NCBI GenBank assembly: GCA_913052485.1
Contig: CAJXDN010000001.1
Location: 128,444-192,443, forward strand
From: an uncultured Flammeovirgaceae bacterium
GTDB lineage: Bacteria; Bacteroidota; Bacteroidia; Cytophagales; MED-G16
Direction of reading: 5' to 3'
Length of the DNA stretch: 64,000 bases
Position numbers and translations under genes: made by a program. Numbering within the stretch: position 1 is the stretch's first letter; each line of letters starts with the position of its first letter. Of this stretch, positions 1 through 64,000 are shown piece after piece. A model generated the notes under the pieces. That model saw nothing but the letters and a program-made list of their open reading frames with translations, was not told the DNA's origin and did not search any database.

Positions 1-425
1 TTGATTAAAATAGAGTTTCCAGCTGACAAGGCATTTATTAGTGAAATAAAAGATAGGTTTATTGGAAAATTCCATGGTGTTATTATCAGAACAACACCTT
101 TTGCCTCATAACGAATAAATGACTTTGAACCAAGCAATGTAAGAGGTGTTCTTACATACTCATCCTTCATCCATTTTCTTAAATTATTTACCGTAAAATT
201 GATCTCTGATACAATAGGAAAAATTTCTGTAAGGTCAACCTCACTTGGATTTTTTTTGAAATCTTTTTTTAGAGCTTCCTTTATTTTTACTCTATTTTTT
301 AATATGATTTCTTTAAGCTTTTTAAGCTTTTTAATTCTAGTTCTTGCAGAACTATTATTTACAATTGTCTTATTATCTAAAAGAAGGTTATATTTTTTAA
401 ATAATATTTTTTTTGAAGTTTCCAT
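1..425 (-). CDS. Aldehyde dehydrogenase family protein (N-terminal part, cut by window edge)
   Basis: This reading frame enters from the left window edge; about 141 N-terminal residues are visible. The segment near its visible end reads VVLIITPWNFPIN, the PWNFP signature in the NAD(P)-binding region of the aldehyde dehydrogenase superfamily, which oxidises aldehydes to acids with NAD(P)+. The preceding helical part (KLKKLKEIILKNRVKIKEAL, then a KDF segment and PSEVDLTEIFP) fits the N-terminal oligomerisation and cofactor domain of class 3-like ALDHs. The catalytic Cys and Glu lie outside the window. The start ATG at 425-423 overlaps the crcB stop codon (TGATG), so it is the last visible gene of an operon with mscS, msrB and crcB. 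Substrate cannot be told. Family assignment is firm, subfamily is not. Confidence 0.85.
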   Translation of the reverse strand, partial: METSKKILFKKYNLLLDNKTIVNNSSARTRIKKLKKLKEIILKNRVKIKEALKKDFKKNPSEVDLTEIFPIVSEINFTVNNLRKWMKDEYVRTPLTLLGSKSFIRYEAKGVVLIITPWNFPINLSFISLINALSAGNSILI

Positions 426-790
426 CACCTAACTATATTCATACCCAGATAACAGGAAAAAATTCCAAGTAAAGTGCTGAGTAAAGAGTACATCATTAAA
501 ATTAATATTTTATTTTCATTAAAAAGGTTTAAGGAATCTACAGAGAAAGCCGAAAAAGTTGTAAAGCCACCACAAAATCCTAAAATTAAAAAATTATTTA
601 TCTGATTTGATAAATCCTTATTAAGTTCTGAAGAATACTTTATTAATATACCGACCAAAAAACAACCTATAATATTCACTAAAAATGTATTGATAGGAAA
701 ATTAGAATTGATAATGTTTGACTTTATGATAAGCATTCTCATAACTGAACCAACCATACCTCCTGCACCTACCAATAGAACCTCCTTCAC
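425..790 (-). CDS. crcB: Fluoride channel CrcB/Fluc
   Basis: A 121-residue protein with four hydrophobic helices, the usual size of CrcB/Fluc, which dimerises in the inner membrane and lets fluoride leave the cell. The family hallmarks are visible: NIIGCF at residues 39-44 and GFCGGFTTFSAF at 71-82, which contains the Phe-box residues and the backbone region that binds the central Na+. The start is a GTG directly after the TAA of msrB with no spacer; the next in-frame ATG (residue 12) would remove part of helix 1. It is translationally coupled to the aldehyde dehydrogenase gene that follows. No fluoride riboswitch is seen before the operon. Identification is by motif and length. Confidence 0.93.
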   Translation of the reverse strand: MKEVLLVGAGGMVGSVMRMLIIKSNIINSNFPINTFLVNIIGCFLVGILIKYSSELNKDLSNQINNFLILGFCGGFTTFSAFSVDSLNLFNENKILILMMYSLLSTLLGIFSCYLGMNIVR

Positions 791-1234
791 TTACCTTTTT
801 TTTTCAGTGAAATCTAATGATGCTGAATTTATACAATACCTTAATCCAGTAGGGTTTGGGCCATCATTAAAAATATGTCCAAGATGTCCGTCACAATTTG
901 AGCAAACAACTTCAATCCTTCTCATCCCTAAACTATTATCCTCTGCAAAATTTACATATTTTTTATCTTCAATATCAAAAAAACAGGGCCATCCGGTTCC
1001 TGACTCAAATTTTTTTTCGGAGGAGAATAACTTTTGACCACAACCAGCACATTTGTACTCACCTTCTTTCTTATTGTTCCAGTATTTCCCAGTAAAAGCT
1101 CTCTCTGTGCCTTTTTCTCTTAGAATATAATACTGCTCTCTCGTTAATTTTTCTTTCCAATAGTTCTCTTTTTTGTCTTGGGAACTACACGACTGAGTGG
1201 AAATAATTAAAAAAACTAATAATAATAATCTCAT
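791..1234 (-). CDS. msrB: Peptide-methionine (R)-S-oxide reductase MsrB, lipoprotein form
   Basis: A 147-residue MsrB that reduces methionine-R-sulfoxide in proteins. A lipoprotein signal (lipobox ending at Cys16, TQSC) places it in the envelope, so it should repair periplasmic or outer-membrane proteins. Zinc ligands are the pairs CAGC (62-65) and CSNC (111-114); the catalytic Cys134 lies in RYCINS. The usual recycling-Cys site in SGCGWPSF reads SGTGWPCF here: Thr80 stands where E. coli has its resolving Cys and Cys84 sits four residues later, so Cys84 may be an alternative resolving residue. Its start overlaps the mscS stop by 4 bases and its stop touches crcB. The electron donor for the extracytoplasmic enzyme is not in the window. 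Confidence 0.93.
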   Translation of the reverse strand: MRLLLLVFLIISTQSCSSQDKKENYWKEKLTREQYYILREKGTERAFTGKYWNNKKEGEYKCAGCGQKLFSSEKKFESGTGWPCFFDIEDKKYVNFAEDNSLGMRRIEVVCSNCDGHLGHIFNDGPNPTGLRYCINSASLDFTEKKR

Positions 1235-2049
1235 TTATTAATGTTAACGTCTAATTGAGGGAAAGGGATACTTAAATTATTCTTTGGAAATTCATTATAT
1301 ACCTTTTCATTGAAGTCAAATTTTACCCCTAAAAAATTTTCAGATTTTACCCAGACCCGTACCATTATATTGACAGAACTATCAGCTAATTCAGATATTA
1401 CAACCATTGGCTCCATATCATCTATTATTCTTTTGTCTTCTTTAATCCATTTTAAAAGAAGTGATTTTGCCCTATTAAAATCGTCACCATATGATATTGA
1501 AAATGTCCATATTACTCTCCTTATGTCTTCAGATGAATAATTTGTAACGAGGGAGGTCTGTAAAACACCGTTTGGTATAATTACTCTTTTATTATCTACT
1601 GTTGTTAGTATAGAGTTAAATATTTGAATTTCCTTTACAGTTCCTTGTACACCGTCATATTCTATAAAGTCGCCCACTTTAAATGGTTTAAAAAAAAGGA
1701 TCATTACACCAGCTGCAAAGTTCTGAAGTGTATCTTTCAACGCTAACCCTATTGCAAGTCCTGCAGCACCAAGTATAGCAAGGAATGATGTCATCTCCAC
1801 TCCAACCATAGACAGAACGGATATAATTAGAGCGACTTGGAGTGTAATTGATAGCAAAGACTTGAAGAAAGGCCTTAACGATTCATCAATCTTTTTTGAT
1901 CTTAAGAAGTTATCTAATACGTTGATTGACCTTCTGATAATTCTTAAACCAAAAAATAGGAATAATATTCCCAGGATAATTTTTGGAGAATATTCTACAA
2001 TGAGATTAAATAAAAAATTATAGTTTTCAACACTTAATATATCTGACAT
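1231..2049 (-). CDS. mscS: Small-conductance mechanosensitive channel, MscS family
   Basis: A 272-residue protein, close to the 286 of E. coli MscS, which opens under membrane tension to release solutes on osmotic downshock. Three hydrophobic segments are visible at about residues 23-40, 64-84 and 88-115; the third is the Gly/Ala-rich pore helix (GAAGLAIGLALKDTLQNFAAG) followed by the typical KPFKVGDFIE entry into the beta domain and the conserved NG pair in IPNG. The remainder is the cytoplasmic alpha/beta cage. It overlaps msrB by 4 bases and lies 14 bases after the upstream small gene. A TAAATTTG box 4 bases before the ATG resembles a Bacteroidota -7 element but may be chance. Confidence 0.93.
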   Translation of the reverse strand: MSDILSVENYNFLFNLIVEYSPKIILGILFLFFGLRIIRRSINVLDNFLRSKKIDESLRPFFKSLLSITLQVALIISVLSMVGVEMTSFLAILGAAGLAIGLALKDTLQNFAAGVMILFFKPFKVGDFIEYDGVQGTVKEIQIFNSILTTVDNKRVIIPNGVLQTSLVTNYSSEDIRRVIWTFSISYGDDFNRAKSLLLKWIKEDKRIIDDMEPMVVISELADSSVNIMVRVWVKSENFLGVKFDFNEKVYNEFPKNNLSIPFPQLDVNINK

Positions 2050-2063
2050 ACTACAAATTTAAT

Positions 2064-2429
2064 TTAATCTTCTGGATATGGGATGAAAATTATCTTAGAA
2101 TTATTATTCTCAGCTATAAGTAGACAGCAAAACTCTCTGTAATTTTTATATCTTTCTTTAAAAACTTTTGTGTTAGATATTATTTTCTTTTGGTTTAAAA
2201 CTTCAAGATAAGATGCTAAGTATTTCCACTTATTATCTAATATTTCATTTTGGTCAACTAAAAGAGTTCCAAGGTCTATATTTTCTTTACTTAGAATGAT
2301 AACTGGATATTTTGAAAATCCCTTTTCAATAATTTTTTCACATGTGTTTTTTAATTGATCTGAAACTTTTATAAAATCAGAAGTTATTTTTCCAATCTCA
2401 TTATAATCTAACTCTTCTTTGTTATCCAT
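2064..2429 (-). CDS. Conserved hypothetical protein, 121 aa
   Basis: A soluble acidic protein of 121 residues without signal peptide or membrane segment. I do not recognise a named family. The pattern KYPVIILSKENIDLGTLLVD followed by a WKYLASYLE segment, a YREFCCLLI strand and the ending IIFIPYPED looks like a compact alpha/beta protein and resembles unnamed small proteins common in Bacteroidota genomes. It is the first gene of the operon that continues with mscS, msrB, crcB and aldehyde dehydrogenase, and it is divergent from the T9SS cargo gene with about 33 bases between starts. The adjacent cysteines in YREFCCL could bind metal or be structural; nothing shows which. Coding status is supported by operon position and clean frame. 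Confidence 0.75.
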   Translation of the reverse strand: MDNKEELDYNEIGKITSDFIKVSDQLKNTCEKIIEKGFSKYPVIILSKENIDLGTLLVDQNEILDNKWKYLASYLEVLNQKKIISNTKVFKERYKNYREFCCLLIAENNNSKIIFIPYPED

Positions 2430-2462
2430 AATGTGATAAACTTACTATATTTATGCGAATTT

Positions 2463-5099
2463 ATGCATAGGCTTCTCGCTATTTTATTTTTAGTAGTTTT
2501 TTCTCAGAATCTATTCTCAAATCATATAGTGGGAGGTGAGATAGAGATGATCCATATTGGAGATGTAAACTCTTTTACCTACGAAGTAAAATTAATTCAG
2601 TATTTTGACTGTGCTCAATCAGCTAATCCAGGTCCTGATGCTTTTATAACATATTCGATATTTAGAAATTCTGATGGAGCATTTATGCGAGATGGAACAA
2701 TGCCTATCACAAATCAAGAATTTGTACCATATACAAATCCTGACTGTGCCCTCGGATTTTTGTGTACATTAAGGGTAGAGTATTCCCATGAGATAACCTT
2801 AGATCCTAATCAGTTTAATGATCCCCAGGGATATACTATTGTGTGGGAAAGATGTTGCAGGAATTGGGAAACAAAAAATTTAGTAAACCCAGGATGGAAT
2901 GGGATGACCTACACATTACAATTTCCACCAATTGTAGATTCTTCGGGGTCACCCTTCATCAATTCTTCACCCAAACTTTTCCCGCCTTTAAGTGATTATG
3001 CGTGTGTAAACCAATTATTTTATATTGATTTTGCAGGAACTGATCAAGATGGTGATGAAATAATTTATTCTTTAGCTGATCCTCTTGATGATAACCAACC
3101 TAATAACTCTGATATAGTTGCATTACCTCCATCAACCCCACCACCACACCCTAAAGTAGATTTTGCTTCTGGCTATAATGTAAATAATATGGTGCCTGGG
3201 AATCCTGCATTAAATATTTCAAGTGAGGGATTTATAACCGTGACACCTACAGAGGCTGGACTTTACGTTTTTTCAGTTAAGGCTGAGGAGTATAGAGATG
3301 GTGTTAAGATTGGTGAATCTAGAAGAGATTTTCAGATGTTAGTAGTTGACGGATGTAATCCACCAGACCCTCCAGAAGCTCTTGTTAAAATTCCTGGTCA
3401 AAATGATTTCTACAAGGAAGATGATACTATTTATTATGTGGCTTCTCAACCAAAATGCTTTGATCTTTTTGTCACTGACGATATTGGAACTAATGTGACT
3501 TTGTCAGCTGAAGCTGTTAATTTTCAGGGTGGTATAAATAATGATGTCTCCCAAATTTTTTCTTTCAGTAATGGGACAATTAATAGCTCACAGGATACAC
3601 TCAGTGTCCAAGTTTGCGTCTCAGATTGTCCATATGTTCAAAATAAACCCTTTTTAATTGATCTCATCGCCTCAGATGACGCTTGTCCATTACCTCAAAC
3701 TGATACTGTTAGGGTAACAATTATTGTCGAGCCTCCAACGAACAAAGACCCGTATTTTATTAATCAGAAAGACACTAATTATGTATCAGTGCCATGGAAC
3801 TCAAATTTCTTAGCAGAGATAATTGGCCGTGATGATGATTTGGATAGCTTAAGTATTGAATATTTTGTACCGAATTCCTTAGGTTTTAATTTTGAAGATT
3901 ATGGCATTTCATTTTCTACTTCAGAGAGTGATCAAGGATCTATATCTTCTACACTTAATTTTGATACCGATTGTAGAAGGTATGATTACTCAGATCAATC
4001 AAATTTTCTTCTAGGCATAGTGTTAGATGACTTGGATACATGTAATTTATATAATAGCGACACTATCTATTATGATATGACAATTGAATTGCCAGAAAAT
4101 TCAGGTCCAAAGTTAACTACTGATAAAGAAATTACAGATTCTGTAAATTCAAGACCTAATTTTTCTTTGATTGAGTTTGAGACAGATTTGACTGGTAGTT
4201 TTTCAATGAATTTATTTTCTGAGGATTTAGATAATGACTCTTTAATTATATCGGCAAATGGATTAGGTTTTGATATTTCTGAGATAAATGCCATATTCTC
4301 AGCAAATAATTTTACAATGGGTAATATTGAAGGTGCATTTAATATTGATCTTGAATGTATTGAATTTCCTTATAATGATATTGATGAGTACAGAATTAAT
4401 TTTATAACGGAGGACATAGATTATTGTCAAGAAAAGAATGCTGATACTATCCAGTTAGTATTGAAAATCAATATTGGAGATAACACTGATCCTGTAATAA
4501 ATAATGTTACTGAATATGAGCTTACAACTAATAAACCTTTTGAGATAGATATAAATGCAAGCGATAGTGATAATGATCTAATCTTGTTAGAACTTATTTC
4601 TGATGGTCTGCCTGGTGATTTTAAATTTGAGTCTTCTTCAGGGTTGGGAGAGGCTTCTAGTAAACTTTATTGGAATCCTACATGTGAGTTTTTAGGATCT
4701 GACTTTGAACCAAGAGGCTATAATTTAACATTTAGGGTAAAAGATAATAAATGTCCATATTATGGAGAGAGTATTAAGACAATTAAATTTTTACTTGATA
4801 AACCTGAAGTAGATTGGGAAACATTTGTTCCACCTAATGCATTTAGCCCTAATGGAGATCGAATTAATGATGTTTTCAAGTTAACTAACCTTAATTTACC
4901 TTATCAAAACTTGCCAGTTGATGGGTGTGATGATAATTTTGAATCTATAATATTTCTTGACAGAACTGGTGTAGAAGTTTATAGTTCAAATGATAAATAT
5001 TTTGAATGGGATGGAAGTAAAAAATCTCCAGGTGTATATTTCTATTATATAAAATATACTAAGTCAGAATATAAAGGATCAGTGACAATTGTATACTAA
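2463..5099 (+). CDS. Secreted T9SS cargo with type B sorting domain (gliding motility-associated C-terminal domain)
   Basis: About 878 residues. The start is placed at ATG 2463 because [19 protein letters not shown] is a clean signal peptide; an in-frame ATG 30 bases earlier would spoil it. The mature N-terminus begins NHIVGGEI, a module seen in many Bacteroidota surface proteins, with Cys pairs. The middle holds three tandem units of about 120 residues, each with a DxDxDxL-type acidic segment and a pair of cysteines (TDCRRY/DTCN, LECIEF/DYCQ, PTCEFL/NKCPY), resembling Ig/cadherin-like folds. The C-terminus ([18 protein letters not shown] to the end) is the type B sorting signal that directs export by the type IX system. 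No catalytic site is seen; an adhesin-like role is inferred. Its stop overlaps that of the convergent neighbour. Confidence 0.88.
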
Positions 5100-6271
5100 A
5101 TCCTATCAAGAGAATCAGAAATATCTTTGATAATTAATTTTGTTTCCTCTAGTCCTATGTAAAATCGGATATAATTTTTTGGTAGGAGTTCTGTTTCAGA
5201 GTAGTACTTGCTCTTGATGTTATATCTAACTAACTCAGGGAAAATTAATGACTCATGTCCACCCCAGGATGCGGCCATTCTGAAGCTAGTGTTATCATCA
5301 CATAGGGCATCACAAAAAGTTTCTATTTTATCTTCATTTTCCGTGTTCAAAATAATTGAAAACTGACCACATGGTTTCTTTAAATATTTTTCAGATAAAT
5401 ATTTTTGATTATAATTTTTAGAGTGGGGATATATAACTTTTTTTATTTTTTTATGTCTTTCAAGAAATTGAACTACCTCTGGTGTTGACTTACTTATATA
5501 ATTCATCCTTATTTTTAATGTTCTTAGCCCGTTTATAAATAGCCATGAATTAAATGGAGATAAAACCCCACCTAAAAGTTTATATTCTGACTCATAAATT
5601 TTTTCAATTATCTCATTGCTACTGCAGATGATTCCCCCCATGGCACTGGCATGACCACCAATATATTTTGTTAGAGAATGTATAACTATATCTATTCCCC
5701 AAGAGGAGGGGTTACAATTTATAGGTGACGCATAGCTATTATCTATAATCGTAATTATCTTATTTTCTTTTGCAATTTTTGATATTTCTTCAAGATCTTG
5801 CATATCCCAAGTCCACGAATTAGGGCTTTCTAGGTATATAGCTTTTGTATTTTTCTTTATTTTTTTTCTGAAATTTTCAGGGTTTTTACCATCAACATAC
5901 GTTACCTCAATTCCGTAGTTAGGTAGGACTTCCTTAAATAGTTTCTCTGTGCCAGAATATGGCTGACTGACGCTAATCATATTTTCACCAGATTTAACTT
6001 GTGATAAAACAGCTGTGGATATTGCAGCCATTCCAGAACTTAGTCCTATTGCATTCTCAGTTTTTTCTAGTGCAGCAATTTTTTTCTCTAATATTCTAGT
6101 TGTTGGATTATTTCCTCTTGTATAAAACGCTAAATTATTATCATTCATTGCTAAACGCATATCATCAATTTTTGAGAAAAGAAAATTGGAGTTCGAAAAT
6201 ATTGGGGGTATTGCTGCGTTGAAATATTCCTCTCGATTTTCACCGAGTTGATTAATTATATATTTGGACAT
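5096..6271 (-). CDS. Cys/Met metabolism PLP-dependent enzyme (trans-sulfuration family)
   Basis: A 391-residue fold-type I PLP enzyme of the cystathionine gamma-synthase/beta-lyase group. Visible signatures are [21 protein letters not shown] (49-69), GLSSGMAAI (76-84), the Asp of [10 protein letters not shown] that contacts the pyridine nitrogen, and the PLP lysine Lys202 in [10 protein letters not shown]. The region normally reading ETPSNP is ESPNSW here, and the C-terminal SLGGVESL region reads [10 protein letters not shown], so the side-chain specificity may differ from the textbook enzymes. Members of this family handle cystathionine, homocysteine or methionine; which reaction applies here cannot be told. 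It stands alone, convergent with the T9SS cargo gene (4-base CTAA overlap) and divergent from the SDR gene 58 bases away. Confidence 0.82.
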
Positions 6272-6329
6272 ATTTTAGTTATGTTAATTCCACGAAATTA
6301 TAATAATTTTTATAAACTATATTTATAAA

Positions 6330-7142
6330 ATGGAAAATAAAGTTGCCGTTATAACTGGAGGATCTTCAGGTGCTGGAGAAGCTCTTGCATATAAGTTTTC
6401 CAGTGAAGGATTTGATATTGTTATTGGAGGTACAAATCCTAAAAGGTTAAGAAATGTTCAATCAAATATTTTAAAAATTGGTAGTAAATGTGAATATATA
6501 GTCCATGATATCTCAGCGAATAAGGATGTTAAGAAAATGATTGATCTCACAATTAAATCCTTTGGACGAATTGATGTGTTAATATGTAATGCTGGAATAT
6601 CTTACAGATCAATTTTTGAGTATGTGAATATTGATGTATTTGAAAAGCTATTTAAAATAAATTTTTTTGGCTCTGTATACTCTGTCAAGCACTCCATTCC
6701 TTACTTAATAAAATCAAAAGGAAGTATTATTGCAATATCTTCATTAAATGGTTTCATTGCCACACCAACAAGGTCGGCATATGTCTCCTCAAAACATGCA
6801 ATGCAAGGTTTTTTTGACTCTTTAAGATTAGAGTTGAAAACTAAAGATGTTCATGTCATGGTTGCATCACCAGGATACTTTTCGAGTAATTTTAGAAAAA
6901 ACACTCTTAAAAGTGACGGAAACAGGGAAGGAGAATCTTCCAGGGATGAGAAAGGTATGATAACTTCTGAGGATGTTGCTAACAGAATTTATTTGGGATA
7001 TAAAAATAAAAAAAGAGACTTAATTTTTACCTTCAGGGGAAAGCTTGCCCACCTGATAAAAAATTGGTTTCCAAAACTTTCTGATAGATTATCCTACAAT
7101 GAAATTTTAAATGAGCGAGAATCTCTTTTGAGGGGGTATTAA
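6330..7142 (+). CDS. Short-chain dehydrogenase/reductase (SDR)
   Basis: A classical SDR of 270 residues. The NAD(P)-binding TGGSSGAGEA turn is at residues 9-18, the structural NAG at 87-89, the catalytic Ser at about 137-138 (AISSLNG), and Tyr151 and Lys155 in YVSSK. The C-terminal basic segment (RGKLAHLIKNWFPKL) resembles the DHRS7-like SDRs that may touch membranes. The substrate is unknown; ketone or alcohol oxidoreduction is inferred from the family only. The gene is monocistronic: divergent from the PLP enzyme gene on its left, and its TAA stop interlocks with the stop of the gene on the opposite strand (TTAA). Confidence 0.88.
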   Translation: MENKVAVITGGSSGAGEALAYKFSSEGFDIVIGGTNPKRLRNVQSNILKIGSKCEYIVHDISANKDVKKMIDLTIKSFGRIDVLICNAGISYRSIFEYVNIDVFEKLFKINFFGSVYSVKHSIPYLIKSKGSIIAISSLNGFIATPTRSAYVSSKHAMQGFFDSLRLELKTKDVHVMVASPGYFSSNFRKNTLKSDGNREGESSRDEKGMITSEDVANRIYLGYKNKKRDLIFTFRGKLAHLIKNWFPKLSDRLSYNEILNERESLLRGY

Positions 7143-7852
7143 TCTATTACCAGTAGATTTTTTTTTCTAATAAATTTGATTTGATCTCTAAATTCAATTT
7201 CATACCATAATTCTCCCTCTCCAATAATATCAACTCTCTCTCCTTTATTTATTACTGAGTGAACATCTGAGCCCGATGATGGCTCGTTCATAATAAAAAC
7301 ATTATCGTTTCTTATAATCCCCTCTTTATTAAAATCTATATTTAAGATCAAAAGTATTATTAAAGCAACTATAAAAAATGGATATATAAATTTTAAATCT
7401 ATTTTTTTTATTAAACTATAAATATTAATTATAAAAATTATAATCAATATTGAAAATAATATTAACACAAAATCAAGTTTATATTTAGAGAATAATAAGA
7501 TAAATTCTTTTGAGTCTGAATTTCTGTAAGTTTCAAGTTTATTTTCTGTAATAATATCATCTAGAATATTTTCAATTTTTTTATCGTTTATATTCTGATT
7601 TAATATTTTTAGAAAGAATATTGATTTTTCATAATTTCCTAACTCATCTTCGATGAAAGATAATTTTATCAAAACATTTTTATTATATAATTCATAATTA
7701 AAAAATAAGCTATCATAGAGAATTTTAGCATTTTGATAATCTTTATTTTCGAATAGTGAATCAGCCTCTTGTAAAATAGTTTTTTGTCCTATAATATTTT
7801 GACTAGAAATAAATATTAATAATAAAAACTTAAATAGACTATCCTTGACCAT
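7139..7852 (-). CDS. TPR and SH3-like membrane protein, BatE-like
   Basis: A 237-residue protein with a signal peptide (FLLLIFISSQNIIG), a short tetratricopeptide-like region (ADSLFENKDYQNAKILYDSL, about residues 29-90), two transmembrane segments at about 128-148 and 157-174, and a C-terminal SH3-like domain with the pattern VHSVINKGERVDIIGEGELWYEIEF. This order matches the BatE protein of Bacteroidota aerotolerance operons, but batABCD are absent here, so the name is only structural. Its ATG lies within the end of the upstream BNR propeller gene (14-base overlap), which makes translational coupling likely. Its stop codon interlocks with that of the SDR gene. Function unknown; a role at the inner membrane facing the periplasm is inferred. 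Confidence 0.7.
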   Translation of the reverse strand: MVKDSLFKFLLLIFISSQNIIGQKTILQEADSLFENKDYQNAKILYDSLFFNYELYNKNVLIKLSFIEDELGNYEKSIFFLKILNQNINDKKIENILDDIITENKLETYRNSDSKEFILLFSKYKLDFVLILFSILIIIFIINIYSLIKKIDLKFIYPFFIVALIILLILNIDFNKEGIIRNDNVFIMNEPSSGSDVHSVINKGERVDIIGEGELWYEIEFRDQIKFIRKKNLLVID

Positions 7853-10436
7853 TGACGGAAATTTTTACTTTGTCGATGTTATTATCAGTTTTTAAATAGA
7901 GATCATATTCGCCGATGAGAATAAATTTATTGTAATGTATAAAATATGGTGACTGATCATCAGAGCTCTCAATAACTAAATCCCATCTTATCTGATTTAA
8001 ACCTTTATATCCGTATCCAGTTTTCTCCCAAATTACTTTCTCTTTGTCTCTAATTTCTAAAGAATATTTTTTGTTTCCGTTTAGATAAAATGATATTGGT
8101 ACTTTCTCGTATGATCCTGGTATTGGTTCACCGTGTGTATCATTAAATTTTGGTAGAATCATTTTTTCAACACTCAGTAAATTGTCTATACTTAATTCAT
8201 TTGTATGCTTATAAAATTTATAAATTGGGTCCAAATTTATTTTATATATACCTCTCCCGTGAGTAGATACAATCATATCGTTTGATCTTTCCTCTATCTC
8301 AATATCAGATACACTACTCATCGGAAAATCTTTTCCTAAAATATTCCATGTTTTTCCTCTATCAACAGATATGTAAACCCCCCTGTACATACCAGCATAT
8401 AATATATTTTCATATATCTTATCTTCAGTAATTATATTTACAGGTTCATTTGGTAAGTTTCCTCTCATCCTCTTCCAATCCATACCATAATTTTCTGATA
8501 CATATAGGTAATTATTTAAATCATCATAATTTATTCCTGTCATTGCCATATATACTCTCTGCTTTTTAAAATAAGAAGGGTGTATACTTCTGATATATGC
8601 ATTGCCAATATTTTTAGAATTCTCCTCCCACGATTTTCCATCATTTTTAGATGTCCAAAATAATCCTCTATCTGAACCGTAATAAAGAAGACCCTCTTCT
8701 AATTTTGACTCAGCAATTGCACCTGAGGAAAATGATTTAATTTTTTTTTTGCTTCCCTCAGTCAAATTATCACTTATCACCTCCCAGTTGTCACCTCTAT
8801 TTTTAGATTTAAAAACATAATTTCCTGCATGATACAAAGTGTTGGTATTATGTTCTGAGATAAAGTATGGAGTTATGAAATTAAATTTAAGTGTGTCTTC
8901 AATATCCCTCGAAAGTGATGGTTTAATTGATATTGATTCATTTGAAATTATATTTTTTCTCCTGATTGCTCCATTCTGCATGCTGAAGTAAACAGTACTG
9001 CTATCATTTTTATCAACTTGTGTTACACAACCATCACCACCATCCCAGGAATCGATCCAAAGGTATTTCCAGGGATCATTAACTTCATTTATCCATTCTA
9101 CTGCGGGACCGAAAACAGTTGAGTTATCTTGTGTACCACCGTAAATATTGTATGGTGTTCTATTATCTAATTCTATATCATAGAATTCACCTGTAGGTAT
9201 ATTATTATAATGAATCCAGGAATTTCCTTTATCAAGACTAACAAATAAACCACCATCATTTCCAAGTGCCAGATGCTTTGGATTATTTGGATTTATCCAT
9301 AACTCACAATGATCTAAATGTAAACCCTTTGCTTGGCTGGGATTCATTCTCTTTACACTACCTTTTATATTTTTAAAAGATTTACCGCCATCTATACTAT
9401 GAGCAAGTCTAACTCCTAAAGCATAAACTTCATCGTCATTATCTGGGCTAAGGTATATGTCAGCGAAATACCATCCAATTCCAGGAAAAATATATAAATC
9501 TTCAGAATGAGTTCTGAGCCAATTTTTACCAGCATCTGTAGATAAATATACTTCAGCAGCATTACTTCTCTCCTTAGATAAATTATCAATTAGCGCATAT
9601 ACCTTATCGGGATCCGAATGAGATACAGCTAATCCTATTCTTCCCATTTTTTCCCCATATGGTAGTCCATTAATCAATTTTTCCCAACTTTCACCATTAT
9701 CATCACTCCTATATATTCCTGAATTCTCTCCGCTTATTCCTGGATTATTTTGCCACATAGAGGTATATATTATGTCAGGGTTGGACTTAGATATAACTAT
9801 GTCATTAGATCCGGTATTTTCATTAATATGAAGAACTAATTCCCATGATTCACCTCCGTCTAAAGTTCTGTATACTCCTCTGTTTTTATTCTTGCTCCAA
9901 AAATGACCTAAAACACTAACAAAAACTATATCTGGATTTTCTGGATTAATTGATATTTCTCCAATATGCCATGAGTCATTTAGACCTAGATGAACCCATG
10001 ACTCCCCACCATTATCAGATTTATAGATTCCGGTACCAGGCATTGTAAAATTTCTTCCTTTTTTTAGACTTTCACCTGTACCCACATAGATTATGTTTTT
10101 ATCAGATGGGGCAACAGCTATATCACCAATCCCTAGTGAGGGTACATCATTAAAAATTGGTTTCCATGATATGCCATTATTTTTTGTTTTCCATAAATTA
10201 CCTGATCCAAATGCCACGTACATAGTACCAGGATTTTCCTCGTCAACTTGAATCGATTCTACTCTTGCAGAATTCACTACAGGACCTACAGATATCCAGT
10301 CAACATTATAATGAGTATTATTTTTTAGTGATAAATATTCCTCATAAGATTTAATTAGTGGGGACTCTAGCTGCTGGCATACTATAAAATTTTGACCATA
10401 GAATATAGAAATAAATAATAAAAAAAGTTTTTTCAT
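7839..10436 (-). CDS. Secreted BNR/VPS10-like beta-propeller protein (paralogue 1)
   Basis: An 865-residue protein with a signal peptide (LFLLFISIFYGQNFIVCQ) and many Asp-box (BNR) repeats of the form S-x-D-x-G-x-x-W: SDNGGESW, TLDGGESW, SDDNGESW, STDAGKNW, SLDKGNSW, SVDRGKTW. These build sialidase- or sortilin-type propellers, often annotated as glycosyl hydrolase or VPS10 domain protein in Bacteroidota. I see no clear sialidase Arg triad and no T9SS sorting domain, so catalysis is unproven and periplasmic or outer-membrane location is inferred. The C-terminal 100 residues form a separate beta domain (YSLEIRDKEKVIWEKTGYG). It is a paralogue of the protein at 11332-14145, which lies on the opposite strand beyond tRNA-Lys and rsmE. 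Confidence 0.83.
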   Translation of the reverse strand: MKKLFLLFISIFYGQNFIVCQQLESPLIKSYEEYLSLKNNTHYNVDWISVGPVVNSARVESIQVDEENPGTMYVAFGSGNLWKTKNNGISWKPIFNDVPSLGIGDIAVAPSDKNIIYVGTGESLKKGRNFTMPGTGIYKSDNGGESWVHLGLNDSWHIGEISINPENPDIVFVSVLGHFWSKNKNRGVYRTLDGGESWELVLHINENTGSNDIVISKSNPDIIYTSMWQNNPGISGENSGIYRSDDNGESWEKLINGLPYGEKMGRIGLAVSHSDPDKVYALIDNLSKERSNAAEVYLSTDAGKNWLRTHSEDLYIFPGIGWYFADIYLSPDNDDEVYALGVRLAHSIDGGKSFKNIKGSVKRMNPSQAKGLHLDHCELWINPNNPKHLALGNDGGLFVSLDKGNSWIHYNNIPTGEFYDIELDNRTPYNIYGGTQDNSTVFGPAVEWINEVNDPWKYLWIDSWDGGDGCVTQVDKNDSSTVYFSMQNGAIRRKNIISNESISIKPSLSRDIEDTLKFNFITPYFISEHNTNTLYHAGNYVFKSKNRGDNWEVISDNLTEGSKKKIKSFSSGAIAESKLEEGLLYYGSDRGLFWTSKNDGKSWEENSKNIGNAYIRSIHPSYFKKQRVYMAMTGINYDDLNNYLYVSENYGMDWKRMRGNLPNEPVNIITEDKIYENILYAGMYRGVYISVDRGKTWNILGKDFPMSSVSDIEIEERSNDMIVSTHGRGIYKINLDPIYKFYKHTNELSIDNLLSVEKMILPKFNDTHGEPIPGSYEKVPISFYLNGNKKYSLEIRDKEKVIWEKTGYGYKGLNQIRWDLVIESSDDQSPYFIHYNKFILIGEYDLYLKTDNNIDKVKISVNGQG

Positions 10437-10476
10437 TTTTTTAATTTAACAATTTTCAAATAATTTAATCTCATTA

Positions 10477-10506
10477 TTGTAATATCAATAACATTTTCTA
10501 GTTTTG
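10477..10506 (+). promoter_or_regulatory. Promoter of tRNA-Lys, Bacteroidota type
   Basis: A TAGTTTTG box at 10499-10506 matches the Bacteroidota -7 consensus TAnnTTTG exactly. A TTG at 10477-10479 lies 19 bases upstream, the expected place of the -33 element. Transcription would start a few bases downstream, some 12-15 bases before the mature tRNA end. The pairing of both elements at correct spacing before an RNA gene makes this the best-supported promoter in the window. Confidence 0.55.
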
Positions 10507-10525
10507 CGCGTTCCATTGATTAATT

Positions 10526-10598
10526 GATTGGCTAGCTCAGTTGGTAGAGCATCTCCCTTTTAAGGAGAGGGTCCTGGGTTCGAGACCCAGGCCAATCA
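10526..10598 (+). tRNA. tRNA-Lys (anticodon TTT)
   Basis: A 73-base cloverleaf. The acceptor arms are GATTGGC (10526-10532) and GCCAATC (10591-10597), with discriminator A at 10598. The D arm contains GCTCAGTTGGTAGAGC. The anticodon stem TCTCC/GGAGA encloses the loop CTTTTAA with anticodon TTT at 10559-10561, which decodes lysine. The T arm is CTGGG-TTCGAGA-CCCAG. CCA is not encoded. The gene sits between two minus-strand genes and ends only 3 bases before the rsmE stop codon on the other strand. Confidence 0.97.
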
Positions 10599-10601
10599 CT
10601 T

Positions 10602-11282
10602 TTAAAGATTTTTGAGCAAGTATCCACCAACAACTGCCGCAGTTTCTGTCCTTAAAATATTATTTCCAAGGCTGATTTTTTTAAATCCATTATCACTCAT
10701 TAATTTTTTTTCATTTTCTGAGAAGTCGCCCTCAGGTCCAATAATTAGTATACATTTTTTTCCTTCAAGTGAGCTATTAAATTTCTTATTATAATCGATA
10801 TCAGCATAAAATTTATTATCAGTATCTCTATGTTGTCTTATGAAATTATCAAAAGAAACTGCCTCATTAAGATCTGTAAGAAATAAAGACTTACATTGCT
10901 TTAATGCTGAGATAGTTTTTTTAATTAGTCTTTGATATTTTAATTTTTTTCTTTCTGAGTGTCTTGTAATAACAAAGGATATACTACAAACTCCTATTTC
11001 ACTAAGCTTCTCGACCATCCACTCTAATCTACTCTGGCTTTTGATTAAAGATATTGCCACTTCTAATTCTATTGTTTTTTCAACTGACTTAATTTTTTTG
11101 ATTTTATTTAAATTACAGTAGTGTTTATTGATTTTATCAATATGTGAGCTGTATAGATTTCCTTCGCCGTCCGTAAACAAAATTTTATCATTTTTCTTCT
11201 TTCTTAGAACTTTAATGCAGTGCTTAAATTCATCACCTCCTATAATATTGTTATCTTCTCTTGGTATGTAAAATAGCTGCAA
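10602..11282 (-). CDS. rsmE: 16S rRNA (uracil-1498 N3)-methyltransferase RsmE
   Basis: A 226-residue SPOUT-class methyltransferase, slightly shorter than the 243 of E. coli RsmE, which methylates N3 of U1498 in helix 44 of 16S rRNA using S-adenosylmethionine. The trefoil-knot signature is clear near the C-terminus: LIIGPEGDFSENE followed by ISLGNNILRTETAAV. The N-terminal part (MQLFYIPRE ... HCIKVLRKKKNDKILFTDGEG) is the PUA-like RNA-binding domain. The gene is single, running towards tRNA-Lys on the opposite strand, and divergent from the second propeller gene. Confidence 0.95.
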   Translation of the reverse strand: MQLFYIPREDNNIIGGDEFKHCIKVLRKKKNDKILFTDGEGNLYSSHIDKINKHYCNLNKIKKIKSVEKTIELEVAISLIKSQSRLEWMVEKLSEIGVCSISFVITRHSERKKLKYQRLIKKTISALKQCKSLFLTDLNEAVSFDNFIRQHRDTDNKFYADIDYNKKFNSSLEGKKCILIIGPEGDFSENEKKLMSDNGFKKISLGNNILRTETAAVVGGYLLKNL

Positions 11283-11331
11283 TTTTTCTATATTTAATAC
11301 TTGATAAAGTAAACCTAATAACTCTAATACT

Positions 11332-14145
11332 ATGATTAAAATTTTATATATAATAATTCTAATTTCTGTTACGAATATTTCTCACTCTCAGAAAAAAAAA
11401 GGAAAAACTATTTATCCAGAATCGACTTCTTCAATAGACAGAAATAATGGATATGAAGATAGGAAGAGGTTAGAGGAAAAGTCATTAGTTAAAAATCTAA
11501 AATTTAAAAATATTGGGCCGTCTGTCATGAGTGGTAGGGTGGTTGATTTAGAAGTTAACCCAAATGACCCAACTCATTTTTATGTTGCTTACGCGTCTGG
11601 AGGACTCTGGGAAACAAAAAATAACGGAAATTCATTCACATCACTTTTTGATAATCAAATGGTAATGACAATTGGAGATGTAAAAGTAGACTGGCAAAAT
11701 AAAATCATATACATTGGCTCAGGTGAAAATAATTCAAGTCGATCATCTTACTCTGGAAATGGTATCTATAGATCTGTTGATAATGGAAAGAATTGGATTA
11801 ATTTAGGATTACAAGAATCTCACCACATTGGTAGGATAATATTACACCCTAAAAATCCAGATATCCTCTGGGTAGCATCTTTAGGTCATTTATATTCTCC
11901 AAGTGTGGAGAGGGGTATATATAAGTCTACTGATGGGGGGAAGTCCTGGCAGAATAAACTCTTTATAAATGAGTTTACTGGAGCTATAGATTTGGTTATT
12001 GATAATTCAAACCCTGACATTTTATATTGCTCTATGTGGGAAAAAGATCGAAAAGCTTGGAACTTTGATGGTTCAGGCATTGGCTCTGGAATCTACAAAT
12101 CTGAAGATGGAGGTGAAAGCTGGATAGAAATTTCTGGTGGAGATAGTGGCTTTCCTGATACAGATGGTACCGGAAGAATCGGTCTCGATCTTTCCCTATC
12201 TGACCCAAATATCTTATATGCAATCTTGGATAATCAGGATAGAAGACAAAGTAGTAACGATGTTATTAGCAGCGATCTTAGCAAGGATAAATTAAGGTCT
12301 ATTAGTACAACTGATTTCTTAAAAATTTCAGATGAGATTCTCGAAAAATTTTTAAAAAAAAATAGATTTCCAAATATATATAATGCATTAAAAATAAAGG
12401 AAATGGTAAGAATTGGTGACATATCGCCAATTTCTCTTGTTGAGTATTTAGAGGATTCAAACACACTTTTATTTGATACACCAGTAATAGGTGCAGAAGT
12501 ATATAGATCTGAGGATTTTGGAAAAACTTGGAAAAAAATAAATGAAGATGATTTGAGCTATCTATTCTATTCTTATGGGTATTATTTTGGAGAAATTCGA
12601 GTTGATCCGCAAGATCCAAGTAAGGTTTATACCATGGGAGTTCCACTCATAAAATCTGATAATTCAGGAAAATCATGGGAATCTATTGACTTTGAAAATA
12701 TGCACGGAGATTACCATGCTCTTTGGATTAATCCGAATCGAAGTGGACACCTTATAGTGGGAAATGATGGGGGAGTAAATATGTCATACGATGATGGTGA
12801 TAATTGGATGAAATTCAATAGCCCGTCTGTAGGACAATTTTATGATATTAATGTTGACATGAAGGAGCCATATAATGTCTACGGTGGTTTCCAAGATAAT
12901 GGTGTTTGGATGGGGCCATCAGACTATACTTCTAGCTTGAGATGGCATAGCACTGGAAGTTACCCTTGGAAATCAATTTATGGCGGAGATGGTATGCAGA
13001 CGGAAATTGATTACAGAGATAATGAGACTGTCTACACAGGTTCACAATTTGGAAATTACTCAAGGATTAATACAAGAACTGGAGATAGAAAGAGAATTAC
13101 TCCATCCCACAAACTTGGAGAAAGGCCATACCGATGGAATTGGGAGACCCCGATATATTTATCTCGTCACAATCAGGATATATTATATATGGGTTCAAAT
13201 AAATTTCATAGATCGCTTAATAAAGGAGATGAGTTTGAGACTTTGTCAATAGACTTGACTAATGGAGGAATAAAAGGAAATGTTAGTTATGGCACTCTGA
13301 CAACTATAATTGAGTCCAGTATTAAGTTTGGGTTAATTTATGTTGGTAGTGATGATGGATTAATACATGTTTCTAAAGATGGGGGATATAGTTGGACTAA
13401 TATTTCTTCTAGTTTACCTGAAAATATGTGGGTCAGTAGTATCTATCCCTCTAACTTCTATGAAGGTAGAGTTTATTTATCATTAAATGGATACAGATGG
13501 GATAATTTTGAGTCAATGATTTATGTCTCTGATGATTTCGGACTTAACTGGAGTAGGATTGGTAATGATCTCCCCCAAGAACCAGTCAATGTCATAATTG
13601 AAGACATCAAAAACGAAAATTTGTTATATGTAGGAACTGATCATGGGGTATATGCTTCTCTAGATATTGGAAATAATTTCCATTCATTTATGGGAGGGCT
13701 TCCTAGAACCCCTGTCCATGATCTAGTTATCCATCCGAGAGATAATGATTTAGTTGTTGGAACCCACGGGAGATCTGTCTTTGTTGCAAATGTTGAGTTT
13801 TTACAGAAAATTGATGAGGATATTTTATCAAAATCAATTCATGTTTTTGAAGTTGATGATATAAAATATTCCTCGAGGTGGGGATCTAAAAACTGGTATG
13901 GAGATCTAATAGAGCCATCAGCTATTTTTGTTATTTTCTCGGGTAAAGATGAAGAGATCCATATGGAAATTATGAATGATGATGGTGTTTTAATAGATAA
14001 AAAATTAAAAATTAGTTATGGGATTAACTACATAAATAATAATCTACTGGCTGATAAAAAAAAGAAATATTTATCAAAAGGTAAGTATAGAATAAAAGTA
14101 AGTAACTTATATTCAAGTTATGAAAAAGATTTCTTAATTAATTAA
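11332..14145 (+). CDS. Secreted BNR/VPS10-like beta-propeller protein (paralogue 2)
   Basis: A 937-residue protein with a signal peptide (ILYIIILISVTNISHSQ) and the same plan as the protein at 7839-10436: an opening LKFKNIGPSVMSGRV segment, then Asp-box repeats such as SVDNGKNW, STDGGKSW, SEDGGESW, SEDFGKTW, SKDGGYSW and SDDFGLNW. Between about residues 300 and 380 it has an inserted Lys/Ile-rich helical segment (SKDKLRSISTTDFLKISDEI) that paralogue 1 lacks. No T9SS sorting domain or definite catalytic triad is visible. The DUF1080 gene follows after 10 bases, probably in the same transcript. Such proteins are abundant in Bacteroidota and suspected to bind or process glycans or peptides; the role here is not shown. 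Confidence 0.83.
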   Translation: MIKILYIIILISVTNISHSQKKKGKTIYPESTSSIDRNNGYEDRKRLEEKSLVKNLKFKNIGPSVMSGRVVDLEVNPNDPTHFYVAYASGGLWETKNNGNSFTSLFDNQMVMTIGDVKVDWQNKIIYIGSGENNSSRSSYSGNGIYRSVDNGKNWINLGLQESHHIGRIILHPKNPDILWVASLGHLYSPSVERGIYKSTDGGKSWQNKLFINEFTGAIDLVIDNSNPDILYCSMWEKDRKAWNFDGSGIGSGIYKSEDGGESWIEISGGDSGFPDTDGTGRIGLDLSLSDPNILYAILDNQDRRQSSNDVISSDLSKDKLRSISTTDFLKISDEILEKFLKKNRFPNIYNALKIKEMVRIGDISPISLVEYLEDSNTLLFDTPVIGAEVYRSEDFGKTWKKINEDDLSYLFYSYGYYFGEIRVDPQDPSKVYTMGVPLIKSDNSGKSWESIDFENMHGDYHALWINPNRSGHLIVGNDGGVNMSYDDGDNWMKFNSPSVGQFYDINVDMKEPYNVYGGFQDNGVWMGPSDYTSSLRWHSTGSYPWKSIYGGDGMQTEIDYRDNETVYTGSQFGNYSRINTRTGDRKRITPSHKLGERPYRWNWETPIYLSRHNQDILYMGSNKFHRSLNKGDEFETLSIDLTNGGIKGNVSYGTLTTIIESSIKFGLIYVGSDDGLIHVSKDGGYSWTNISSSLPENMWVSSIYPSNFYEGRVYLSLNGYRWDNFESMIYVSDDFGLNWSRIGNDLPQEPVNVIIEDIKNENLLYVGTDHGVYASLDIGNNFHSFMGGLPRTPVHDLVIHPRDNDLVVGTHGRSVFVANVEFLQKIDEDILSKSIHVFEVDDIKYSSRWGSKNWYGDLIEPSAIFVIFSGKDEEIHMEIMNDDGVLIDKKLKISYGINYINNNLLADKKKKYLSKGKYRIKVSNLYSSYEKDFLIN

Positions 14146-14155
14146 AACTAGAAAA

Positions 14156-15043
14156 ATGATACTAACAACTTTACTAATCTTATTAAATCTCCAAGCTGAT
14201 TTTAAGGGTTTCCCTGACAAGGAGACAGCTGAATATTACTCATCTATCCTCGGATGTGATGGTTCGTTCAGTGTCATTAGGGATGGTGAAAAATTTTTTT
14301 TCCCATGTAAAAATCAGGATGAATTAGATGATTTTATACAGGCCAGAGAGGTAGAACCAAAAGTGACAGAGATATGGGATCCTGAACCTGAAGTAGTTAG
14401 ACCTGGAAATTCATTTAGAGACGCTCCATCAGATGCAATAATTTTATTTGACGGAACCAATTTAGATAATTGGGTACACAAAAATGGAGATCCTGCAAAA
14501 TGGGATTTAGGAGACGGGTTTTTTACAGTTGAACCAGGTACAGGTGATATATTAAGCCGAGAAGTTTTTGGTAGCTGTCAATTACATGTTGAGTTTAGGT
14601 CCCCATCAAAAATTGAGGGAGATGGTCAGGATAGGGGAAATAGTGGAGTTTATTTTATGGAAAATTATGAAGTAGGAGATACTGGGTATGAGATACAGGT
14701 TCTAGACTCTTATGATAATAGGACTTATTCCAATGGACAGGCAGGTAGCGTTTACAAACAACATAGTCCATTAGTTAACGCCTCAAAAAAACCAGGAGAG
14801 TGGCAGACATATGATATAATATTTAAAGCTCCTGTATTCAATAAGAATGGACGAGTAGAATCTCCCGCTTACATCACTGTATTTCATAATGGGGTATTAA
14901 TACAAAATAATTCTCAAATTCAAGGATATGTTAAATATATAGGGTATCCTGAGTATAAAGCTCACCCTTCCAAACTTCCTATAAAACTACAAGATCATAG
15001 TAATTTAGTGAGTTTTAGAAATATTTGGATAAGAAGGTTATAA
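14156..15043 (+). CDS. DUF1080 / 3-keto-disaccharide hydrolase family protein, secreted
   Basis: A 295-residue protein. It opens with a short hydrophobic export-type segment (MILTTLLILLNLQA), then a roughly 60-residue unit with two cysteines (ILGCDGSF, FFPCKNQ), a Pro/Glu linker, and from about residue 95 a DUF1080 domain: AIILFDGTNLDNWVHKNGDP, FGSCQLHVEFRSP, NSGVYFMENYE, YEIQVLDSY and the final IKLQDHSNLVSFRNIWIRRL. DUF1080 is a concanavalin-like jelly roll; some members hydrolyse 3-keto-glycosides, so a role in sugar breakdown outside the cytoplasm is plausible. It follows the propeller gene by 10 bases. It is convergent with hslV, the stops lying 2 bases apart. Confidence 0.82.
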   Translation: MILTTLLILLNLQADFKGFPDKETAEYYSSILGCDGSFSVIRDGEKFFFPCKNQDELDDFIQAREVEPKVTEIWDPEPEVVRPGNSFRDAPSDAIILFDGTNLDNWVHKNGDPAKWDLGDGFFTVEPGTGDILSREVFGSCQLHVEFRSPSKIEGDGQDRGNSGVYFMENYEVGDTGYEIQVLDSYDNRTYSNGQAGSVYKQHSPLVNASKKPGEWQTYDIIFKAPVFNKNGRVESPAYITVFHNGVLIQNNSQIQGYVKYIGYPEYKAHPSKLPIKLQDHSNLVSFRNIWIRRL

Positions 15044-15045
15044 TA

Positions 15046-15585
15046 TTAACCTAATTTTTCAATTACAATATTATGATTTGTGTAGATACAAATATCGGCA
15101 GCAATAGTTAGGCTTTTTCTGACAATTTCCTCAGAGTTTAATTTACTATTATTTTCTTTCAATGCAATAGCAGCTGCTTGGGCATACATACTTCCAGAAC
15201 CGATTGTTGCAATATTATTATCTGGTTCTAAAACATCACCAGTACCAGATATTATAAGTATTTGACTAGTGTCAGCTACAATCATCATGGCCTCAAGTCT
15301 CCTTAGATATCTATCCATTCTCCAATCTTTTGCTAGCTCAATAGCAGATCTTTTCATATTACCGCCGTACTTGCTAAGCTTCTCCTCAAATCTTTCAATT
15401 AGGGTAAAGGCATCAGCAGTAGATCCTGCGAATCCTGCTAAAATTTTTCCATCATTTAAAACCCTTATCTTATTTACATTACTTTTTGCAACAGTATTCC
15501 CCATTGTGGCCTGACCGTCAGCACCTACAGCCACTTTTCCGTCTTTGAGAACTGCACAAACGGTTGTTGATTTTACTTTACTCAT
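15046..15585 (-). CDS. hslV: ATP-dependent protease HslV, proteasome-related peptidase
   Basis: A 179-residue N-terminal nucleophile hydrolase, the usual HslV length. The sequence [20 protein letters not shown] gives a six-residue propeptide (MSKVKS) before the catalytic Thr; the Lys in [20 protein letters not shown] is the conserved active-site base region. HslV forms two hexameric rings that degrade proteins delivered by the AAA+ unfoldase HslU. hslU is not next to it or anywhere in the window, although the two are usually adjacent. The gene follows the pyruvate dehydrogenase E2 gene by one base and must be cotranscribed with it. Confidence 0.95.
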
Positions 15586-15586
15586 A

Positions 15587-16900
15587 TTAAACTAAAATTT
15601 TAATTGGATCTTCAATAAGTTCCTTTAATGTCTGGAGGAATGATGCTCCCAATGCACCATCTACAATCCTGTGATCACATGAAAGTGTTACTTTCATTAT
15701 GTTACCAGGTACTATGTCTCCATTTTTTATAATTGGAGTATTTTTAATTCCTCCTACAGCTAGTATACAAGAGTCATTCGGATTAATAATAGCAGTAAAC
15801 TCATCTATGCCAAACATACCAAGATTAGATATAGTAAAGGTATTTCCTTCCCATTCAGAGGGTTGGAGTTGTTTGTTTTTAGCCTTATTTGCGAGCATTT
15901 TAACTTCTGTTGAAATGTGAGATAGTGACTTATTATCTGCAAATTTTATAACTGGTACAAGTAATCCCTCATCTACTGCGACAGCAACACCAATGTGGAC
16001 ATGATTATTTACTCTTATTTTATCTGTTAAAAAACTAGCATTAACCATCGGATGTTTTCTTAAAGCGACGGCGCACGCCTTTAAAATTATGTCATTGAAA
16101 GAGATTTTTATTTCAGAAGTTTCATTAATTTTTTTTCTACCTTCCATACAATTATCCATATTAATCTCCATGGTAAGATAGAAGTGAGGAGCAGAAAACT
16201 TACTCTCAGCTAATCTCTTTGAAATAGTTTTTCTCATTTGAGATACAGGAATTTCTTCATAAGATTCCTCTGAATATATAGTAGGTAGAGTAATCTCTTT
16301 TGTTTTGGATTCTGATTCTGAAGGTTTTATATCAGAATAATTTTCAATATCCTGTTTTATTATCCTTCCACCATCTCCACTTCCTTTTATATTTGATAAA
16401 CTTATGCCTTTTTCATCTGCTAGTTTTTTTGCTAAAGGTGATGCTTTTACTCTAGAATCACTTAGGTCAGAATCGTTTGATGAGTCTTCTATGGTTTTAT
16501 CTTCTTCCCCATCACCTTCATCGAAAGATGTTTCAATATTCTCTTTATGAATTTCAGTTTCCTCTGGTGTATCATCAGGTTGAAAATTCTCTTCAGGTTT
16601 AGGATCGTCTTCCTCAGAAGAATTATTTTCTAATTCCTCCAAGATTGATTTTACATTTTCGTCTTTCTCACCTATTATTGCTATGACTCCATCAACAGGA
16701 ACTGAATCACCATCTTTCACCCCTATATGGAGCAATGTTCCGTCATCATAGGATTCTAATTCCATTGTTGCCTTATCTGTCTCGACTTCTGCTAATATGT
16801 CACCAGACTTAACATCGTCTCCAACTTTTTTAAGCCAAGTAGCAATTACGCCCTCTTCCATTGTATCACTCATCTTGGGCATTCTGATAATTTCAGCCAT
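15587..16900 (-). CDS. pdhC: Pyruvate dehydrogenase complex E2, dihydrolipoamide acetyltransferase
   Basis: A 437-residue E2 that transfers acetyl groups from lipoyl-lysine to CoA. Domain order: one lipoyl domain (1-80) with the modified Lys in [11 protein letters not shown]; a long acidic linker (about 85-150, rich in Glu, Asp and Ser); a peripheral E1/E3-binding domain ([21 protein letters not shown] to GRIIKQDI); and the catalytic core ending in [14 protein letters not shown], which carries the active-site His and Asp. With a single lipoyl domain it is shorter than the two-lipoyl E2 proteins of several relatives. E1 and E3 genes are not in the window. A TAAATTTG box at 16922-16915, 14 bases before the ATG, may be its -7 promoter element. 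Confidence 0.93.
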
Positions 16901-16974
16901 AAATTAATTTTTCTCAAATTTAATCCAAAATTTTTTTAAAAGATTTAACTAAAGAAAATTATTATTTTTATGAA

Positions 16975-17667
16975 ATGATCAACAGATATACATTAAAAAA
17001 TATGGACTATTTAATAAGTTCATTTAATATAAGTGAAGAATTACATTTACCAATTTATAATGCTTTCCCGACTAGAAAGTTACCAGTAATTACACTAAAT
17101 AATTCAAAAAATATAACTTATGAAAATTGGGGGTCTACGAGTAAATACTCTAAAAATAATAATTTACCAAATCGATTGATTAATGTTAGCCTATCTAAAA
17201 TTATAAGGAGTAATATATATCTCAATCAATTTAAAACTGAAAGATGCCTAATTCCCTGTGACGGATTTTTCTTATGGAAAAATTATTTCTCAAAAAATAA
17301 AACCCCATTCTATTTTGAATATATTAAAGAGAAATTAATTTATTGTGTTGGAATAAGGGACTCTTTTCAGGATTTTGACGGAAAAAATTTTAATTTTTTT
17401 TATTTTATAACCGAACCTTCAAGCGGAAGATGGCGAAATTTTACTTCTAGTCTTCCTGTTACTTTTGATATGAGGTATTATGATATATGGTTAGATAAAA
17501 AATCAAATCTTAAAAAAATCAAACCCTTCACAAATAAATTAAAATATGAAGACCTTAAAGGGTTTTCTGTATCTCCTTATTTTAACGATAATAATAAAGA
17601 CGACCAAAGCTTAGTAAAACCTATTAAAAGTTTAAATCAATATGGAAATTATTCTCTTTTTGATTAA
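16975..17667 (+). CDS. SRAP (YedK/HMCES) family protein lacking the catalytic residues
   Basis: A 230-residue protein of normal SRAP length. Family landmarks align well: KLPVITLNN (35-43), the WG pair (52-53), RCLIPCDGFFLW (90-101), PVTF (161-164), WLD (172-174) and the C-terminal SLVKPI. Active SRAP proteins form a thiazolidine crosslink to abasic sites through Cys2, aided by Asn, Arg, Glu105 and His160 (YedK numbering). Here residue 2 is Ile (MINRY), the Asn is kept (Asn70) but its partner Arg is Ser72, the Glu of DGFxEW is Leu100, and the His of the HxRxP segment is Thr157. An upstream ATG at 16970 stops after two codons, so no Cys2-bearing start exists. It is probably a DNA-binding pseudoenzyme. 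fabH follows after 17 bases. Confidence 0.75.
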   Translation: MINRYTLKNMDYLISSFNISEELHLPIYNAFPTRKLPVITLNNSKNITYENWGSTSKYSKNNNLPNRLINVSLSKIIRSNIYLNQFKTERCLIPCDGFFLWKNYFSKNKTPFYFEYIKEKLIYCVGIRDSFQDFDGKNFNFFYFITEPSSGRWRNFTSSLPVTFDMRYYDIWLDKKSNLKKIKPFTNKLKYEDLKGFSVSPYFNDNNKDDQSLVKPIKSLNQYGNYSLFD

Positions 17668-17684
17668 GAAAAAAAGACATACTT

Positions 17685-18692
17685 TTGAAAGTGATTAATT
17701 CAAAAATATCAGGTGTTGGATATTTTGTTCCAGATAATGTTGTGAAAAACTCACATCTTGAAAAGATAATGAATACAACAGATGAATGGATAAGAGAGAG
17801 AACAGGTATTGAGGAAAGAAGATGGGTTAACGACCAAAAATTGACGACATCATTAATGGGAACTTATGCTGCAGAAAATGCGATATTAGATGCTGGTATA
17901 CAAAGAGATGATATTGATTTTATCATATTCTCAACATTGAGTCCAGACTATTACTTCCCAGGTTCTGGTGTCTTACTTCAGAGAAATTTAAAAATTAAAG
18001 AAATTGGTGCTTTAGATGTAAGAAATCAATGTTCAGGATTTATTTATGGACTATCAATAGCGGATCAGTACATCAAATCAGGTATGTATAAAAACATACT
18101 TGTTGTTGGTAGTGAGATCCATTCAGGTGGTTTAGATAAAACACCAAGAGGCCGTGCAGTATCTGTAATTTTTGGTGATGGAGCAGGAGCAGCAGTTATT
18201 TCTGCAACTAATGAAGATGAAGGTATTTTATCAACTCATCTTCATTCCGAGGGTAAATTTGCTGAGGAATTAGCCCTAATAAAACCTGCTACTACCTTCT
18301 GGATAGATAAAATTATTGACGATGAGAATGAGGACGGTTCCGGGTATTCGCCCGTAATGAATGGTAATTTTGTTTTTAAGAATGCAGTTATTCGTTTTGA
18401 GGAGGTAATTTTTGAAGCTCTAAATTACTCAAATTTGAAACCTGAAGATATTTCTCTTCTAATTCCTCACCAAGCGAATTTGAGAATTTCTCAATTTATT
18501 CAGAAGAGACTGGGCCTTGATGACGATCAAGTTTTTAATAACATTATGAAGTATGGTAATACAACTGCCGCATCAATTCCAATAGCTTTAAAAGAGGCAA
18601 TGGATAATAAAAAACTAAAAAAAGGTGATATATTATGTCTAGCAGCATTTGGAAGTGGTTTTACCTGGGCTTCCGCATTAATTAAATGGTGA
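17685..18692 (+). CDS. fabH: 3-oxoacyl-ACP synthase III (FabH-type)
   Basis: A 335-residue thiolase-fold enzyme that condenses acyl-CoA with malonyl-ACP to begin fatty acid synthesis. The triad is complete: Cys116 in RNQCSGFIYG, the His of IPHQANLRI and the Asn of KYGNTTAASIP. TTDEWIRERTGIEERRW near the N-terminus is typical. An extended loop (FWIDKIIDDENEDGSGYSP) precedes the C-terminal half, as in several FabH-like proteins of Bacteroidota, so a role in a side pathway rather than bulk fatty acid synthesis is possible. The start is TTG 17685 or GTG 17691; both keep the first strand. It overlaps the next gene by 7 bases. Confidence 0.88.
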   Translation: MKVINSKISGVGYFVPDNVVKNSHLEKIMNTTDEWIRERTGIEERRWVNDQKLTTSLMGTYAAENAILDAGIQRDDIDFIIFSTLSPDYYFPGSGVLLQRNLKIKEIGALDVRNQCSGFIYGLSIADQYIKSGMYKNILVVGSEIHSGGLDKTPRGRAVSVIFGDGAGAAVISATNEDEGILSTHLHSEGKFAEELALIKPATTFWIDKIIDDENEDGSGYSPVMNGNFVFKNAVIRFEEVIFEALNYSNLKPEDISLLIPHQANLRISQFIQKRLGLDDDQVFNNIMKYGNTTAASIPIALKEAMDNKKLKKGDILCLAAFGSGFTWASALIKW

Positions 18693-20191
18693 TCTTTAAT
18701 AGCAAATTTCTTTTCTTTTGTTTTTTATTTGAATTCCAGTCATATTTATCTGAATCTCAAAGATTATTTGTTCCGGTAGAGGATAATGAAATTATATCTA
18801 TTTATACCAAAGGAGAAAAAAAAGAGGATGGGTCTTACTTGTCAAGAGATTCAGAGGGAAACATTCGGATAAAAGGTAAATTTAATAAATTAACTCCTAT
18901 TGGTAAGTGGTATTTATTTTTTGATGATGGTAAATTAATGTCTAACTATTCATATTCTGAAGATGGTCAACTTGATGGAATATTTGTTGAATATTTTTCA
19001 AATGGGAATATAAAAACATCCGGGAAATTTGAGAAAAATATTAGATCTGGTATTTGGAAAACTTACTATCTCAATGGAAATGTAGCAACAGAGGGGGTTC
19101 TTCTTGAAGGCAAGAGATATAAGCAGTGGGTATATTATTTTGAAAGTGGAAGAATAAAAGAAATATCAAACTATAATCATGAGGGTAAACTTGAAGGGGA
19201 ACTGATTTCTTTTGATCAATTTGGAACTCCGGTTTCAAAATCATTTTACAAAAAAAATAAAATCAATGGTCAATATTTAGAATTTTATTACAACGGAAGA
19301 GCTGCACTTAGTGGATACTATGACATGGGATTGAAGGATAGTTTATGGATTGAGTATTCTGCTTCTAATAAAAAGTCTTTTGAGAAAAGATATAAAAATG
19401 ACTTACCTCATTCAAAATGGATTTATTACTACCCAAACTCAAATTATATTCAGAAAGAAGAGAATTACAGTGAAGGCCTTAAAGATGGGGTTTTTAAGGA
19501 GTTTTATTTTGGAGATAGACTTTCTAGGCTGTATACCTATGATAATAATTTGATTCAAGGAGGATATCAGGAGTTTCTTCCGTCTGGCGAAATAAGTGTT
19601 AGTGGTTATTACATTAATAATTTAAAAGATAGCATATGGGAAACATATAGAGAGGATGGTTCTGTATTTTCAATCGGTAAATATAAAAATGATCTAAAAG
19701 AAGGTGAATGGAAATATTTTCATAGATCTGGAAATATATTTCATGAGGGAAGTTATAAGAATAGTTTTAAAAATGGACAGTGGGTATATTATTATGAAGA
19801 CGGAGAACTCGATGAGATAGGTTCATTCATTTCAGGGATCAAACATGGTTTGTGGGGCAGATTTCATAAAAATGGAAATTTAAAGCAGGAAGAAACTTAT
19901 CATTATGGTAAGCTTAAAAATATATCTTCATATTTTCTACCAGATGGTACAGAAATCAGAAATAAAACTTTCATAGATGGGGAGGGAATTATTTATGATT
20001 ATTATGAAGATGGAGTTATATTTTCTTCAACTAAATATGAGCAAGGTCTTATTGATGGTCTTTTTCAAGAATTTTATAAGAATGGGAAGTTAGCTTCAAA
20101 AGGCATGTACAATGAAAATAATAAGATAGGTACTTGGTATGAGTATAGTAAAAGAGGTCTTATCAGGAAAACTGATGATTATGATAAATGA
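18686..20191 (+). CDS. Long YwqK/MORN-repeat protein
   Basis: A 501-residue protein made almost wholly of repeats of about 22-24 residues with the pattern G-x-W-x-x-Y-x-x-x-G, for example GIWKTYYLNGNVATEG, SIWETYREDGSVFSIG, GEWKYFHRSGNIFHEG and GQWVYYYEDGELDEIG, close to twenty copies. This is the MORN/YwqK fold. Databases often label such proteins a YwqK-family antitoxin, but no toxin gene is next to it and the label is not evidence of function. The first 25 residues are hydrophobic (FLFFCFLFEFQSYLSES), suggesting export. It overlaps fabH by 7 bases and its end overlaps the cmk start by 11 bases, so the three genes are probably translated as a coupled unit. Confidence 0.82.
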   Translation: MVIFNSKFLFFCFLFEFQSYLSESQRLFVPVEDNEIISIYTKGEKKEDGSYLSRDSEGNIRIKGKFNKLTPIGKWYLFFDDGKLMSNYSYSEDGQLDGIFVEYFSNGNIKTSGKFEKNIRSGIWKTYYLNGNVATEGVLLEGKRYKQWVYYFESGRIKEISNYNHEGKLEGELISFDQFGTPVSKSFYKKNKINGQYLEFYYNGRAALSGYYDMGLKDSLWIEYSASNKKSFEKRYKNDLPHSKWIYYYPNSNYIQKEENYSEGLKDGVFKEFYFGDRLSRLYTYDNNLIQGGYQEFLPSGEISVSGYYINNLKDSIWETYREDGSVFSIGKYKNDLKEGEWKYFHRSGNIFHEGSYKNSFKNGQWVYYYEDGELDEIGSFISGIKHGLWGRFHKNGNLKQEETYHYGKLKNISSYFLPDGTEIRNKTFIDGEGIIYDYYEDGVIFSSTKYEQGLIDGLFQEFYKNGKLASKGMYNENNKIGTWYEYSKRGLIRKTDDYDK

Positions 20192-20855
20192 TATAATTAT
20201 TGCAATTGATGGCCACTCAGGTTGTGGCAAAAGTACAACTGCAAAAAAAGTAGCTGAGTATTTAAACTATAGTTATTTAGATTCTGGTGCCATGTACAGA
20301 TCAGTTACATTATATCTCTACAGAAATGAAATTCATTACGAGGAATTAAATAATATTGTAAAAGCACTTGAAAATATTAATATTTCATTTAAATATGTTG
20401 ATGGAGAGCAAAATACATTTCTAAATGAAGAAAATGTTGAGAGAGAAATCAGAAGTGAGAAAATAAGTGATCTTGTAAGTAAATACAGTTCAATCCCTGA
20501 AATTAGAAAGTTTTTAGTTCATCGTCAAAAAGAATTAGGTAAGGATAAAAAAATAGTTGTTGAGGGAAGAGATATTACCACTGTTGTTTTTCCAAATGCT
20601 GAGATTAAAGTTTTTATGACAGCAAATATTGAGATCAGGGCTAAGAGAAGATTTGAAGATATGAAGAGAAATCATCCTGAAATTACTTTTAGCGATGTTA
20701 TGAAGAATTTAGAGGAAAGAGACGTTAAAGATTCGACTAGAAAAGATAGCCCACTTCTACTTACTGAAGATGCAATAACCATTGATACTAGTGACCTTGA
20801 AATTGAGGATCAGGTTAAAAAAATAATAGATATAATTGAAGCAAAATTTTCTTAA
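20181..20855 (+). CDS. cmk: Cytidylate kinase
   Basis: A protein of about 224 residues that phosphorylates CMP and dCMP with ATP. The P-loop is IAIDGHSGCGKSTTAKK at the N-terminus, followed by LDSGAMYRSVTLY, VEGRDITTVVFPNAEIKVFM and RFEDMKRN, all Cmk signatures. I choose ATG 20181 because it places the P-loop strand directly at the start; ATG 20175 is equally possible, while the longer frame from 20139 runs inside the upstream gene. The start overlaps the YwqK-type gene. No clear terminator separates it from the nqr promoter region. Confidence 0.93.
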   Translation: MINDIIIAIDGHSGCGKSTTAKKVAEYLNYSYLDSGAMYRSVTLYLYRNEIHYEELNNIVKALENINISFKYVDGEQNTFLNEENVEREIRSEKISDLVSKYSSIPEIRKFLVHRQKELGKDKKIVVEGRDITTVVFPNAEIKVFMTANIEIRAKRRFEDMKRNHPEITFSDVMKNLEERDVKDSTRKDSPLLLTEDAITIDTSDLEIEDQVKKIIDIIEAKFS

Positions 20856-20897
20856 TTTTTTTTAGTTAAAAAAAAGTTTTTTCTAGTTTTTTAGGAT

Positions 20898-20905
20898 TAT
20901 TTTTG
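20898..20905 (+). promoter_or_regulatory. Putative -7 promoter element of the nqr operon
   Basis: TATTTTTG matches the Bacteroidota -7 consensus TAnnTTTG and stands 32 bases before the nqrA ATG, leaving a leader of about 25 bases. No TTTG is found at the -33 position; GTTTT at 20876-20880 is the nearest candidate. The 82-base gap between cmk and nqrA is otherwise homopolymer-rich with nothing else recognisable. Confidence 0.4.
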
Positions 20906-20937
20906 TCGCGAAAATTTAATTATTATTCTATCATAGA

Positions 20938-22293
20938 ATGTCACTAAGGTTTGATCTTAAAAAAGGCTTTGATATTAGTTTAGAGGGTGGCTCCTCAAAA
21001 AAAATCGGGAACAATTATAGTGTAAACTCCTACGCTGTCAAACCGACAGATTTCATAGGAATCACAAGGCCAAAACTTCTAGTTGAAGTGGGGGATGAGG
21101 TTAAAGCTGGTTCACCAATTTTATTCGATAAATTATCTGAGAAAATAATGTACTGTTCACCAGTAAGCGGTGAGATATCTGACATTATAAGAGGTGATAA
21201 AAGAAGATTAGAAGAGATTAGAATACTACCTGATAAAGATAACATTCATAGAAAGTTTAAAAAGTTTACTGAAGAGGATGTTAAAAGTTTAGACAGAGAA
21301 AAAATTATAGATCATTTATGTGACTCAGGTGTGTGGCCTAATATTATCCAAAGACCTTTCGGGCATGTCGCAGATACAAACGTATCTCCAAAAGCAATTC
21401 ACATATCTTTTTTCGATACCAGTCCATTATCTCCAGACTACTCAACTTTGTATCTGAATCAAAAAAAATATATTGAATTTGGGTTAAAGATATTGGCTAA
21501 ACTAACTGACGGCAAAATTCATTTAAATCACAATGATGAAAGCTATAAAAATTTTAATATTCCCAACTATGAAAATAATATATTCTCGGGACCTCATCCT
21601 GCTGGAAATGTTGGTGTTCAGATACATCACATAGATCCAATTAATAAAGATGATGTTGTTTGGTCAACTACACCATTTGGTTTATCTCAAATTGGAAGAT
21701 TATTTAAGGATGGAATTTATAATGCTTCAAAAAAAATATGTTTAGTTGGCTCAAGTGTATCTGAACCTATGTTTTATGAATGTATTTCTGGTTTTTCTGT
21801 GAAAAATTTACTTTCTGATAAACTGAAAGAAGATAAAGTAAGAGTAATATCCGGTAATGTATTATCTGGCACATCAATTTCAACAGATGGATATCTTGGT
21901 TTCTATGATAATATGATAACTGTAATTCCAGAGGGAGATAACCATGAGTTTTTAGGTTGGATAATGCCTATTTTTAACAAATTGAGTTTTCAAAGGGCTT
22001 TTGGACTACTATCATTCTTAAATCCAGGTAAAAAGTTTAGCCTTGACACTAATACAAATGGTGAGCTAAGAGCTTTTGTTCAGTCTGGCGTTTTTGAGAA
22101 GGTACTACCGATGGATATATACCCAACCTATCTCTTTAAAGCTATTCTTGCAAATGACTACGACGAGATGGAGGAATTAGGTATATACGAACTACTAGAG
22201 GAAGATGTAGCTCTATGTGAATTTGTAGACGTATCTAAAAATGAAATTCAAAAACTTTTAAGGAAAGGATTAAATATGTTAAACGAAAGCTAA
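20938..22293 (+). CDS. nqrA: Na+-translocating NADH:quinone reductase subunit A
   Basis: A 451-residue protein, near the 446 of Vibrio NqrA. NqrA is the cytoplasmic-side subunit linked to quinone interaction in the Na+ pump that couples NADH oxidation to sodium export. Recognisable stretches are KKGFDISLEGG at the N-terminus, a barrel-sandwich segment with GDEVKAGSPILFDK and SPVSGEIS, GPHPAGNVGVQIHHIDPI and the C-terminal DVALCEFVDVSKNEIQ. No membrane helices are seen, as expected. It starts a run nqrABCDE in which each gene overlaps or nearly touches the next; its stop shares a base with the nqrB start. Confidence 0.95.
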   Translation: MSLRFDLKKGFDISLEGGSSKKIGNNYSVNSYAVKPTDFIGITRPKLLVEVGDEVKAGSPILFDKLSEKIMYCSPVSGEISDIIRGDKRRLEEIRILPDKDNIHRKFKKFTEEDVKSLDREKIIDHLCDSGVWPNIIQRPFGHVADTNVSPKAIHISFFDTSPLSPDYSTLYLNQKKYIEFGLKILAKLTDGKIHLNHNDESYKNFNIPNYENNIFSGPHPAGNVGVQIHHIDPINKDDVVWSTTPFGLSQIGRLFKDGIYNASKKICLVGSSVSEPMFYECISGFSVKNLLSDKLKEDKVRVISGNVLSGTSISTDGYLGFYDNMITVIPEGDNHEFLGWIMPIFNKLSFQRAFGLLSFLNPGKKFSLDTNTNGELRAFVQSGVFEKVLPMDIYPTYLFKAILANDYDEMEELGIYELLEEDVALCEFVDVSKNEIQKLLRKGLNMLNES

Positions 22294-23507
22294 TGAAAAT
22301 TTTAAGAAAGATTTTAGATAGTCAAAAGCCACACTTCGCAAAAGGTGGAAAATTTGAGAAGTTTCATTTTTTGTTTGAGGCTGGTGAAACTTTTATGTTT
22401 GTTCCTAACGATGTTACCCCTAAAAAAGGAGCACATATACGTGATGCTATTGACCTGAAAAGGCTCATGATGACAGTAGTTATTGCAATGATACCTTGTC
22501 TATTATTTGGTATATGGAATGTTGGTCACCAGCATTATATCTCTCTAGGTCAATCTGTATCTTTCATTGATAAAATATTGGTAGGTTCAAAACAGGTACT
22601 CCCTATAGTTTTAGTTTCTTACCTCGCAGGTGGTTTGGTAGAAGTTGTTTTTTCAACCATTAGAAGGCACCCTATAAATGAAGGGTTTTTGGTTACTGGT
22701 ATGTTAATTCCTTTAATAATGCCTCCCAATATACCTCTATGGCAAGTTGCAGTTGCCACTATTTTTGCGGTTGTAATAGCAAAAGAAGTATTTGGAGGCA
22801 CTGGTATGAATATTTTAAATGTAGCTCTAACTGCTAGAGTATTTCTCTATTTTGGTTTTCCTAGTGATATCAGTGGAGATGTATGGACGTATTATGGGGA
22901 AGATAGAGACGAAGTTATTAGTGGATATTCAGGCGCTACTCCACTATCGATTGGTGCTGAGACTGTAAACAAAGAAGAGTCAAATTCTGTTGTAAATCTT
23001 ATGGATGAATATTCATCAGATGTACAAGTTGAGAGCTTTTATTCTTTCGAAAATATGTTTATTGGTTCTATTCCCGGATCGATTGGTGAGACATCTGCTC
23101 TTATGTGTTTAATTGGAGCTTTCATACTAATATTTACAGGTGTAGCCAGTTGGAAAATTATTTTTAGTGTATTTGTTGGAGCATACTTTATGGGTATGAT
23201 CTTTAACTTAATAGGCCTTAATGAATTTATGCTTTTACCGCCTCACTATCATTTTGTAATGGGTGGATTAGCATTTGGTGCTGTCTTTATGGCGACAGAT
23301 CCAGTATCTGCTGCACAGACAGAGACTGGAAAATGGATTTATGGTTTTATGATTGGGTTGTTAACAGTATTAATTCGTATTTTTAACCCTGCATATCCTG
23401 AAGGTATTATGCTTGCTGTTTTATTTATGAATGTATTTGCTCCGCTTATTGATTTTTATGTTGTTGATGCTAATAAAAAAAGAAGATTAAAACGTGCAAC
23501 AGTCTAA
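22293..23507 (+). CDS. nqrB: Na+-translocating NADH:quinone reductase subunit B
   Basis: A 404-residue integral membrane protein with about ten hydrophobic helices. NqrB holds a covalent FMN on a Thr in SGATPLS; that motif is present (SGYSGATPLSIG), and riboflavin and Na+-path regions are conserved, for example RRHPINEGFLVTGMLIPL and FMATDPVSAAQTETGKW. The sequence between the FMN site and the next helix has an inserted acidic stretch (NKEESNSVVNLMDEYSSDVQ), longer than in Vibrio. It is translated from an ATG overlapping the nqrA stop, and its last 14 bases overlap nqrC. Confidence 0.95.
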   Translation: MKILRKILDSQKPHFAKGGKFEKFHFLFEAGETFMFVPNDVTPKKGAHIRDAIDLKRLMMTVVIAMIPCLLFGIWNVGHQHYISLGQSVSFIDKILVGSKQVLPIVLVSYLAGGLVEVVFSTIRRHPINEGFLVTGMLIPLIMPPNIPLWQVAVATIFAVVIAKEVFGGTGMNILNVALTARVFLYFGFPSDISGDVWTYYGEDRDEVISGYSGATPLSIGAETVNKEESNSVVNLMDEYSSDVQVESFYSFENMFIGSIPGSIGETSALMCLIGAFILIFTGVASWKIIFSVFVGAYFMGMIFNLIGLNEFMLLPPHYHFVMGGLAFGAVFMATDPVSAAQTETGKWIYGFMIGLLTVLIRIFNPAYPEGIMLAVLFMNVFAPLIDFYVVDANKKRRLKRATV

Positions 23508-24246
23508 TACATATATTATAATTTTTACGCTTTTAATGACCATATTCTTTGGTACATTACTCTCTTTCACTAGAATGAAGCTTGGTCCAATACAGAAAGT
23601 TCAAGTTGAAATAGATACAAAGAAGAAAATATTAGGAGCTGTTATGGATATATCTGCTTTATCTTCTGATGAAGTTCTAGAATTATATAATAAAAAAATG
23701 TCCTCTCTTGTTTTAGATATTTCAGGTAATGAAGTTTTAGCATCAGACGGAGAAAAGCTTATTGCTGAAGAAATCAATATTCAAAAAAATTATAAAGTTG
23801 AAAAAAATGACAGGGATTACCCCGTATTTATATTTAGTGATGATGGTAGTACAATAGATTATTATATATTTCCAATGTTTGGGAATGGTCTGTGGGATTG
23901 GATATCTGGTTTTGTCGCGTTAGATAAAGATCTTAATAAAGTAGTAGGTGTTGCATTTGATCATAAGGCTGAAACACCTGGGTTAGGTGCAAGAATCTCT
24001 TCTAATGAGATCCAGGATAGATATAAAGGAAAGGAGATTTTTGATGGTTTAGGTAATTTGGTTTCAGTTAGGATGTTAAAGAAAGAAAATAATGCTGAAC
24101 TTGATCTTCATGAAGTCGATGGTATGTCTGGCGCAACAATAACAGCTAATGGACTAAATGATATGCTGAAAAATTATTTAGATTGTTACCTCCCCTTCAT
24201 TATTAAAAATAAAAAAAATAACCAAACTTTAATATCATATAAATGA
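23494..24246 (+). CDS. nqrC: Na+-translocating NADH:quinone reductase subunit C
   Basis: A 250-residue subunit with one N-terminal membrane helix (IIIFTLLMTIFFGTLLSF) and a periplasmic FMN-binding domain. The covalent flavin site is HEVDGMSGATITANG, where the Thr of SGATIT takes FMN through a phosphoester bond. HKAETPGLGARISS is the second conserved flavin-contact segment. The start is a GTG inside the end of nqrB. ApbE, the flavin transferase that loads NqrB and NqrC, is not in the window. Confidence 0.95.
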   Translation: MQQSNTYIIIFTLLMTIFFGTLLSFTRMKLGPIQKVQVEIDTKKKILGAVMDISALSSDEVLELYNKKMSSLVLDISGNEVLASDGEKLIAEEINIQKNYKVEKNDRDYPVFIFSDDGSTIDYYIFPMFGNGLWDWISGFVALDKDLNKVVGVAFDHKAETPGLGARISSNEIQDRYKGKEIFDGLGNLVSVRMLKKENNAELDLHEVDGMSGATITANGLNDMLKNYLDCYLPFIIKNKKNNQTLISYK

Positions 24247-24911
24247 GTGAAGTAAAAGAAAAAGAAGTTGTCAAGATAAAACCATCGGAATCACTTCTGT
24301 CAAAAAGAAGAAAAAATATTCTAGTTGATCCACTAGATGATAATAATCCAGTCACGATTCAAGTTTTAGGTATATGTTCAGCTCTAGCTGTTACAATTAA
24401 ACTAGAGCCAACAATTGTCATGTCACTTAGTGTTGTTTTTGTAATGATTTTTTCAAGTCTTCTTACATCTTTAGTGAGAGATTATATACCTGTTAGAGTC
24501 AGAATTATTGTCCAACTTGCTATAATCGCCAGCCTTGTGACACTGGTATCAGAGTTTTTACAGGCTTTTAGTTACGAGATGTATAAGGTGCTTGGAGCAT
24601 TTGTTGGTCTTATCATCACAAACTGTATAATTTTAGGTAGACTCGAAGCCTACGCAATGGGTAATAAACCCTATGACAGTATTTTAGACGCATTGGGAAG
24701 TAGTGTCGGTTATGCATGGATAATTTTAACAGTTGCTTTTTTTAGAGAACTATTAGGGTCGGGATCTGTTTTAGGTTATAAGGTTTTTGAGATGATAGGG
24801 TGGTCTGGTTTTCCTACAAATGGTTTATTTGTTGACTCAATTGGCGCCTTTATTATTCTTGGTTTATTAATATGGGCTCAGAGATCTAGAAATGGTTACG
24901 TTGAAAATTAA
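24243..24911 (+). CDS. nqrD: Na+-translocating NADH:quinone reductase subunit D
   Basis: A 222-residue membrane subunit with six predicted helices. It keeps the two cysteines that help bind the iron centre shared with NqrE: one in LGICSALAVT and one in ITNCIILGRLEAYAMG. Compared with Vibrio NqrD (210 residues) it carries an extra charged N-terminal tail (MSEVKEKEVVKIKPSE) before the conserved SKRRKNILVDPLDDNNP segment. It overlaps nqrC by 4 bases, and nqrE follows after 6 bases. Confidence 0.95.
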   Translation: MSEVKEKEVVKIKPSESLLSKRRKNILVDPLDDNNPVTIQVLGICSALAVTIKLEPTIVMSLSVVFVMIFSSLLTSLVRDYIPVRVRIIVQLAIIASLVTLVSEFLQAFSYEMYKVLGAFVGLIITNCIILGRLEAYAMGNKPYDSILDALGSSVGYAWIILTVAFFRELLGSGSVLGYKVFEMIGWSGFPTNGLFVDSIGAFIILGLLIWAQRSRNGYVEN

Positions 24912-24917
24912 TTTATA

Positions 24918-25529
24918 ATGGAGTTATTTAATTTGGTTTTAAAAAGTGCCTTCATGGATAATATGGTATTTGCATATTTTTTAGGAATGTGCTCGTTTCT
25001 TGCAGTGTCCAAAAAGGTTAGTACGGCTAATGGATTAGGTCTTGCAGTAATTTTTGTCTTAACTTGTACCGCTCCCTTAAATTGGCTCATCCAAAAAAAT
25101 ATTCTAGAGGAAGGTGCATTATCATGGATTAGTCCTGAATTTGCTACAATTGATTTAACATTTCTTCAACTGCTAATGTTTATAGCAGTTATTGCTTCTT
25201 TTGTTCAACTAGTTGAAATGATTATAGAAAAATTTTCTCCTGCACTTTACGGTTCTTTAGGTATTTTCTTACCTTTAATTGCTGTTAACTGCTCTATATT
25301 AGGTGGATCATTATTCATGGTTCAAAGAGATTTCAATCTTCAGGAGGCTACAGCTTTTGGGTTTGGTAGTGGTTTTGGATTTTACCTAGCTATAATTGCA
25401 CTAGCAGCAATTAGAGAAAAATTAAAGTATTCTCATGTTCCAAATGGTTTAAAAGGACTTGGTATAACTATGCTCATTACTGGTTTAATGGGCTTGGCAT
25501 TTAAGACATTTATTGGAATGACATTATAA
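24918..25529 (+). CDS. nqrE: Na+-translocating NADH:quinone reductase subunit E
   Basis: A 203-residue membrane subunit, close to the 198 of Vibrio NqrE, and related to NqrD in inverted topology. The paired iron-ligand cysteines are in FLGMCSFLAVSKK and IAVNCSILGG. The conserved AFGFGSGFGFYLAIIALAAIREK stretch is intact. In most Bacteroidota the next gene is nqrF, the NADH-oxidising FAD and 2Fe-2S subunit; here a DUF502 gene follows after 17 bases instead, and no nqrF is found anywhere in the window. Confidence 0.95.
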   Translation: MELFNLVLKSAFMDNMVFAYFLGMCSFLAVSKKVSTANGLGLAVIFVLTCTAPLNWLIQKNILEEGALSWISPEFATIDLTFLQLLMFIAVIASFVQLVEMIIEKFSPALYGSLGIFLPLIAVNCSILGGSLFMVQRDFNLQEATAFGFGSGFGFYLAIIALAAIREKLKYSHVPNGLKGLGITMLITGLMGLAFKTFIGMTL

Positions 25530-25546
25530 ATTCTATAATTTTAGTT

Positions 25547-26095
25547 ATGAGGAATTTTATCAATAATTTTTTAAGAGGTCTACTTCTCGTTGTCCCCATG
25601 GCTGCCGCAATATATGTGGTTTACTATCTCTATAATTTTTTAGATAATTTAATACCGGTTGCTAAAAATATTCCAGGTTTAAGTTTCGTATTAGTTATTC
25701 TATTAATAACTATTGCTGGTTCATATGCTAAAAGATACAACACTGGTCTTGTAAATTGGTTTGAAGATTTTATTAAAGACATACCTCTACTTAACCTAAT
25801 CTATTCTTCAATAAAAGATCTTATGACATCTTTTGTTGGAGAAAAGAAAAAATTTAATAAACCCGTTTTAGTAAAGGTAGAGACAAATTTATTTAAGCCT
25901 GGCTTTGTTACTAGTGAGGACCTTAAAAATGTTGGTTTACCAGGTAAGGTTTCAGTTTACCTGCCTCATTCCTACAATTTTAGTGGTAACGTCTTCATCA
26001 CCGAGAAAAAAAATATAATTCCACTTAAAAACTCATCTTCAGATGTAATGAAGTATATTGTTTCTGGTGGAATATCAGGTAGCATAAAGGCATAA
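25547..26095 (+). CDS. DUF502 family membrane protein
   Basis: A 182-residue protein with two N-terminal membrane helices (GLLLVVPMAAAIYVVYYLY, then FVLVILLITIAGSYA) and a soluble C-terminal part. The line PLLNLIYSSIKDLMTSFVGEKKKF and the later VSVYLPHSYNFSGNVF are characteristic of DUF502, a family with a LATE-type membrane protein relationship and no settled biochemical role. It sits directly behind nqrE and one base before the rhodanese gene, so it is probably cotranscribed with the sodium pump. Function unknown. Confidence 0.85.
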   Translation: MRNFINNFLRGLLLVVPMAAAIYVVYYLYNFLDNLIPVAKNIPGLSFVLVILLITIAGSYAKRYNTGLVNWFEDFIKDIPLLNLIYSSIKDLMTSFVGEKKKFNKPVLVKVETNLFKPGFVTSEDLKNVGLPGKVSVYLPHSYNFSGNVFITEKKNIIPLKNSSSDVMKYIVSGGISGSIKA

Positions 26096-26096
26096 C

Positions 26097-26417
26097 ATGA
26101 AAAGTATTTCTCCTAAGGAATTAAATAATCTAATTAATTCTAAAAGTAATGATTTTCAACTTATAGATATCAGAGAAGAGTACGAACATGGTATATGTTG
26201 TATTGGAGGTGATAAAATAAATATGTATCAGATACCAGATAAAGTTTCTGAAATTTCAAAAGATAAGAAAGTTATAATTTATTGCAGGTCAGGTGCAAGG
26301 AGTGCTAACGTAGTTACAGTACTTGAAAAAAATTTTAAATTCCATAATATATATAATTTAGATGGAGGAATTATGAAGTGGAGAGAAGATGTTGACCCAA
26401 CATTGAATGAATATTGA
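26097..26417 (+). CDS. Rhodanese-like domain protein
   Basis: A single-domain rhodanese of 106 residues. The active-site loop is IIYCRSGARSANV, with the persulfide-forming Cys intact; LIDIREEYEHG and NLDGGIMKWRE are the usual flanking motifs. Such small cytoplasmic proteins carry sulfane sulfur for tRNA thiolation, molybdopterin or detoxification; the partner is not evident here. An unusual CCIGG segment replaces the common GHI-x-GA turn after the first strand (EHGICCIGGDKINM). It starts 1 base after the DUF502 stop, and a membrane-anchored unknown gene follows after 3 bases. Confidence 0.9.
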   Translation: MKSISPKELNNLINSKSNDFQLIDIREEYEHGICCIGGDKINMYQIPDKVSEISKDKKVIIYCRSGARSANVVTVLEKNFKFHNIYNLDGGIMKWREDVDPTLNEY

Positions 26418-26420
26418 AAA

Positions 26421-27122
26421 ATGAAAAAGTATATAATAAAGTATGGATTTGAGTTTATTGTTATTTTTCTTGGAATCTTAATATCTCTATATTTTGAACA
26501 ATCAAGGCAAGATAGGATAGAAAACGAAAGAAAAAATAACTCTATCGCTCAACTGATTAACGTAATTGATAAGGATATTATTCAAATTGATAATTTTATA
26601 AAATTACAGCAAATGTCTCTCGAGAGTAGTAATATATTATATGGAAACTTAAGATATGATGAAAAACTATCAGAAGATAGAGTAATGTACAATATATCAT
26701 CCGTTGGGAGAGCATTGAAATCTTTCTTTCCGCAAGAAGGAATTTTTAATCAATTAATCAGTTCTGATCTTATTAAGAGAATTAACTCCGAGACATTAAA
26801 AACAAAGCTATTTAAACTTTATAATGAGGATTTAAGAAGACATGATGTTCATACAAAAGAGTATGATAATTTCTTTTTAGATTTTAATTATAAACTATCA
26901 AAAAACTTTTTTCTAGAGCATAACTGGAAATCTGATGCTAACGAAGTGAATCAAGTTGAGGTATTAAAATATAGATTTAATAATGATTTCTATCGAGGAG
27001 ATGAATTTTTCGGAAGTCTTATTGAGGCAAGAAAAAATATCTCAGCTTATCTAACTGAGTTGAATGAATTAAAAGTAAAGTACTCAGACCTAAAATCACT
27101 CTGTGTTGATGAGATAAGCTAG
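26421..27122 (+). CDS. DUF6090-like membrane-anchored protein
   Basis: A 233-residue protein. The N-terminus KKYIIKYGFEFIVIFLGILISLYFEQ is a single membrane anchor, followed by a charged, mainly helical cytoplasmic or periplasmic domain (RQDRIENERKNNSIAQLINVI). This arrangement, especially FxVIFLGILISLxxE at the anchor and the long helical tail, is typical of DUF6090 proteins found in many copies in marine flavobacteria. No catalytic residues are recognised. It follows the rhodanese gene after 3 bases. The family assignment is from memory of the pattern, so moderate. Confidence 0.65.
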   Translation: MKKYIIKYGFEFIVIFLGILISLYFEQSRQDRIENERKNNSIAQLINVIDKDIIQIDNFIKLQQMSLESSNILYGNLRYDEKLSEDRVMYNISSVGRALKSFFPQEGIFNQLISSDLIKRINSETLKTKLFKLYNEDLRRHDVHTKEYDNFFLDFNYKLSKNFFLEHNWKSDANEVNQVEVLKYRFNNDFYRGDEFFGSLIEARKNISAYLTELNELKVKYSDLKSLCVDEIS

Positions 27123-27180
27123 TACATTATAAATTTTATTTAATAGATAAACGATCTAAAATTGATAATCTTTTAAACTT

Positions 27181-27411
27181 ATGAGAATTGCTAGAAATTT
27201 TTACAGAGAGGACATTAAAATTTCAATTTTTGATTTTGATTTAAAATATGTCATCAAGTTTGAGTTTAGTGGTCTTGAACAAACCTTTAAGGTTGATAAA
27301 CTTGAGTTTAAAGACATAACAGAATTAGAAAGTAAATTAGATAATAAATTTTTAAAAGCTGTGAGGAATAGGTTTGATTCAATGAGCGATGATTTAAAAT
27401 TATTATATTGA
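27181..27411 (+). CDS. Small hypothetical protein, 76 aa
   Basis: A 76-residue soluble protein beginning MRIARNFYREDIKISIFDFDLKY. It is predicted as two or three beta strands followed by helices (KDITELESKLDNKFLKAVRNRF). No signal peptide, cysteine or known motif is seen, and I do not recognise a family. Support for coding is moderate: it fills a gap between two same-strand genes, has a normal codon bias for the window and an ATG start, and the other strand over this stretch offers only a low-complexity frame. Function unknown. Confidence 0.55.
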   Translation: MRIARNFYREDIKISIFDFDLKYVIKFEFSGLEQTFKVDKLEFKDITELESKLDNKFLKAVRNRFDSMSDDLKLLY

Positions 27412-27447
27412 AATAAACATTTAAACTTTTTCTTCGTTTCTCATTTT

Positions 27448-27792
27448 GTGAGAAATATAATTTACATTTTACTTTTATTATCATGTTCAGAAATTGATGA
27501 TACCTCATTATCCTCAAAATCATTTAAACATCAGGAATTTTTTATAAGATTCAATCCTTTAAATGGTGGTGGTATAATAACTGACAGAAATAGCTGTTTA
27601 GGTGTGACAGAGATATTAGGTTGTCCTATTGAGTCAAAAAAATATTTGAAGGGCACATCAATTGAGGTCTGGGCTATGCCCTTCGATGGATATAAATTTG
27701 TTGGGTGGTCAGGTAGTTATGATTCAACAAAAAATCCTCTTCTCATAACCGTTGACTCCGAAAAAGAAGTTATAGCTATTTTTTCACAATAG
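27448..27792 (+). CDS. Small lipoprotein with a single InlB-type B-repeat
   Basis: A 114-residue lipoprotein read from a GTG start. The signal MRNIIYILLLLSC has its lipobox Cys at residue 13, so it should be anchored in the envelope. The C-terminal half is a divergent InlB B-repeat: EVWAMPFDGYKFVGWSGSY followed by NPLLITVDSEKEVIAIFSQ, a pattern normally found in long adhesins as tandem arrays and rarely alone. A Cys pair (NSCLGVTEILGCPIE) may form a disulfide. It precedes the esterase gene by about 20 bases. Function unknown; surface binding is only inferred. Confidence 0.7.
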   Translation: MRNIIYILLLLSCSEIDDTSLSSKSFKHQEFFIRFNPLNGGGIITDRNSCLGVTEILGCPIESKKYLKGTSIEVWAMPFDGYKFVGWSGSYDSTKNPLLITVDSEKEVIAIFSQ

Positions 27793-27812
27793 TTTTTATA
27801 AATTGTTTAGTA

Positions 27813-28580
27813 ATGTCTAGTGGTATTGCAATAAAATTATTTCTCTTATACTTTAATCTATATCAAGAAAGAGATATTAATTTCTATCAGTCACATGAAT
27901 TTACTTTTAATGGTTTTACAATGCCATATAAATTTTTAACTCCTCATTTTAAGACTGATGATGATGTACCTTTAATAATATTCCTTCATGGAAGTGGTGA
28001 AAGAGGAACAGATAATATTAAACAGCTAACACATGGAGGAAAGTTCTTTTTAGATGCTACTAAAAATAAAAAATTTAATAGTTATGTCATATTTCCACAA
28101 TGTGATAATAATTATAGATGGTCATCACATAAAATTGATCCCTGGATTGAAGATGATTATTCAAAAAATATTAGTTTGTCTTTGTATGGTGATATGGTTG
28201 TGAAGCTAGTTGAAGATCTGATAGAGAATCACAATATTGACAGAAATAGAATTTATATTATGGGACTTTCAATGGGTGGATATGGGACTTTTGATTTTAC
28301 TTCTAAAAGACCTGATCTATTTGCTGCCGCCGTTCCAATTTGTGGAGGATCTAATCTAGATATTTTACAAAATGCAATAAATATTCCCCACTGGATTTTT
28401 CATGGTGATCTTGACCCTGTTGTACCTGTTCAAAGATCAAGAGACGCATTTAATTTTTTAATTAATAAAAAATCTCACCATAAGTACACAGAATTTAAGG
28501 ATGTATACCACAACTCATGGGAAAATGTTTTTGAGGAAGGAAAGTTCTTAAAATGGTTATTTTCAAAGTCAAAAAATTAA
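27813..28580 (+). CDS. Alpha/beta hydrolase, PHB-depolymerase/prolyl-oligopeptidase-like esterase
   Basis: A 255-residue alpha/beta hydrolase. The oxyanion segment is FLHGSGERGTDN, the nucleophile elbow GLSMGGYGTFDF carries the Ser, the Asp lies in HGDLDPVVPV and the His in DVYHNSWENVF. This pattern belongs to the phospholipase/carboxylesterase-like proteins annotated as prolyl oligopeptidase family or poly(3-hydroxybutyrate) depolymerase-like. The first 15 residues are hydrophobic (IAIKLFLLYF) and may export it. Substrate unknown; ester cleavage is likely. It lies behind the small lipoprotein gene and 55 bases before the AddA-like gene. Confidence 0.85.
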   Translation: MSSGIAIKLFLLYFNLYQERDINFYQSHEFTFNGFTMPYKFLTPHFKTDDDVPLIIFLHGSGERGTDNIKQLTHGGKFFLDATKNKKFNSYVIFPQCDNNYRWSSHKIDPWIEDDYSKNISLSLYGDMVVKLVEDLIENHNIDRNRIYIMGLSMGGYGTFDFTSKRPDLFAAAVPICGGSNLDILQNAINIPHWIFHGDLDPVVPVQRSRDAFNFLINKKSHHKYTEFKDVYHNSWENVFEEGKFLKWLFSKSKN

Positions 28581-28635
28581 TATATCAGCATTAAAATCTC
28601 TATAATTATTTAAATTAAGTTTCAAATAATTACTA

Positions 28636-31600
28636 GTGATTAAAAAGCCATTTATAATTTATCAGTCTTCCGCTGGATCTGGAAAAACCTACACACTAGC
28701 TAAAAATTATATAAGATTATCTCTAAAAAGTAAAAACTATTTTAAGAAAATATTGGCAGTTACGTTTACTAATAAGGCAGCTGAAGAAATGAAAATAAGA
28801 ATATTAGAGATGATAGACTCGATCTCTAACGGGTCAGAAAAAAATCTAATTATAGAGTTTTCAAAATATTATAAAATTTCCCCTGAGGAAATAATATTAA
28901 GATCCGAAAACTTAAAATCTAATATTCTACATAATTATTCTTATTTTTTAATCACTACAATTGATACCTTCTTTTATTCTATTATACAATCCTTTACTAG
29001 AGATTTAAAATTTAGAGGAAAGTTCAATATTGAAATGGATATTGATATGGTGATTAATGAAGTCGTTAAAAATTTTATATCAAAAATCAAGAAAGGTTCT
29101 GAAATCTCAAAATGGTTAATTGATTTTTCAAAGGAAAAAATATATCAAGGAAAGGATTTTATGATTGATATAGAATTAAAGAAGATGACTAAAAATTTAT
29201 TTAATGAAGATTTCAAATCATTAGAAGATAAATTACCCAGAAAGAATTTTTCAGAGGAAATTAAGCTTTTAAAAAGTGATGTGTTAGATGTCAAAAAAAA
29301 ATTTGAAAAGAGAGTTTCATCAAAGTCGTCAGAAATATACGAGATAATCTTAAAGAATAATTTTTCATTAAATGATTTTAGTTATGGAAAAAATGGTATT
29401 TCTGGATTTATTAAAAATATTGCAGAGGGAAATATAAGATATCCTGGGTCAAGGGTTTTTTCTTGTAGAGATAATATAGATGCATGGGTCACTAAAAATC
29501 AAAATAATAGAGATGAAGTTATTTCATTAATTAAAAGTGATTTATTTGATAAATTAGATGATTTAGTAGATATTTTTGAAAAGTATTTCCCAAAGTATAA
29601 TACATCAATAGATATTTTCAATAACATCTATGCATTTGGAATTTTAGGTGAATTACAAAATTGTCTTAGAGCATACAGAGATGAAAATGAAGTCATATTA
29701 ATTTCAGATATTTCTGAATTGTTATATCAAATTATTAAAGATGAAAGTATTCCATTCGTTTTTGAGAAAGTTGGTAATAATATTAATCATTTTCTTATAG
29801 ATGAATTTCAAGATACAAGTCATTTTCAATGGAAAAATTTTAGTTCTTTAATAAAAGAAACTCTTGCCTCAGCAAATGAAAACATAATTGTTGGTGATAT
29901 AAAACAAAGTATATATAGATGGAGGGGTTCTGATTCCCAAATATTAAATAATGATATTTTTAATGATATCCCATCCGAATTATGTGAGATAAATAAATTA
30001 AAAATAAATTGGAGAAGTGGAGACAACATAGTGAGCTTCAATAATGAAGTATTTATTGATATTCATAAATATTTTGATTCTGAAAATATCAAAAATTATT
30101 TACAGAGAATTTATAACAAAGACTTATCACAAACCTCAAGGACTGATATGAAAGGAACAGGTTATGTTGAGGTTTATTTTGATGATAGTAAAAACAATAA
30201 AGAATCTGCGAGTGAGTATACTATTAATTCAATTAAAAAAATTCAAGAAAGTGGTTTTAAAGCCGGTGACATTGGAATTATTGTTAGAGATAATAATGAT
30301 GCTAAAGTTATAGCTGAATCTTTGATATTAGAATCTCAAAAATCTGATGAATTTAATTTTAATCATGTTTCCTCTGATGCATTAGATATTAAATCTTCTC
30401 CTATTGTAAATTTTCTTATTAGCATATTCAATTATTTCAAGAATACTAAAGACAGATTAGCTATTTCTGAAATTGTTCATTTCTATTATCGATTTATATT
30501 ATTATCAAAAGATAATTCGCATTATTCTCTACCTAATGATGAAAAAATCAATTTATTACCGAGGGAATTTAAAAATAAAATTTTTCAAATATCACGTCTA
30601 CCGCTATATGAACTAGTAGAAGAAATTGTAAGAGTTTTTAATCTCAACAACCTTCATGATCAGATTCCTTATCTCCAAGCTTTCATGGATCTTCTTTTGG
30701 AATATAAACAAACTAGAGGTTCAAAAATATCTTCTTTTTTAGAGTGGTGGGAAATTAATAAAAATAAAAAATTAAATATTACTGGTAAGTCAGATGCTAT
30801 TCAACTCATTACTATTCATAAGTCGAAAGGATTGGAGTTTGATCATGTTATTATTCCTTTTTTAAATTGGTCTCTAGATAATGATTCAGGGGGAGGTAAA
30901 GAAAAAAATATGTGGGTTAATTTAAATGTTTTTAATAAAAAGTTTGATATGCCATTTCCAATAAAATATAAGTCGTCGAATCCAATAACAATTTATCCTG
31001 AATCATATGAGAATGAGAAAAAGAAAGCTTATGAGGATAATATTAATTTGATGTATGTCGCATTTACTAGACCTAAATTAGGTTTATTTATAAGAGCAAA
31101 TACACCTTCAAAAGATTTAAAAAATGTATCTGATTTACTTTACAAATCCCTAGAAAATAAATTAATTAATAATTTGTATTCTTCTGGAGAAATAAAAGAA
31201 AAAGAAAATAAACTAATCTCTAAATCTTACTATTTAAATAGTTTTCCTTCATTCTCTTGGAGAGATAGGATAAAAGTTAAGTTATCATCTGATAGAGGGA
31301 TTGACTTTAAAAATAACGAGAGAGGAAATAAGTTTCATGATTTAATGTCTTTTATATATAATTTTAATGATATAGATAGTGGAGTTGAAAAAGCATTTAA
31401 TAAGAACATAATTGCAGAGAAGGAAAAATCTTACTTTATAAAAATTATTCAAAACTTATTAAAAGATAAAGATATAAGGGAGTATTATGATCCAAAACTT
31501 AAATCATTTAATGAAATTGAACTTTTGAATGATAATGGTGATGTATATAGATTAGATAGAGTTGTTGAGTTAGATAAAAATTCCGTTGTAGTAATTGATT

Positions 31601-31734
31601 ATAAAACAGGTAGAAATAATGAGCAAGATAAAAATCAAGTTAACTATTATAAGGAGTTATTATCAAAAATTTATAAGGGTGAAGTTTATGGGTTTATAGC
31701 ATATATTGATCCAATTAAAATAGTCAAAACATAA
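28636..31734 (+). CDS. UvrD/RecB-like helicase-nuclease, AddA-type
   Basis: A 1032-residue superfamily 1 helicase joined to a RecB-type nuclease. Walker A is SSAGSGKTYT (11-20); FLIDEFQDTS is motif II, GDIKQSIYRWRG motif III, LITIHKSKGLEFDHVI motif V and MYVAFTRPKLGLF motif VI. The C-terminus has the PD-(D/E)XK nuclease core: GNKFHDLMS, RLDRVVEL and VVIDYKTGRNNEQDKNQVNYY. With the next gene it forms the Bacteroidota AddAB-like complex that processes double-strand breaks for RecA. It starts from GTG 28636, and its stop overlaps the partner ATG by one base (TAATG), which favours equal production. Confidence 0.88.
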   Translation: MIKKPFIIYQSSAGSGKTYTLAKNYIRLSLKSKNYFKKILAVTFTNKAAEEMKIRILEMIDSISNGSEKNLIIEFSKYYKISPEEIILRSENLKSNILHNYSYFLITTIDTFFYSIIQSFTRDLKFRGKFNIEMDIDMVINEVVKNFISKIKKGSEISKWLIDFSKEKIYQGKDFMIDIELKKMTKNLFNEDFKSLEDKLPRKNFSEEIKLLKSDVLDVKKKFEKRVSSKSSEIYEIILKNNFSLNDFSYGKNGISGFIKNIAEGNIRYPGSRVFSCRDNIDAWVTKNQNNRDEVISLIKSDLFDKLDDLVDIFEKYFPKYNTSIDIFNNIYAFGILGELQNCLRAYRDENEVILISDISELLYQIIKDESIPFVFEKVGNNINHFLIDEFQDTSHFQWKNFSSLIKETLASANENIIVGDIKQSIYRWRGSDSQILNNDIFNDIPSELCEINKLKINWRSGDNIVSFNNEVFIDIHKYFDSENIKNYLQRIYNKDLSQTSRTDMKGTGYVEVYFDDSKNNKESASEYTINSIKKIQESGFKAGDIGIIVRDNNDAKVIAESLILESQKSDEFNFNHVSSDALDIKSSPIVNFLISIFNYFKNTKDRLAISEIVHFYYRFILLSKDNSHYSLPNDEKINLLPREFKNKIFQISRLPLYELVEEIVRVFNLNNLHDQIPYLQAFMDLLLEYKQTRGSKISSFLEWWEINKNKKLNITGKSDAIQLITIHKSKGLEFDHVIIPFLNWSLDNDSGGGKEKNMWVNLNVFNKKFDMPFPIKYKSSNPITIYPESYENEKKKAYEDNINLMYVAFTRPKLGLFIRANTPSKDLKNVSDLLYKSLENKLINNLYSSGEIKEKENKLISKSYYLNSFPSFSWRDRIKVKLSSDRGIDFKNNERGNKFHDLMSFIYNFNDIDSGVEKAFNKNIIAEKEKSYFIKIIQNLLKDKDIREYYDPKLKSFNEIELLNDNGDVYRLDRVVELDKNSVVVIDYKTGRNNEQDKNQVNYYKELLSKIYKGEVYGFIAYIDPIKIVKT

Positions 31735-34574
31735 TGGGCAAAAGGTTCTTTTTAGAGGAGGTTGTAGATTATACATTTAAGAAGTATAAAGATTTTAGAA
31801 GGTTATCTATTGTTTTTCCTAATAGGAGAGCTGGACTATATTTTCAAAAAGCATTATCTAAAAAAAATGATAGTGCTCTATGGTCGCCCAAGGTTCAGAC
31901 AATTGAGGAGTTTGTGCAAGAACATATCGATATTAAAATTTCTGATGATTTAGCAGATCAGATAAAGTTAAATTATTTATTGTTTAATGTTTTAGAAAGA
32001 CACCAAAGCAAAGAATATAAAGCCTCTTTCGATGAGTTTTATTATTGGGGCCAGGTATTAATTAAAGATTTTGATGATGTAGACTTGAGCTTAAAGAACG
32101 AAGCTAAAATCTTTAAGCTTATAAAAAATCAAAAAGAAATTGAGCAATCATTTAATTATTTAGAAAAAGAAAATTACGAAAAAATTAAATCTTTTTGGAA
32201 TAAGTTCTTTCCAAAAATGTCTGTCAACCAAAAGAATTTTAATAATACATGGAAAATTTTATTGGATGTATATAAGGATTATAAAAAGGTTTTAATTAAA
32301 AATAAATTATCCTATAAGGGATTAGTTTTTAAAGAATTTTTAAAAAAAATAGATTCAGGAATTATAGACAAAACTCGAAATTATTTGTTTGTAGGTTTTA
32401 GTTATTTATCAAATTCAGAAAAAAAAATAATAAAATATTTTATTGACAAACACGGTAGTATGGCATTTTGGGATTTTGACAAATATTATTTTAATGATTT
32501 TAAACAAGAAGCTGGAGATTCATTTCGAGATTACAGAGAAGATAAAATTTTAGCATCTACATTTCCTGATATCATACCGAATAATTTTAATTCAATTGAC
32601 AAGAAATTTGATTGTATTGGTATTGGTTCCCAGATTGGTCAGAGTAAGACATTGGGTAACTTATTATCGAAAAATATTTTATCAAAAAAATTTGATCAAG
32701 ATAAAGTATTAGTCTTACTGCCTGATGAGAAAATGTTATTGCCGGTTTTAAACTCTATGCCTGATAAGGTGAATAAAATTAATGTTACCATGGGTTTAAA
32801 CTTGTCTGAAACTCCATTATTTGATTTATTGCAGCTAATAACGAGAATTCATAAGAATTCATCTATTAGAAACCTAATTAAATCATATTATTTTGTTGAT
32901 ATAATTAATTTCATTTTACACCCTTATATATATCAGTTCGATTCAGTTGTATTTGACGACTTTATATCGAGGGTCAGAAAAAATAAGATGATTTATATTG
33001 ATATCGGTATTTTAATTGAAACCTCTGATATATTTAAAAATATTTTTAATAAAGATTCAATTGTCGAATCATTAAAAAATGTATGTCAAAGTCTATTTGA
33101 ATTATCTAAGGAGCTAGGAAAATTAGATAGAGAATATATTAAAGCATTTCTTAAAATAATAAATAAAATTGATGAGGTAAAAATAAAAATAGACTCCTTA
33201 GATAGCCAGAATAAACTTCTTAATCAAATTTTAAAAACAACAAGAATTCCTTTCTCCGGTGAACCTTTATCAGGTTTACAAATAATGGGAGTTTTAGAGT
33301 CTCGAAATCTAGACTTTGATCAAGTATATATTTTGAGTATGAATGAAGGAGATTTTCCAAGAAGTTCATTTAATATTTCATTTATACCCCATAATATTAG
33401 AAAAGCATTTGAATTAGAAACTAAAGATTCTATGGATAAAGTATATAGCTATTTATTCTATAGAGTAATTCAAAGAGCTAAAAATATCACTTTTATATAT
33501 AATACAACTTCCAGTATTTCTTCTAAAGGAGAGAGAAGTAGGTTTATAAAACAATTAGAATCTGAATCAAAATTTAATATCAATAATTATATAATTTCTG
33601 ATAAATTAGAATTAGCTCAAAAACCAAAAATGTTTATAGACAAAACAGATGAGATGATTGGTTTATTAGAAAATAGATTCTATCACAACGGTTATATTTC
33701 TCCATCAGGTGTTAAGGACTATATGGATTGTTCACTCAGGTTTTACTATAAGTATATATCTAATATTAGAGAAACAAATGATTTTACATATGAGATTCAA
33801 AAGCCAGATTTTGGAAAAATTACTCATAAGGCGCTAGAGATTTTATATAGTGATATAGTCAAAAAGAATAATAATGGTAATATAAGTAATAATGATTTTT
33901 TTGTTTTAAAAAATAGTATATCGGGCGCAATAAATAAAGTAATTAAATCTCATTTTAAACTGAATAAAAAAAATAATATATCCTTAGAAGGAAATAATAT
34001 TATTTTAACAAAGATTATGGAAGATTATATAATTAGGATAATCTCTTTAGATGAAAAATATGCTCCTTTTCAAATATTTTCATTGGAAGGAGATAAAAAT
34101 TCAGGTTACATAAAAAAGATTAATATTTCGAAAAAATATTCAATCAATATTTCTGGTATTATAGATAGGATTGACTTAAAAAATAATACATACAGAATAA
34201 TTGATTATAAAACTGGTGGAGATTCCAAGAAAATAAGGAGATTGGATGATCTTTTCTCAACCAAAAAAAAAGATAGAAATAATGCTGTTTTTCAATTACT
34301 TTTTTATTCACTATTATTAAAAAATATAATTAAGGATGATAATCCAATTGTTCCTGGTCTAATGAATATTAGAGAGATAAATAATAAAAATTTCACTGTA
34401 AATATTTCTGTTGGAAAAGATAAGGTTGATGTAATAAATGATTATTTAGTTGAATTTGAGATGTTATTATCAGAAAAATTAAGTGAAATTTTTGATAAAA
34501 ACTTGCCCTTTACCGAAACTGAGGATAAGGATAATTGTAAGTTTTGTGCCTATAAAAAACTTTGTGGAAATTAG
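31734..34574 (+). CDS. AddB-like PD-(D/E)XK nuclease partner
   Basis: A 946-residue protein. The N-terminal half resembles an inactivated helicase: VFPNRRAGLYFQKAL and LEVxN-type helicase remnants (IMGVLESRNLDFDQVYILSMNEG) are present but no Walker A is found. The C-terminal nuclease has FGKITHKALEI, GIIDRIDLKNNTYRIIDYKTG and the four cysteines of an AddB iron-sulfur staple: one in DYMDCSLRFYYK and three in NCKFCAYKKLCG at the very end. It works with the preceding AddA-like subunit in end resection. The absence of Walker A differs from Bacillus AddB but is common in this phylum's proteins. The trxA gene converges with 1 base between the stops. Confidence 0.83.
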   Translation: MGKRFFLEEVVDYTFKKYKDFRRLSIVFPNRRAGLYFQKALSKKNDSALWSPKVQTIEEFVQEHIDIKISDDLADQIKLNYLLFNVLERHQSKEYKASFDEFYYWGQVLIKDFDDVDLSLKNEAKIFKLIKNQKEIEQSFNYLEKENYEKIKSFWNKFFPKMSVNQKNFNNTWKILLDVYKDYKKVLIKNKLSYKGLVFKEFLKKIDSGIIDKTRNYLFVGFSYLSNSEKKIIKYFIDKHGSMAFWDFDKYYFNDFKQEAGDSFRDYREDKILASTFPDIIPNNFNSIDKKFDCIGIGSQIGQSKTLGNLLSKNILSKKFDQDKVLVLLPDEKMLLPVLNSMPDKVNKINVTMGLNLSETPLFDLLQLITRIHKNSSIRNLIKSYYFVDIINFILHPYIYQFDSVVFDDFISRVRKNKMIYIDIGILIETSDIFKNIFNKDSIVESLKNVCQSLFELSKELGKLDREYIKAFLKIINKIDEVKIKIDSLDSQNKLLNQILKTTRIPFSGEPLSGLQIMGVLESRNLDFDQVYILSMNEGDFPRSSFNISFIPHNIRKAFELETKDSMDKVYSYLFYRVIQRAKNITFIYNTTSSISSKGERSRFIKQLESESKFNINNYIISDKLELAQKPKMFIDKTDEMIGLLENRFYHNGYISPSGVKDYMDCSLRFYYKYISNIRETNDFTYEIQKPDFGKITHKALEILYSDIVKKNNNGNISNNDFFVLKNSISGAINKVIKSHFKLNKKNNISLEGNNIILTKIMEDYIIRIISLDEKYAPFQIFSLEGDKNSGYIKKINISKKYSINISGIIDRIDLKNNTYRIIDYKTGGDSKKIRRLDDLFSTKKKDRNNAVFQLLFYSLLLKNIIKDDNPIVPGLMNIREINNKNFTVNISVGKDKVDVINDYLVEFEMLLSEKLSEIFDKNLPFTETEDKDNCKFCAYKKLCGN

Positions 34575-34575
34575 A

Positions 34576-34896
34576 CTAGAGTTTTGAGTCAATAGAACTA
34601 GCAAGAGTTTCTTTTGGAACTGCACCAACATGTCTATCTACCATTTCTCCATCTTTAAAAACTAATAGAGTGGGGATGCTTCTAACTCCAAATTTTACAC
34701 TTGATTCTTGATTATTATCAACATCAAGTTTACCTATGACTGCTTTTCCATCATAATCATTTGCAAGTTCTTCTATCATTGGGGCAATCATTCTGCATGG
34801 ACCACACCATTCTGCCCAAAAATCTACTAAAACAACGCTATTTTTAGATACTATATCATTAAAATTTGAGTCTGTAATTTCTACTGCTTTTCCCAT
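34576..34896 (-). CDS. trxA: Thioredoxin
   Basis: A 106-residue cytoplasmic thioredoxin with the redox motif WCGPC (Cys31 and Cys34), the cis-Pro in RSIPTLLVF, and DFWAEWC upstream. It reduces disulfides in ribonucleotide reductase, Msr enzymes and others, and is recharged by thioredoxin reductase (not in window). It lies 33 bases behind dnaE on the same strand, so it is likely the last gene of the sigma-rsmG-dnaE transcript or has its own promoter in that AT-rich gap. Confidence 0.97.
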   Translation of the reverse strand: MGKAVEITDSNFNDIVSKNSVVLVDFWAEWCGPCRMIAPMIEELANDYDGKAVIGKLDVDNNQESSVKFGVRSIPTLLVFKDGEMVDRHVGAVPKETLASSIDSKL

Positions 34897-34929
34897 AATA
34901 TTTTTTTTCGTAAAATTAATTAAAAAAAA

Positions 34930-37900
34930 TTATTTATTAATTAAATATTCTATTTCTGGACTAACTTCTAACAGATTTATAAGATTATCTTCTAATTTAA
35001 ATTTTTTGTCCCTTGATATCATGTCCAGAGAAATATTTTTTCCATTATTATTTGAAATAATTGTTATTTTAAGGTGACAATTTCCATTATTTAAATTTTT
35101 AAATTTTTTATCAAGATCTTCAACTGTCTCCTTCTTCAGATCATCTAAATTTATTTTTAAATGCAATTCTTTTATCATCTTATCCCTAACTTTTGATAGT
35201 AAACTTATATCATCAACTTTATATTCATACTCATCTGAATTATTCCATTTGTTTTTAATTTTTCCTTTTAGGAAAAGGAACCATCCCTCCTCAAAATAGT
35301 TTTTAAACTTTACATAGTCATCACTAAAAAAAAGGAAATTATAAGAGTCAGAAAAGTCTTCAATGACAACACTTCCATATGGTTTTCCATTTTTTGATAT
35401 TCTATGGTCAACATTTGTTACTATCCCTGCAGTATAAATATGTGATTTGCCATTATTATTATTCAAATCTTTAATTTTTCTAAAGTTTGAATTACATAAA
35501 TTTTTAATTTCAAAAGAATATTTATCTAATGGATGACCTGAAACATAAATTCCTAATAGTTCTTTTTCAATTCTTAACTTTTCAATTTCAGTAAAAGGTT
35601 CAATTTCTGGGATTGAGGGTAAAGCCAATGATTTTTCATTGGTATTTTCAAATAAAAATGTCTGTTTAGTTTCTTTCTGTTTTTGTAATTTATTTGAGTG
35701 TACTATAATTTTTTCTATGAGGGATGTGTCTTTCTCATTTGAGTAAATATATTGTTTCCTATTTATATCATTTATTTTATCAAATGATCCAGCAAGGGCC
35801 AGCGATTCATAAGTTTTTTTCGTAACTGCTCTTGAGCTTGTTCTACATATAAAGTCGTATATATCTTCAAAATTTCCATTTGAATTTCTTTCTTCAATAA
35901 TGTATGATACTGCTGCATCTCCAGTTCCTTTAATTGCACCTAAACCAAAAAGAATTTCTCCTTCTTCACCAACAACAAAATTATTATCTGATTTATTGAT
36001 GTCTGGGCCTAAAACTTTGATATTTTGTTTTTTACATTCATCCATAAAATATGACACCTTATCAATATTATTTTGATTATGGGTTAATACTGAGGCCATG
36101 TATTCTGATTTATAATTAGCTTTTAAATATGCAGTTTTATAAGCAATTAAGGAGTAACAAGTTGAGTGAGACTTATTAAAAGCGTATGCGGCAAATGATT
36201 GCCAATCTGACCATATCTTTTCTAGAATATTATCTTTAATATTATTATTCTTGCCTCCCTTAAAAAATTTAGGTTTTAATAATTCTAATAATTTTGCATC
36301 TTTTTTCCCCATAGCCTTTCTAAGCTGATCTGCTTCACCTTTACTAAATCCAGATAATTTTTGTGATAAAAGCATAACCTGTTCTTGGTACACTGTAATA
36401 CCATATGTTTCAGATAGGTACTCCTCCATTTCTGGTAGATCGTATGCTATTTTTTCTTTCCCATGTTTCCTTGCAACATAATTAGGAATATACTCCATCG
36501 GACCAGGCCTATAAAGTGCATTCATAGCAATAAGATCTTCAAATCTGTCTGGCTTTAAAGATTTAAGATGTTTTTGCATCCCATCTGACTCAAATTGAAA
36601 TGTTCCGTTTGTTTCTCCTCTTTGAAATAACTCAAATGTTTTTTTATCATCTAGTTGAATATTATCAATATCAATTTTTTTACCTGTTCTATTAAAAATA
36701 TTTTTTATAGCAGTATTTATAATTGATAATGTTTTTAATCCAAGAAAATCCATTTTTAACATTCCCGCTGATTCAATAACACTGTTATCAAATTGTGTAA
36801 TTAAGAGTTCGGAATCTTTAGATTTAGAGACAGGAATATAATTAGTTAGTTTATCAGGGGTTATGATAATCCCACAAGCGTGAGTTCCAATATTTCTTAT
36901 TGATCCCTCAATAATCTCTGCCTGTTTCAAAACTTCTGATTCTAATGATTTTTTCTTTCTAATCTCTAGTAATTCGGGAACCTCTTTAAATGACTCAATC
37001 AGTGTGACTCCCGGTCTATCTGGAATAAGTTTGGCTAATCTATCTGTATCACTAAGTGGGAGTTCAAGAACTCTTCCAGCATCTCTTATTGCTGATTTAG
37101 CTGCCATGCTTCCATAAGTTATTATTTGAGCAACTTGGTCATATCCATATTTATCAATAACATAATTTATTATTTTATCCCTCCCTTCATCATCAAAGTC
37201 TATATCAATATCGGGAAGTGAAATTCTATCTGGGTTAAGAAATCTCTCAAAAAGTAAGTTATATTTAATGGGATCTATATCGGTAATTCCAATACAATAC
37301 GCTACAACAGACCCTGCAGCAGATCCTCTCCCAGGACCAACTGTCACACCTAGATTTTTTGCTTGATTTGTGATGTCTTGAACAATTAAAAAGTATCCTG
37401 GATATCCAGTATTTTTAATTGTTTTTAATTCAAAATCGATTCTTTCTTTTAGTTCCTCTGTTATTTTTTCATATTTACTCTTAGCTCCGGCATATGTAAT
37501 TTTTCTTAGATAATTATTTTGACTTTCTTTAATATCATTTTTCTCATAAAATTCTTCAGGGACTGAAAATTTTGGTAGAACAACATCTCTATCTAAATCA
37601 AAATCTTCTATTTTATCCACAATCATTTGAATATTTGAAATTGATTGTGGGATATCTTTGAATAACTCTCTCATTTCTTCCTGAGATTTGAAATAATATT
37701 CTTTATTTTGATATCCAAACCTTTTACCTCTCCCTCTACCGATTGGAGTAGATTTAAATTCTCCTTGTTTAATACATAACAATATATCATGTGCTGAGGA
37801 ATCTTCTTTATTTAAGTAATAAACATCATTACAAGCAACAATTTTAATATTATATTTTTTAGAAAAATCTAGTAATATCTTATTTACATGGTCTTCTTCC

Positions 37901-39144
37901 TCTAAACCATGACGATTTATTTCGATGTAAAAATCTTCTCCAAAAACATCTAGCCACCATTTTAGTTCCTCTTCTGCAAATTCAATCCCCTTATTTAGAA
38001 TCAGTTGAGGAATTATACTCAATAAGTTTCCAGATAAAGCAATTACATCTTTTTTATATTTTTTTATTAAGTCTTTATCAATCCTAGGAAATTGTCCATA
38101 TAAACCCTCGGTATAAGCCAAAGATGATAGGTTTAATAAATTATTATACCCGTTTTTGTTTTTTGCAATTAAAACTTGGTTGTGTCTTACATCTTTCTTT
38201 TCTCTTGTAAATTTTGTTTTCTTTCTCTCCTCTGAGATAAAAAACTCTGATCCAATTATTTTCTTTATATTATTTTTTTTAGCGATTTTGCTGAACTTGA
38301 ATACACCAAACATATTTCCTAAATCTGTAACAGCAATAGCATTCATTCCATATTCTTTAGTTTTTTCTATTATTTTTTCAATACTTGATGTGGCTTGTAG
38401 TACAGAATACTGAGAATGGTTATGTAGATGAATAAATTGATTACCGGTTAATATTTCATTTGATAATACCTCTTCTTTCTTCAAATATTTTATTTCTTCT
38501 TCTTGAAAGTTTGACTTCGTAAGTTTTGGCCCCTCGTAGCTTATATTATCAGGGGATAAATCTTCATTAGCATATTCCCCTTTTTCTACTAGCTCAAAAA
38601 AACATTTTGCAGTTGCATTTACGTCATGAGAGGCATCATGTGCATCAGAAAATTTTTCATTAAATAATACTTCATACATTTCAATTAGTTTCGGCATTTT
38701 CAAACCTCCACCAAAACCACCTTTAAGATTGCAGTATTTTTTTGAAATTTGTCCAGTATCTAAATTTATTTTATCATTTAAATTCGTATTATAACCTAAT
38801 CGAAAATGTTCTGCTCCAATTATTTTTAAATCAAAATTTATATTGTGTCCGATTACATATTTTGAATTTTTTACATCCTCCTCAAATTTTTGAATTATCC
38901 CCTCTAGATCATCTCCCTCTTTTAAAGCTTTTTCAGTAGATATTCCATGTACTTTCTCTGAATTATATGGTATGGTAAACCCATCAGGCTTAACTATTAA
39001 AGAGTTATTCGAAATTAGTTTTCCTGTCTCATCATTTAGTTGCCAAGCCAACTGAACCAACCTTGGCCAATTATCAGTATCGGAGACATCTGCTTTAAAA
39101 TTTTTTGGTAATCCAGTTGTCTCAGTATCAAATGTTAAAAACAT
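34930..39144 (-). CDS. dnaE: DNA polymerase III alpha subunit with fused N-terminal DEDDh exonuclease
   Basis: A 1404-residue replicative polymerase. Residues 1-190 form a DnaQ-type 3'-5' exonuclease with D6 and E8 (FDTETTGLP), D105 (NINFD), H169 and D174, a complete DEDDh set. The PHP domain starts near 236 (FIHLHNHSQYS), but TDHG reads TDLG (Leu275) and the later DVHYL reads DVYYL, so metal binding there looks lost. The polymerase core has GPGRGSAAGS, the catalytic LPDIDIDFDDEGR, and YAFNKSHSTCYS; an OB fold follows (YTAGIVTNVDHRISKNGKPYG). This arrangement is known in Flavobacteriia DnaE, in contrast to E. coli, where DnaQ is separate. rsmG ends 3 bases upstream; trxA follows. Confidence 0.95.
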   Translation of the reverse strand: MFLTFDTETTGLPKNFKADVSDTDNWPRLVQLAWQLNDETGKLISNNSLIVKPDGFTIPYNSEKVHGISTEKALKEGDDLEGIIQKFEEDVKNSKYVIGHNINFDLKIIGAEHFRLGYNTNLNDKINLDTGQISKKYCNLKGGFGGGLKMPKLIEMYEVLFNEKFSDAHDASHDVNATAKCFFELVEKGEYANEDLSPDNISYEGPKLTKSNFQEEEIKYLKKEEVLSNEILTGNQFIHLHNHSQYSVLQATSSIEKIIEKTKEYGMNAIAVTDLGNMFGVFKFSKIAKKNNIKKIIGSEFFISEERKKTKFTREKKDVRHNQVLIAKNKNGYNNLLNLSSLAYTEGLYGQFPRIDKDLIKKYKKDVIALSGNLLSIIPQLILNKGIEFAEEELKWWLDVFGEDFYIEINRHGLEEEDHVNKILLDFSKKYNIKIVACNDVYYLNKEDSSAHDILLCIKQGEFKSTPIGRGRGKRFGYQNKEYYFKSQEEMRELFKDIPQSISNIQMIVDKIEDFDLDRDVVLPKFSVPEEFYEKNDIKESQNNYLRKITYAGAKSKYEKITEELKERIDFELKTIKNTGYPGYFLIVQDITNQAKNLGVTVGPGRGSAAGSVVAYCIGITDIDPIKYNLLFERFLNPDRISLPDIDIDFDDEGRDKIINYVIDKYGYDQVAQIITYGSMAAKSAIRDAGRVLELPLSDTDRLAKLIPDRPGVTLIESFKEVPELLEIRKKKSLESEVLKQAEIIEGSIRNIGTHACGIIITPDKLTNYIPVSKSKDSELLITQFDNSVIESAGMLKMDFLGLKTLSIINTAIKNIFNRTGKKIDIDNIQLDDKKTFELFQRGETNGTFQFESDGMQKHLKSLKPDRFEDLIAMNALYRPGPMEYIPNYVARKHGKEKIAYDLPEMEEYLSETYGITVYQEQVMLLSQKLSGFSKGEADQLRKAMGKKDAKLLELLKPKFFKGGKNNNIKDNILEKIWSDWQSFAAYAFNKSHSTCYSLIAYKTAYLKANYKSEYMASVLTHNQNNIDKVSYFMDECKKQNIKVLGPDINKSDNNFVVGEEGEILFGLGAIKGTGDAAVSYIIEERNSNGNFEDIYDFICRTSSRAVTKKTYESLALAGSFDKINDINRKQYIYSNEKDTSLIEKIIVHSNKLQKQKETKQTFLFENTNEKSLALPSIPEIEPFTEIEKLRIEKELLGIYVSGHPLDKYSFEIKNLCNSNFRKIKDLNNNNGKSHIYTAGIVTNVDHRISKNGKPYGSVVIEDFSDSYNFLFFSDDYVKFKNYFEEGWFLFLKGKIKNKWNNSDEYEYKVDDISLLSKVRDKMIKELHLKINLDDLKKETVEDLDKKFKNLNNGNCHLKITIISNNNGKNISLDMISRDKKFKLEDNLINLLEVSPEIEYLINK

Positions 39145-39147
39145 AAA

Positions 39148-39762
39148 TTATCTATGAATTTCTATTATTTTTTTGTCATTAAAATAATTTTCTGAATATA
39201 TATCATCTAAATTATATATAGTAAAACTTGAACTAATATTTTTCAACTCTTTGTTAACATTTCCACCTTTAAGTAATATTAACTTTCCTTCCTTATTTAG
39301 TAGTCCCTTTGTCCATCTAATTATATTTTGAATAGAAGATACAGATCTACATATTATTATGTCTGCATTTATATTTAAATCTTCAATTCGATTATTTATA
39401 GTAGATATATTTTTTACATTTAATTCTTTAATTATCTCGTCAACTGCTAAAATTTTTTTCCTAATTGAATCCACGAGGATAAATTTTTTATTATTAAAAT
39501 AAATTGCAAGAGGAATTCCAGGCAAACCTCCTCCAGTTCCTAAGTCTATAATTTTATTTTCTTTTTTTACTAGTGCAAACTTTGTAATAGATAATGAATG
39601 AATTATATGGTGTAGATAAAAGTTTTCAAAATCCTTTCTAGAAATTAAATTTACTTTTTTATTTTTTTCTTTATATATATCATAAAGTGATTTATATATT
39701 TTAAGTTTTTCTGGTGATATCTCCGAGTGGTATCTTTTAAGGAGATCAAAATATTTTGACAT
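39148..39762 (-). CDS. rsmG: 16S rRNA (guanine-527 N7)-methyltransferase RsmG
   Basis: A 204-residue SAM-dependent methyltransferase for G527 in the 530 loop of 16S rRNA. Motif I is IIDLGTGGGLPGIPLAI; VNLISRKDFENFYLHHIIHSL is the typical N-terminal segment that positions RNA, and FILVDSIRKKI is motif II. Loss of this enzyme in other bacteria gives low-level streptomycin resistance. It sits one base behind the sigma factor gene and 3 bases ahead of dnaE, so the three are one transcript. Confidence 0.95.
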   Translation of the reverse strand: MSKYFDLLKRYHSEISPEKLKIYKSLYDIYKEKNKKVNLISRKDFENFYLHHIIHSLSITKFALVKKENKIIDLGTGGGLPGIPLAIYFNNKKFILVDSIRKKILAVDEIIKELNVKNISTINNRIEDLNINADIIICRSVSSIQNIIRWTKGLLNKEGKLILLKGGNVNKELKNISSSFTIYNLDDIYSENYFNDKKIIEIHR

Positions 39763-39763
39763 T

Positions 39764-40372
39764 TTAAATTTGAGACTTTTTGTCTTTTAAAATTTCAAAT
39801 AACAGTTCTCTTGCTCTAAATAATTGGGCTTTAATTGTTCCGAGAGGGGATTTAGTTTTTTCAGCAATTTCATTATAAGACAGCTCTTCAAAATAACGAT
39901 ATTTAATAAGGTTTTCATATTTGTCAGGAAGCTGAGAAACAAATTTTCTAACAAGCATAATTTTTTGTTTATGGATAGCTTCCTCTCCTGGTGTTTTATC
40001 CTGATCCTTTACATCTATATCAATATTTTTTCCACTATCATCTTTAAAAGTAGTATTGAGACTTGTAGTTTTTAATTTTTTCTTTCTAATAAAGTCAATA
40101 GTATTGTTAGTTGCAATTCTAAATAGCCAAGTTGAAAATGTATAATCTTTTTTAAATTTATCTAGTTTGTTAAAAGCTTTTGAAAATGCTTCTATAGTAA
40201 GATCTTCTGCATCATCTGGATCTTTTATCATTTTTAAAATTGTGAAATAAATAGAATTTTTATAATTAGCCATTAATTCAGCAAAAGCACTCTGATCATT
40301 GAATTCAATAGCTGCATCAATTAACTCAAAGTCTCTTAACGCTTTTTTAGAAAATTTTCTTTTTTTATCCAT
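39764..40372 (-). CDS. ECF-type sigma-70 factor
   Basis: A 202-residue extracytoplasmic-function sigma factor with regions sigma2 (AFAELMANYKNSIYFTILKMIKDPDDAEDLTIEAF in part, with FSTWLFRIATNNTIDFIRKKK) and sigma4 (LPDKYENLIKYRYFEELSYNEIAEK, LGTIKAQLFRARELL). It directs RNA polymerase to a set of promoters that cannot be told from here. No anti-sigma gene is adjacent, which suggests control by another route. In Porphyromonas the PorX regulator acts through an ECF sigma (SigP); the gene here could be such a partner, but that is a guess. It heads the operon with rsmG and dnaE and is divergent from tgt, with 40 bases between. Confidence 0.92.
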   Translation of the reverse strand: MDKKRKFSKKALRDFELIDAAIEFNDQSAFAELMANYKNSIYFTILKMIKDPDDAEDLTIEAFSKAFNKLDKFKKDYTFSTWLFRIATNNTIDFIRKKKLKTTSLNTTFKDDSGKNIDIDVKDQDKTPGEEAIHKQKIMLVRKFVSQLPDKYENLIKYRYFEELSYNEIAEKTKSPLGTIKAQLFRARELLFEILKDKKSQI

Positions 40373-40412
40373 TAATGGGTTTAATATTGAATATTATTTA
40401 GTTTGGTATAAT

Positions 40413-41540
40413 ATGTTCTTCAAATTAACACATAGATCTTCAAAATCAAACGCTAGAGTTGGTAAAGTTTTTACAGATAGAGGTGAAATTAATACCCCAA
40501 TTTTTATGCCAGTTGGTACATTAGGTACAGTAAAGGGTGTTTTTAATCATGATTTAATAGATAAAATTAATGCAGAAATAATATTATCTAATAATTATCA
40601 TTTGTATCTGAGACCAGGTATTGATACAATTAAGAAGGGTGGGGGTTTACATAAATTCATAAACTGGGATAAGCCAATTTTGACAGATTCTGGTGGATAT
40701 CAGGTTTTTTCATTAACTAATAATGTTAAAATTAAAGAGGAGGGTGTTTATTTTTCATCTCATATTGATGGTTCAAAGCATTTGTTTACCCCTGAGTCAG
40801 TTATAAGTTATCAAAATAAAATTGGATCAGATATTATGATGGTTATAGATGAATGCCTGCCATATCCATGTGAGTATAGATACGCAAAAAAATCTCTAGA
40901 TCTTACTCATCGCTGGTTAGACAGATCCATTTCTGAGTTTAATAAAATTAATAATCTATATGGCTCAGATCAATATTTATTTCCTATAGTTCAAGGGAGT
41001 ACATTTAGAGATTTAAGAATTAAGTCTGCTGATTATATTAGTGAAAAACAAATGGTTGGAAATGCTATCGGTGGCTTATCTGTTGGAGAACCCAAAGAAA
41101 TAATTTATGAAAATGTTGATACTGTCTGTTCTATTTTACCTTCAGATAAACCTAGATATTTAATGGGAGTTGGTACTCCTGATAATATTTTAGAATGTAT
41201 CTCTCTGGGAGTTGATATGTTTGATTGTGTTATGCCGACAAGAAATGGAAGAAATGGAATGATATTTACTTCTGAGGGAACATTAAATATTAAGAATAAA
41301 AAATGGAAAAATGATTTTTCACCAATTGATTCAAAATTAAAATATTATAGTTCTGAGTACTCAAAAGCATACCTTAGACATCTAATTATTAATAAAGAAA
41401 TTTTAGGTTCACAGATAGCAAGTTTTCATAATCTTCAATTTTATTTGTGGCTTGTTAATGAAGCAAGAGATAATATAATTAACAATACATTTGAACAATG
41501 GAAAGATAAAATTTTACCCAAACTTAATGCTAAACTTTAA
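40413..41540 (+). CDS. tgt: tRNA-guanine(34) transglycosylase, without zinc cysteines
   Basis: A 375-residue enzyme that swaps guanine for preQ1 at position 34 of tRNAs with GUN anticodons. The start is ATG 40413, where MFFKLTHRSS begins the family sequence; the earlier in-frame ATG lies inside the sigma gene. Catalytic residues are seen in LTDSGGYQVFSL and DMFDCVMPTRNGRNG. The classical C-x-C-x2-C zinc motif before YSKAYLRHL is missing: the aligned segment reads DSKLKYYSSEYSKAY, although the His of SFHNLQFYL is kept. Zinc may therefore not be bound. queA, the next enzyme of queuosine synthesis, is at 45361-46515. The 3' end overlaps the permease gene by 14 bases. Confidence 0.93.
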   Translation: MFFKLTHRSSKSNARVGKVFTDRGEINTPIFMPVGTLGTVKGVFNHDLIDKINAEIILSNNYHLYLRPGIDTIKKGGGLHKFINWDKPILTDSGGYQVFSLTNNVKIKEEGVYFSSHIDGSKHLFTPESVISYQNKIGSDIMMVIDECLPYPCEYRYAKKSLDLTHRWLDRSISEFNKINNLYGSDQYLFPIVQGSTFRDLRIKSADYISEKQMVGNAIGGLSVGEPKEIIYENVDTVCSILPSDKPRYLMGVGTPDNILECISLGVDMFDCVMPTRNGRNGMIFTSEGTLNIKNKKWKNDFSPIDSKLKYYSSEYSKAYLRHLIINKEILGSQIASFHNLQFYLWLVNEARDNIINNTFEQWKDKILPKLNAKL

Positions 41541-42615
41541 TTTGAATATTATAAATAAATACATACTTAAAAAATTCTTAAAGACCTTTCTTTTTGTAGT
41601 TGGGATCATGGTTCTTGTAGTTGTAGTAATAGATTTTACTGAAAAAAATAATAAATTCATTCAAAATAATATTACTAAGGGTGAGATATTAAATTATTAT
41701 TTTGCGTTTATTCCTTACATTATATCACTTGTAACTCCTATAACAGCATTTATAGCTACTGTATATGTAACTGCTCAGCTGACAATGAGGACTGAAATCA
41801 TAGCAATTTTATCATCTGGGAAAAGTTTTTTATCGATAATAAATTCATTCTTCCTTGGCTCAGTAATAATTGCAATTGTAAGTTTTGCTTTAAATGGATG
41901 GATTATTCCACATTTGAACAAAGAAAGAGTTGCTTTCGAAGTTATGTATATTAAAAGTCCATTTTATTTTTCAGATAAAAATGTTCATTTTAAAGTTGAG
42001 GAGAATTCCTATTTATATCTTGAGAGATATGATAATAATATGGAAATTGGTTATAATGTAACGCTTGAAAAATTTGAAGAGAATACGTTGAAAAGTAAGC
42101 TATTTGCACGACAAATAATTTGGGATAGGGAAACTGACAAATGGAAATTGAAATCTTGGAAATCTAGAGAATTAAAATCAAATATGGAAGTTATAACCCA
42201 TGGCTTAGAGTTAGATACGGCCCTCTTGGTCAATCCATCAGATTTTGATAATAATTATCGATTAAGTGAAACATTTACTATGAACGAATTAAATGATTTT
42301 ATTAAGCTTCAAAATTTAAGGGGTGCAGATGATATTGACATCTATAAAATTGAAAAATATATTAGGTTTGCACAGCCATTTACTGTAATATTATTAGTAA
42401 TTCTTGGAGTAATTATTGCTTCTAAAAAGTCAAGACAGGGAACTGGTTACCTAATTGTCTTAGGTTTTAGTTTTGCTTTTGCTTTCATTATATTTTTTGT
42501 TATGTCTAGAGCATTTGCTGAAAATGGGAGTCTCAGTCCGATATTGGCTATATGGTTACCCAACTTACTATTTGGATTGGTAACTATTTATATGTATAAA
42601 ATAATGCCTAAATAA
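41527..42615 (+). CDS. LptF/LptG family permease (YjgP/YjgQ)
   Basis: A protein of about 362 residues. ATG 41527 is preferred because MLNFNLNIINKYILKKFLKTF is the typical cytoplasmic start before the first helix; a longer frame from 41491 overlaps tgt further. Hydrophobic helices lie at the N-terminus (FLFVVGIMVLVVVVIDF), near PYIISLVTPITAFIATVYV, and three near the C-terminus (FTVILLVILGVIIA and on), enclosing a periplasmic beta-jellyroll. LptF and LptG with LptB form the ABC exporter that lifts lipopolysaccharide from the inner membrane. Which of the two this is cannot be decided. It fits with the lpx genes at 59-62 kb. Confidence 0.85.
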   Translation: MLNFNLNIINKYILKKFLKTFLFVVGIMVLVVVVIDFTEKNNKFIQNNITKGEILNYYFAFIPYIISLVTPITAFIATVYVTAQLTMRTEIIAILSSGKSFLSIINSFFLGSVIIAIVSFALNGWIIPHLNKERVAFEVMYIKSPFYFSDKNVHFKVEENSYLYLERYDNNMEIGYNVTLEKFEENTLKSKLFARQIIWDRETDKWKLKSWKSRELKSNMEVITHGLELDTALLVNPSDFDNNYRLSETFTMNELNDFIKLQNLRGADDIDIYKIEKYIRFAQPFTVILLVILGVIIASKKSRQGTGYLIVLGFSFAFAFIIFFVMSRAFAENGSLSPILAIWLPNLLFGLVTIYMYKIMPK

Positions 42616-42621
42616 AGATAT

Positions 42622-43101
42622 TTAAAAGTAAATAAGCTCAATCTGATTTTTAAAAATATCAACAACTTGATCTCCATTATCCAAACCTCTTAAAATAGAT
42701 TCAAATTCATCAGTTTCCTGATACCTAATCATAAGGGCAATATCTAGTATCTCTAAAATCTGGTTCACAGCTTCTTCTTTGCTGATTGACTTGGTTTTAA
42801 TTTTGCCTTTGTAGAATCTAGGAGATATAACTTTTTTTAGAGCAAAATATATTGGTTGTTTCTCAATCTTTATGAGTGGGGTACTTCTTGTAGCAGTTGG
42901 GGGATCTTCCCATTTGTAGGCTAGGTCAACAAGTTTAACTTTCCTCGCAACTTTGTCTCCAAGAAAGTGTGACTTGATATATTGATAATCTTTCAAAATA
43001 GATTCATCTAAACTTGAGGATAGATAATCAAATTCAAATTTTTGAGAATAACTTGTTAGTGATATAAAAGCTAAAACAACAACTAAAATGATTTTTTTCA
43101 T
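42622..43101 (-). CDS. Hypothetical exported protein, 159 aa
   Basis: A 159-residue protein with a clear signal peptide (IILVVVLAFISLTSYSQ). The mature part is basic, with KVARKVKLVDLAYKWEDPP and KTKSISKEEAVNQILEILDIAL; no cysteines, membrane helices or known motif. I do not recognise it. It is flanked by the permease gene on the other strand (stops 6 bases apart) and by pgk upstream on the same strand with a 128-base gap, so it likely has its own promoter there. A TATTTTTG box 6 bases before the ATG fits the -7 motif but would give a nearly leaderless message. Periplasmic location is inferred. Confidence 0.65.
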   Translation of the reverse strand: MKKIILVVVLAFISLTSYSQKFEFDYLSSSLDESILKDYQYIKSHFLGDKVARKVKLVDLAYKWEDPPTATRSTPLIKIEKQPIYFALKKVISPRFYKGKIKTKSISKEEAVNQILEILDIALMIRYQETDEFESILRGLDNGDQVVDIFKNQIELIYF

Positions 43102-43229
43102 AAAAGCAAAAATAATTTAATAATGAGTTATATCCATAAAAAATTATAATTTTTTTACAAAAATCATAATCTAGCTTTGTATTTTAATTTGAAAAAAATC
43201 TTTAAAAGTTTATAAAACTTTAATCAAAT

Positions 43230-44414
43230 TTAACTCTTAATTAGTTCGAGGGAGGGTAATGAACCATTAGCGATATACTCTAATAATGCCCCTCCACCTG
43301 TTGATATAAACGAAATATTTTTTTCTTTGTTATTAATTTTTACTGAAGCTACTGAATCACCCCCTCCAACTAGTGAGAAAGTACCTTTATGTGTTGAGGA
43401 GGCAACCATATCACAGATATTAAATGTTCCTGCAGAAAACTTATCAATTTCAAATACTCCCATTGGACCATTCCAAATAATTTTTTTTGATTTTAAAATT
43501 ATTTTTTCAAATAATATAACAGTTTTATTTCCTATATCATAACAGGAGTAATTACTAGGAATACTTTTTACATCAAATACCTCAGTCACATTATCATACA
43601 ATGACTTAGCACAAATGAAATCTACTGGCAGATGTATTTTCACATTTTTTTTTCTTGCATTTTCTTGTAATTGTAACGCTATATCTAATTTGTCTTCTTC
43701 AAATAAAGATTTTCCGACGCATACACCATTAGCTTTCAAAAAAGTATTAGCCATAGCTCCTCCAATTATAATGTTGTCTACTAGATCAATTAATCTTTTA
43801 ATTACATTTATCTTGTCAGATACCTTTGACCCTCCCAAGATTGCAGTAAATGGTTTTTTATTATCATATAGTACTTTTTCAATATTTTTTATCTCTTCTT
43901 CTACAAGATCTCCAATACAGTATTTATTAATGTATTTTATTATTCCGTAAGTAGACGAATGCTTTCTATGACAAGTACCAAAAGCATTGTTTACATATAT
44001 ATCTCCCATTGATGCTAAATTTTTAGAAAAATATTTATCATTTTCCTTTTCCTCAGAATAAAATCTCAAATTTTCTAATAGGACAATATTACTATCGTGA
44101 AGATAATTCTCAATATTAAATTCTTTATTGAAGAAATCTTTTACTAATGGAATTTCTTGATTAAAAATTTTAGAGAAGTACTTTAATATATGAACTAGTG
44201 AAAATTTTTTTTCAAAACCTAACCCCCTTGGTCTTCCTAGATGACTCATTACTACGCATTTACCTCCATTTTTTATGATATATCTTATAGTTTTAACTCC
44301 AAGGTCAATTCTTGTTGTATCAGTGATGTTTGATTTGTCATCAAGAGGAACATTAAAGTCAACTCTAACTAGGGCAATTTTATTTTTAAAATCGAAATTT
44401 TTTAAGGTATTCAT
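43230..44414 (-). CDS. pgk: Phosphoglycerate kinase
   Basis: A 394-residue glycolytic enzyme that makes ATP from 1,3-bisphosphoglycerate, of usual length. Signatures: LVRVDFNVPLDD at the N-terminus, MSHLGRPRG, the substrate-binding FGTCHRKHSSTYG, AILGGSKVSDKI, WNGPMGVFEI and the nucleotide loop SLVGGGDSVAS. All substrate Arg and ADP-loop residues appear present. It is the last gene of the ilvDBNC-queA-sua5-pgk run; its ATG overlaps the upstream stop by 4 bases. A gap of 128 bases follows, containing an AT-only hairpin that is too weak to call a terminator. Confidence 0.97.
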   Translation of the reverse strand: MNTLKNFDFKNKIALVRVDFNVPLDDKSNITDTTRIDLGVKTIRYIIKNGGKCVVMSHLGRPRGLGFEKKFSLVHILKYFSKIFNQEIPLVKDFFNKEFNIENYLHDSNIVLLENLRFYSEEKENDKYFSKNLASMGDIYVNNAFGTCHRKHSSTYGIIKYINKYCIGDLVEEEIKNIEKVLYDNKKPFTAILGGSKVSDKINVIKRLIDLVDNIIIGGAMANTFLKANGVCVGKSLFEEDKLDIALQLQENARKKNVKIHLPVDFICAKSLYDNVTEVFDVKSIPSNYSCYDIGNKTVILFEKIILKSKKIIWNGPMGVFEIDKFSAGTFNICDMVASSTHKGTFSLVGGGDSVASVKINNKEKNISFISTGGGALLEYIANGSLPSLELIKS

Positions 44415-45364
44415 TCTTTTTCAGATGATTTATTTAATCTATTATTCATAGTTTTTCCCATCATTTTATCGATAAAAAAGGAAGTTATAATTATATCTAT
44501 ACTCTTCATATTATCAAATTTATATAGAGAAGAATAAAGATTTCTACTTGCCTCATTTAAGGATGATTTTTTTGATAAAATAATTTGATTCTCCTCACTT
44601 ATATAATCATAGTATCTATCATAACATAATATACCAATTCTTTTATCCTTAAATTTATGATATAGAGTTTCTATATCACCAACATAAAGTTTTTTATCAG
44701 GGGCATAATGATTTATAAATGACCCTGGATAAACTTCTGAATCAGAATAAATTTTTATTTCTCCAATACATTGCATTATATCCTCATAAATTAAGCTACC
44801 TAATCTGTATATAATAGTCTTATCTTTCTTAAATCCAATTATTGTTGATTCGATACCTAATTCACAGTTGCCCCCATCTAATATATAATTTATACCTGAA
44901 TTAAAATTATTAAGGATATGATCAGTTTTTGTTGGTGATATATACCCAAACTTATTTGCACTTGGTGCTGCTATAGGGTATTCAAGATTCATTAGTAAAT
45001 CTAATGTTATCTTTTTTTTTGGAATTCTAAATCCCACGGTGCTAAGGTTAGCAGTTGTTATGTCGGGAATAATATTCTCTTTCTCAAAAATTAGAGTTAA
45101 TGGACCAGGCCAAAATTCTTCAGCCAATTTATATGCTGTTTTAGGAATATTTTTTACATACTTTTCCACTTGATCTATTGAGTAAGTATGACATATTAAA
45201 GGATCATTATTAGGTCTATTTTTAAGTGTGAATATTTTCTCAATGGTTTTAGAATTTAAAGCATTCCCACCTAACCCGTAAACTGTCTCTGTTGGTATAG
45301 CAACCAGTCCACCATCATCAAGTTGTATTTTTGCATATTTGATATCAGATCCTATTTTTATCAT
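44411..45364 (-). CDS. L-threonylcarbamoyladenylate synthase, Sua5 type
   Basis: A 317-residue protein. The YrdC domain (1-200) shows AIPTETVYGLGGNAL, KRPNNDPL-like LKNRPNNDPLICH, and APSANKFGYISPT; it makes threonylcarbamoyl-AMP, the first step of t6A at position 37 of ANN-decoding tRNAs. The C-terminal extension (from about 210, after PGSFINHYAPDKKLYVGD) is the Sua5 domain that closes over the active site and marks this as Sua5 rather than the short TsaC. It overlaps queA and pgk by 4 bases on each side, so tRNA modification is cotranscribed with a glycolytic gene. Confidence 0.93.
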   Translation of the reverse strand: MIKIGSDIKYAKIQLDDGGLVAIPTETVYGLGGNALNSKTIEKIFTLKNRPNNDPLICHTYSIDQVEKYVKNIPKTAYKLAEEFWPGPLTLIFEKENIIPDITTANLSTVGFRIPKKKITLDLLMNLEYPIAAPSANKFGYISPTKTDHILNNFNSGINYILDGGNCELGIESTIIGFKKDKTIIYRLGSLIYEDIMQCIGEIKIYSDSEVYPGSFINHYAPDKKLYVGDIETLYHKFKDKRIGILCYDRYYDYISEENQIILSKKSSLNEASRNLYSSLYKFDNMKSIDIIITSFFIDKMMGKTMNNRLNKSSEKE

Positions 45365-46515
45365 TTTTTATATAAAAGTGAGCTATCACCATAGCTCAAA
45401 AATCTATAGTTATTATCAAGAGCGAAATTATAAACTTTTCTCCAATCCTCACCGATAAAAGCAGCTATTAAAAGTATTAATGTTGATTTTGGATAATGGA
45501 AATTAGTTATTAGCTGATCACATAATTTGAACTCATACCCTGGTATTATGAATAAACTTGATTTAAAATTTATTTTTTCTATGTTACTATTTTTCATGAA
45601 TTCAAGTATGATTTTACATACTTCCCTCCTATTAAAATATTTTTCATCATTCTGGTAAGGATATTGTTCAATAAAATCAATGCTTTCCCCACTTGAAATT
45701 TTTACTGCTAAATAATATATAGACTCTAAAGTTCTCAAGCTTGTTGTTCCAACCGCAATTATATTTTTAGAGTTTTCAATACTTAAAATATTTTGTTTAG
45801 TTATAGATATAGACTCTGAGTGCATTTTATGATCTATTATATTTTTCTCTCTAATTGGTTTAAATGTTCCGATTCCGACATGAAGAGTTATATTTTCTAT
45901 TAAATGGCTCTTCTTTAATTTATCAATTAATTTTTCAGAAAAGTGCAAACCAGCAGTGGGGGAAGCTATGGAGCCATTTACTTTCGAGTATACAGTTTGA
46001 TAGTCATTATAATCATTATCAATTACATCTCTTTTGATGTAGGGAGGTAATGGGATTATTCCAAAAATTTCTAATATTTCATCCCAGCTTCTCTTACTAT
46101 TCCATCTAAAAAAAATTTTATTTTCTTTTTTTAGTGCCTCTAATTTTATGTTTTTTCTTGTTTGAGTTAAAATTTCTTCATTTTTCCATTTATTTCTATT
46201 GCCAATTAAACCTTCAATTTCAACATTATTTATATCTGATTTCTTAAAGTTTTTTGTTTTTATTACTAAAATTTCAATTTTGTTTTTATTTGAATTGATA
46301 AAATAGAATCTACTATTTATCACTCTTGTATTATTTAAAAAAATTGTTGAGTTATCAGGTATGTAGCTATCTAGATTAAGAAAATTAGAATTAAAAATTT
46401 TATCATTTTGATAAATTAATAATTTTGATTCATCTCTTTTCCCACGAGGATATTCAGAAATATATCTTTTGTTTAATTTATAATCAAAATCATTCAAATT
46501 AAGATTATTATCCAC
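45361..46515 (-). CDS. queA: S-adenosylmethionine:tRNA ribosyltransferase-isomerase
   Basis: A 384-residue enzyme, somewhat longer than the roughly 350 of E. coli QueA. It moves the ribosyl part of SAM onto preQ1 in tRNA to form epoxyqueuosine. Family stretches are IFLNNTRVINSRF, VYSKVNGSIASPTAGLHFSEKL, LHVGIGTFKPI and LITNFHYPKSTLILLIAAFIG. The segment between (WKNEEILTQTRKNIKLEALKK) is the inserted beta domain. Together with tgt in this window it shows that the organism makes queuosine-type tRNA. It follows ilvC by 11 bases and overlaps sua5 by 4. Confidence 0.95.
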   Translation of the reverse strand: MDNNLNLNDFDYKLNKRYISEYPRGKRDESKLLIYQNDKIFNSNFLNLDSYIPDNSTIFLNNTRVINSRFYFINSNKNKIEILVIKTKNFKKSDINNVEIEGLIGNRNKWKNEEILTQTRKNIKLEALKKENKIFFRWNSKRSWDEILEIFGIIPLPPYIKRDVIDNDYNDYQTVYSKVNGSIASPTAGLHFSEKLIDKLKKSHLIENITLHVGIGTFKPIREKNIIDHKMHSESISITKQNILSIENSKNIIAVGTTSLRTLESIYYLAVKISSGESIDFIEQYPYQNDEKYFNRREVCKIILEFMKNSNIEKINFKSSLFIIPGYEFKLCDQLITNFHYPKSTLILLIAAFIGEDWRKVYNFALDNNYRFLSYGDSSLLYKK

Positions 46516-46526
46516 TATATCATCGG

Positions 46527-47564
46527 TTATGGTCTAAGTTTTCTAACTGCTGATCCCGTCCTCCAAATTTCAGAGTCTTTTAGTTCATCCAGTTCCTTAT
46601 TTAATCCGTCTCTATAATTAGATTTTTTGTTAGCTTTTATTGTGATTCGTGCTTCTTCTCCGGACTCAACTGATTCATATAATTCTTCAAAGACAGGATA
46701 TACAGCATCTCTAAATTTTTTCCACCAATCTAATGCTCCTCTTTGTGCAGTTGTTGAGCAATTAGCATACATCCAATCCATACCATTCTCTGCAACTAAT
46801 GGGTATAGAGATTGTGTTGCTTCCTCAACTGTCTCATTAAATGCTTCAGATGGAGAGTGACCTTTTTTCCTCAATATTGCATATTGTGCTGAGAATAAAC
46901 CTTGTATAGCACCCATGAGAGTGCCTCTCTCACCAGTTAAGTCACTATAAACTTCTTTTTTAAATGTTGTTTCAAACAGATAACCGGATCCAACACCAAT
47001 CCCAAGAGCAATTACCCTATTTCTTGCATTTCCTGTATGGTCTTGGTGAATAGCAAAACTGGAATTTAAACCGTTTCCCTCTACAAATAATCTTCTTAGA
47101 CTTGTTCCAGAACCTTTTGGAGCTACTAATATAACATCAATATTTTTTGGTGGTATTATATTGGTTTGATCTTTGTAAGTAATTCCGAAACCATGTGAAA
47201 AATATAATGCTTTATTCTCTGTAAGGTGTTTTTTCACTGTTTCCCACATCTCTATTTGTCCTGCATCAGATAAGAGGTACTGAATTATAGTACCTTTTTT
47301 ACATGCTTCCTCTATTTCAAATAAGTCTTTTCCTTCTACCCAACCATCATCGATTGCCTTGTCCCAAGATTTAGAATTTTTTCTTTGTCCAATTATAACA
47401 TTGAAACCATTATCTTTTAGATTTAGTGATTGACCTGGACCTTGGACTCCGTATCCAATTATTGCAATTGTTTCATCTTTTAAAATCTCAAGTGCCTTAA
47501 CCAGAGGAAATTCATCCCTAGTTACTACCTCCTCTAGGGTACCTCCAAAATTTATTTTTGCCAT
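46527..47564 (-). CDS. ilvC: Ketol-acid reductoisomerase
   Basis: A 345-residue enzyme that isomerises and reduces acetolactate in valine and isoleucine synthesis with NADPH and Mg2+. The dinucleotide turn is IIGYGVQGPGQ and the specificity loop IIGQRKNSKSWDKA has the Arg and Ser that usually bind the NADPH phosphate. Metal ligands are expected in VYSDLTGERGTLMGAIQG, where Asp and the following Glu are present. GYGVQGPGQ in place of GYGSQGHAQ is the Bacteroidota style. It lies 4 bases behind ilvN and 11 ahead of queA. Confidence 0.95.
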   Translation of the reverse strand: MAKINFGGTLEEVVTRDEFPLVKALEILKDETIAIIGYGVQGPGQSLNLKDNGFNVIIGQRKNSKSWDKAIDDGWVEGKDLFEIEEACKKGTIIQYLLSDAGQIEMWETVKKHLTENKALYFSHGFGITYKDQTNIIPPKNIDVILVAPKGSGTSLRRLFVEGNGLNSSFAIHQDHTGNARNRVIALGIGVGSGYLFETTFKKEVYSDLTGERGTLMGAIQGLFSAQYAILRKKGHSPSEAFNETVEEATQSLYPLVAENGMDWMYANCSTTAQRGALDWWKKFRDAVYPVFEELYESVESGEEARITIKANKKSNYRDGLNKELDELKDSEIWRTGSAVRKLRP

Positions 47565-47568
47565 ATTA

Positions 47569-48162
47569 TTAAATATTTAATTTATTTGATTTTGTTTTTT
47601 CTAATGTCCTTAAAAAATTAATTGTTTTTCTTTTTTTCTTTGAAAGAGCTACTCTTCCTGACCTAGCAAATTCTAAAATTTCACCGAATTTTTTAAGTTC
47701 ATCATAAAGTTTTTGGGTTCCTGCTTTTGTACCTGTTTTTTGAATAATAGTATGGTCTTTTTCTATTTTTAAAATTTTTGCTCCATATTTTCTAATAATA
47801 ATTTTTTCAACAAGATCGCCTTTTAAAAAAATTTTAGTAGATAATTTATACAAAGCTATTTCTTGATAGTATATTTCATCTTCCTCATAAAGAAATGCTC
47901 CCAATACATCAATCAGTTTATTTATATGATTAACAACTTTTATAATTTTTTCTTTTGTAGAACTAACAACAATAGTAAATCTACTTACACCTTTCACTTC
48001 TGTTGTAGAAACATTTAAACTATCAATATTTATTTTTCTTCTATTGAGAATGATAGTTATAGAATTTAATAATCCTGCTTTATCTTCAGTTAGTACAGAT
48101 AGTGTGTATTCTTTAACTTTTTTATCTGGATCTTTTATCTGATATAGTCCTTTCTTTTTCAT
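47569..48162 (-). CDS. ilvN: Acetolactate synthase small (regulatory) subunit
   Basis: A 197-residue regulatory subunit. An N-terminal ACT domain (YTLSVLTEDKAGLLNSITII, about 18-90) binds valine for feedback inhibition, followed by the second small-subunit domain (REIALYKLSTK-like YQEIALYKLSTKI to SGRVAL). The C-terminus has a Lys-rich tail (KKKRKTINFLRTLEKTKSNK) longer than usual. It overlaps the catalytic subunit gene by 4 bases, consistent with equimolar synthesis. Confidence 0.93.
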   Translation of the reverse strand: MKKKGLYQIKDPDKKVKEYTLSVLTEDKAGLLNSITIILNRRKINIDSLNVSTTEVKGVSRFTIVVSSTKEKIIKVVNHINKLIDVLGAFLYEEDEIYYQEIALYKLSTKIFLKGDLVEKIIIRKYGAKILKIEKDHTIIQKTGTKAGTQKLYDELKKFGEILEFARSGRVALSKKKRKTINFLRTLEKTKSNKLNI

Positions 48163-49847
48163 TCTAGTCTGATATTAGATACTGATTCACCTGATGGCAC
48201 CATGGGAAAGACGTTTTCTTCTTTTTCAACTACTACATTTAATAAATAAGAACCATCGTAATTTATAAATTCTTTTAAACATTTATCAAGATCATTTTTA
48301 TTTTCAACTTTATTATTTTTTATACCATAACCATCAGCTATAATATTAAAATTAGGATTTTTCATTTCAGTAAACGAGTATCTATTATCGAAAAATAGTT
48401 CTTGCCATTGTCGAACCATACCTAAAAAGTTATTATTTAGTATTAAGATTTTAACTTTTATATTGTACTGCGATATGGTAGCAAGTTCTTGAATTGTCAT
48501 CTGGATTCCTCCATCACCGATTATAGCTATAACTTCTCTTTTCGGTTGGCCTATTTTTGCTCCAAGTGATGCAGGTAATGCAAAACCCATTGTACCCAGT
48601 CCTCCAGATGTTATATTACTATTACTCTCACTAAATTTGTAATATCTTGAAGTAACCATCTGATTCTGTCCGACATCAGTAACTACGATAGACTTTCCTT
48701 TTGTTAAATTTGAAATTCTATTTATTACGTCAGCCATTAATATTTTATCTTCAACTACATTAATTTCTTTATCTATAATCTTTTCATATTCGACTTTATC
48801 ACATGTACGAAATTCATTTATCCAATTTTCATGGTGATTTTTTTTAAGGTGAGGTATTAAATTTAATATTGCTTCCTTTGCATCTGCATTAATAGCTACA
48901 TCTGTTTTTATTATTTTATCAATTTCAGATGGATCAATTTCAATATGGATAACTTTAGCATTTATTCCATATTTCGTTGTATCTCCTGTTACCCTATCAT
49001 CAAATCTCATACCGATCGCAATTAATAAATCAGCTTCATTGGTTTTGAGATTTGGTCCATAGTTACCGTGCATTCCAAGGTAGCCAACATAATTTTTATG
49101 GTGACAACTTATTGCCGAAAGGCCCAGTAGAGTAGATGCTACCGGTATACCTGTTTTTTCAGATAATTGTAGTAATTCATTTTCAGCTTTAGATAATAAA
49201 ATACCCTGACCAACTAAAATTAGAGGTTTTTTTGAATTATTAATAATTTTTGCTGCTTCCTTAATTTTAGTTTTTTTAATTATTGGGTATGGATGATAGC
49301 TTCTTATTTTATCACATTTTTTATAATTAAAACTAACATTTGAAAATTGAGCGTCTTTAGTTATGTCAATTAGAACAGGCCCCGGTCTCCCTGATTTTGC
49401 AATATAAAAAGCTCTCGAGATAATATCCGCAATTTCATTCGCATTTGTTATTTGATAATTCCACTTTGTTACAGGCATTGATATTCCAATTACATCCGAT
49501 TCTTGGAATGCATCCGTTCCTAGAAGTTGAGATGGAACCTGACCGGTAATACATACAAGGGGAGTAGAGTCAATTTGAGCATCTGCAATGCCAGTGATTA
49601 AATTAGTTGCACCAGGCCCTGATGTAGCAAAACATACGCCTACTTTTCCTGAAACTCGAGAGTATCCTTGTGCCGCATGAATTGCACCTTGTTCATGTCT
49701 TGTAAGTATATGTTTAATTTTATCCAGATAGGAATATAAAGAATCGTAAATTGGCATTATTGCACCTCCAGGATATCCAAAAATTGTATTGACGTCTTCC
49801 TCAATTAATGATTTAATTAATGCTTCAGATCCTGTTATTTCTTTCAT
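48159..49847 (-). CDS. ilvB: Acetolactate synthase large (catalytic) subunit
   Basis: A 562-residue thiamine diphosphate enzyme that joins two pyruvates, or pyruvate and 2-oxobutyrate. IFGYPGGAIMPIYDSL and the catalytic Glu of RHEQGAIHAAQGYSR lie at the N-terminus; the central FAD region shows GMRFDDRVTGD; the ThDP motif is IGDGGIQMTIQEL followed by NNNFLGMVRQWQELFF. All are intact. ilvD ends 3 bases upstream. No FAD-independent features are seen. Confidence 0.96.
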   Translation of the reverse strand: MKEITGSEALIKSLIEEDVNTIFGYPGGAIMPIYDSLYSYLDKIKHILTRHEQGAIHAAQGYSRVSGKVGVCFATSGPGATNLITGIADAQIDSTPLVCITGQVPSQLLGTDAFQESDVIGISMPVTKWNYQITNANEIADIISRAFYIAKSGRPGPVLIDITKDAQFSNVSFNYKKCDKIRSYHPYPIIKKTKIKEAAKIINNSKKPLILVGQGILLSKAENELLQLSEKTGIPVASTLLGLSAISCHHKNYVGYLGMHGNYGPNLKTNEADLLIAIGMRFDDRVTGDTTKYGINAKVIHIEIDPSEIDKIIKTDVAINADAKEAILNLIPHLKKNHHENWINEFRTCDKVEYEKIIDKEINVVEDKILMADVINRISNLTKGKSIVVTDVGQNQMVTSRYYKFSESNSNITSGGLGTMGFALPASLGAKIGQPKREVIAIIGDGGIQMTIQELATISQYNIKVKILILNNNFLGMVRQWQELFFDNRYSFTEMKNPNFNIIADGYGIKNNKVENKNDLDKCLKEFINYDGSYLLNVVVEKEENVFPMVPSGESVSNIRLE

Positions 49848-49850
49848 GAT

Positions 49851-51515
49851 TTAATCTGTGATGCACCCTTTGGATGCTGATGAGACAGAGTTTATATATT
49901 TTTTCACAACTCCTTTATAATTATTTTCTTGTTGTAATTTTATTTTTTTTATTCTTATATCAAACTCTTTCTTGTCAATTTTGAGATCGATTTTATTGTT
50001 TAAAGCATCTATTATGATCTTATCTCCATTTTTAATAATATTAATGGGCCCCCCATCGTATGCTTCTGGGGAGATATGTCCGACTACAAAGCCATGTGAT
50101 CCACCTGAAAACCTTCCATCAGTTATCAGAGCAACATCTTTTCCTAAACCTGATCCAATCACTGCACTTGTAGGTTTTAACATTTCGGGCATGCCTGGAC
50201 CACCCTTTGGTCCAGAATTTTTAATAACAATAACATCTCCTTTTTCAACTTCATTTTCAATTCCTTTTATTGCCTCAAATTCATTATTGTATACTTTAGC
50301 TACTCCCTCAAATACTTCTCCCTCCTTACCTGTTATCTTAGCTACCGCTCCTTCAGGTGCTATATTTCCATAAAGAACCTGAATATGTCCTGTTTTTTTT
50401 ATTGGATAATTAAAGGGTTTAATTATTTTTTTATCAACTGAAATATTTACTCCCTCAAGATTTTCTTTAATAGTTTTACCTGTTACTGTCAGACAGTCAC
50501 CGTGAAGATATCCATTCTCTAACATATATTTCATAAGAACAGGCGTACCTCCCATTTTATGAAGATCTTCCATCAGAAAGTCACCACTTGGTTTAAGATT
50601 TGATATAAATGGTGTTTTGTCACTGAATTTTTGAAAATCATTTAAACTTACATCTACTCCGACAGAATTTGCCATTGCGATGATATGTAAAACAGCATTT
50701 GTAGATCCCCCTAGAGCCATTATAATTGATAGAGAATTTTCAAAAGCTTTTCTAGTCATTATATCTTTTGGTTTTATATCTTCTTTTAAAAGTTTGTACA
50801 TATATTTTTTAATATTTTTTGTCTCTAAATTTTTTTCATGACTTTCTGCCGGGTTTGATGAGCTGTATGGTAGGCTCATACCGAGAGCCTCTATCGCCGA
50901 TGACATTGTGTTTGCTGTGTACATTCCTCCACAAGCCCCAGGTCCTGGTATACTATTTTTTATAATGCCTTTATAGTCTTTTTCGCTAATTTCTCCCTTT
51001 ATCTTTTTACCGTAAGCCTCAAAAGCTGAAACAATATTTAAACTTTGATTTTTATATTTTCCCGATTTAATAGTTCCACCATAAACTAAAATTGATGGTC
51101 TATTTAGTCTACCCATTGCAATTATAGCACCTGGCATATTTTTATCGCATCCAACTACAGAAATTAATCCATCATAAAATTGTGCATTAACTATAGTCTC
51201 TATTGAGTCAGCAATAACTTCTCTTGAAATTAGAGAGTATGTCATACCAGAGGTGCCGTTTGTAATTCCGTCGCTAACCCCGATTGTATTAAATATTAAT
51301 CCAATCATTTTATCTGAAGATACATTGTCTTTTATTTGTTTTGCAAGCTTATTGAGATGCATATTACATGGATTTCCTTCAAATCCAGTACTTGCAATTC
51401 CTACTTGGGCTTTATTTAAATCTCCTTCTTTAAGCCCAATGCCATATAACATAGCTTGAGCTGCAGGTAGTGACTCATCCTGTGTTATATTTTTACTGTA
51501 TTTATTTAATTTCAT
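49851..51515 (-). CDS. ilvD: Dihydroxy-acid dehydratase
   Basis: A protein of about 554 residues that dehydrates dihydroxy-acids to the keto acids of valine and isoleucine. The three cluster cysteines are visible in [19 protein letters not shown] and [16 protein letters not shown]; the C-terminal [19 protein letters not shown] is also typical. ATG 51515 is chosen: an in-frame ATG 15 bases earlier lies in the right part of a hairpin and would add MDFFV. The leader hairpin with U-run ends 3 bases before ATG 51515 (see the separate entry). It is the first gene of the ilvDBNC-queA-sua5-pgk run. Confidence 0.95.
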
Positions 51516-51518
51516 AAC

Positions 51519-51545
51519 AAAAAAATCCATTCTTTTAAGAATGGA
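51519..51545 (-). promoter_or_regulatory. Attenuator-like hairpin and U-run before ilvD
   Basis: Read on the minus strand, TCCATTCTT pairs with AAGAATGGA as a 9-base perfect inverted repeat (51526-51545), followed at once by seven T residues (51525-51519), G, TT and the ilvD ATG. This is the form of an intrinsic terminator placed in the leader of a biosynthetic operon. Just upstream, AATAACTAT and ATAGTTATT (51564-51572 and 51590-51598) form another inverted repeat that overlaps a shorter AACTA/TAGTT hairpin. No Ile/Val/Leu-rich leader peptide is found. It could also be only a start-codon hairpin. Confidence 0.45.
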
Positions 51546-51619
51546 ATTAAGAAATTTTTTTTAAATAACTATATTAGTTAATTATAAAAATAGTTATTAA
51601 TGTTTTTATATTAAAAGTA

Positions 51620-52846
51620 ATGATAACAAATGATGCTGTAATTTTTGGTTTTTTAATAACTATTCTTGGTATAGTTTTTTATACTTCTAATTTAAATTCT
51701 AAATTTTGGAAAAGTTTTTATACTGTTTTTCCAGTTATCCTTGTTTGCTACTTTTTTCCTTCTTTTCTTAATTCAACAGGTATAATTGATTCCTCTGAAT
51801 CAAGCTTATATTTTGTTGCATCAAGATATCTTCTCCCATGTTCTCTTGTATTACTGACACTTAGTGTTGATTTAAGAGAGATATTAAAATTAGGACCAAA
51901 AGCATTAATAATGTTTTTGACTGGAACTGTTGGAATATTATTTGGAGGGCCATTTGCATTGTTAATAATTATAAATTTTTTTCCTGACCTTATAAATTTT
52001 GATTTCTCAGAATTAGGTAGAGGAATGACAACTATTGCCGGTAGTTGGATAGGTGGGGGAGCTAATCAAGCAGCAATGATGGAAGTTTTTGAGGTTGATT
52101 CTGAATTGTTTTCAAAAATGGTAGCTGTAGATATTATTTGTGCAAATGTTTTGCTAGCATTTCTATTAGTTGGTGTCAATAAGAGCAAAAAAATAGATAA
52201 AAAATTAAGCGCAGATAGTTCTGCTATTGAGGATATAAAAAAAAGGATTGAAAATTACAACCAAAGTATAACCAAGATTCCAGAGTTAAAGGATCTTATA
52301 TTTATTTTATCAATAGGTTTTGGGGTTACTGGATTTTCTCATTTACTTTCAGATATAACTTCTGAAGTTATATTAATAAATTTTTCATATTTAGAAAAGT
52401 ATAGTCTTACTTCAAATTTTTTCTGGTTAGTTATTTTCTCAACATCTATAGGTGTAGCCTTATCTTTTACCAGATTGAGGAAGCTTGAAGGGTCAGGGTC
52501 ATCAAAAATTGGGGGTATATTCATCTATGTTCTTGTTCTTACAATTGGTTTGAAAATGGATCTATTAGCAATTTTTCAAAACCCTGGATTATTTCTTCTT
52601 GGTTTTATCTGGATCAGCTTCCATGTAGTCCTATTAATTGTTGTTGCAAAATTGATAAAGGCTCCATTCTTTTTTGTTGCTGTTGGGAGTCAGGCTAATG
52701 TTGGTGGTGCTGCTTCAGCACCTGTGGTCGCTGCTGCTTTTCATCCATCTCTAGCTGCAGTTGGAGTACTTCTTGCAGTTTTAGGATATGCCGTAGGTAC
52801 ATACGCTGCCTATGTATGTGGATTAATTATGCAAAATTTAGTTTAA
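51620..52846 (+). CDS. DUF819 family membrane protein
   Basis: A 408-residue protein with about eleven hydrophobic helices. The DUF819 (YjcL-like) pattern is clear: YLLPCSLVLLTLSVDLREILKLGPKAL, the Gly-rich GSWIGGGANQAAMMEVF and the C-terminal SQANVGGAASAPVVAAAFHPSLA. The repeated GGGAN/VGGAAS elements resemble inverted-repeat secondary transporters, so a carrier role is likely though no substrate is known. It is divergent from ilvD with a 104-base gap that holds the ilv leader elements, and convergent with the gene on its right, overlapping it by 9 bases. Confidence 0.85.
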   Translation: MITNDAVIFGFLITILGIVFYTSNLNSKFWKSFYTVFPVILVCYFFPSFLNSTGIIDSSESSLYFVASRYLLPCSLVLLTLSVDLREILKLGPKALIMFLTGTVGILFGGPFALLIIINFFPDLINFDFSELGRGMTTIAGSWIGGGANQAAMMEVFEVDSELFSKMVAVDIICANVLLAFLLVGVNKSKKIDKKLSADSSAIEDIKKRIENYNQSITKIPELKDLIFILSIGFGVTGFSHLLSDITSEVILINFSYLEKYSLTSNFFWLVIFSTSIGVALSFTRLRKLEGSGSSKIGGIFIYVLVLTIGLKMDLLAIFQNPGLFLLGFIWISFHVVLLIVVAKLIKAPFFFVAVGSQANVGGAASAPVVAAAFHPSLAAVGVLLAVLGYAVGTYAAYVCGLIMQNLV

Positions 52847-53383
52847 TTTAGGTTTAAGTTCACCTCTTAAAAATAAGTTATATTCATCACATGTTAGATA
52901 TCCCTTATTATCACTAAATGGACAAGTTTTATATATTTTTTGGACCTCGGTTTCTATAATCATTACAGAACTCCCATCACATATTGGACATATCTTCCTA
53001 TCTTCTCTACAACTGACATAATTATATGAAAATAGTTCGATATATACGTTTTCTAAATCCCTCTCTGATTCTAATAATAATTTAGTATTTGAAAGCTCAA
53101 GAAATTTAATAGTTTCATCAGAAAAAATTCCTGCTTCTCCTTTTAATTCAAGATACTTATTTAACCAATTTACAGACTGATTATATTGTTTTAGAAAATA
53201 TGAATTTTTACCAAACAGAAAGGTGATTTCAGAGTTTATTTTATTTTCATCTAAAATTATTTTTTTTAGTATTGAATCGGCCTCTTCATATTCTCTGTCA
53301 AGGATTAATTCTTCAATATATTTTATGTTCTGAGCATTACATATTGTTGTAAATATTAAAAAAAATATTAATAATTTTTTCAA
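52838..53383 (-). CDS. Exported TPR-like protein with Cys-rich, zinc-ribbon-like C-terminus
   Basis: A 181-residue protein with a signal peptide (LLIFFLIFTTICNAQ). Residues 22-110 look like tetratricopeptide helices (YEEADSILKKIILDE, FGKNSYFLKQYNQSVNWLNKYLEL). The C-terminal 60 residues hold five cysteines: Cys125, CPICDG (132-137), Cys154 in KTCPFSDNKGY and Cys165. This recalls a reduced DnaJ-type CxxCxG zinc ribbon. I do not recognise the whole as a named family. The unknown gene at 53390-53890 lies 6 bases upstream on the same strand, so the two are cotranscribed. Function unknown. Confidence 0.65.
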   Translation of the reverse strand: MKKLLIFFLIFTTICNAQNIKYIEELILDREYEEADSILKKIILDENKINSEITFLFGKNSYFLKQYNQSVNWLNKYLELKGEAGIFSDETIKFLELSNTKLLLESERDLENVYIELFSYNYVSCREDRKICPICDGSSVMIIETEVQKIYKTCPFSDNKGYLTCDEYNLFLRGELKPKLN

Positions 53384-53389
53384 GGAAAT

Positions 53390-53890
53390 TTATTTTGAGT
53401 AATTAATTACTCCTTTTCTTTTAAATACTTGTGCATTGAAATTTTTTCTAATATAACTAGATAATTTATATTGATTTGAAAGGATTCTATTTTCACCTAA
53501 ATTAAAAACTGTAACTGAAAGTATCATCTTAAGAATAGAAATATTATTAATTAACTTCTCTGTTTCATCAGCAAAAAATGATCTCCATCTATCTCTGTAA
53601 TGATCTTCATGACTACTACCATCCCAAAGAAACCTTAATTGTGTCTCGCCGTGATTGAATCTATATATTGCAGATAATTTCCGATAGAAAAAATTTAGAT
53701 TTTTAAAATCTTTAATTTTATTTTTCCTTAAATATTTTGATATAGAGTCGTTGAGCTTAAGAGAGTTTGATTTTTGCTCATATAAATTAACAGATTTCCT
53801 TATTAAATTTATCAAAAATTCTTTGCGACATTCGTTCTGAACGTTTTTTAAGATATAATTTTTATCATTTTGAAATTGCTTTTCTGCCAT
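53390..53890 (-). CDS. Hypothetical protein, 166 aa
   Basis: A basic, mostly helical protein with no signal peptide or membrane helix. ATG 53890 is preferred over TTG 53896. A striking central segment reads FLWDGSSHEDHYRDRWRSFF, rich in His, Asp, Arg and Trp, and could be a functional site; the rest has long amphipathic helices (KEFLINLIRKSVNLYEQKSNSL). I do not recognise a family. A TAAATTTG box (53901-53894) ends 3 bases before the ATG; if used as a -7 element the transcript would be leaderless. It is followed after 6 bases by the Cys-rich TPR-like gene. Confidence 0.6.
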   Translation of the reverse strand: MAEKQFQNDKNYILKNVQNECRKEFLINLIRKSVNLYEQKSNSLKLNDSISKYLRKNKIKDFKNLNFFYRKLSAIYRFNHGETQLRFLWDGSSHEDHYRDRWRSFFADETEKLINNISILKMILSVTVFNLGENRILSNQYKLSSYIRKNFNAQVFKRKGVINYSK

Positions 53891-54035
53891 ACTCAAATTT
53901 ATGAAAAAAATTATTAAATTAGCGATGTTAAAATACTTGAATTATATATTGTGTTTTACATTTTATAGATGTTAGAACTACTTAATACTAATTAGGTATT
54001 TTTATTACTATTAATTATAACTTTTTACTTTAAAT

Positions 54036-56675
54036 ATGAAAAACAATTACAAAATTTTATTACAAATTTTTGTAGTTTCCTTGTTTTCTTTCGCTTCATA
54101 TTCACAATCACTTATTTCTGGGGTAGTTGTAGATGGTTCATCAAATGAACCTTTAATTGGAGCTAATGTATCTATAAAGGGAACTACTGATGGAACTTTC
54201 AGTGGTTTGGATGGTTCCTTTTCTTTTGCTGGATCCGGTGAAGTTGTTCTAATATCTTTCATTGGTTATGAAGATTTAGAACTAAATAATTCTGGTGATC
54301 TGGGAATGATTAAAATGACCTCATTAAATACTACACTTGATGAAGTTAGAGTAACTGCAGATTATGGTGTCGATAGAGTAACACCTGCTACTTATTCTAA
54401 CATTTCTACACAGTATGTCGAGGAATATGCAGGTACCCAAGAAGTACCTGAATTATTGAAGATGACTCCTGGTGTTTACACTACAAAAGAAGGTGGCGGA
54501 GTCGGAGATTCGAGAGTATATATTAGAGGTTTTGCACAGGAAAATATAACTGTTATGATTAATGGTGTTCCAGTAAATGATATGGAAAATGGTAAAGTAT
54601 ATTGGTCCAATTGGAATGGTCTAGGTGATGTTACATCTGCAATGCAGGTTGTAAGAGGTTTAGGTGCTTCAAAATTAGCTATTGGTTCAATAGGTGGTAC
54701 AATCAATATAGTTACAAAGTCAATAGATTCTAAAAAAGGTGGATCTTATTTACAGCAAGTATCTGATTATGGTCAGTTTAAGGAAACAATTTCATATAAT
54801 ACAGGAAGAACTAAAAATGACTGGGCTGTATCATTATTATATTCAAGGACTGATGGTAAAGGATATGTTGATGGTAGTTATGTAAATGCTAATACATATT
54901 TTGTTTCTGTTTCGAAGGAATTTAATGAAAATAATTCCTTAGTACTTACAGCTGTTGGTGCTCCACAGAAACATGGGCAGAGAGACCAATATCTTACTCC
55001 TGATGAGGTAGATCAGTATGGACACCAGTATAACAGAGACTGGGGATATCTTAATGGTGAGGAGTTAAATGGTAGAAATAATTTTTATCATAAACCTCAT
55101 ATTGTGTTAAATCATTACTATAATATTAACGAAAACACTTCATTGAATACATCTCTATATGCTTCATATGGTAAAGGTGGTGGTTCCGGTCCTCTTGGAT
55201 CTTATGGTAGATATTATGGTAACCAAGATAGAACTGATGACGGACTAATTAACTGGGATGCAGTTGTTGCTGATAACGTAGCTAATGATGGTGGTTCACC
55301 AAAATATGGTTTGGCTACTACAGCAGGTTCTTCTCTTATTCTAAGAAACTCAGTAAATAACCATAGGTGGTATGGTGTACTTACTAACTTAGAGCACGAA
55401 TTTAATGATAACCTCTCTTTGACTGTCGGTTTAGATGCAAGAACCTATACCGGTGAACATTTCAGAGAAGTTAGAAATCTTCTAGGTGGTTCTCATTGGG
55501 TTGAACAATACAAGTATACCGTAGATTACAGTAGAAATTCGGAGAAATCTTCTTATGGTGATGGTGGTATTAGAGATCATTTAAAGTATGTTAATGAAAA
55601 TTCAACTTCTTTATTTTTTAATAAAACACCTGTAAATCAAAGAATTGCTTTTGATAATGATGGTATTCACAGGTATGCTGGTTTACATGGTCAATTGGAA
55701 TATGCAAATGATCAGGTATCAGCTTTTGTAGGTGGTTCTGTTTCGAGGACACAATATGTTAGAGTTGATAGAATGAATTACGCTGGAGTTGAAAATGGAG
55801 GACAAGATCCAACATCTCAAAAAGTTAATATTACGGGACATAACCTAAAAGCAGGTTTTAATTTTAACTTTTCAGATCAGAGTAATTTTTATATAAATGC
55901 TGGTACTTTCTCTAGAGCACCATTTTTGAATTTTGTATTTACAAATTATCAGAATGTAGTTGTTGATCCTTTAGAGAATGAAAAAGCTAAATCATTAGAA
56001 TTAGGTTACGGTTTTAAATCACGTAATTTCTCAATGAAGCTAAATGGTTATATAACCAAGTGGGAGGACAAAGGTTTACTTTCTCCTAGGGTAACTATTA
56101 ATGGTGTTGCTACTAGGTCAGCAATTAGAGGCCAAGATGCTTTACATAAAGGTATCGAATTAGAGTGGAACACCAAATTTACTCCAAAGCTAGATTTAGG
56201 TGGTATAATTTCTTTAGGTGATTGGAAATGGGCAAACGATGTTCAAGGTGAGATTAGAAGTGATGGAGACTTAGAGATAATTAATGTTGATATCTACTCA
56301 AATAATTTATACGTTGGTAATCATCCACAGAATCAGATAGGTTTCAAAGGAAGATACCAAATTAATAAGGTTTTAGATATTGGAGGTCAATATCTTTACA
56401 ATGCAAAATTATATTCTGACTACGATGTCTCTGATAGAGATAACATTAACCAAAGAAATGTTCAACCATTTCAAATGGAAAACTACGGTGTTTTAGATAT
56501 GAGAGTTGGTGCTAAATTTAACTTAGGTAGTTTAGGTGCTTATGCTCAAGTTCAGGCATATAATTTATTGGATAAAATTTATTGGGCTAGAGGTGTTGAA
56601 AGCTCTGGATCTCTTGGTGAAGGATTTCCGAGTTATGGTAGAACTTTAAACTTTTCTCTAAAGTTAAACTTCTAA
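54036..56675 (+). CDS. TonB-dependent outer-membrane receptor with carboxypeptidase-regulatory-like domain
   Basis: An 879-residue receptor. Signal peptide 1-24 (FVVSLFSFASYSQ), then a CarboxypepD_reg-like fold (LISGVVVDGSSNEPLIGANVSIKG) that is common in Bacteroidota TonB receptors, the plug (LLKMTPGVYTTKEGGGVGDSRV, RGFAQENITVMINGVPVND, GGTINIVTKS) and a 22-strand-type barrel ending in FSLKLNF with the terminal Phe needed for Bam insertion. It takes up a ligand across the outer membrane using TonB energy. No SusD partner follows, so glycan uptake is not indicated. A strong terminator closes the gene. Ligand unknown. Confidence 0.93.
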   Translation: MKNNYKILLQIFVVSLFSFASYSQSLISGVVVDGSSNEPLIGANVSIKGTTDGTFSGLDGSFSFAGSGEVVLISFIGYEDLELNNSGDLGMIKMTSLNTTLDEVRVTADYGVDRVTPATYSNISTQYVEEYAGTQEVPELLKMTPGVYTTKEGGGVGDSRVYIRGFAQENITVMINGVPVNDMENGKVYWSNWNGLGDVTSAMQVVRGLGASKLAIGSIGGTINIVTKSIDSKKGGSYLQQVSDYGQFKETISYNTGRTKNDWAVSLLYSRTDGKGYVDGSYVNANTYFVSVSKEFNENNSLVLTAVGAPQKHGQRDQYLTPDEVDQYGHQYNRDWGYLNGEELNGRNNFYHKPHIVLNHYYNINENTSLNTSLYASYGKGGGSGPLGSYGRYYGNQDRTDDGLINWDAVVADNVANDGGSPKYGLATTAGSSLILRNSVNNHRWYGVLTNLEHEFNDNLSLTVGLDARTYTGEHFREVRNLLGGSHWVEQYKYTVDYSRNSEKSSYGDGGIRDHLKYVNENSTSLFFNKTPVNQRIAFDNDGIHRYAGLHGQLEYANDQVSAFVGGSVSRTQYVRVDRMNYAGVENGGQDPTSQKVNITGHNLKAGFNFNFSDQSNFYINAGTFSRAPFLNFVFTNYQNVVVDPLENEKAKSLELGYGFKSRNFSMKLNGYITKWEDKGLLSPRVTINGVATRSAIRGQDALHKGIELEWNTKFTPKLDLGGIISLGDWKWANDVQGEIRSDGDLEIINVDIYSNNLYVGNHPQNQIGFKGRYQINKVLDIGGQYLYNAKLYSDYDVSDRDNINQRNVQPFQMENYGVLDMRVGAKFNLGSLGAYAQVQAYNLLDKIYWARGVESSGSLGEGFPSYGRTLNFSLKLNF

Positions 56676-56692
56676 TTTTATCTTAGTTTTTT

Positions 56693-56724
56693 AAAAGGTC
56701 ATCATATTGATGACCTTTTTTTTT
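56693..56724 (+). terminator. Rho-independent terminator after the TonB receptor gene
   Basis: AAAAGGTCATCA (56693-56704) and TGATGACCTTTT (56708-56719) pair as a perfect 12-base stem with a TAT loop, followed by an uninterrupted T-run to 56724. It begins 17 bases after the receptor stop codon. It is the only strong intrinsic terminator I found in the window outside the ilvD leader. Confidence 0.88.
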
Positions 56725-56754
56725 ATTTTCACGTATATAATCTAAATTTATAAT

Positions 56755-57186
56755 ATGAATAAAACATATAATTTCTTCTTATTTATACTATTAATATCTA
56801 TTTCATGTAATAGCGTTGATCCAGAATCTGAAATACAGGACCCTCTTGATATACAGGCAGACCTACTAAATGGCACATGGATATTAAAGGATGAGTCGTC
56901 AGCTGTGAAAGATGGTAACATAATTACTGATTTTAAGGATATTTCAGTTACATTTTCTGGTGCAACTAAAGATGGCGGTAATTACGCAACTACAAATTCA
57001 ATTGATGCAAATGTATGGCCTAACAATGGAAGCTGGCAATTCCAAAATAATGATAAGAGTAAATTATTGAGATCTGATAATGTTGTTTTAAGTATATCTG
57101 TAACTCAGACTACTTTGAGGACCAGCTTTACTATTGTTGGTGGTCTCAAAGAAGGTAACTGGGTTTTTGATTTTATAAAACAATAA
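56755..57186 (+). CDS. Lipoprotein, lipocalin-like unknown
   Basis: A 143-residue lipoprotein; the signal MNKTYNFFLFILLISISC has its lipobox Cys at residue 18. The mature part (LLNGTWILKDESSAVKDGN, then several beta strands ending in EGNWVFDFIKQ) looks like a small lipocalin- or DUF5004-like beta barrel beginning with the GTW motif common in such folds. It lies just after the receptor terminator and 8 bases before the DASS carrier gene, so it is likely cotranscribed with the carrier. A ligand-binding role at the outer membrane is inferred from fold pattern only. Confidence 0.7.
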   Translation: MNKTYNFFLFILLISISCNSVDPESEIQDPLDIQADLLNGTWILKDESSAVKDGNIITDFKDISVTFSGATKDGGNYATTNSIDANVWPNNGSWQFQNNDKSKLLRSDNVVLSISVTQTTLRTSFTIVGGLKEGNWVFDFIKQ

Positions 57187-57194
57187 TTTAAAGA

Positions 57195-58643
57195 ATGTCC
57201 AAGGGTTTTAGTGTTCTATTGGGCCCGTTAGTTTTTTCTATATTTTATTTTTTAATTGGGCCTTTTGATCAAATGTCTACTGAATCACACGGTGTTTTTT
57301 GTAGTGTAATTTGGATCGGGATATGGTGGATTACCGAAGCAATACCAATACCAATAACCTCTTTACTCCCACTAGTTTTATTTCCTTTAACTGGTGGCTA
57401 TGATTTGAGTCTTACTGCTAGTGCTTACGGTAACAATATAATTTACTTTTATTTGGCAGGATTTTTTCTAGCAATTGCTATGGAAAAATGGAATTTACAT
57501 AAGAGAATTGCTTTAAATATTATATCATTTGTTGGTACAGATAAGAGGTCTATGGTTTTGGGTTTTATGATTGCAACAGCATTTCTATCTGCATTTCTAT
57601 CTAATACCTCAACGAGTATTATGATGCTTCCTATTGGAATTGCGATTATATCTCAAGTTTCTTCATCAAAAAAAAATAAAGAAAGTAATTTTGGTAAGGT
57701 ATTGATGTTGGGTATAGCATATTCAGCATCAATTGGTGGTTTTTCTACATTGTATGGTACACCACCTAATCTAATACTAAAATCAAATATTCAGCAGTTT
57801 TTTAATTATACACTAGATTTTGACTACTGGTTTATGATGGCTTTACCATTATCAATTTTACTTTTATTCATATGTTGGTATTATCTGGTAAATTTTACTT
57901 TTACTCTTTCTAAAAATGAAAATATTAGTCCAGATCAAATAAGAGTTAAACTCAATGATCTTGGGAAAATTAAATACGAGGAGGTAATTGTATTATTAAT
58001 TTTTATAGGTTTCGTTTTTTCTCTTCTTCTAAAAAGTAAACTTCAGTTAATATTTAATTCGATTGACGATACTATAATTGCAATTTTCTTTGCTATCCTT
58101 TTATTTATTCTCAATACTCAAAATCGAAATCAAAAAATTCTTAATTGGAAAGATAGTTATAAAATCCCTTGGGATATAATTTTACTTTTTGGTGGTGGTT
58201 TATCATTGGCAGCAGCTATGCAGGGTAGTGGTCTTACTTTATGGATAGGTGAAAAGTTATTAGGCTTAAATAATATTAGTCTAATTTTAATAATATTTAT
58301 TATAGTTTTTTCTGTTAACTTTTTAACAGAGATCACTTCGAATCTAGCGACGGTGTCTATGATATTACCTGTTTTAGCATCTCTAAGTATTTCTTTAGGA
58401 CTTCATCCTTTTGTTATCATGGTGAGTGCAACAATTGCAGCTTCTTGTGCTTTTATGCTTCCTGTTGCTACGCCTCCAAATGCTGTAGTTTTTGGATCCG
58501 GATTTTTAAAGATAAAGGATATGGTGAAGACTGGAATAGTTATGAATCTTATATCAATTATATTAGTCTCCCTGTACGTTTATTATATAATTCCAATAAT
58601 TTGGGATATTGACTTAACAGTTTTTCCTGAAGGTTTTAAGTAA
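57195..58643 (+). CDS. DASS (SLC13) family sodium-coupled anion symporter
   Basis: A 482-residue secondary transporter with about eleven helices. The family's two Na+/substrate hairpins are visible as FLSNTSTSIMMLPIG and TEITSNLATVSMILPV (SNT- and SN-type motifs), with GTPPNLILKSN and the C-terminal VATPPNAVVFGSGFLKI. Members bring in di- and tricarboxylates or sulfate with Na+. The exact substrate is unknown. It would use the sodium gradient made by Nqr. It follows the lipoprotein gene after 8 bases and overlaps the convergent ABC ATPase gene by 8 bases. Confidence 0.92.
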   Translation: MSKGFSVLLGPLVFSIFYFLIGPFDQMSTESHGVFCSVIWIGIWWITEAIPIPITSLLPLVLFPLTGGYDLSLTASAYGNNIIYFYLAGFFLAIAMEKWNLHKRIALNIISFVGTDKRSMVLGFMIATAFLSAFLSNTSTSIMMLPIGIAIISQVSSSKKNKESNFGKVLMLGIAYSASIGGFSTLYGTPPNLILKSNIQQFFNYTLDFDYWFMMALPLSILLLFICWYYLVNFTFTLSKNENISPDQIRVKLNDLGKIKYEEVIVLLIFIGFVFSLLLKSKLQLIFNSIDDTIIAIFFAILLFILNTQNRNQKILNWKDSYKIPWDIILLFGGGLSLAAAMQGSGLTLWIGEKLLGLNNISLILIIFIIVFSVNFLTEITSNLATVSMILPVLASLSISLGLHPFVIMVSATIAASCAFMLPVATPPNAVVFGSGFLKIKDMVKTGIVMNLISIILVSLYVYYIIPIIWDIDLTVFPEGFK

Positions 58644-59229
58644 GATTAATAATATCTTTTTTATCTAAGAGTATATCTTTTTTATCATTAGTCGCAACTA
58701 TTATACCTTTTTTACCTGAAAATTGATCCATTAATTTAAAATAAATTTTTTTTCCTTCATCATCTAAATTTGTTGTGGGCTCATCTAATAAAATAAAATC
58801 AGATTCTGAATAAAAAGTTATCATAAGTTTTATTTTTTGTATGGTTCCTGATGATAGATTTTCAATTTTAGTATCAATATACTTTTCAAGTTTAAATATA
58901 TTAAGTAGTTCAGTTATATTAAATCTTAACTTTCTAAATTTTATATGAAATAATAAAAATTCTTTAATTGTTAGTTCTGAAATAATATCTTGATACGGAG
59001 CACAAAAGAATATATGTTTTAATATGTCTTTTTTTGATATAAAATTATATTTGATATCACCTTTTGATGGTAAAATTAAATTTCCTATTAATTTTAATAA
59101 AGTTGATTTACCCGAACCATTTTGTCCAGTTATACCGTAAGATTTTTTTTCAAACAAAAAATTAAAATTTTTAATAACTTCATTTGAACCAAAACTTTTA
59201 GTAACATTATTAAAGATAATTTCCATCAA
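58636..59229 (-). CDS. ABC transporter ATP-binding protein
   Basis: A 197-residue ABC ATPase, short and without extra domains. Walker A is ITGQNGSGKSTLLKL, the signature LSSGTIQKIKL, and Walker B with D-loop FILLDEPTTNLDDEG. The H-loop region VATNDKKDI has Asn where a His is usual, so ATP turnover may be altered. No permease gene is adjacent; it follows lpxA after 2 bases, an arrangement that suggests cotranscription with lipid A synthesis. The partner and substrate are unknown. Confidence 0.87.
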   Translation of the reverse strand: MMEIIFNNVTKSFGSNEVIKNFNFLFEKKSYGITGQNGSGKSTLLKLIGNLILPSKGDIKYNFISKKDILKHIFFCAPYQDIISELTIKEFLLFHIKFRKLRFNITELLNIFKLEKYIDTKIENLSSGTIQKIKLMITFYSESDFILLDEPTTNLDDEGKKIYFKLMDQFSGKKGIIVATNDKKDILLDKKDIINLT

Positions 59230-59231
59230 TC

Positions 59232-60011
59232 TTAATCCATTAGGCCCTTTATTATCCCTCTCTTGCTTTCAGAAAAAAAATATAAAACTATTTTTTTTTC
59301 TATACTATCCTCTAAATCACTTTCAATTTTTTTGATAGCTTGGGAGTTATTTCTACCCTCTAGGTATAAAATTCGAAATATATTCTGAATATGGTTTATC
59401 TGATCATTTGAGTAATTTCTTCTTTTAAGTCCAATGGAATTTACTCCCCTAAAACTTAAAGGTTCCTTTCCTGCTTTACAGAATGGCGGTACGTCTTTTC
59501 TGACCAACGACCCTCCTGCGATCATTGAGTGAGCTCCAATTTTTGAAAATTGATGAACCAAAGTTCCACCCCCTATAATAGCATATTCTCCGATGTGAAC
59601 GTGACCTCCTATTTGGACACTATTTACTATAATACAGTTATTCTCAACAATACAATCATGAGCAAGGTGGCTGTATGCCATGATTAAACAATTTTTTCCA
59701 ATTTTAGTTGTTAGTTTATCTGTTGTACCTCTACTGATAGTTACAAATTCTCTTATTATTGAATTATCACCAATTTGTACTGTTGTATTCTCACCTCCAA
59801 ATTTTAAATCTTGAGGAATTGATGATATAACAGCACCAGGAAATATTTTTACATTATTTCCAATTCTAGCTCCTGAATATATTGTAACATTATTTCCTAT
59901 CCAGCAGTTATCGCCAATTTTAACGTCTTTATCTATAAAGCTGAAAGGTTCAATTTTTGTTGATTTTCCAATCTTTGCATTGGGATCAATATGATTATTT
60001 TGATTTTTCAT
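59232..60011 (-). CDS. lpxA: UDP-N-acetylglucosamine acyltransferase LpxA
   Basis: A 259-residue left-handed beta-helix with many hexapeptide repeats (IGDNCWIGNNVTIYSGARIGNN). The catalytic His lies in AYSHLAHDCIVEN. LpxA adds a hydroxyacyl chain to UDP-GlcNAc in the first step of lipid A synthesis. The C-terminal helical domain (KRRNYSNDQINHIQNIFRILY) matches the family. Its ATG overlaps the lpxC-fabZ stop by 4 bases, and the ABC ATPase gene follows. Confidence 0.96.
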   Translation of the reverse strand: MKNQNNHIDPNAKIGKSTKIEPFSFIDKDVKIGDNCWIGNNVTIYSGARIGNNVKIFPGAVISSIPQDLKFGGENTTVQIGDNSIIREFVTISRGTTDKLTTKIGKNCLIMAYSHLAHDCIVENNCIIVNSVQIGGHVHIGEYAIIGGGTLVHQFSKIGAHSMIAGGSLVRKDVPPFCKAGKEPLSFRGVNSIGLKRRNYSNDQINHIQNIFRILYLEGRNNSQAIKKIESDLEDSIEKKIVLYFFSESKRGIIKGLMD

Positions 60012-61396
60012 TCTATTCTTGAAATTGTTGCTGTCATATCTCCGTCACCAACTAATTCTGATCCAACAAAAGCCTCAGCTTTCATCTTAGCTATACCTCT
60101 TTTAATTGGGGTCAAGAACCTTAATCTCATAACCAGTGTATCTCCCGGTCTCACCATTTTTCGAAATCTAAACTTTTCAATTCCAGCTAAATATGGTATA
60201 TGTTTTTCAGGATCTTTTATTGAATTCATAACCAAAATACCTCCAACTTGTGCCAAGGCTTCAACCTGTAAAACACCAGGCATAATAGGGTTTCCAGGAA
60301 AGTGTCCATTAAAATAAGGTTCATTATTTGATACATTTTTTATTCCAACTACCTCTGAATCATCTAGATATGTAATTTTATCTACAAATAAAAACGGATA
60401 TCTATGTTTCATGATTTTTTTTATATCATTAATATCATATACTGGTTTCTGATTAGGGTCATATTTGGGAGCATTAATATTTCTTTTTCTAAGATGTTTT
60501 TTCAGTATTTTAGCAAATTCAATATTCGATTTGTGTCCAGGTCTTGCAGCTATCACGTGGCCCTTAATTGGTCTTCCAACTAGTGCTAAATCACCTACAA
60601 TATCTAGTAGCTTATGCCTTGCTGGTTCATTCTGATATTTTAATTTTACATTATTTAGAATTCCTTCTTTATTAATTTTGATATTGTCTTTGCCAAATAG
60701 TGAAGATATCTCTTCAAGCTTTTTATCATCAATTAGTTTATCAACAATAACAATTGCATTATTCAGATCCCCTCCTTTAATTAAATTTTTATTGTATAAT
60801 TCTTCAATCTCATGAAGAAAACAGAATGTTCTTGCTTCTGAGATATCTTTTTTAAAGTTTGAAATTTTATTTAATGTAAAATGTTGACTTCCCAGAACAT
60901 TAGAATTATAATCAACCATACATGTTATCCTGTAGTCATCATGTGGATAGATTGATATCTCGACATTGCCATCCTCGTCATTAAATGAAATTTTTTCAGA
61001 TATTTCAATATAATTTCTTGCCGCGTCTTGAGTTTTTAATCCACATTTCTCCAAACATCTAATAAATTCTATAGAGCTACCATCTAAAATTGGTATTTCC
61101 TCTCCATCAGTTTGAATTAAAATATTATCAATTTGAAGACCTACAATAGCTGCTAATAAATGCTCAACTGTTGAAATATTTGCATTATTTTGTGATAAAG
61201 TAGTTCCTCTCTCCACAGCAACAACATTATCTGCATCTGCATCAATAGTAGGTGAGCCCTCTAAATCAGTCCTTTGAAATTTGATTCCATGATTTATTAC
61301 TGCAGGTTTAAATTTTAAAGTAGATCTCTTTCCAGTATGAAGACCAAATCCTGTTATGCTACCTTCAGAATTAATAGTCCTTTGAAAATTTTTCAT
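60008..61396 (-). CDS. lpxC/fabZ: Bifunctional LpxC deacetylase and FabZ dehydratase
   Basis: A 462-residue fusion. The N-terminal 300 residues are LpxC, the zinc deacetylase that commits UDP-acyl-GlcNAc to lipid A; zinc ligands are expected in STVEHLLAAIVG and in RHKLLDIVGDLALVG, with the catalytic His in ARPGHKSNIEF. The C-terminal 150 residues are FabZ, the beta-hydroxyacyl-ACP dehydratase, with the His of HRYPFLFVDKI-GHFPGNPIMPG and the Glu of LQVEALAQVGG. Such fusions are typical of Bacteroidota and tie lipid A to fatty acid synthesis. It sits between lpxD (2 bases upstream) and lpxA (4-base overlap). Confidence 0.96.
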   Translation of the reverse strand: MKNFQRTINSEGSITGFGLHTGKRSTLKFKPAVINHGIKFQRTDLEGSPTIDADADNVVAVERGTTLSQNNANISTVEHLLAAIVGLQIDNILIQTDGEEIPILDGSSIEFIRCLEKCGLKTQDAARNYIEISEKISFNDEDGNVEISIYPHDDYRITCMVDYNSNVLGSQHFTLNKISNFKKDISEARTFCFLHEIEELYNKNLIKGGDLNNAIVIVDKLIDDKKLEEISSLFGKDNIKINKEGILNNVKLKYQNEPARHKLLDIVGDLALVGRPIKGHVIAARPGHKSNIEFAKILKKHLRKRNINAPKYDPNQKPVYDINDIKKIMKHRYPFLFVDKITYLDDSEVVGIKNVSNNEPYFNGHFPGNPIMPGVLQVEALAQVGGILVMNSIKDPEKHIPYLAGIEKFRFRKMVRPGDTLVMRLRFLTPIKRGIAKMKAEAFVGSELVGDGDMTATISRIE

Positions 61397-61398
61397 AA

Positions 61399-62439
61399 TT
61401 ATTGCAAATTATATAATTTTTCCTCTAATCTTTTAATTTTTTCTTCAATTACAGGCAATTTTTTAAAAATTATATATGATTTAATATACTTATCTTTTGT
61501 CAAAGCGGGATATCCTATTAGAGTTTGATTACTTTTCATGTTTTTTGATACTCCCGTTTTTGCTGCATATTTGATATTATCTCCCATTTTTAAATGACCA
61601 GCAATACCGACTTGACCTCCAAGCATACTATTTTCTCCAATTGATGTTGATCCAGAAATTCCTGACTGAGCAGCAATTACTGTATTTTTTCCAATTATAA
61701 CATTATGAGCAATTTGAATTAAATTATCCAATTTAACACCATCTTCAATTAATGTTGAATTTAATGTTGCTCTATCAATTACTGTATTTGATCCAATACT
61801 AACATTATTTTTAATTATAACGTTACCAACTTGGGGTATAGTTATGTATCCCTTATTTTCTGTTGGAGCAAATCCAAACCCATCACTTCCAATAACAGAA
61901 TTAGCATGAATTATACAGTTATCACCTACCTCAGTGGATTTATATATTTTTACTCCTGGATAAATAATTGTATTACTTCCTATTTTACAGTTTTCTCCTA
62001 TGTAGGTATATGGAAATATTTTTGAATTATTACCAATCGATACATTTTCACTTACGTAAGAAAAAGCACCAACATAAATATTATCTCCTAGCTGTGAATT
62101 TTTATTTATAAAAGATGGTTTTTCAACACCAATTTTATTTGAAATACTTTTCTTCTCAATCTCTGATAAAATTATTCCAAAAGTGGAGTAGGGATCATCC
62201 ACTAAAATAATAGTGGCTTTTATGTTATTTGGCACTTTTGTATCTTTTCCTATGATAACAGCAGAAGCCTTGGTAGTTTCAAGATATTTTAAATATTTTA
62301 TATTACTAAGAAAAGTTATATCTCCCTCTTTTGCATTTTCAATGTCATTTATACCAGTTATTCTTAAGTCATTATCTCCAATTATTTTTGCATTAAATAT
62401 TTCACTAAGATCTTTGATTTTAAAATCAATATATTTCAT
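61399..62439 (-). CDS. lpxD: UDP-3-O-acylglucosamine N-acyltransferase LpxD
   Basis: A 346-residue protein: an N-terminal uridine-binding domain (1-100, IKDLSEIFNAKIIGDNDLRI), a left-handed beta-helix with hexapeptide repeats, and a C-terminal helix (KKLPVIEEKIKRLEEKLYNLQ). The catalytic His is in IQIAHNVIIGKN, and GSDGFGFAP is a family marker. It adds the second acyl chain in lipid A synthesis. It is the first gene of lpxD-lpxC/fabZ-lpxA-ABC and is divergent from porX, with 35 bases between the starts. Confidence 0.96.
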   Translation of the reverse strand: MKYIDFKIKDLSEIFNAKIIGDNDLRITGINDIENAKEGDITFLSNIKYLKYLETTKASAVIIGKDTKVPNNIKATIILVDDPYSTFGIILSEIEKKSISNKIGVEKPSFINKNSQLGDNIYVGAFSYVSENVSIGNNSKIFPYTYIGENCKIGSNTIIYPGVKIYKSTEVGDNCIIHANSVIGSDGFGFAPTENKGYITIPQVGNVIIKNNVSIGSNTVIDRATLNSTLIEDGVKLDNLIQIAHNVIIGKNTVIAAQSGISGSTSIGENSMLGGQVGIAGHLKMGDNIKYAAKTGVSKNMKSNQTLIGYPALTKDKYIKSYIIFKKLPVIEEKIKRLEEKLYNLQ

Positions 62440-62451
62440 TTTAATCTAAAT

Positions 62452-62459
62452 TATATTTG
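62452..62459 (+). promoter_or_regulatory. Putative -7 promoter element of porX
   Basis: TATATTTG matches TAnnTTTG and ends 15 bases before the porX ATG, a normal leader length for this phylum. A clear -33 TTTG is missing, and the box lies in the short lpxD-porX divergent region where AT-rich chance matches are frequent. Confidence 0.35.
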
Positions 62460-62474
62460 AATAAATATCCAGGA

Positions 62475-64000
62475 ATGCAAAGATATAAGATTTTATGGGT
62501 TGATGATGAAATTGATTTATTAAAGCCCTACATAATTTTTCTAGAGGAAAAAAATTATGATGTGATATCATTTAGCAATCCTTTTCTTATCATCGAATAC
62601 TTAGAAAATAATAAAGACTACAATTTAATTTTGGTAGATGAAAACATGCCTGGCAAGACAGGTATTAGCCTAATCTCTGATATAAAAAAAATAACAAATT
62701 CTACTCCAATAATAATGGTAACCAAAAATGAGGAAGAAGATATTATGAATGATGCTATTGGATCTGAAATTAGTGATTATTTAATAAAGCCATTAAATCC
62801 TAATCAGCTATTAATTTCTATTAAAAAAGTTTTAGAAAATCATAAAATAATAAATAATAAGCTTAAATCAGACTTTACCAATTTTTTTAGTGAACTATCT
62901 GACAACATAAATTATAATAAATCTCATAATGATTGGACTAAAACATACAAAAAAATAATTGATTGGGAAATTAGTTTAGATAAACGGGGAGATAATCAGA
63001 TAAATGAAATGGTATACTCCCAAAAAAAAGAGGCTAACCGGAGGTTCTCAGATTTTATTAAAAAAAATTATTTTGAGTGGTCTTTAAACAATAATGGTCC
63101 CACAATGTCTCATACTTTACTAAAAGAAAAAGTTTTTCCATATCTGAATAAGGAAAAGGTTTTTTTTATTGTTTTGGATAACTTTAGATATGATCAGTGG
63201 AAAGTTTTAGAGGAGTATATTTCAAATTATTTTTTTATATCAAATGAAGATTCATTTTACTCAATCCTTCCCACAACAACTGAGTATTCCAGAAATTCTA
63301 TATTTTCAGGTTTAAATCCTAAGGATATGAAATCATTAGAATTCGACTTATGGTCTGATAAATCTGATGGATTAAATAATAATGAGTACCGGTTTTTAAC
63401 TAAAAATTTAACTAGGAATGGATATGATATTAATCATTCGTACAATAAAATAATTTCATATGAGGATGGAGTTAAATTTATTAAAAACATCAAGAATTTA
63501 GATAGTTATAAGCTTAGCTCAGTTGTTTTTAACTTCATTGATATGTTATCTCACTCTAAAAATGATAGTAAAATTTTGAAAAATCTAGTTTATGACGAGA
63601 AGTCATTTAGGTCTTTCACTCTATCTTGGTTCAAAAACTCACCATTTAATGAATTATTAAAAATTTTATCGACTAAAAAGGTAAAGATTTTTTTAACTAC
63701 TGATCATGGAACAATAAAGGTTGATGAGCCTATCAAGATTAAAGCAAATAAAGAGGTTAATAATAATATGAGATTTAAATTTGGGAAAAATATAAATACT
63801 GAAAATAAGGAGGTTTTTGTCTCAGAAAATGGTGAGGATATGATGCTTCCAAAAGAAAATATTTTTACAAAGTATATTTTTGCCTGTAATAATCAATATC
63901 TATTATATCCAAACAATTATAATATTCATCAAAAAAAATTTAAAAATACATTCCAACATGGGGGTATATCTATGGAAGAGATGATTGTGCCATTTATTGA
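62475..64000 (+). CDS. porX: PorX, T9SS response regulator with PglZ domain (3' end cut by window edge)
   Basis: 508 residues are visible and the frame is open at the edge; PorX is usually about 515-520 residues, so nearly all is here. The receiver domain (1-120) has the acidic pair D10/D11 (WVDDE), phosphoacceptor D55 (LVDENMPG), T83 and K105 (LIKP). After a helical linker, a PglZ/alkaline-phosphatase-superfamily domain shows its metal sites: Asp in FFIVLDNFRYDQW, Thr in LPTTTEYSRN, Asp-His in FLTTDHGTI and His near the end (FQHGGISMEEM). In Porphyromonas PorX, activated by PorY, raises T9SS gene expression, and its PglZ domain cleaves nucleotides. It fits the T9SS cargo gene at 2463-5099. 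Confidence 0.93.
   Translation, partial: MQRYKILWVDDEIDLLKPYIIFLEEKNYDVISFSNPFLIIEYLENNKDYNLILVDENMPGKTGISLISDIKKITNSTPIIMVTKNEEEDIMNDAIGSEISDYLIKPLNPNQLLISIKKVLENHKIINNKLKSDFTNFFSELSDNINYNKSHNDWTKTYKKIIDWEISLDKRGDNQINEMVYSQKKEANRRFSDFIKKNYFEWSLNNNGPTMSHTLLKEKVFPYLNKEKVFFIVLDNFRYDQWKVLEEYISNYFFISNEDSFYSILPTTTEYSRNSIFSGLNPKDMKSLEFDLWSDKSDGLNNNEYRFLTKNLTRNGYDINHSYNKIISYEDGVKFIKNIKNLDSYKLSSVVFNFIDMLSHSKNDSKILKNLVYDEKSFRSFTLSWFKNSPFNELLKILSTKKVKIFLTTDHGTIKVDEPIKIKANKEVNNNMRFKFGKNINTENKEVFVSENGEDMMLPKENIFTKYIFACNNQYLLYPNNYNIHQKKFKNTFQHGGISMEEMIVPFI

What the first reader, a model, noticed from the sequence alone, without database searches (positions are those of the whole stretch)
16975..17667. 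SRAP/HMCES homologue with the abasic-site crosslinking centre erased
The protein keeps the SRAP scaffold (RCLIPCDGF, WLD and C-terminal SLVKPI landmarks, normal length), yet Cys2 is Ile, the Arg of the NxR motif is Ser72, the Glu of DGFxEW is Leu100 and the His of HxRxP is Thr157. SRAP enzymes shield abasic sites by a Cys2 thiazolidine link, so this one cannot act that way. Losing four catalytic positions while the fold survives points to a reused pseudoenzyme, perhaps one that only binds ssDNA-dsDNA junctions, not to decay, since the frame is intact.
Basis: partly seen in the sequence, partly recalled or inferred. Interest (0 to 1): 0.6.

Follow-up and report, generated by a model that had tools for sequence, protein, structure and literature searches.

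The report
Clade-wide catalytically dead SRAP proteins
A DNA-repair protein family whose members normally glue themselves to damaged (abasic) DNA has a whole branch in marine and other Cytophagales bacteria that has lost every catalytic residue while the fold and a clamp-motif-like tail were kept under selection, so the protein probably still works at replication forks without its chemistry.

Summary
The 230-aa ORF at 16975-17667 is a SRAP protein (PF02586, 96.7 bits). Cys2 is Ile, the Arg of NxR is Ser72, the Glu is Leu100, the His is Thr157; the second conserved Arg (HxR) is Ser159. It is no error: all 15 genomes of the family carry one SRAP each, always Ile/Val2, with no canonical copy; pairwise dN/dS in the family is about 0.02-0.23.

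On a tree built without the catalytic columns, the window gene falls in a clade of 48 degenerate SRAPs from three families (bootstrap 98, SH-aLRT 96). Its sister is an intact (MCGRY) group with the same C-terminal tail. At least some are positional orthologues, lying between pdhC and fabH.

The best-conserved element is the tail Q-x-G-N-x-x-L-F (Q, G, L, F invariant in 47 of 47), predicted disordered and resembling a beta-clamp-binding motif. Intact kin end in QQLSLF, QLDLF or QGSLF; the family's own UmuC carries NQVQLSLFD. I infer a clamp-tethered, non-catalytic factor; clamp binding is untested.

The parts
16975..17667 (+). SRAP-fold pseudoenzyme, 230 aa plus stop
   Evidence: ORF; PF02586 96.7 bits; AlphaFold2 model matches SRAP structures
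16978..16980 (+). codon 2, Ile in place of the nucleophile Cys2
   Evidence: alignment with YedK; Ile or Val in all family members
17182..17190 (+). N70-V71-S72, the former N-x-R motif: Asn kept, Arg lost
   Evidence: position 72 is D, E or S in 12 of 12 family rows
17272..17274 (+). codon 100, Leu in place of the catalytic Glu (YedK Glu105)
17443..17451 (+). T157-S158-S159, the former H-x-R motif: both His and Arg lost
17623..17664 (+). C-terminal tail, residues 217-230, ending NQYGNYSLFD: conserved disordered short motif, resembles a beta-clamp-binding motif
   Evidence: pLDDT under 50 at 217-230; Q222, G224, L228, F229 invariant in 47 of 47 degenerate homologues
15587..16900 (-). pdhC-type dihydrolipoamide acyltransferase, conserved left neighbour of the SRAP locus (context only)
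   Evidence: synteny in the family and in kin outside it
17685..18692 (+). fabH-type ketoacyl-ACP synthase, conserved right neighbour of the SRAP locus (context only)
   Evidence: synteny

Best explanation
The gene is a SRAP-family pseudoenzyme: the positional orthologue of an intact SRAP gene in sister bacteria, descended from an ancestor that had already lost the Cys2/Glu/His centre. It cannot form the thiazolidine cross-link to an abasic site. Shown: the residues are lost across a supported clade, the coding sequence is under purifying selection, the SRAP fold is retained in the model, and a predicted-disordered C-terminal tail (Q-x-G-N-[YLF]-x-L-F) is the most conserved element and is shared with intact sister proteins. 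Inferred: the tail docks on the beta sliding clamp (DnaN), so that the SRAP body is held at replication or repair sites and acts there non-covalently, as a bound scaffold or as a competitor for the clamp pocket. The clamp step and the downstream role have not been shown.
For: Loss of Cys2, Glu and His in the 47 rows counted and in the 48-row clade with bootstrap 98 / SH-aLRT 96 on a tree from which the catalytic columns were removed (one row, L111, keeps Glu). Biochemistry in YedK: without the Cys2 side chain no cross-link forms, and Glu105 is next most important (PMC9436759). dN/dS by NG86 0.10-0.23 for the six family pairs and 0.03-0.13 in other degenerate genera. Tail: Q222, G224, L228, F229 invariant in 47 of 47, disordered in the model. 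LF within the last five residues in 34 of 45 intact Cytophagales SRAPs and 47 of 47 degenerate ones, against 2 of 276 other proteins from the same loci. Several intact relatives end in near-consensus clamp motifs, QQLSLF, QLDLF, QGSLF, QGDLF; the published consensus is QL[S/D]LF, revised to Q-aliphatic-x-[L/M]-[F/L] (PMC13254535). The family's UmuC carries NQVQLSLFD or NQVQLNLFD, close to the SRAP tail NQYGNYSLFD.
Against: In the window clade the tail itself does not meet the clamp consensus: the Q1 position is Asn and the aliphatic position is Tyr or Leu (NYSLF, NLTLF). The invariant Q222 lies three residues before that position. No clamp-complex model could be run and there is no experiment. 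No neighbouring gene points to repair or replication. The protein evolves faster than its neighbours (34-67% identity in the family against about 70-90% for most neighbours), so constraint is moderate. The statistic of 34 of 45 is from related sequences and is not a set of independent events.
Confidence: 0.5

Rival explanations
1. It is a non-covalent binder of ssDNA or of ssDNA-dsDNA junctions that shields damaged DNA without cross-linking.
For: The SRAP fold is kept, as are W52-G53, R90, W101, P161 and usually R4. YedK active-site mutants still bind DNA (PMC9436759).
Against: Both conserved pocket arginines are lost in the window protein; position 72 is Asp, Glu or Ser in all family rows, which puts a negative or neutral side chain where the DNA-contacting Arg sat. 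Position 159 is still Lys or Arg in 6 of 12 rows, so DNA binding is not excluded.
Confidence: 0.2
2. It is a regulatory subunit of a Y-family polymerase, as proposed for a group of SRAP-related proteins linked to UmuC-like polymerases.
For: [quoted passage not shown] Eight of 15 family genomes have a Y-family polymerase.
Against: The pseudo-SRAP is present in 15 of 15 family genomes but a Y-family polymerase was found in only 8, and not in G013 (92% complete) or G011 (87%). In the four loci inspected UmuC overlaps a UmuD-sized gene of 142 aa of its own (UmuD identity is by reading, not tested). The SRAP gene is not near umuC in any locus read.
Confidence: 0.1
3. It has acquired a different chemistry: for example one that uses cysteines 95 and 124, which are invariant in the family and absent from intact SRAPs, or the N-terminal amine.
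For: Cys95 and Cys124 are invariant in 12 of 12 family rows, where intact SRAPs mostly have Ala and Phe. SRAP C2A keeps amine-based lyase activity (PMC9436759).
Against: The rest of the clade lacks Cys124 and mostly Cys95, so this could at most be a family-specific addition. Amine chemistry depends on Glu105, which is lost; and Met1 is expected to stay on before Ile (general knowledge of methionine aminopeptidase).
Confidence: 0.08
4. It is a decaying pseudogene or an assembly artefact.
For: It evolves faster than its neighbours, and one family member sits in a low-completeness MAG set.
Against: Intact frames in all 15 genomes, dN/dS well under 1, the same residues lost in independent assemblies, and an invariant tail.
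Confidence: 0.03

Closest known systems
Intact SRAP proteins of the sister group in the same order (family code f19; MCGRY, NAK/NAR, DGFYEW, HDRMP, tail DQFGNYTLFG)
   Same: Same length and fold, same C-terminal tail, same place between pdhC and fabH
   Different: Keep Cys2, Glu, His and the HxR Arg
E. coli YedK (abasic-site cross-linking SRAP)
   Same: SRAP fold, Foldseek E down to 8e-12; 16% identity
   Different: Has Cys2, Asn75, Arg77, Glu105, His160, Arg162 and no C-terminal LF tail
Human HMCES SRAP domain
   Same: SRAP fold, Foldseek E 5e-10 to 2e-9
   Different: Catalytically active. From my own knowledge HMCES also carries a C-terminal PCNA-interacting motif; I could not confirm this in the held papers
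Bacteroides thetaiotaomicron BT_1218 (PDB 2f20)
   Same: Best structural and sequence match among solved structures
   Different: The catalytic residues of BT_1218 were not read in full here; phmmer aligned only residues 34-226 of the chain
SRAP-related proteins linked to UmuC-like polymerases (PMC12926913)
   Same: SRAP-related, proposed non-catalytic partner role
   Different: Linked to umuC in that study; the window clade shows no such linkage. Whether the two groups overlap could not be checked

Membership tests
SRAP superfamily (PF02586), by fold and sequence | Profile match above the gathering score | tested here: met
   96.7 bits against 27.1
SRAP superfamily (PF02586), by fold and sequence | SRAP (BB1717-like) fold | tested here: met
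   AlphaFold2 model, Foldseek matches to 2f20, YedK, HMCES
Catalytic SRAP (YedK/HMCES type) | Cys at position 2, called absolutely conserved in PMC3765255 | tested here: not met
   Ile2; Ile or Val in the whole family
Catalytic SRAP (YedK/HMCES type) | Catalytic Glu in DGFxEW | tested here: not met
   Leu100
Catalytic SRAP (YedK/HMCES type) | Catalytic His in HxR | tested here: not met
   Thr157
Catalytic SRAP (YedK/HMCES type) | Active-site Asn of NxR | tested here: met
   Asn70 is kept in the window protein; it is Ser in genus g2
Catalytic SRAP (YedK/HMCES type) | Pocket arginines of NxR and HxR | tested here: not met
   Ser72 and Ser159
Catalytic SRAP (YedK/HMCES type) | Covalent abasic-site cross-linking | not testable with these tools
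   Needs biochemistry
Beta-clamp-binding protein | Motif QL[S/D]LF or Q-aliphatic-x-[L/M]-[F/L] | tested here: inconclusive
   Window tail NYSLF keeps S-L-F but has Asn for Gln and Tyr for the aliphatic residue; intact relatives match better
Beta-clamp-binding protein | Physical binding to DnaN | not testable with these tools

The most novel reading that the evidence does not exclude
In Bacteroidota the ancestral and more durable role of this SRAP orthologue is a catalysis-independent one, carried by a clamp-docking C-terminal tail. The abasic-site chemistry was dispensable and was lost in a whole clade without an intact copy to take over in many of its genomes, and lost again independently in a few other lineages.
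Probability: 0.35. Interest if true: 0.7.

Novelty: new variant of a known kind. Interest (0 to 1): 0.5.

Why it matters
SRAP proteins are described as having an absolutely conserved Cys2 (PMC3765255) or an invariant one (PMC9436759). A clade that lacks it, and that is the only SRAP in many of its genomes, shows that natural SRAP proteins exist which cannot protect abasic sites covalently, and offers natural separation-of-function variants. The sister group with the same gene position, the same tail and an intact centre makes a direct comparison possible. If the tail binds the clamp, it would suggest that recruitment to the replication machinery, and not only the chemistry, is a core part of SRAP function in bacteria.

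Tried and rejected
An alternative start or frameshift that restores Met-Cys: none in the in-frame extension, and all family members agree. A second, canonical SRAP in the genome: none in 15 family genomes; these are incomplete (54-93%), but the miss would have to repeat 15 times. A backup role for a paralogue across the clade: true for family f5, whose surveyed genomes hold both an intact and a degenerate copy, but not for f1, nor for many complete f19 genomes that have a single match. Grouping of f19 intact and degenerate copies together, with f1 and f5 outside: rejected by the AU test, p 6e-5, with the caution that the group was named after the tree was seen and that long branches are in play. 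A codon model for overall omega in IQ-TREE gave tree lengths but no omega line in my parsing, so only pairwise estimates are used; several YN00 runs failed, and dS is near or over 1 in some pairs. A clamp motif in the window's DnaE by the same pattern: only QVMLL found, not informative. HMCES PIP-box statement: not confirmed in the held papers.

Full report
Observation. The ORF at 16975-17667 (+) codes for 230 aa from an ATG and matches Pfam SRAP at 96.7 bits. Aligned to E. coli K-12 YedK, position 2 is Ile for Cys, NxR is N70-V71-S72, the catalytic Glu is Leu100, the His is Thr157 and the Arg of HxR is Ser159. The in-frame extension upstream contains no Met-Cys.

Not an artefact. A search of the 15 held genomes of the window's own family (three genera) found exactly one SRAP in each, all degenerate, with Ile or Val at position 2. 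Named records of the same group come from several projects: uncultured Marinoscillum sp., Flammeovirgaceae bacterium, Rhodothermaeota bacterium MED-G19 and Cytophagales bacterium. These record names disagree with each other, so I call the group only a marine Cytophagales-related family. The genomes are 54-93% complete, so absence of a canonical copy from any single one is weak, but it holds in all 15.

Structure. An AlphaFold2 model built from 16 family sequences has mean pLDDT 77.8 and pTM 0.77, with residues 217-230 under 50. Its confident Foldseek matches are SRAP structures, led by BT_1218 (2f20) and YedK with DNA, and including HMCES.

How far it extends. In 391 genomes of the order, 282 had a match to a profile of the degenerate sequences; this profile also finds intact SRAPs. 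I read the proteins from a subset of loci. A maximum-likelihood tree of 92 of them, with the columns of Cys2, Asn, Glu and His removed, puts 48 degenerate proteins of families f1, f5 and f19 plus L091 in one clade (bootstrap 98, SH-aLRT 96), sister to 15 f19 proteins, nearly all intact, with the same tail (100/99); together 100/100. Within the 48, one protein (L111) keeps Glu, and four f5 proteins keep Cys2. The fewest changes between intact and degenerate on this tree is four; separate cases include L096/L097 (Cys2 kept, Glu and His lost), L012 (Pro2 only) and the L134/L141 group. Residue 2 is free to vary in the clade: I, V, Y, G, F, L, P, Q and C.

Locus. In 14 loci of the family held at length, the gene lies next to the pdhC-type gene and the fabH-type gene wherever the contig reaches them. 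The same neighbours flank a degenerate copy in L091 and f19 genus g72, and hslV-pdhC flank it in g97 and g99. Intact f19 SRAPs also lie between pdhC and fabH, with an alpha/beta hydrolase gene between pdhC and SRAP. So the window gene is the positional orthologue of an intact SRAP gene; the hydrolase is missing at this spot in the window family. Degenerate copies in f5 and some f19 genera are not at this locus.

Selection. NG86 dN/dS is 0.100, 0.120, 0.127, 0.134, 0.220 and 0.226 for six family pairs, and 0.033 and 0.125 for two pairs in other degenerate genera; the YN00 values that could be computed are 0.022-0.133. dS is close to or above 1 in several pairs, so these are rough, but all are far below 1.

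What is kept and what is lost. Among 47 degenerate proteins, Cys2, Glu and His are lost or replaced by mixed residues, as are Ala71, Arg159 and others that are nearly fixed in intact SRAPs. W52, G53, P32, N29, R90, P161 and W172 are kept at 100%. In the tail Q222, G224, L228 and F229 are 100% and N225 96%. In the family, position 72 is D, E or S, and position 159 is mixed. A tail that is predicted disordered but conserved is the signature of a short binding motif (inference).

Tail and clamp. LF within the last five residues occurs in 34 of 45 intact and 47 of 47 degenerate Cytophagales SRAPs, against 2 of 276 other proteins from the same loci. YedK and some intact SRAPs have no such extension. 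Several intact ones end in QQLSLF, QLDLF, QGSLF or QGDLF, close to the clamp-binding consensus (PMC13254535). In the window clade the tail is NQYGNYSLFD, which keeps S-L-F but not the consensus Gln and aliphatic residue. The family's own UmuC has NQVQLSLFD. I take the clamp as the most likely target, but this is inference from a motif.

Known work. PMC3765255 calls the cysteine absolutely conserved and always second; PMC9436759 shows that Cys2 and Glu105 are the key residues and that active-site mutants still bind DNA. Searches of the held library found no description of this clade. The library lacks most subscription papers, so prior description elsewhere is possible. PMC12926913 links SRAP-related proteins to UmuC-like polymerases; the window clade has no such linkage and the polymerase is absent from several genomes that have the SRAP.

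Verdict. A real, maintained pseudoenzyme clade of the SRAP family; new variant of a known kind. The loss of catalysis is well supported; the clamp-tethered mechanism is a hypothesis at about 0.5.

Noticed in passing
L185, L187, L189-L195, L197 (family code f43, another class of the phylum): A second, separate degenerate SRAP group: M-S-D-R-[YF], [N/H/K]-G-[FY]-Y-K-W (Glu to Lys) and V-[DG]-[DN]-[RK]-M-P (His to Asp or Gly), without the LF tail. At least one genome read in full at both loci (G763, G482 or G622) also carries a canonical MCGRY copy.
   Followed up: partly
window protein residues 95 and 124 (17257-17259, 17344-17346): Cys95 and Cys124 are invariant in the window family but are Ala and Phe in most intact SRAPs; no explanation found.
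   Followed up: no
L096, L097 (G374, G377): MCERY proteins inside the intact f19 group with Cys2 kept but Glu and His replaced by Ala/Gly: an apparent separate loss.
   Followed up: partly
L012 (G040), L141 (G059): SRAPs with only the N-terminus altered: MPGRY with Asn, Glu and His intact, and MASRY with Glu intact.
   Followed up: no
L091 6966-7976 and loci L010, L059, L061, L062, L066, L071, L073, L209-L211, L213, L216, L217: An alpha/beta hydrolase gene (Abhydrolase_1, resembling YheT by my reading) lies directly upstream of the SRAP gene in many relatives and is missing from this spot in the window family.
   Followed up: partly
L154-L161: The family's UmuC-like polymerase carries an internal QLSLFD/QLNLFD/QLSIFD motif and, in the four loci read, overlaps a 142-aa gene that looks like umuD.
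   Followed up: partly
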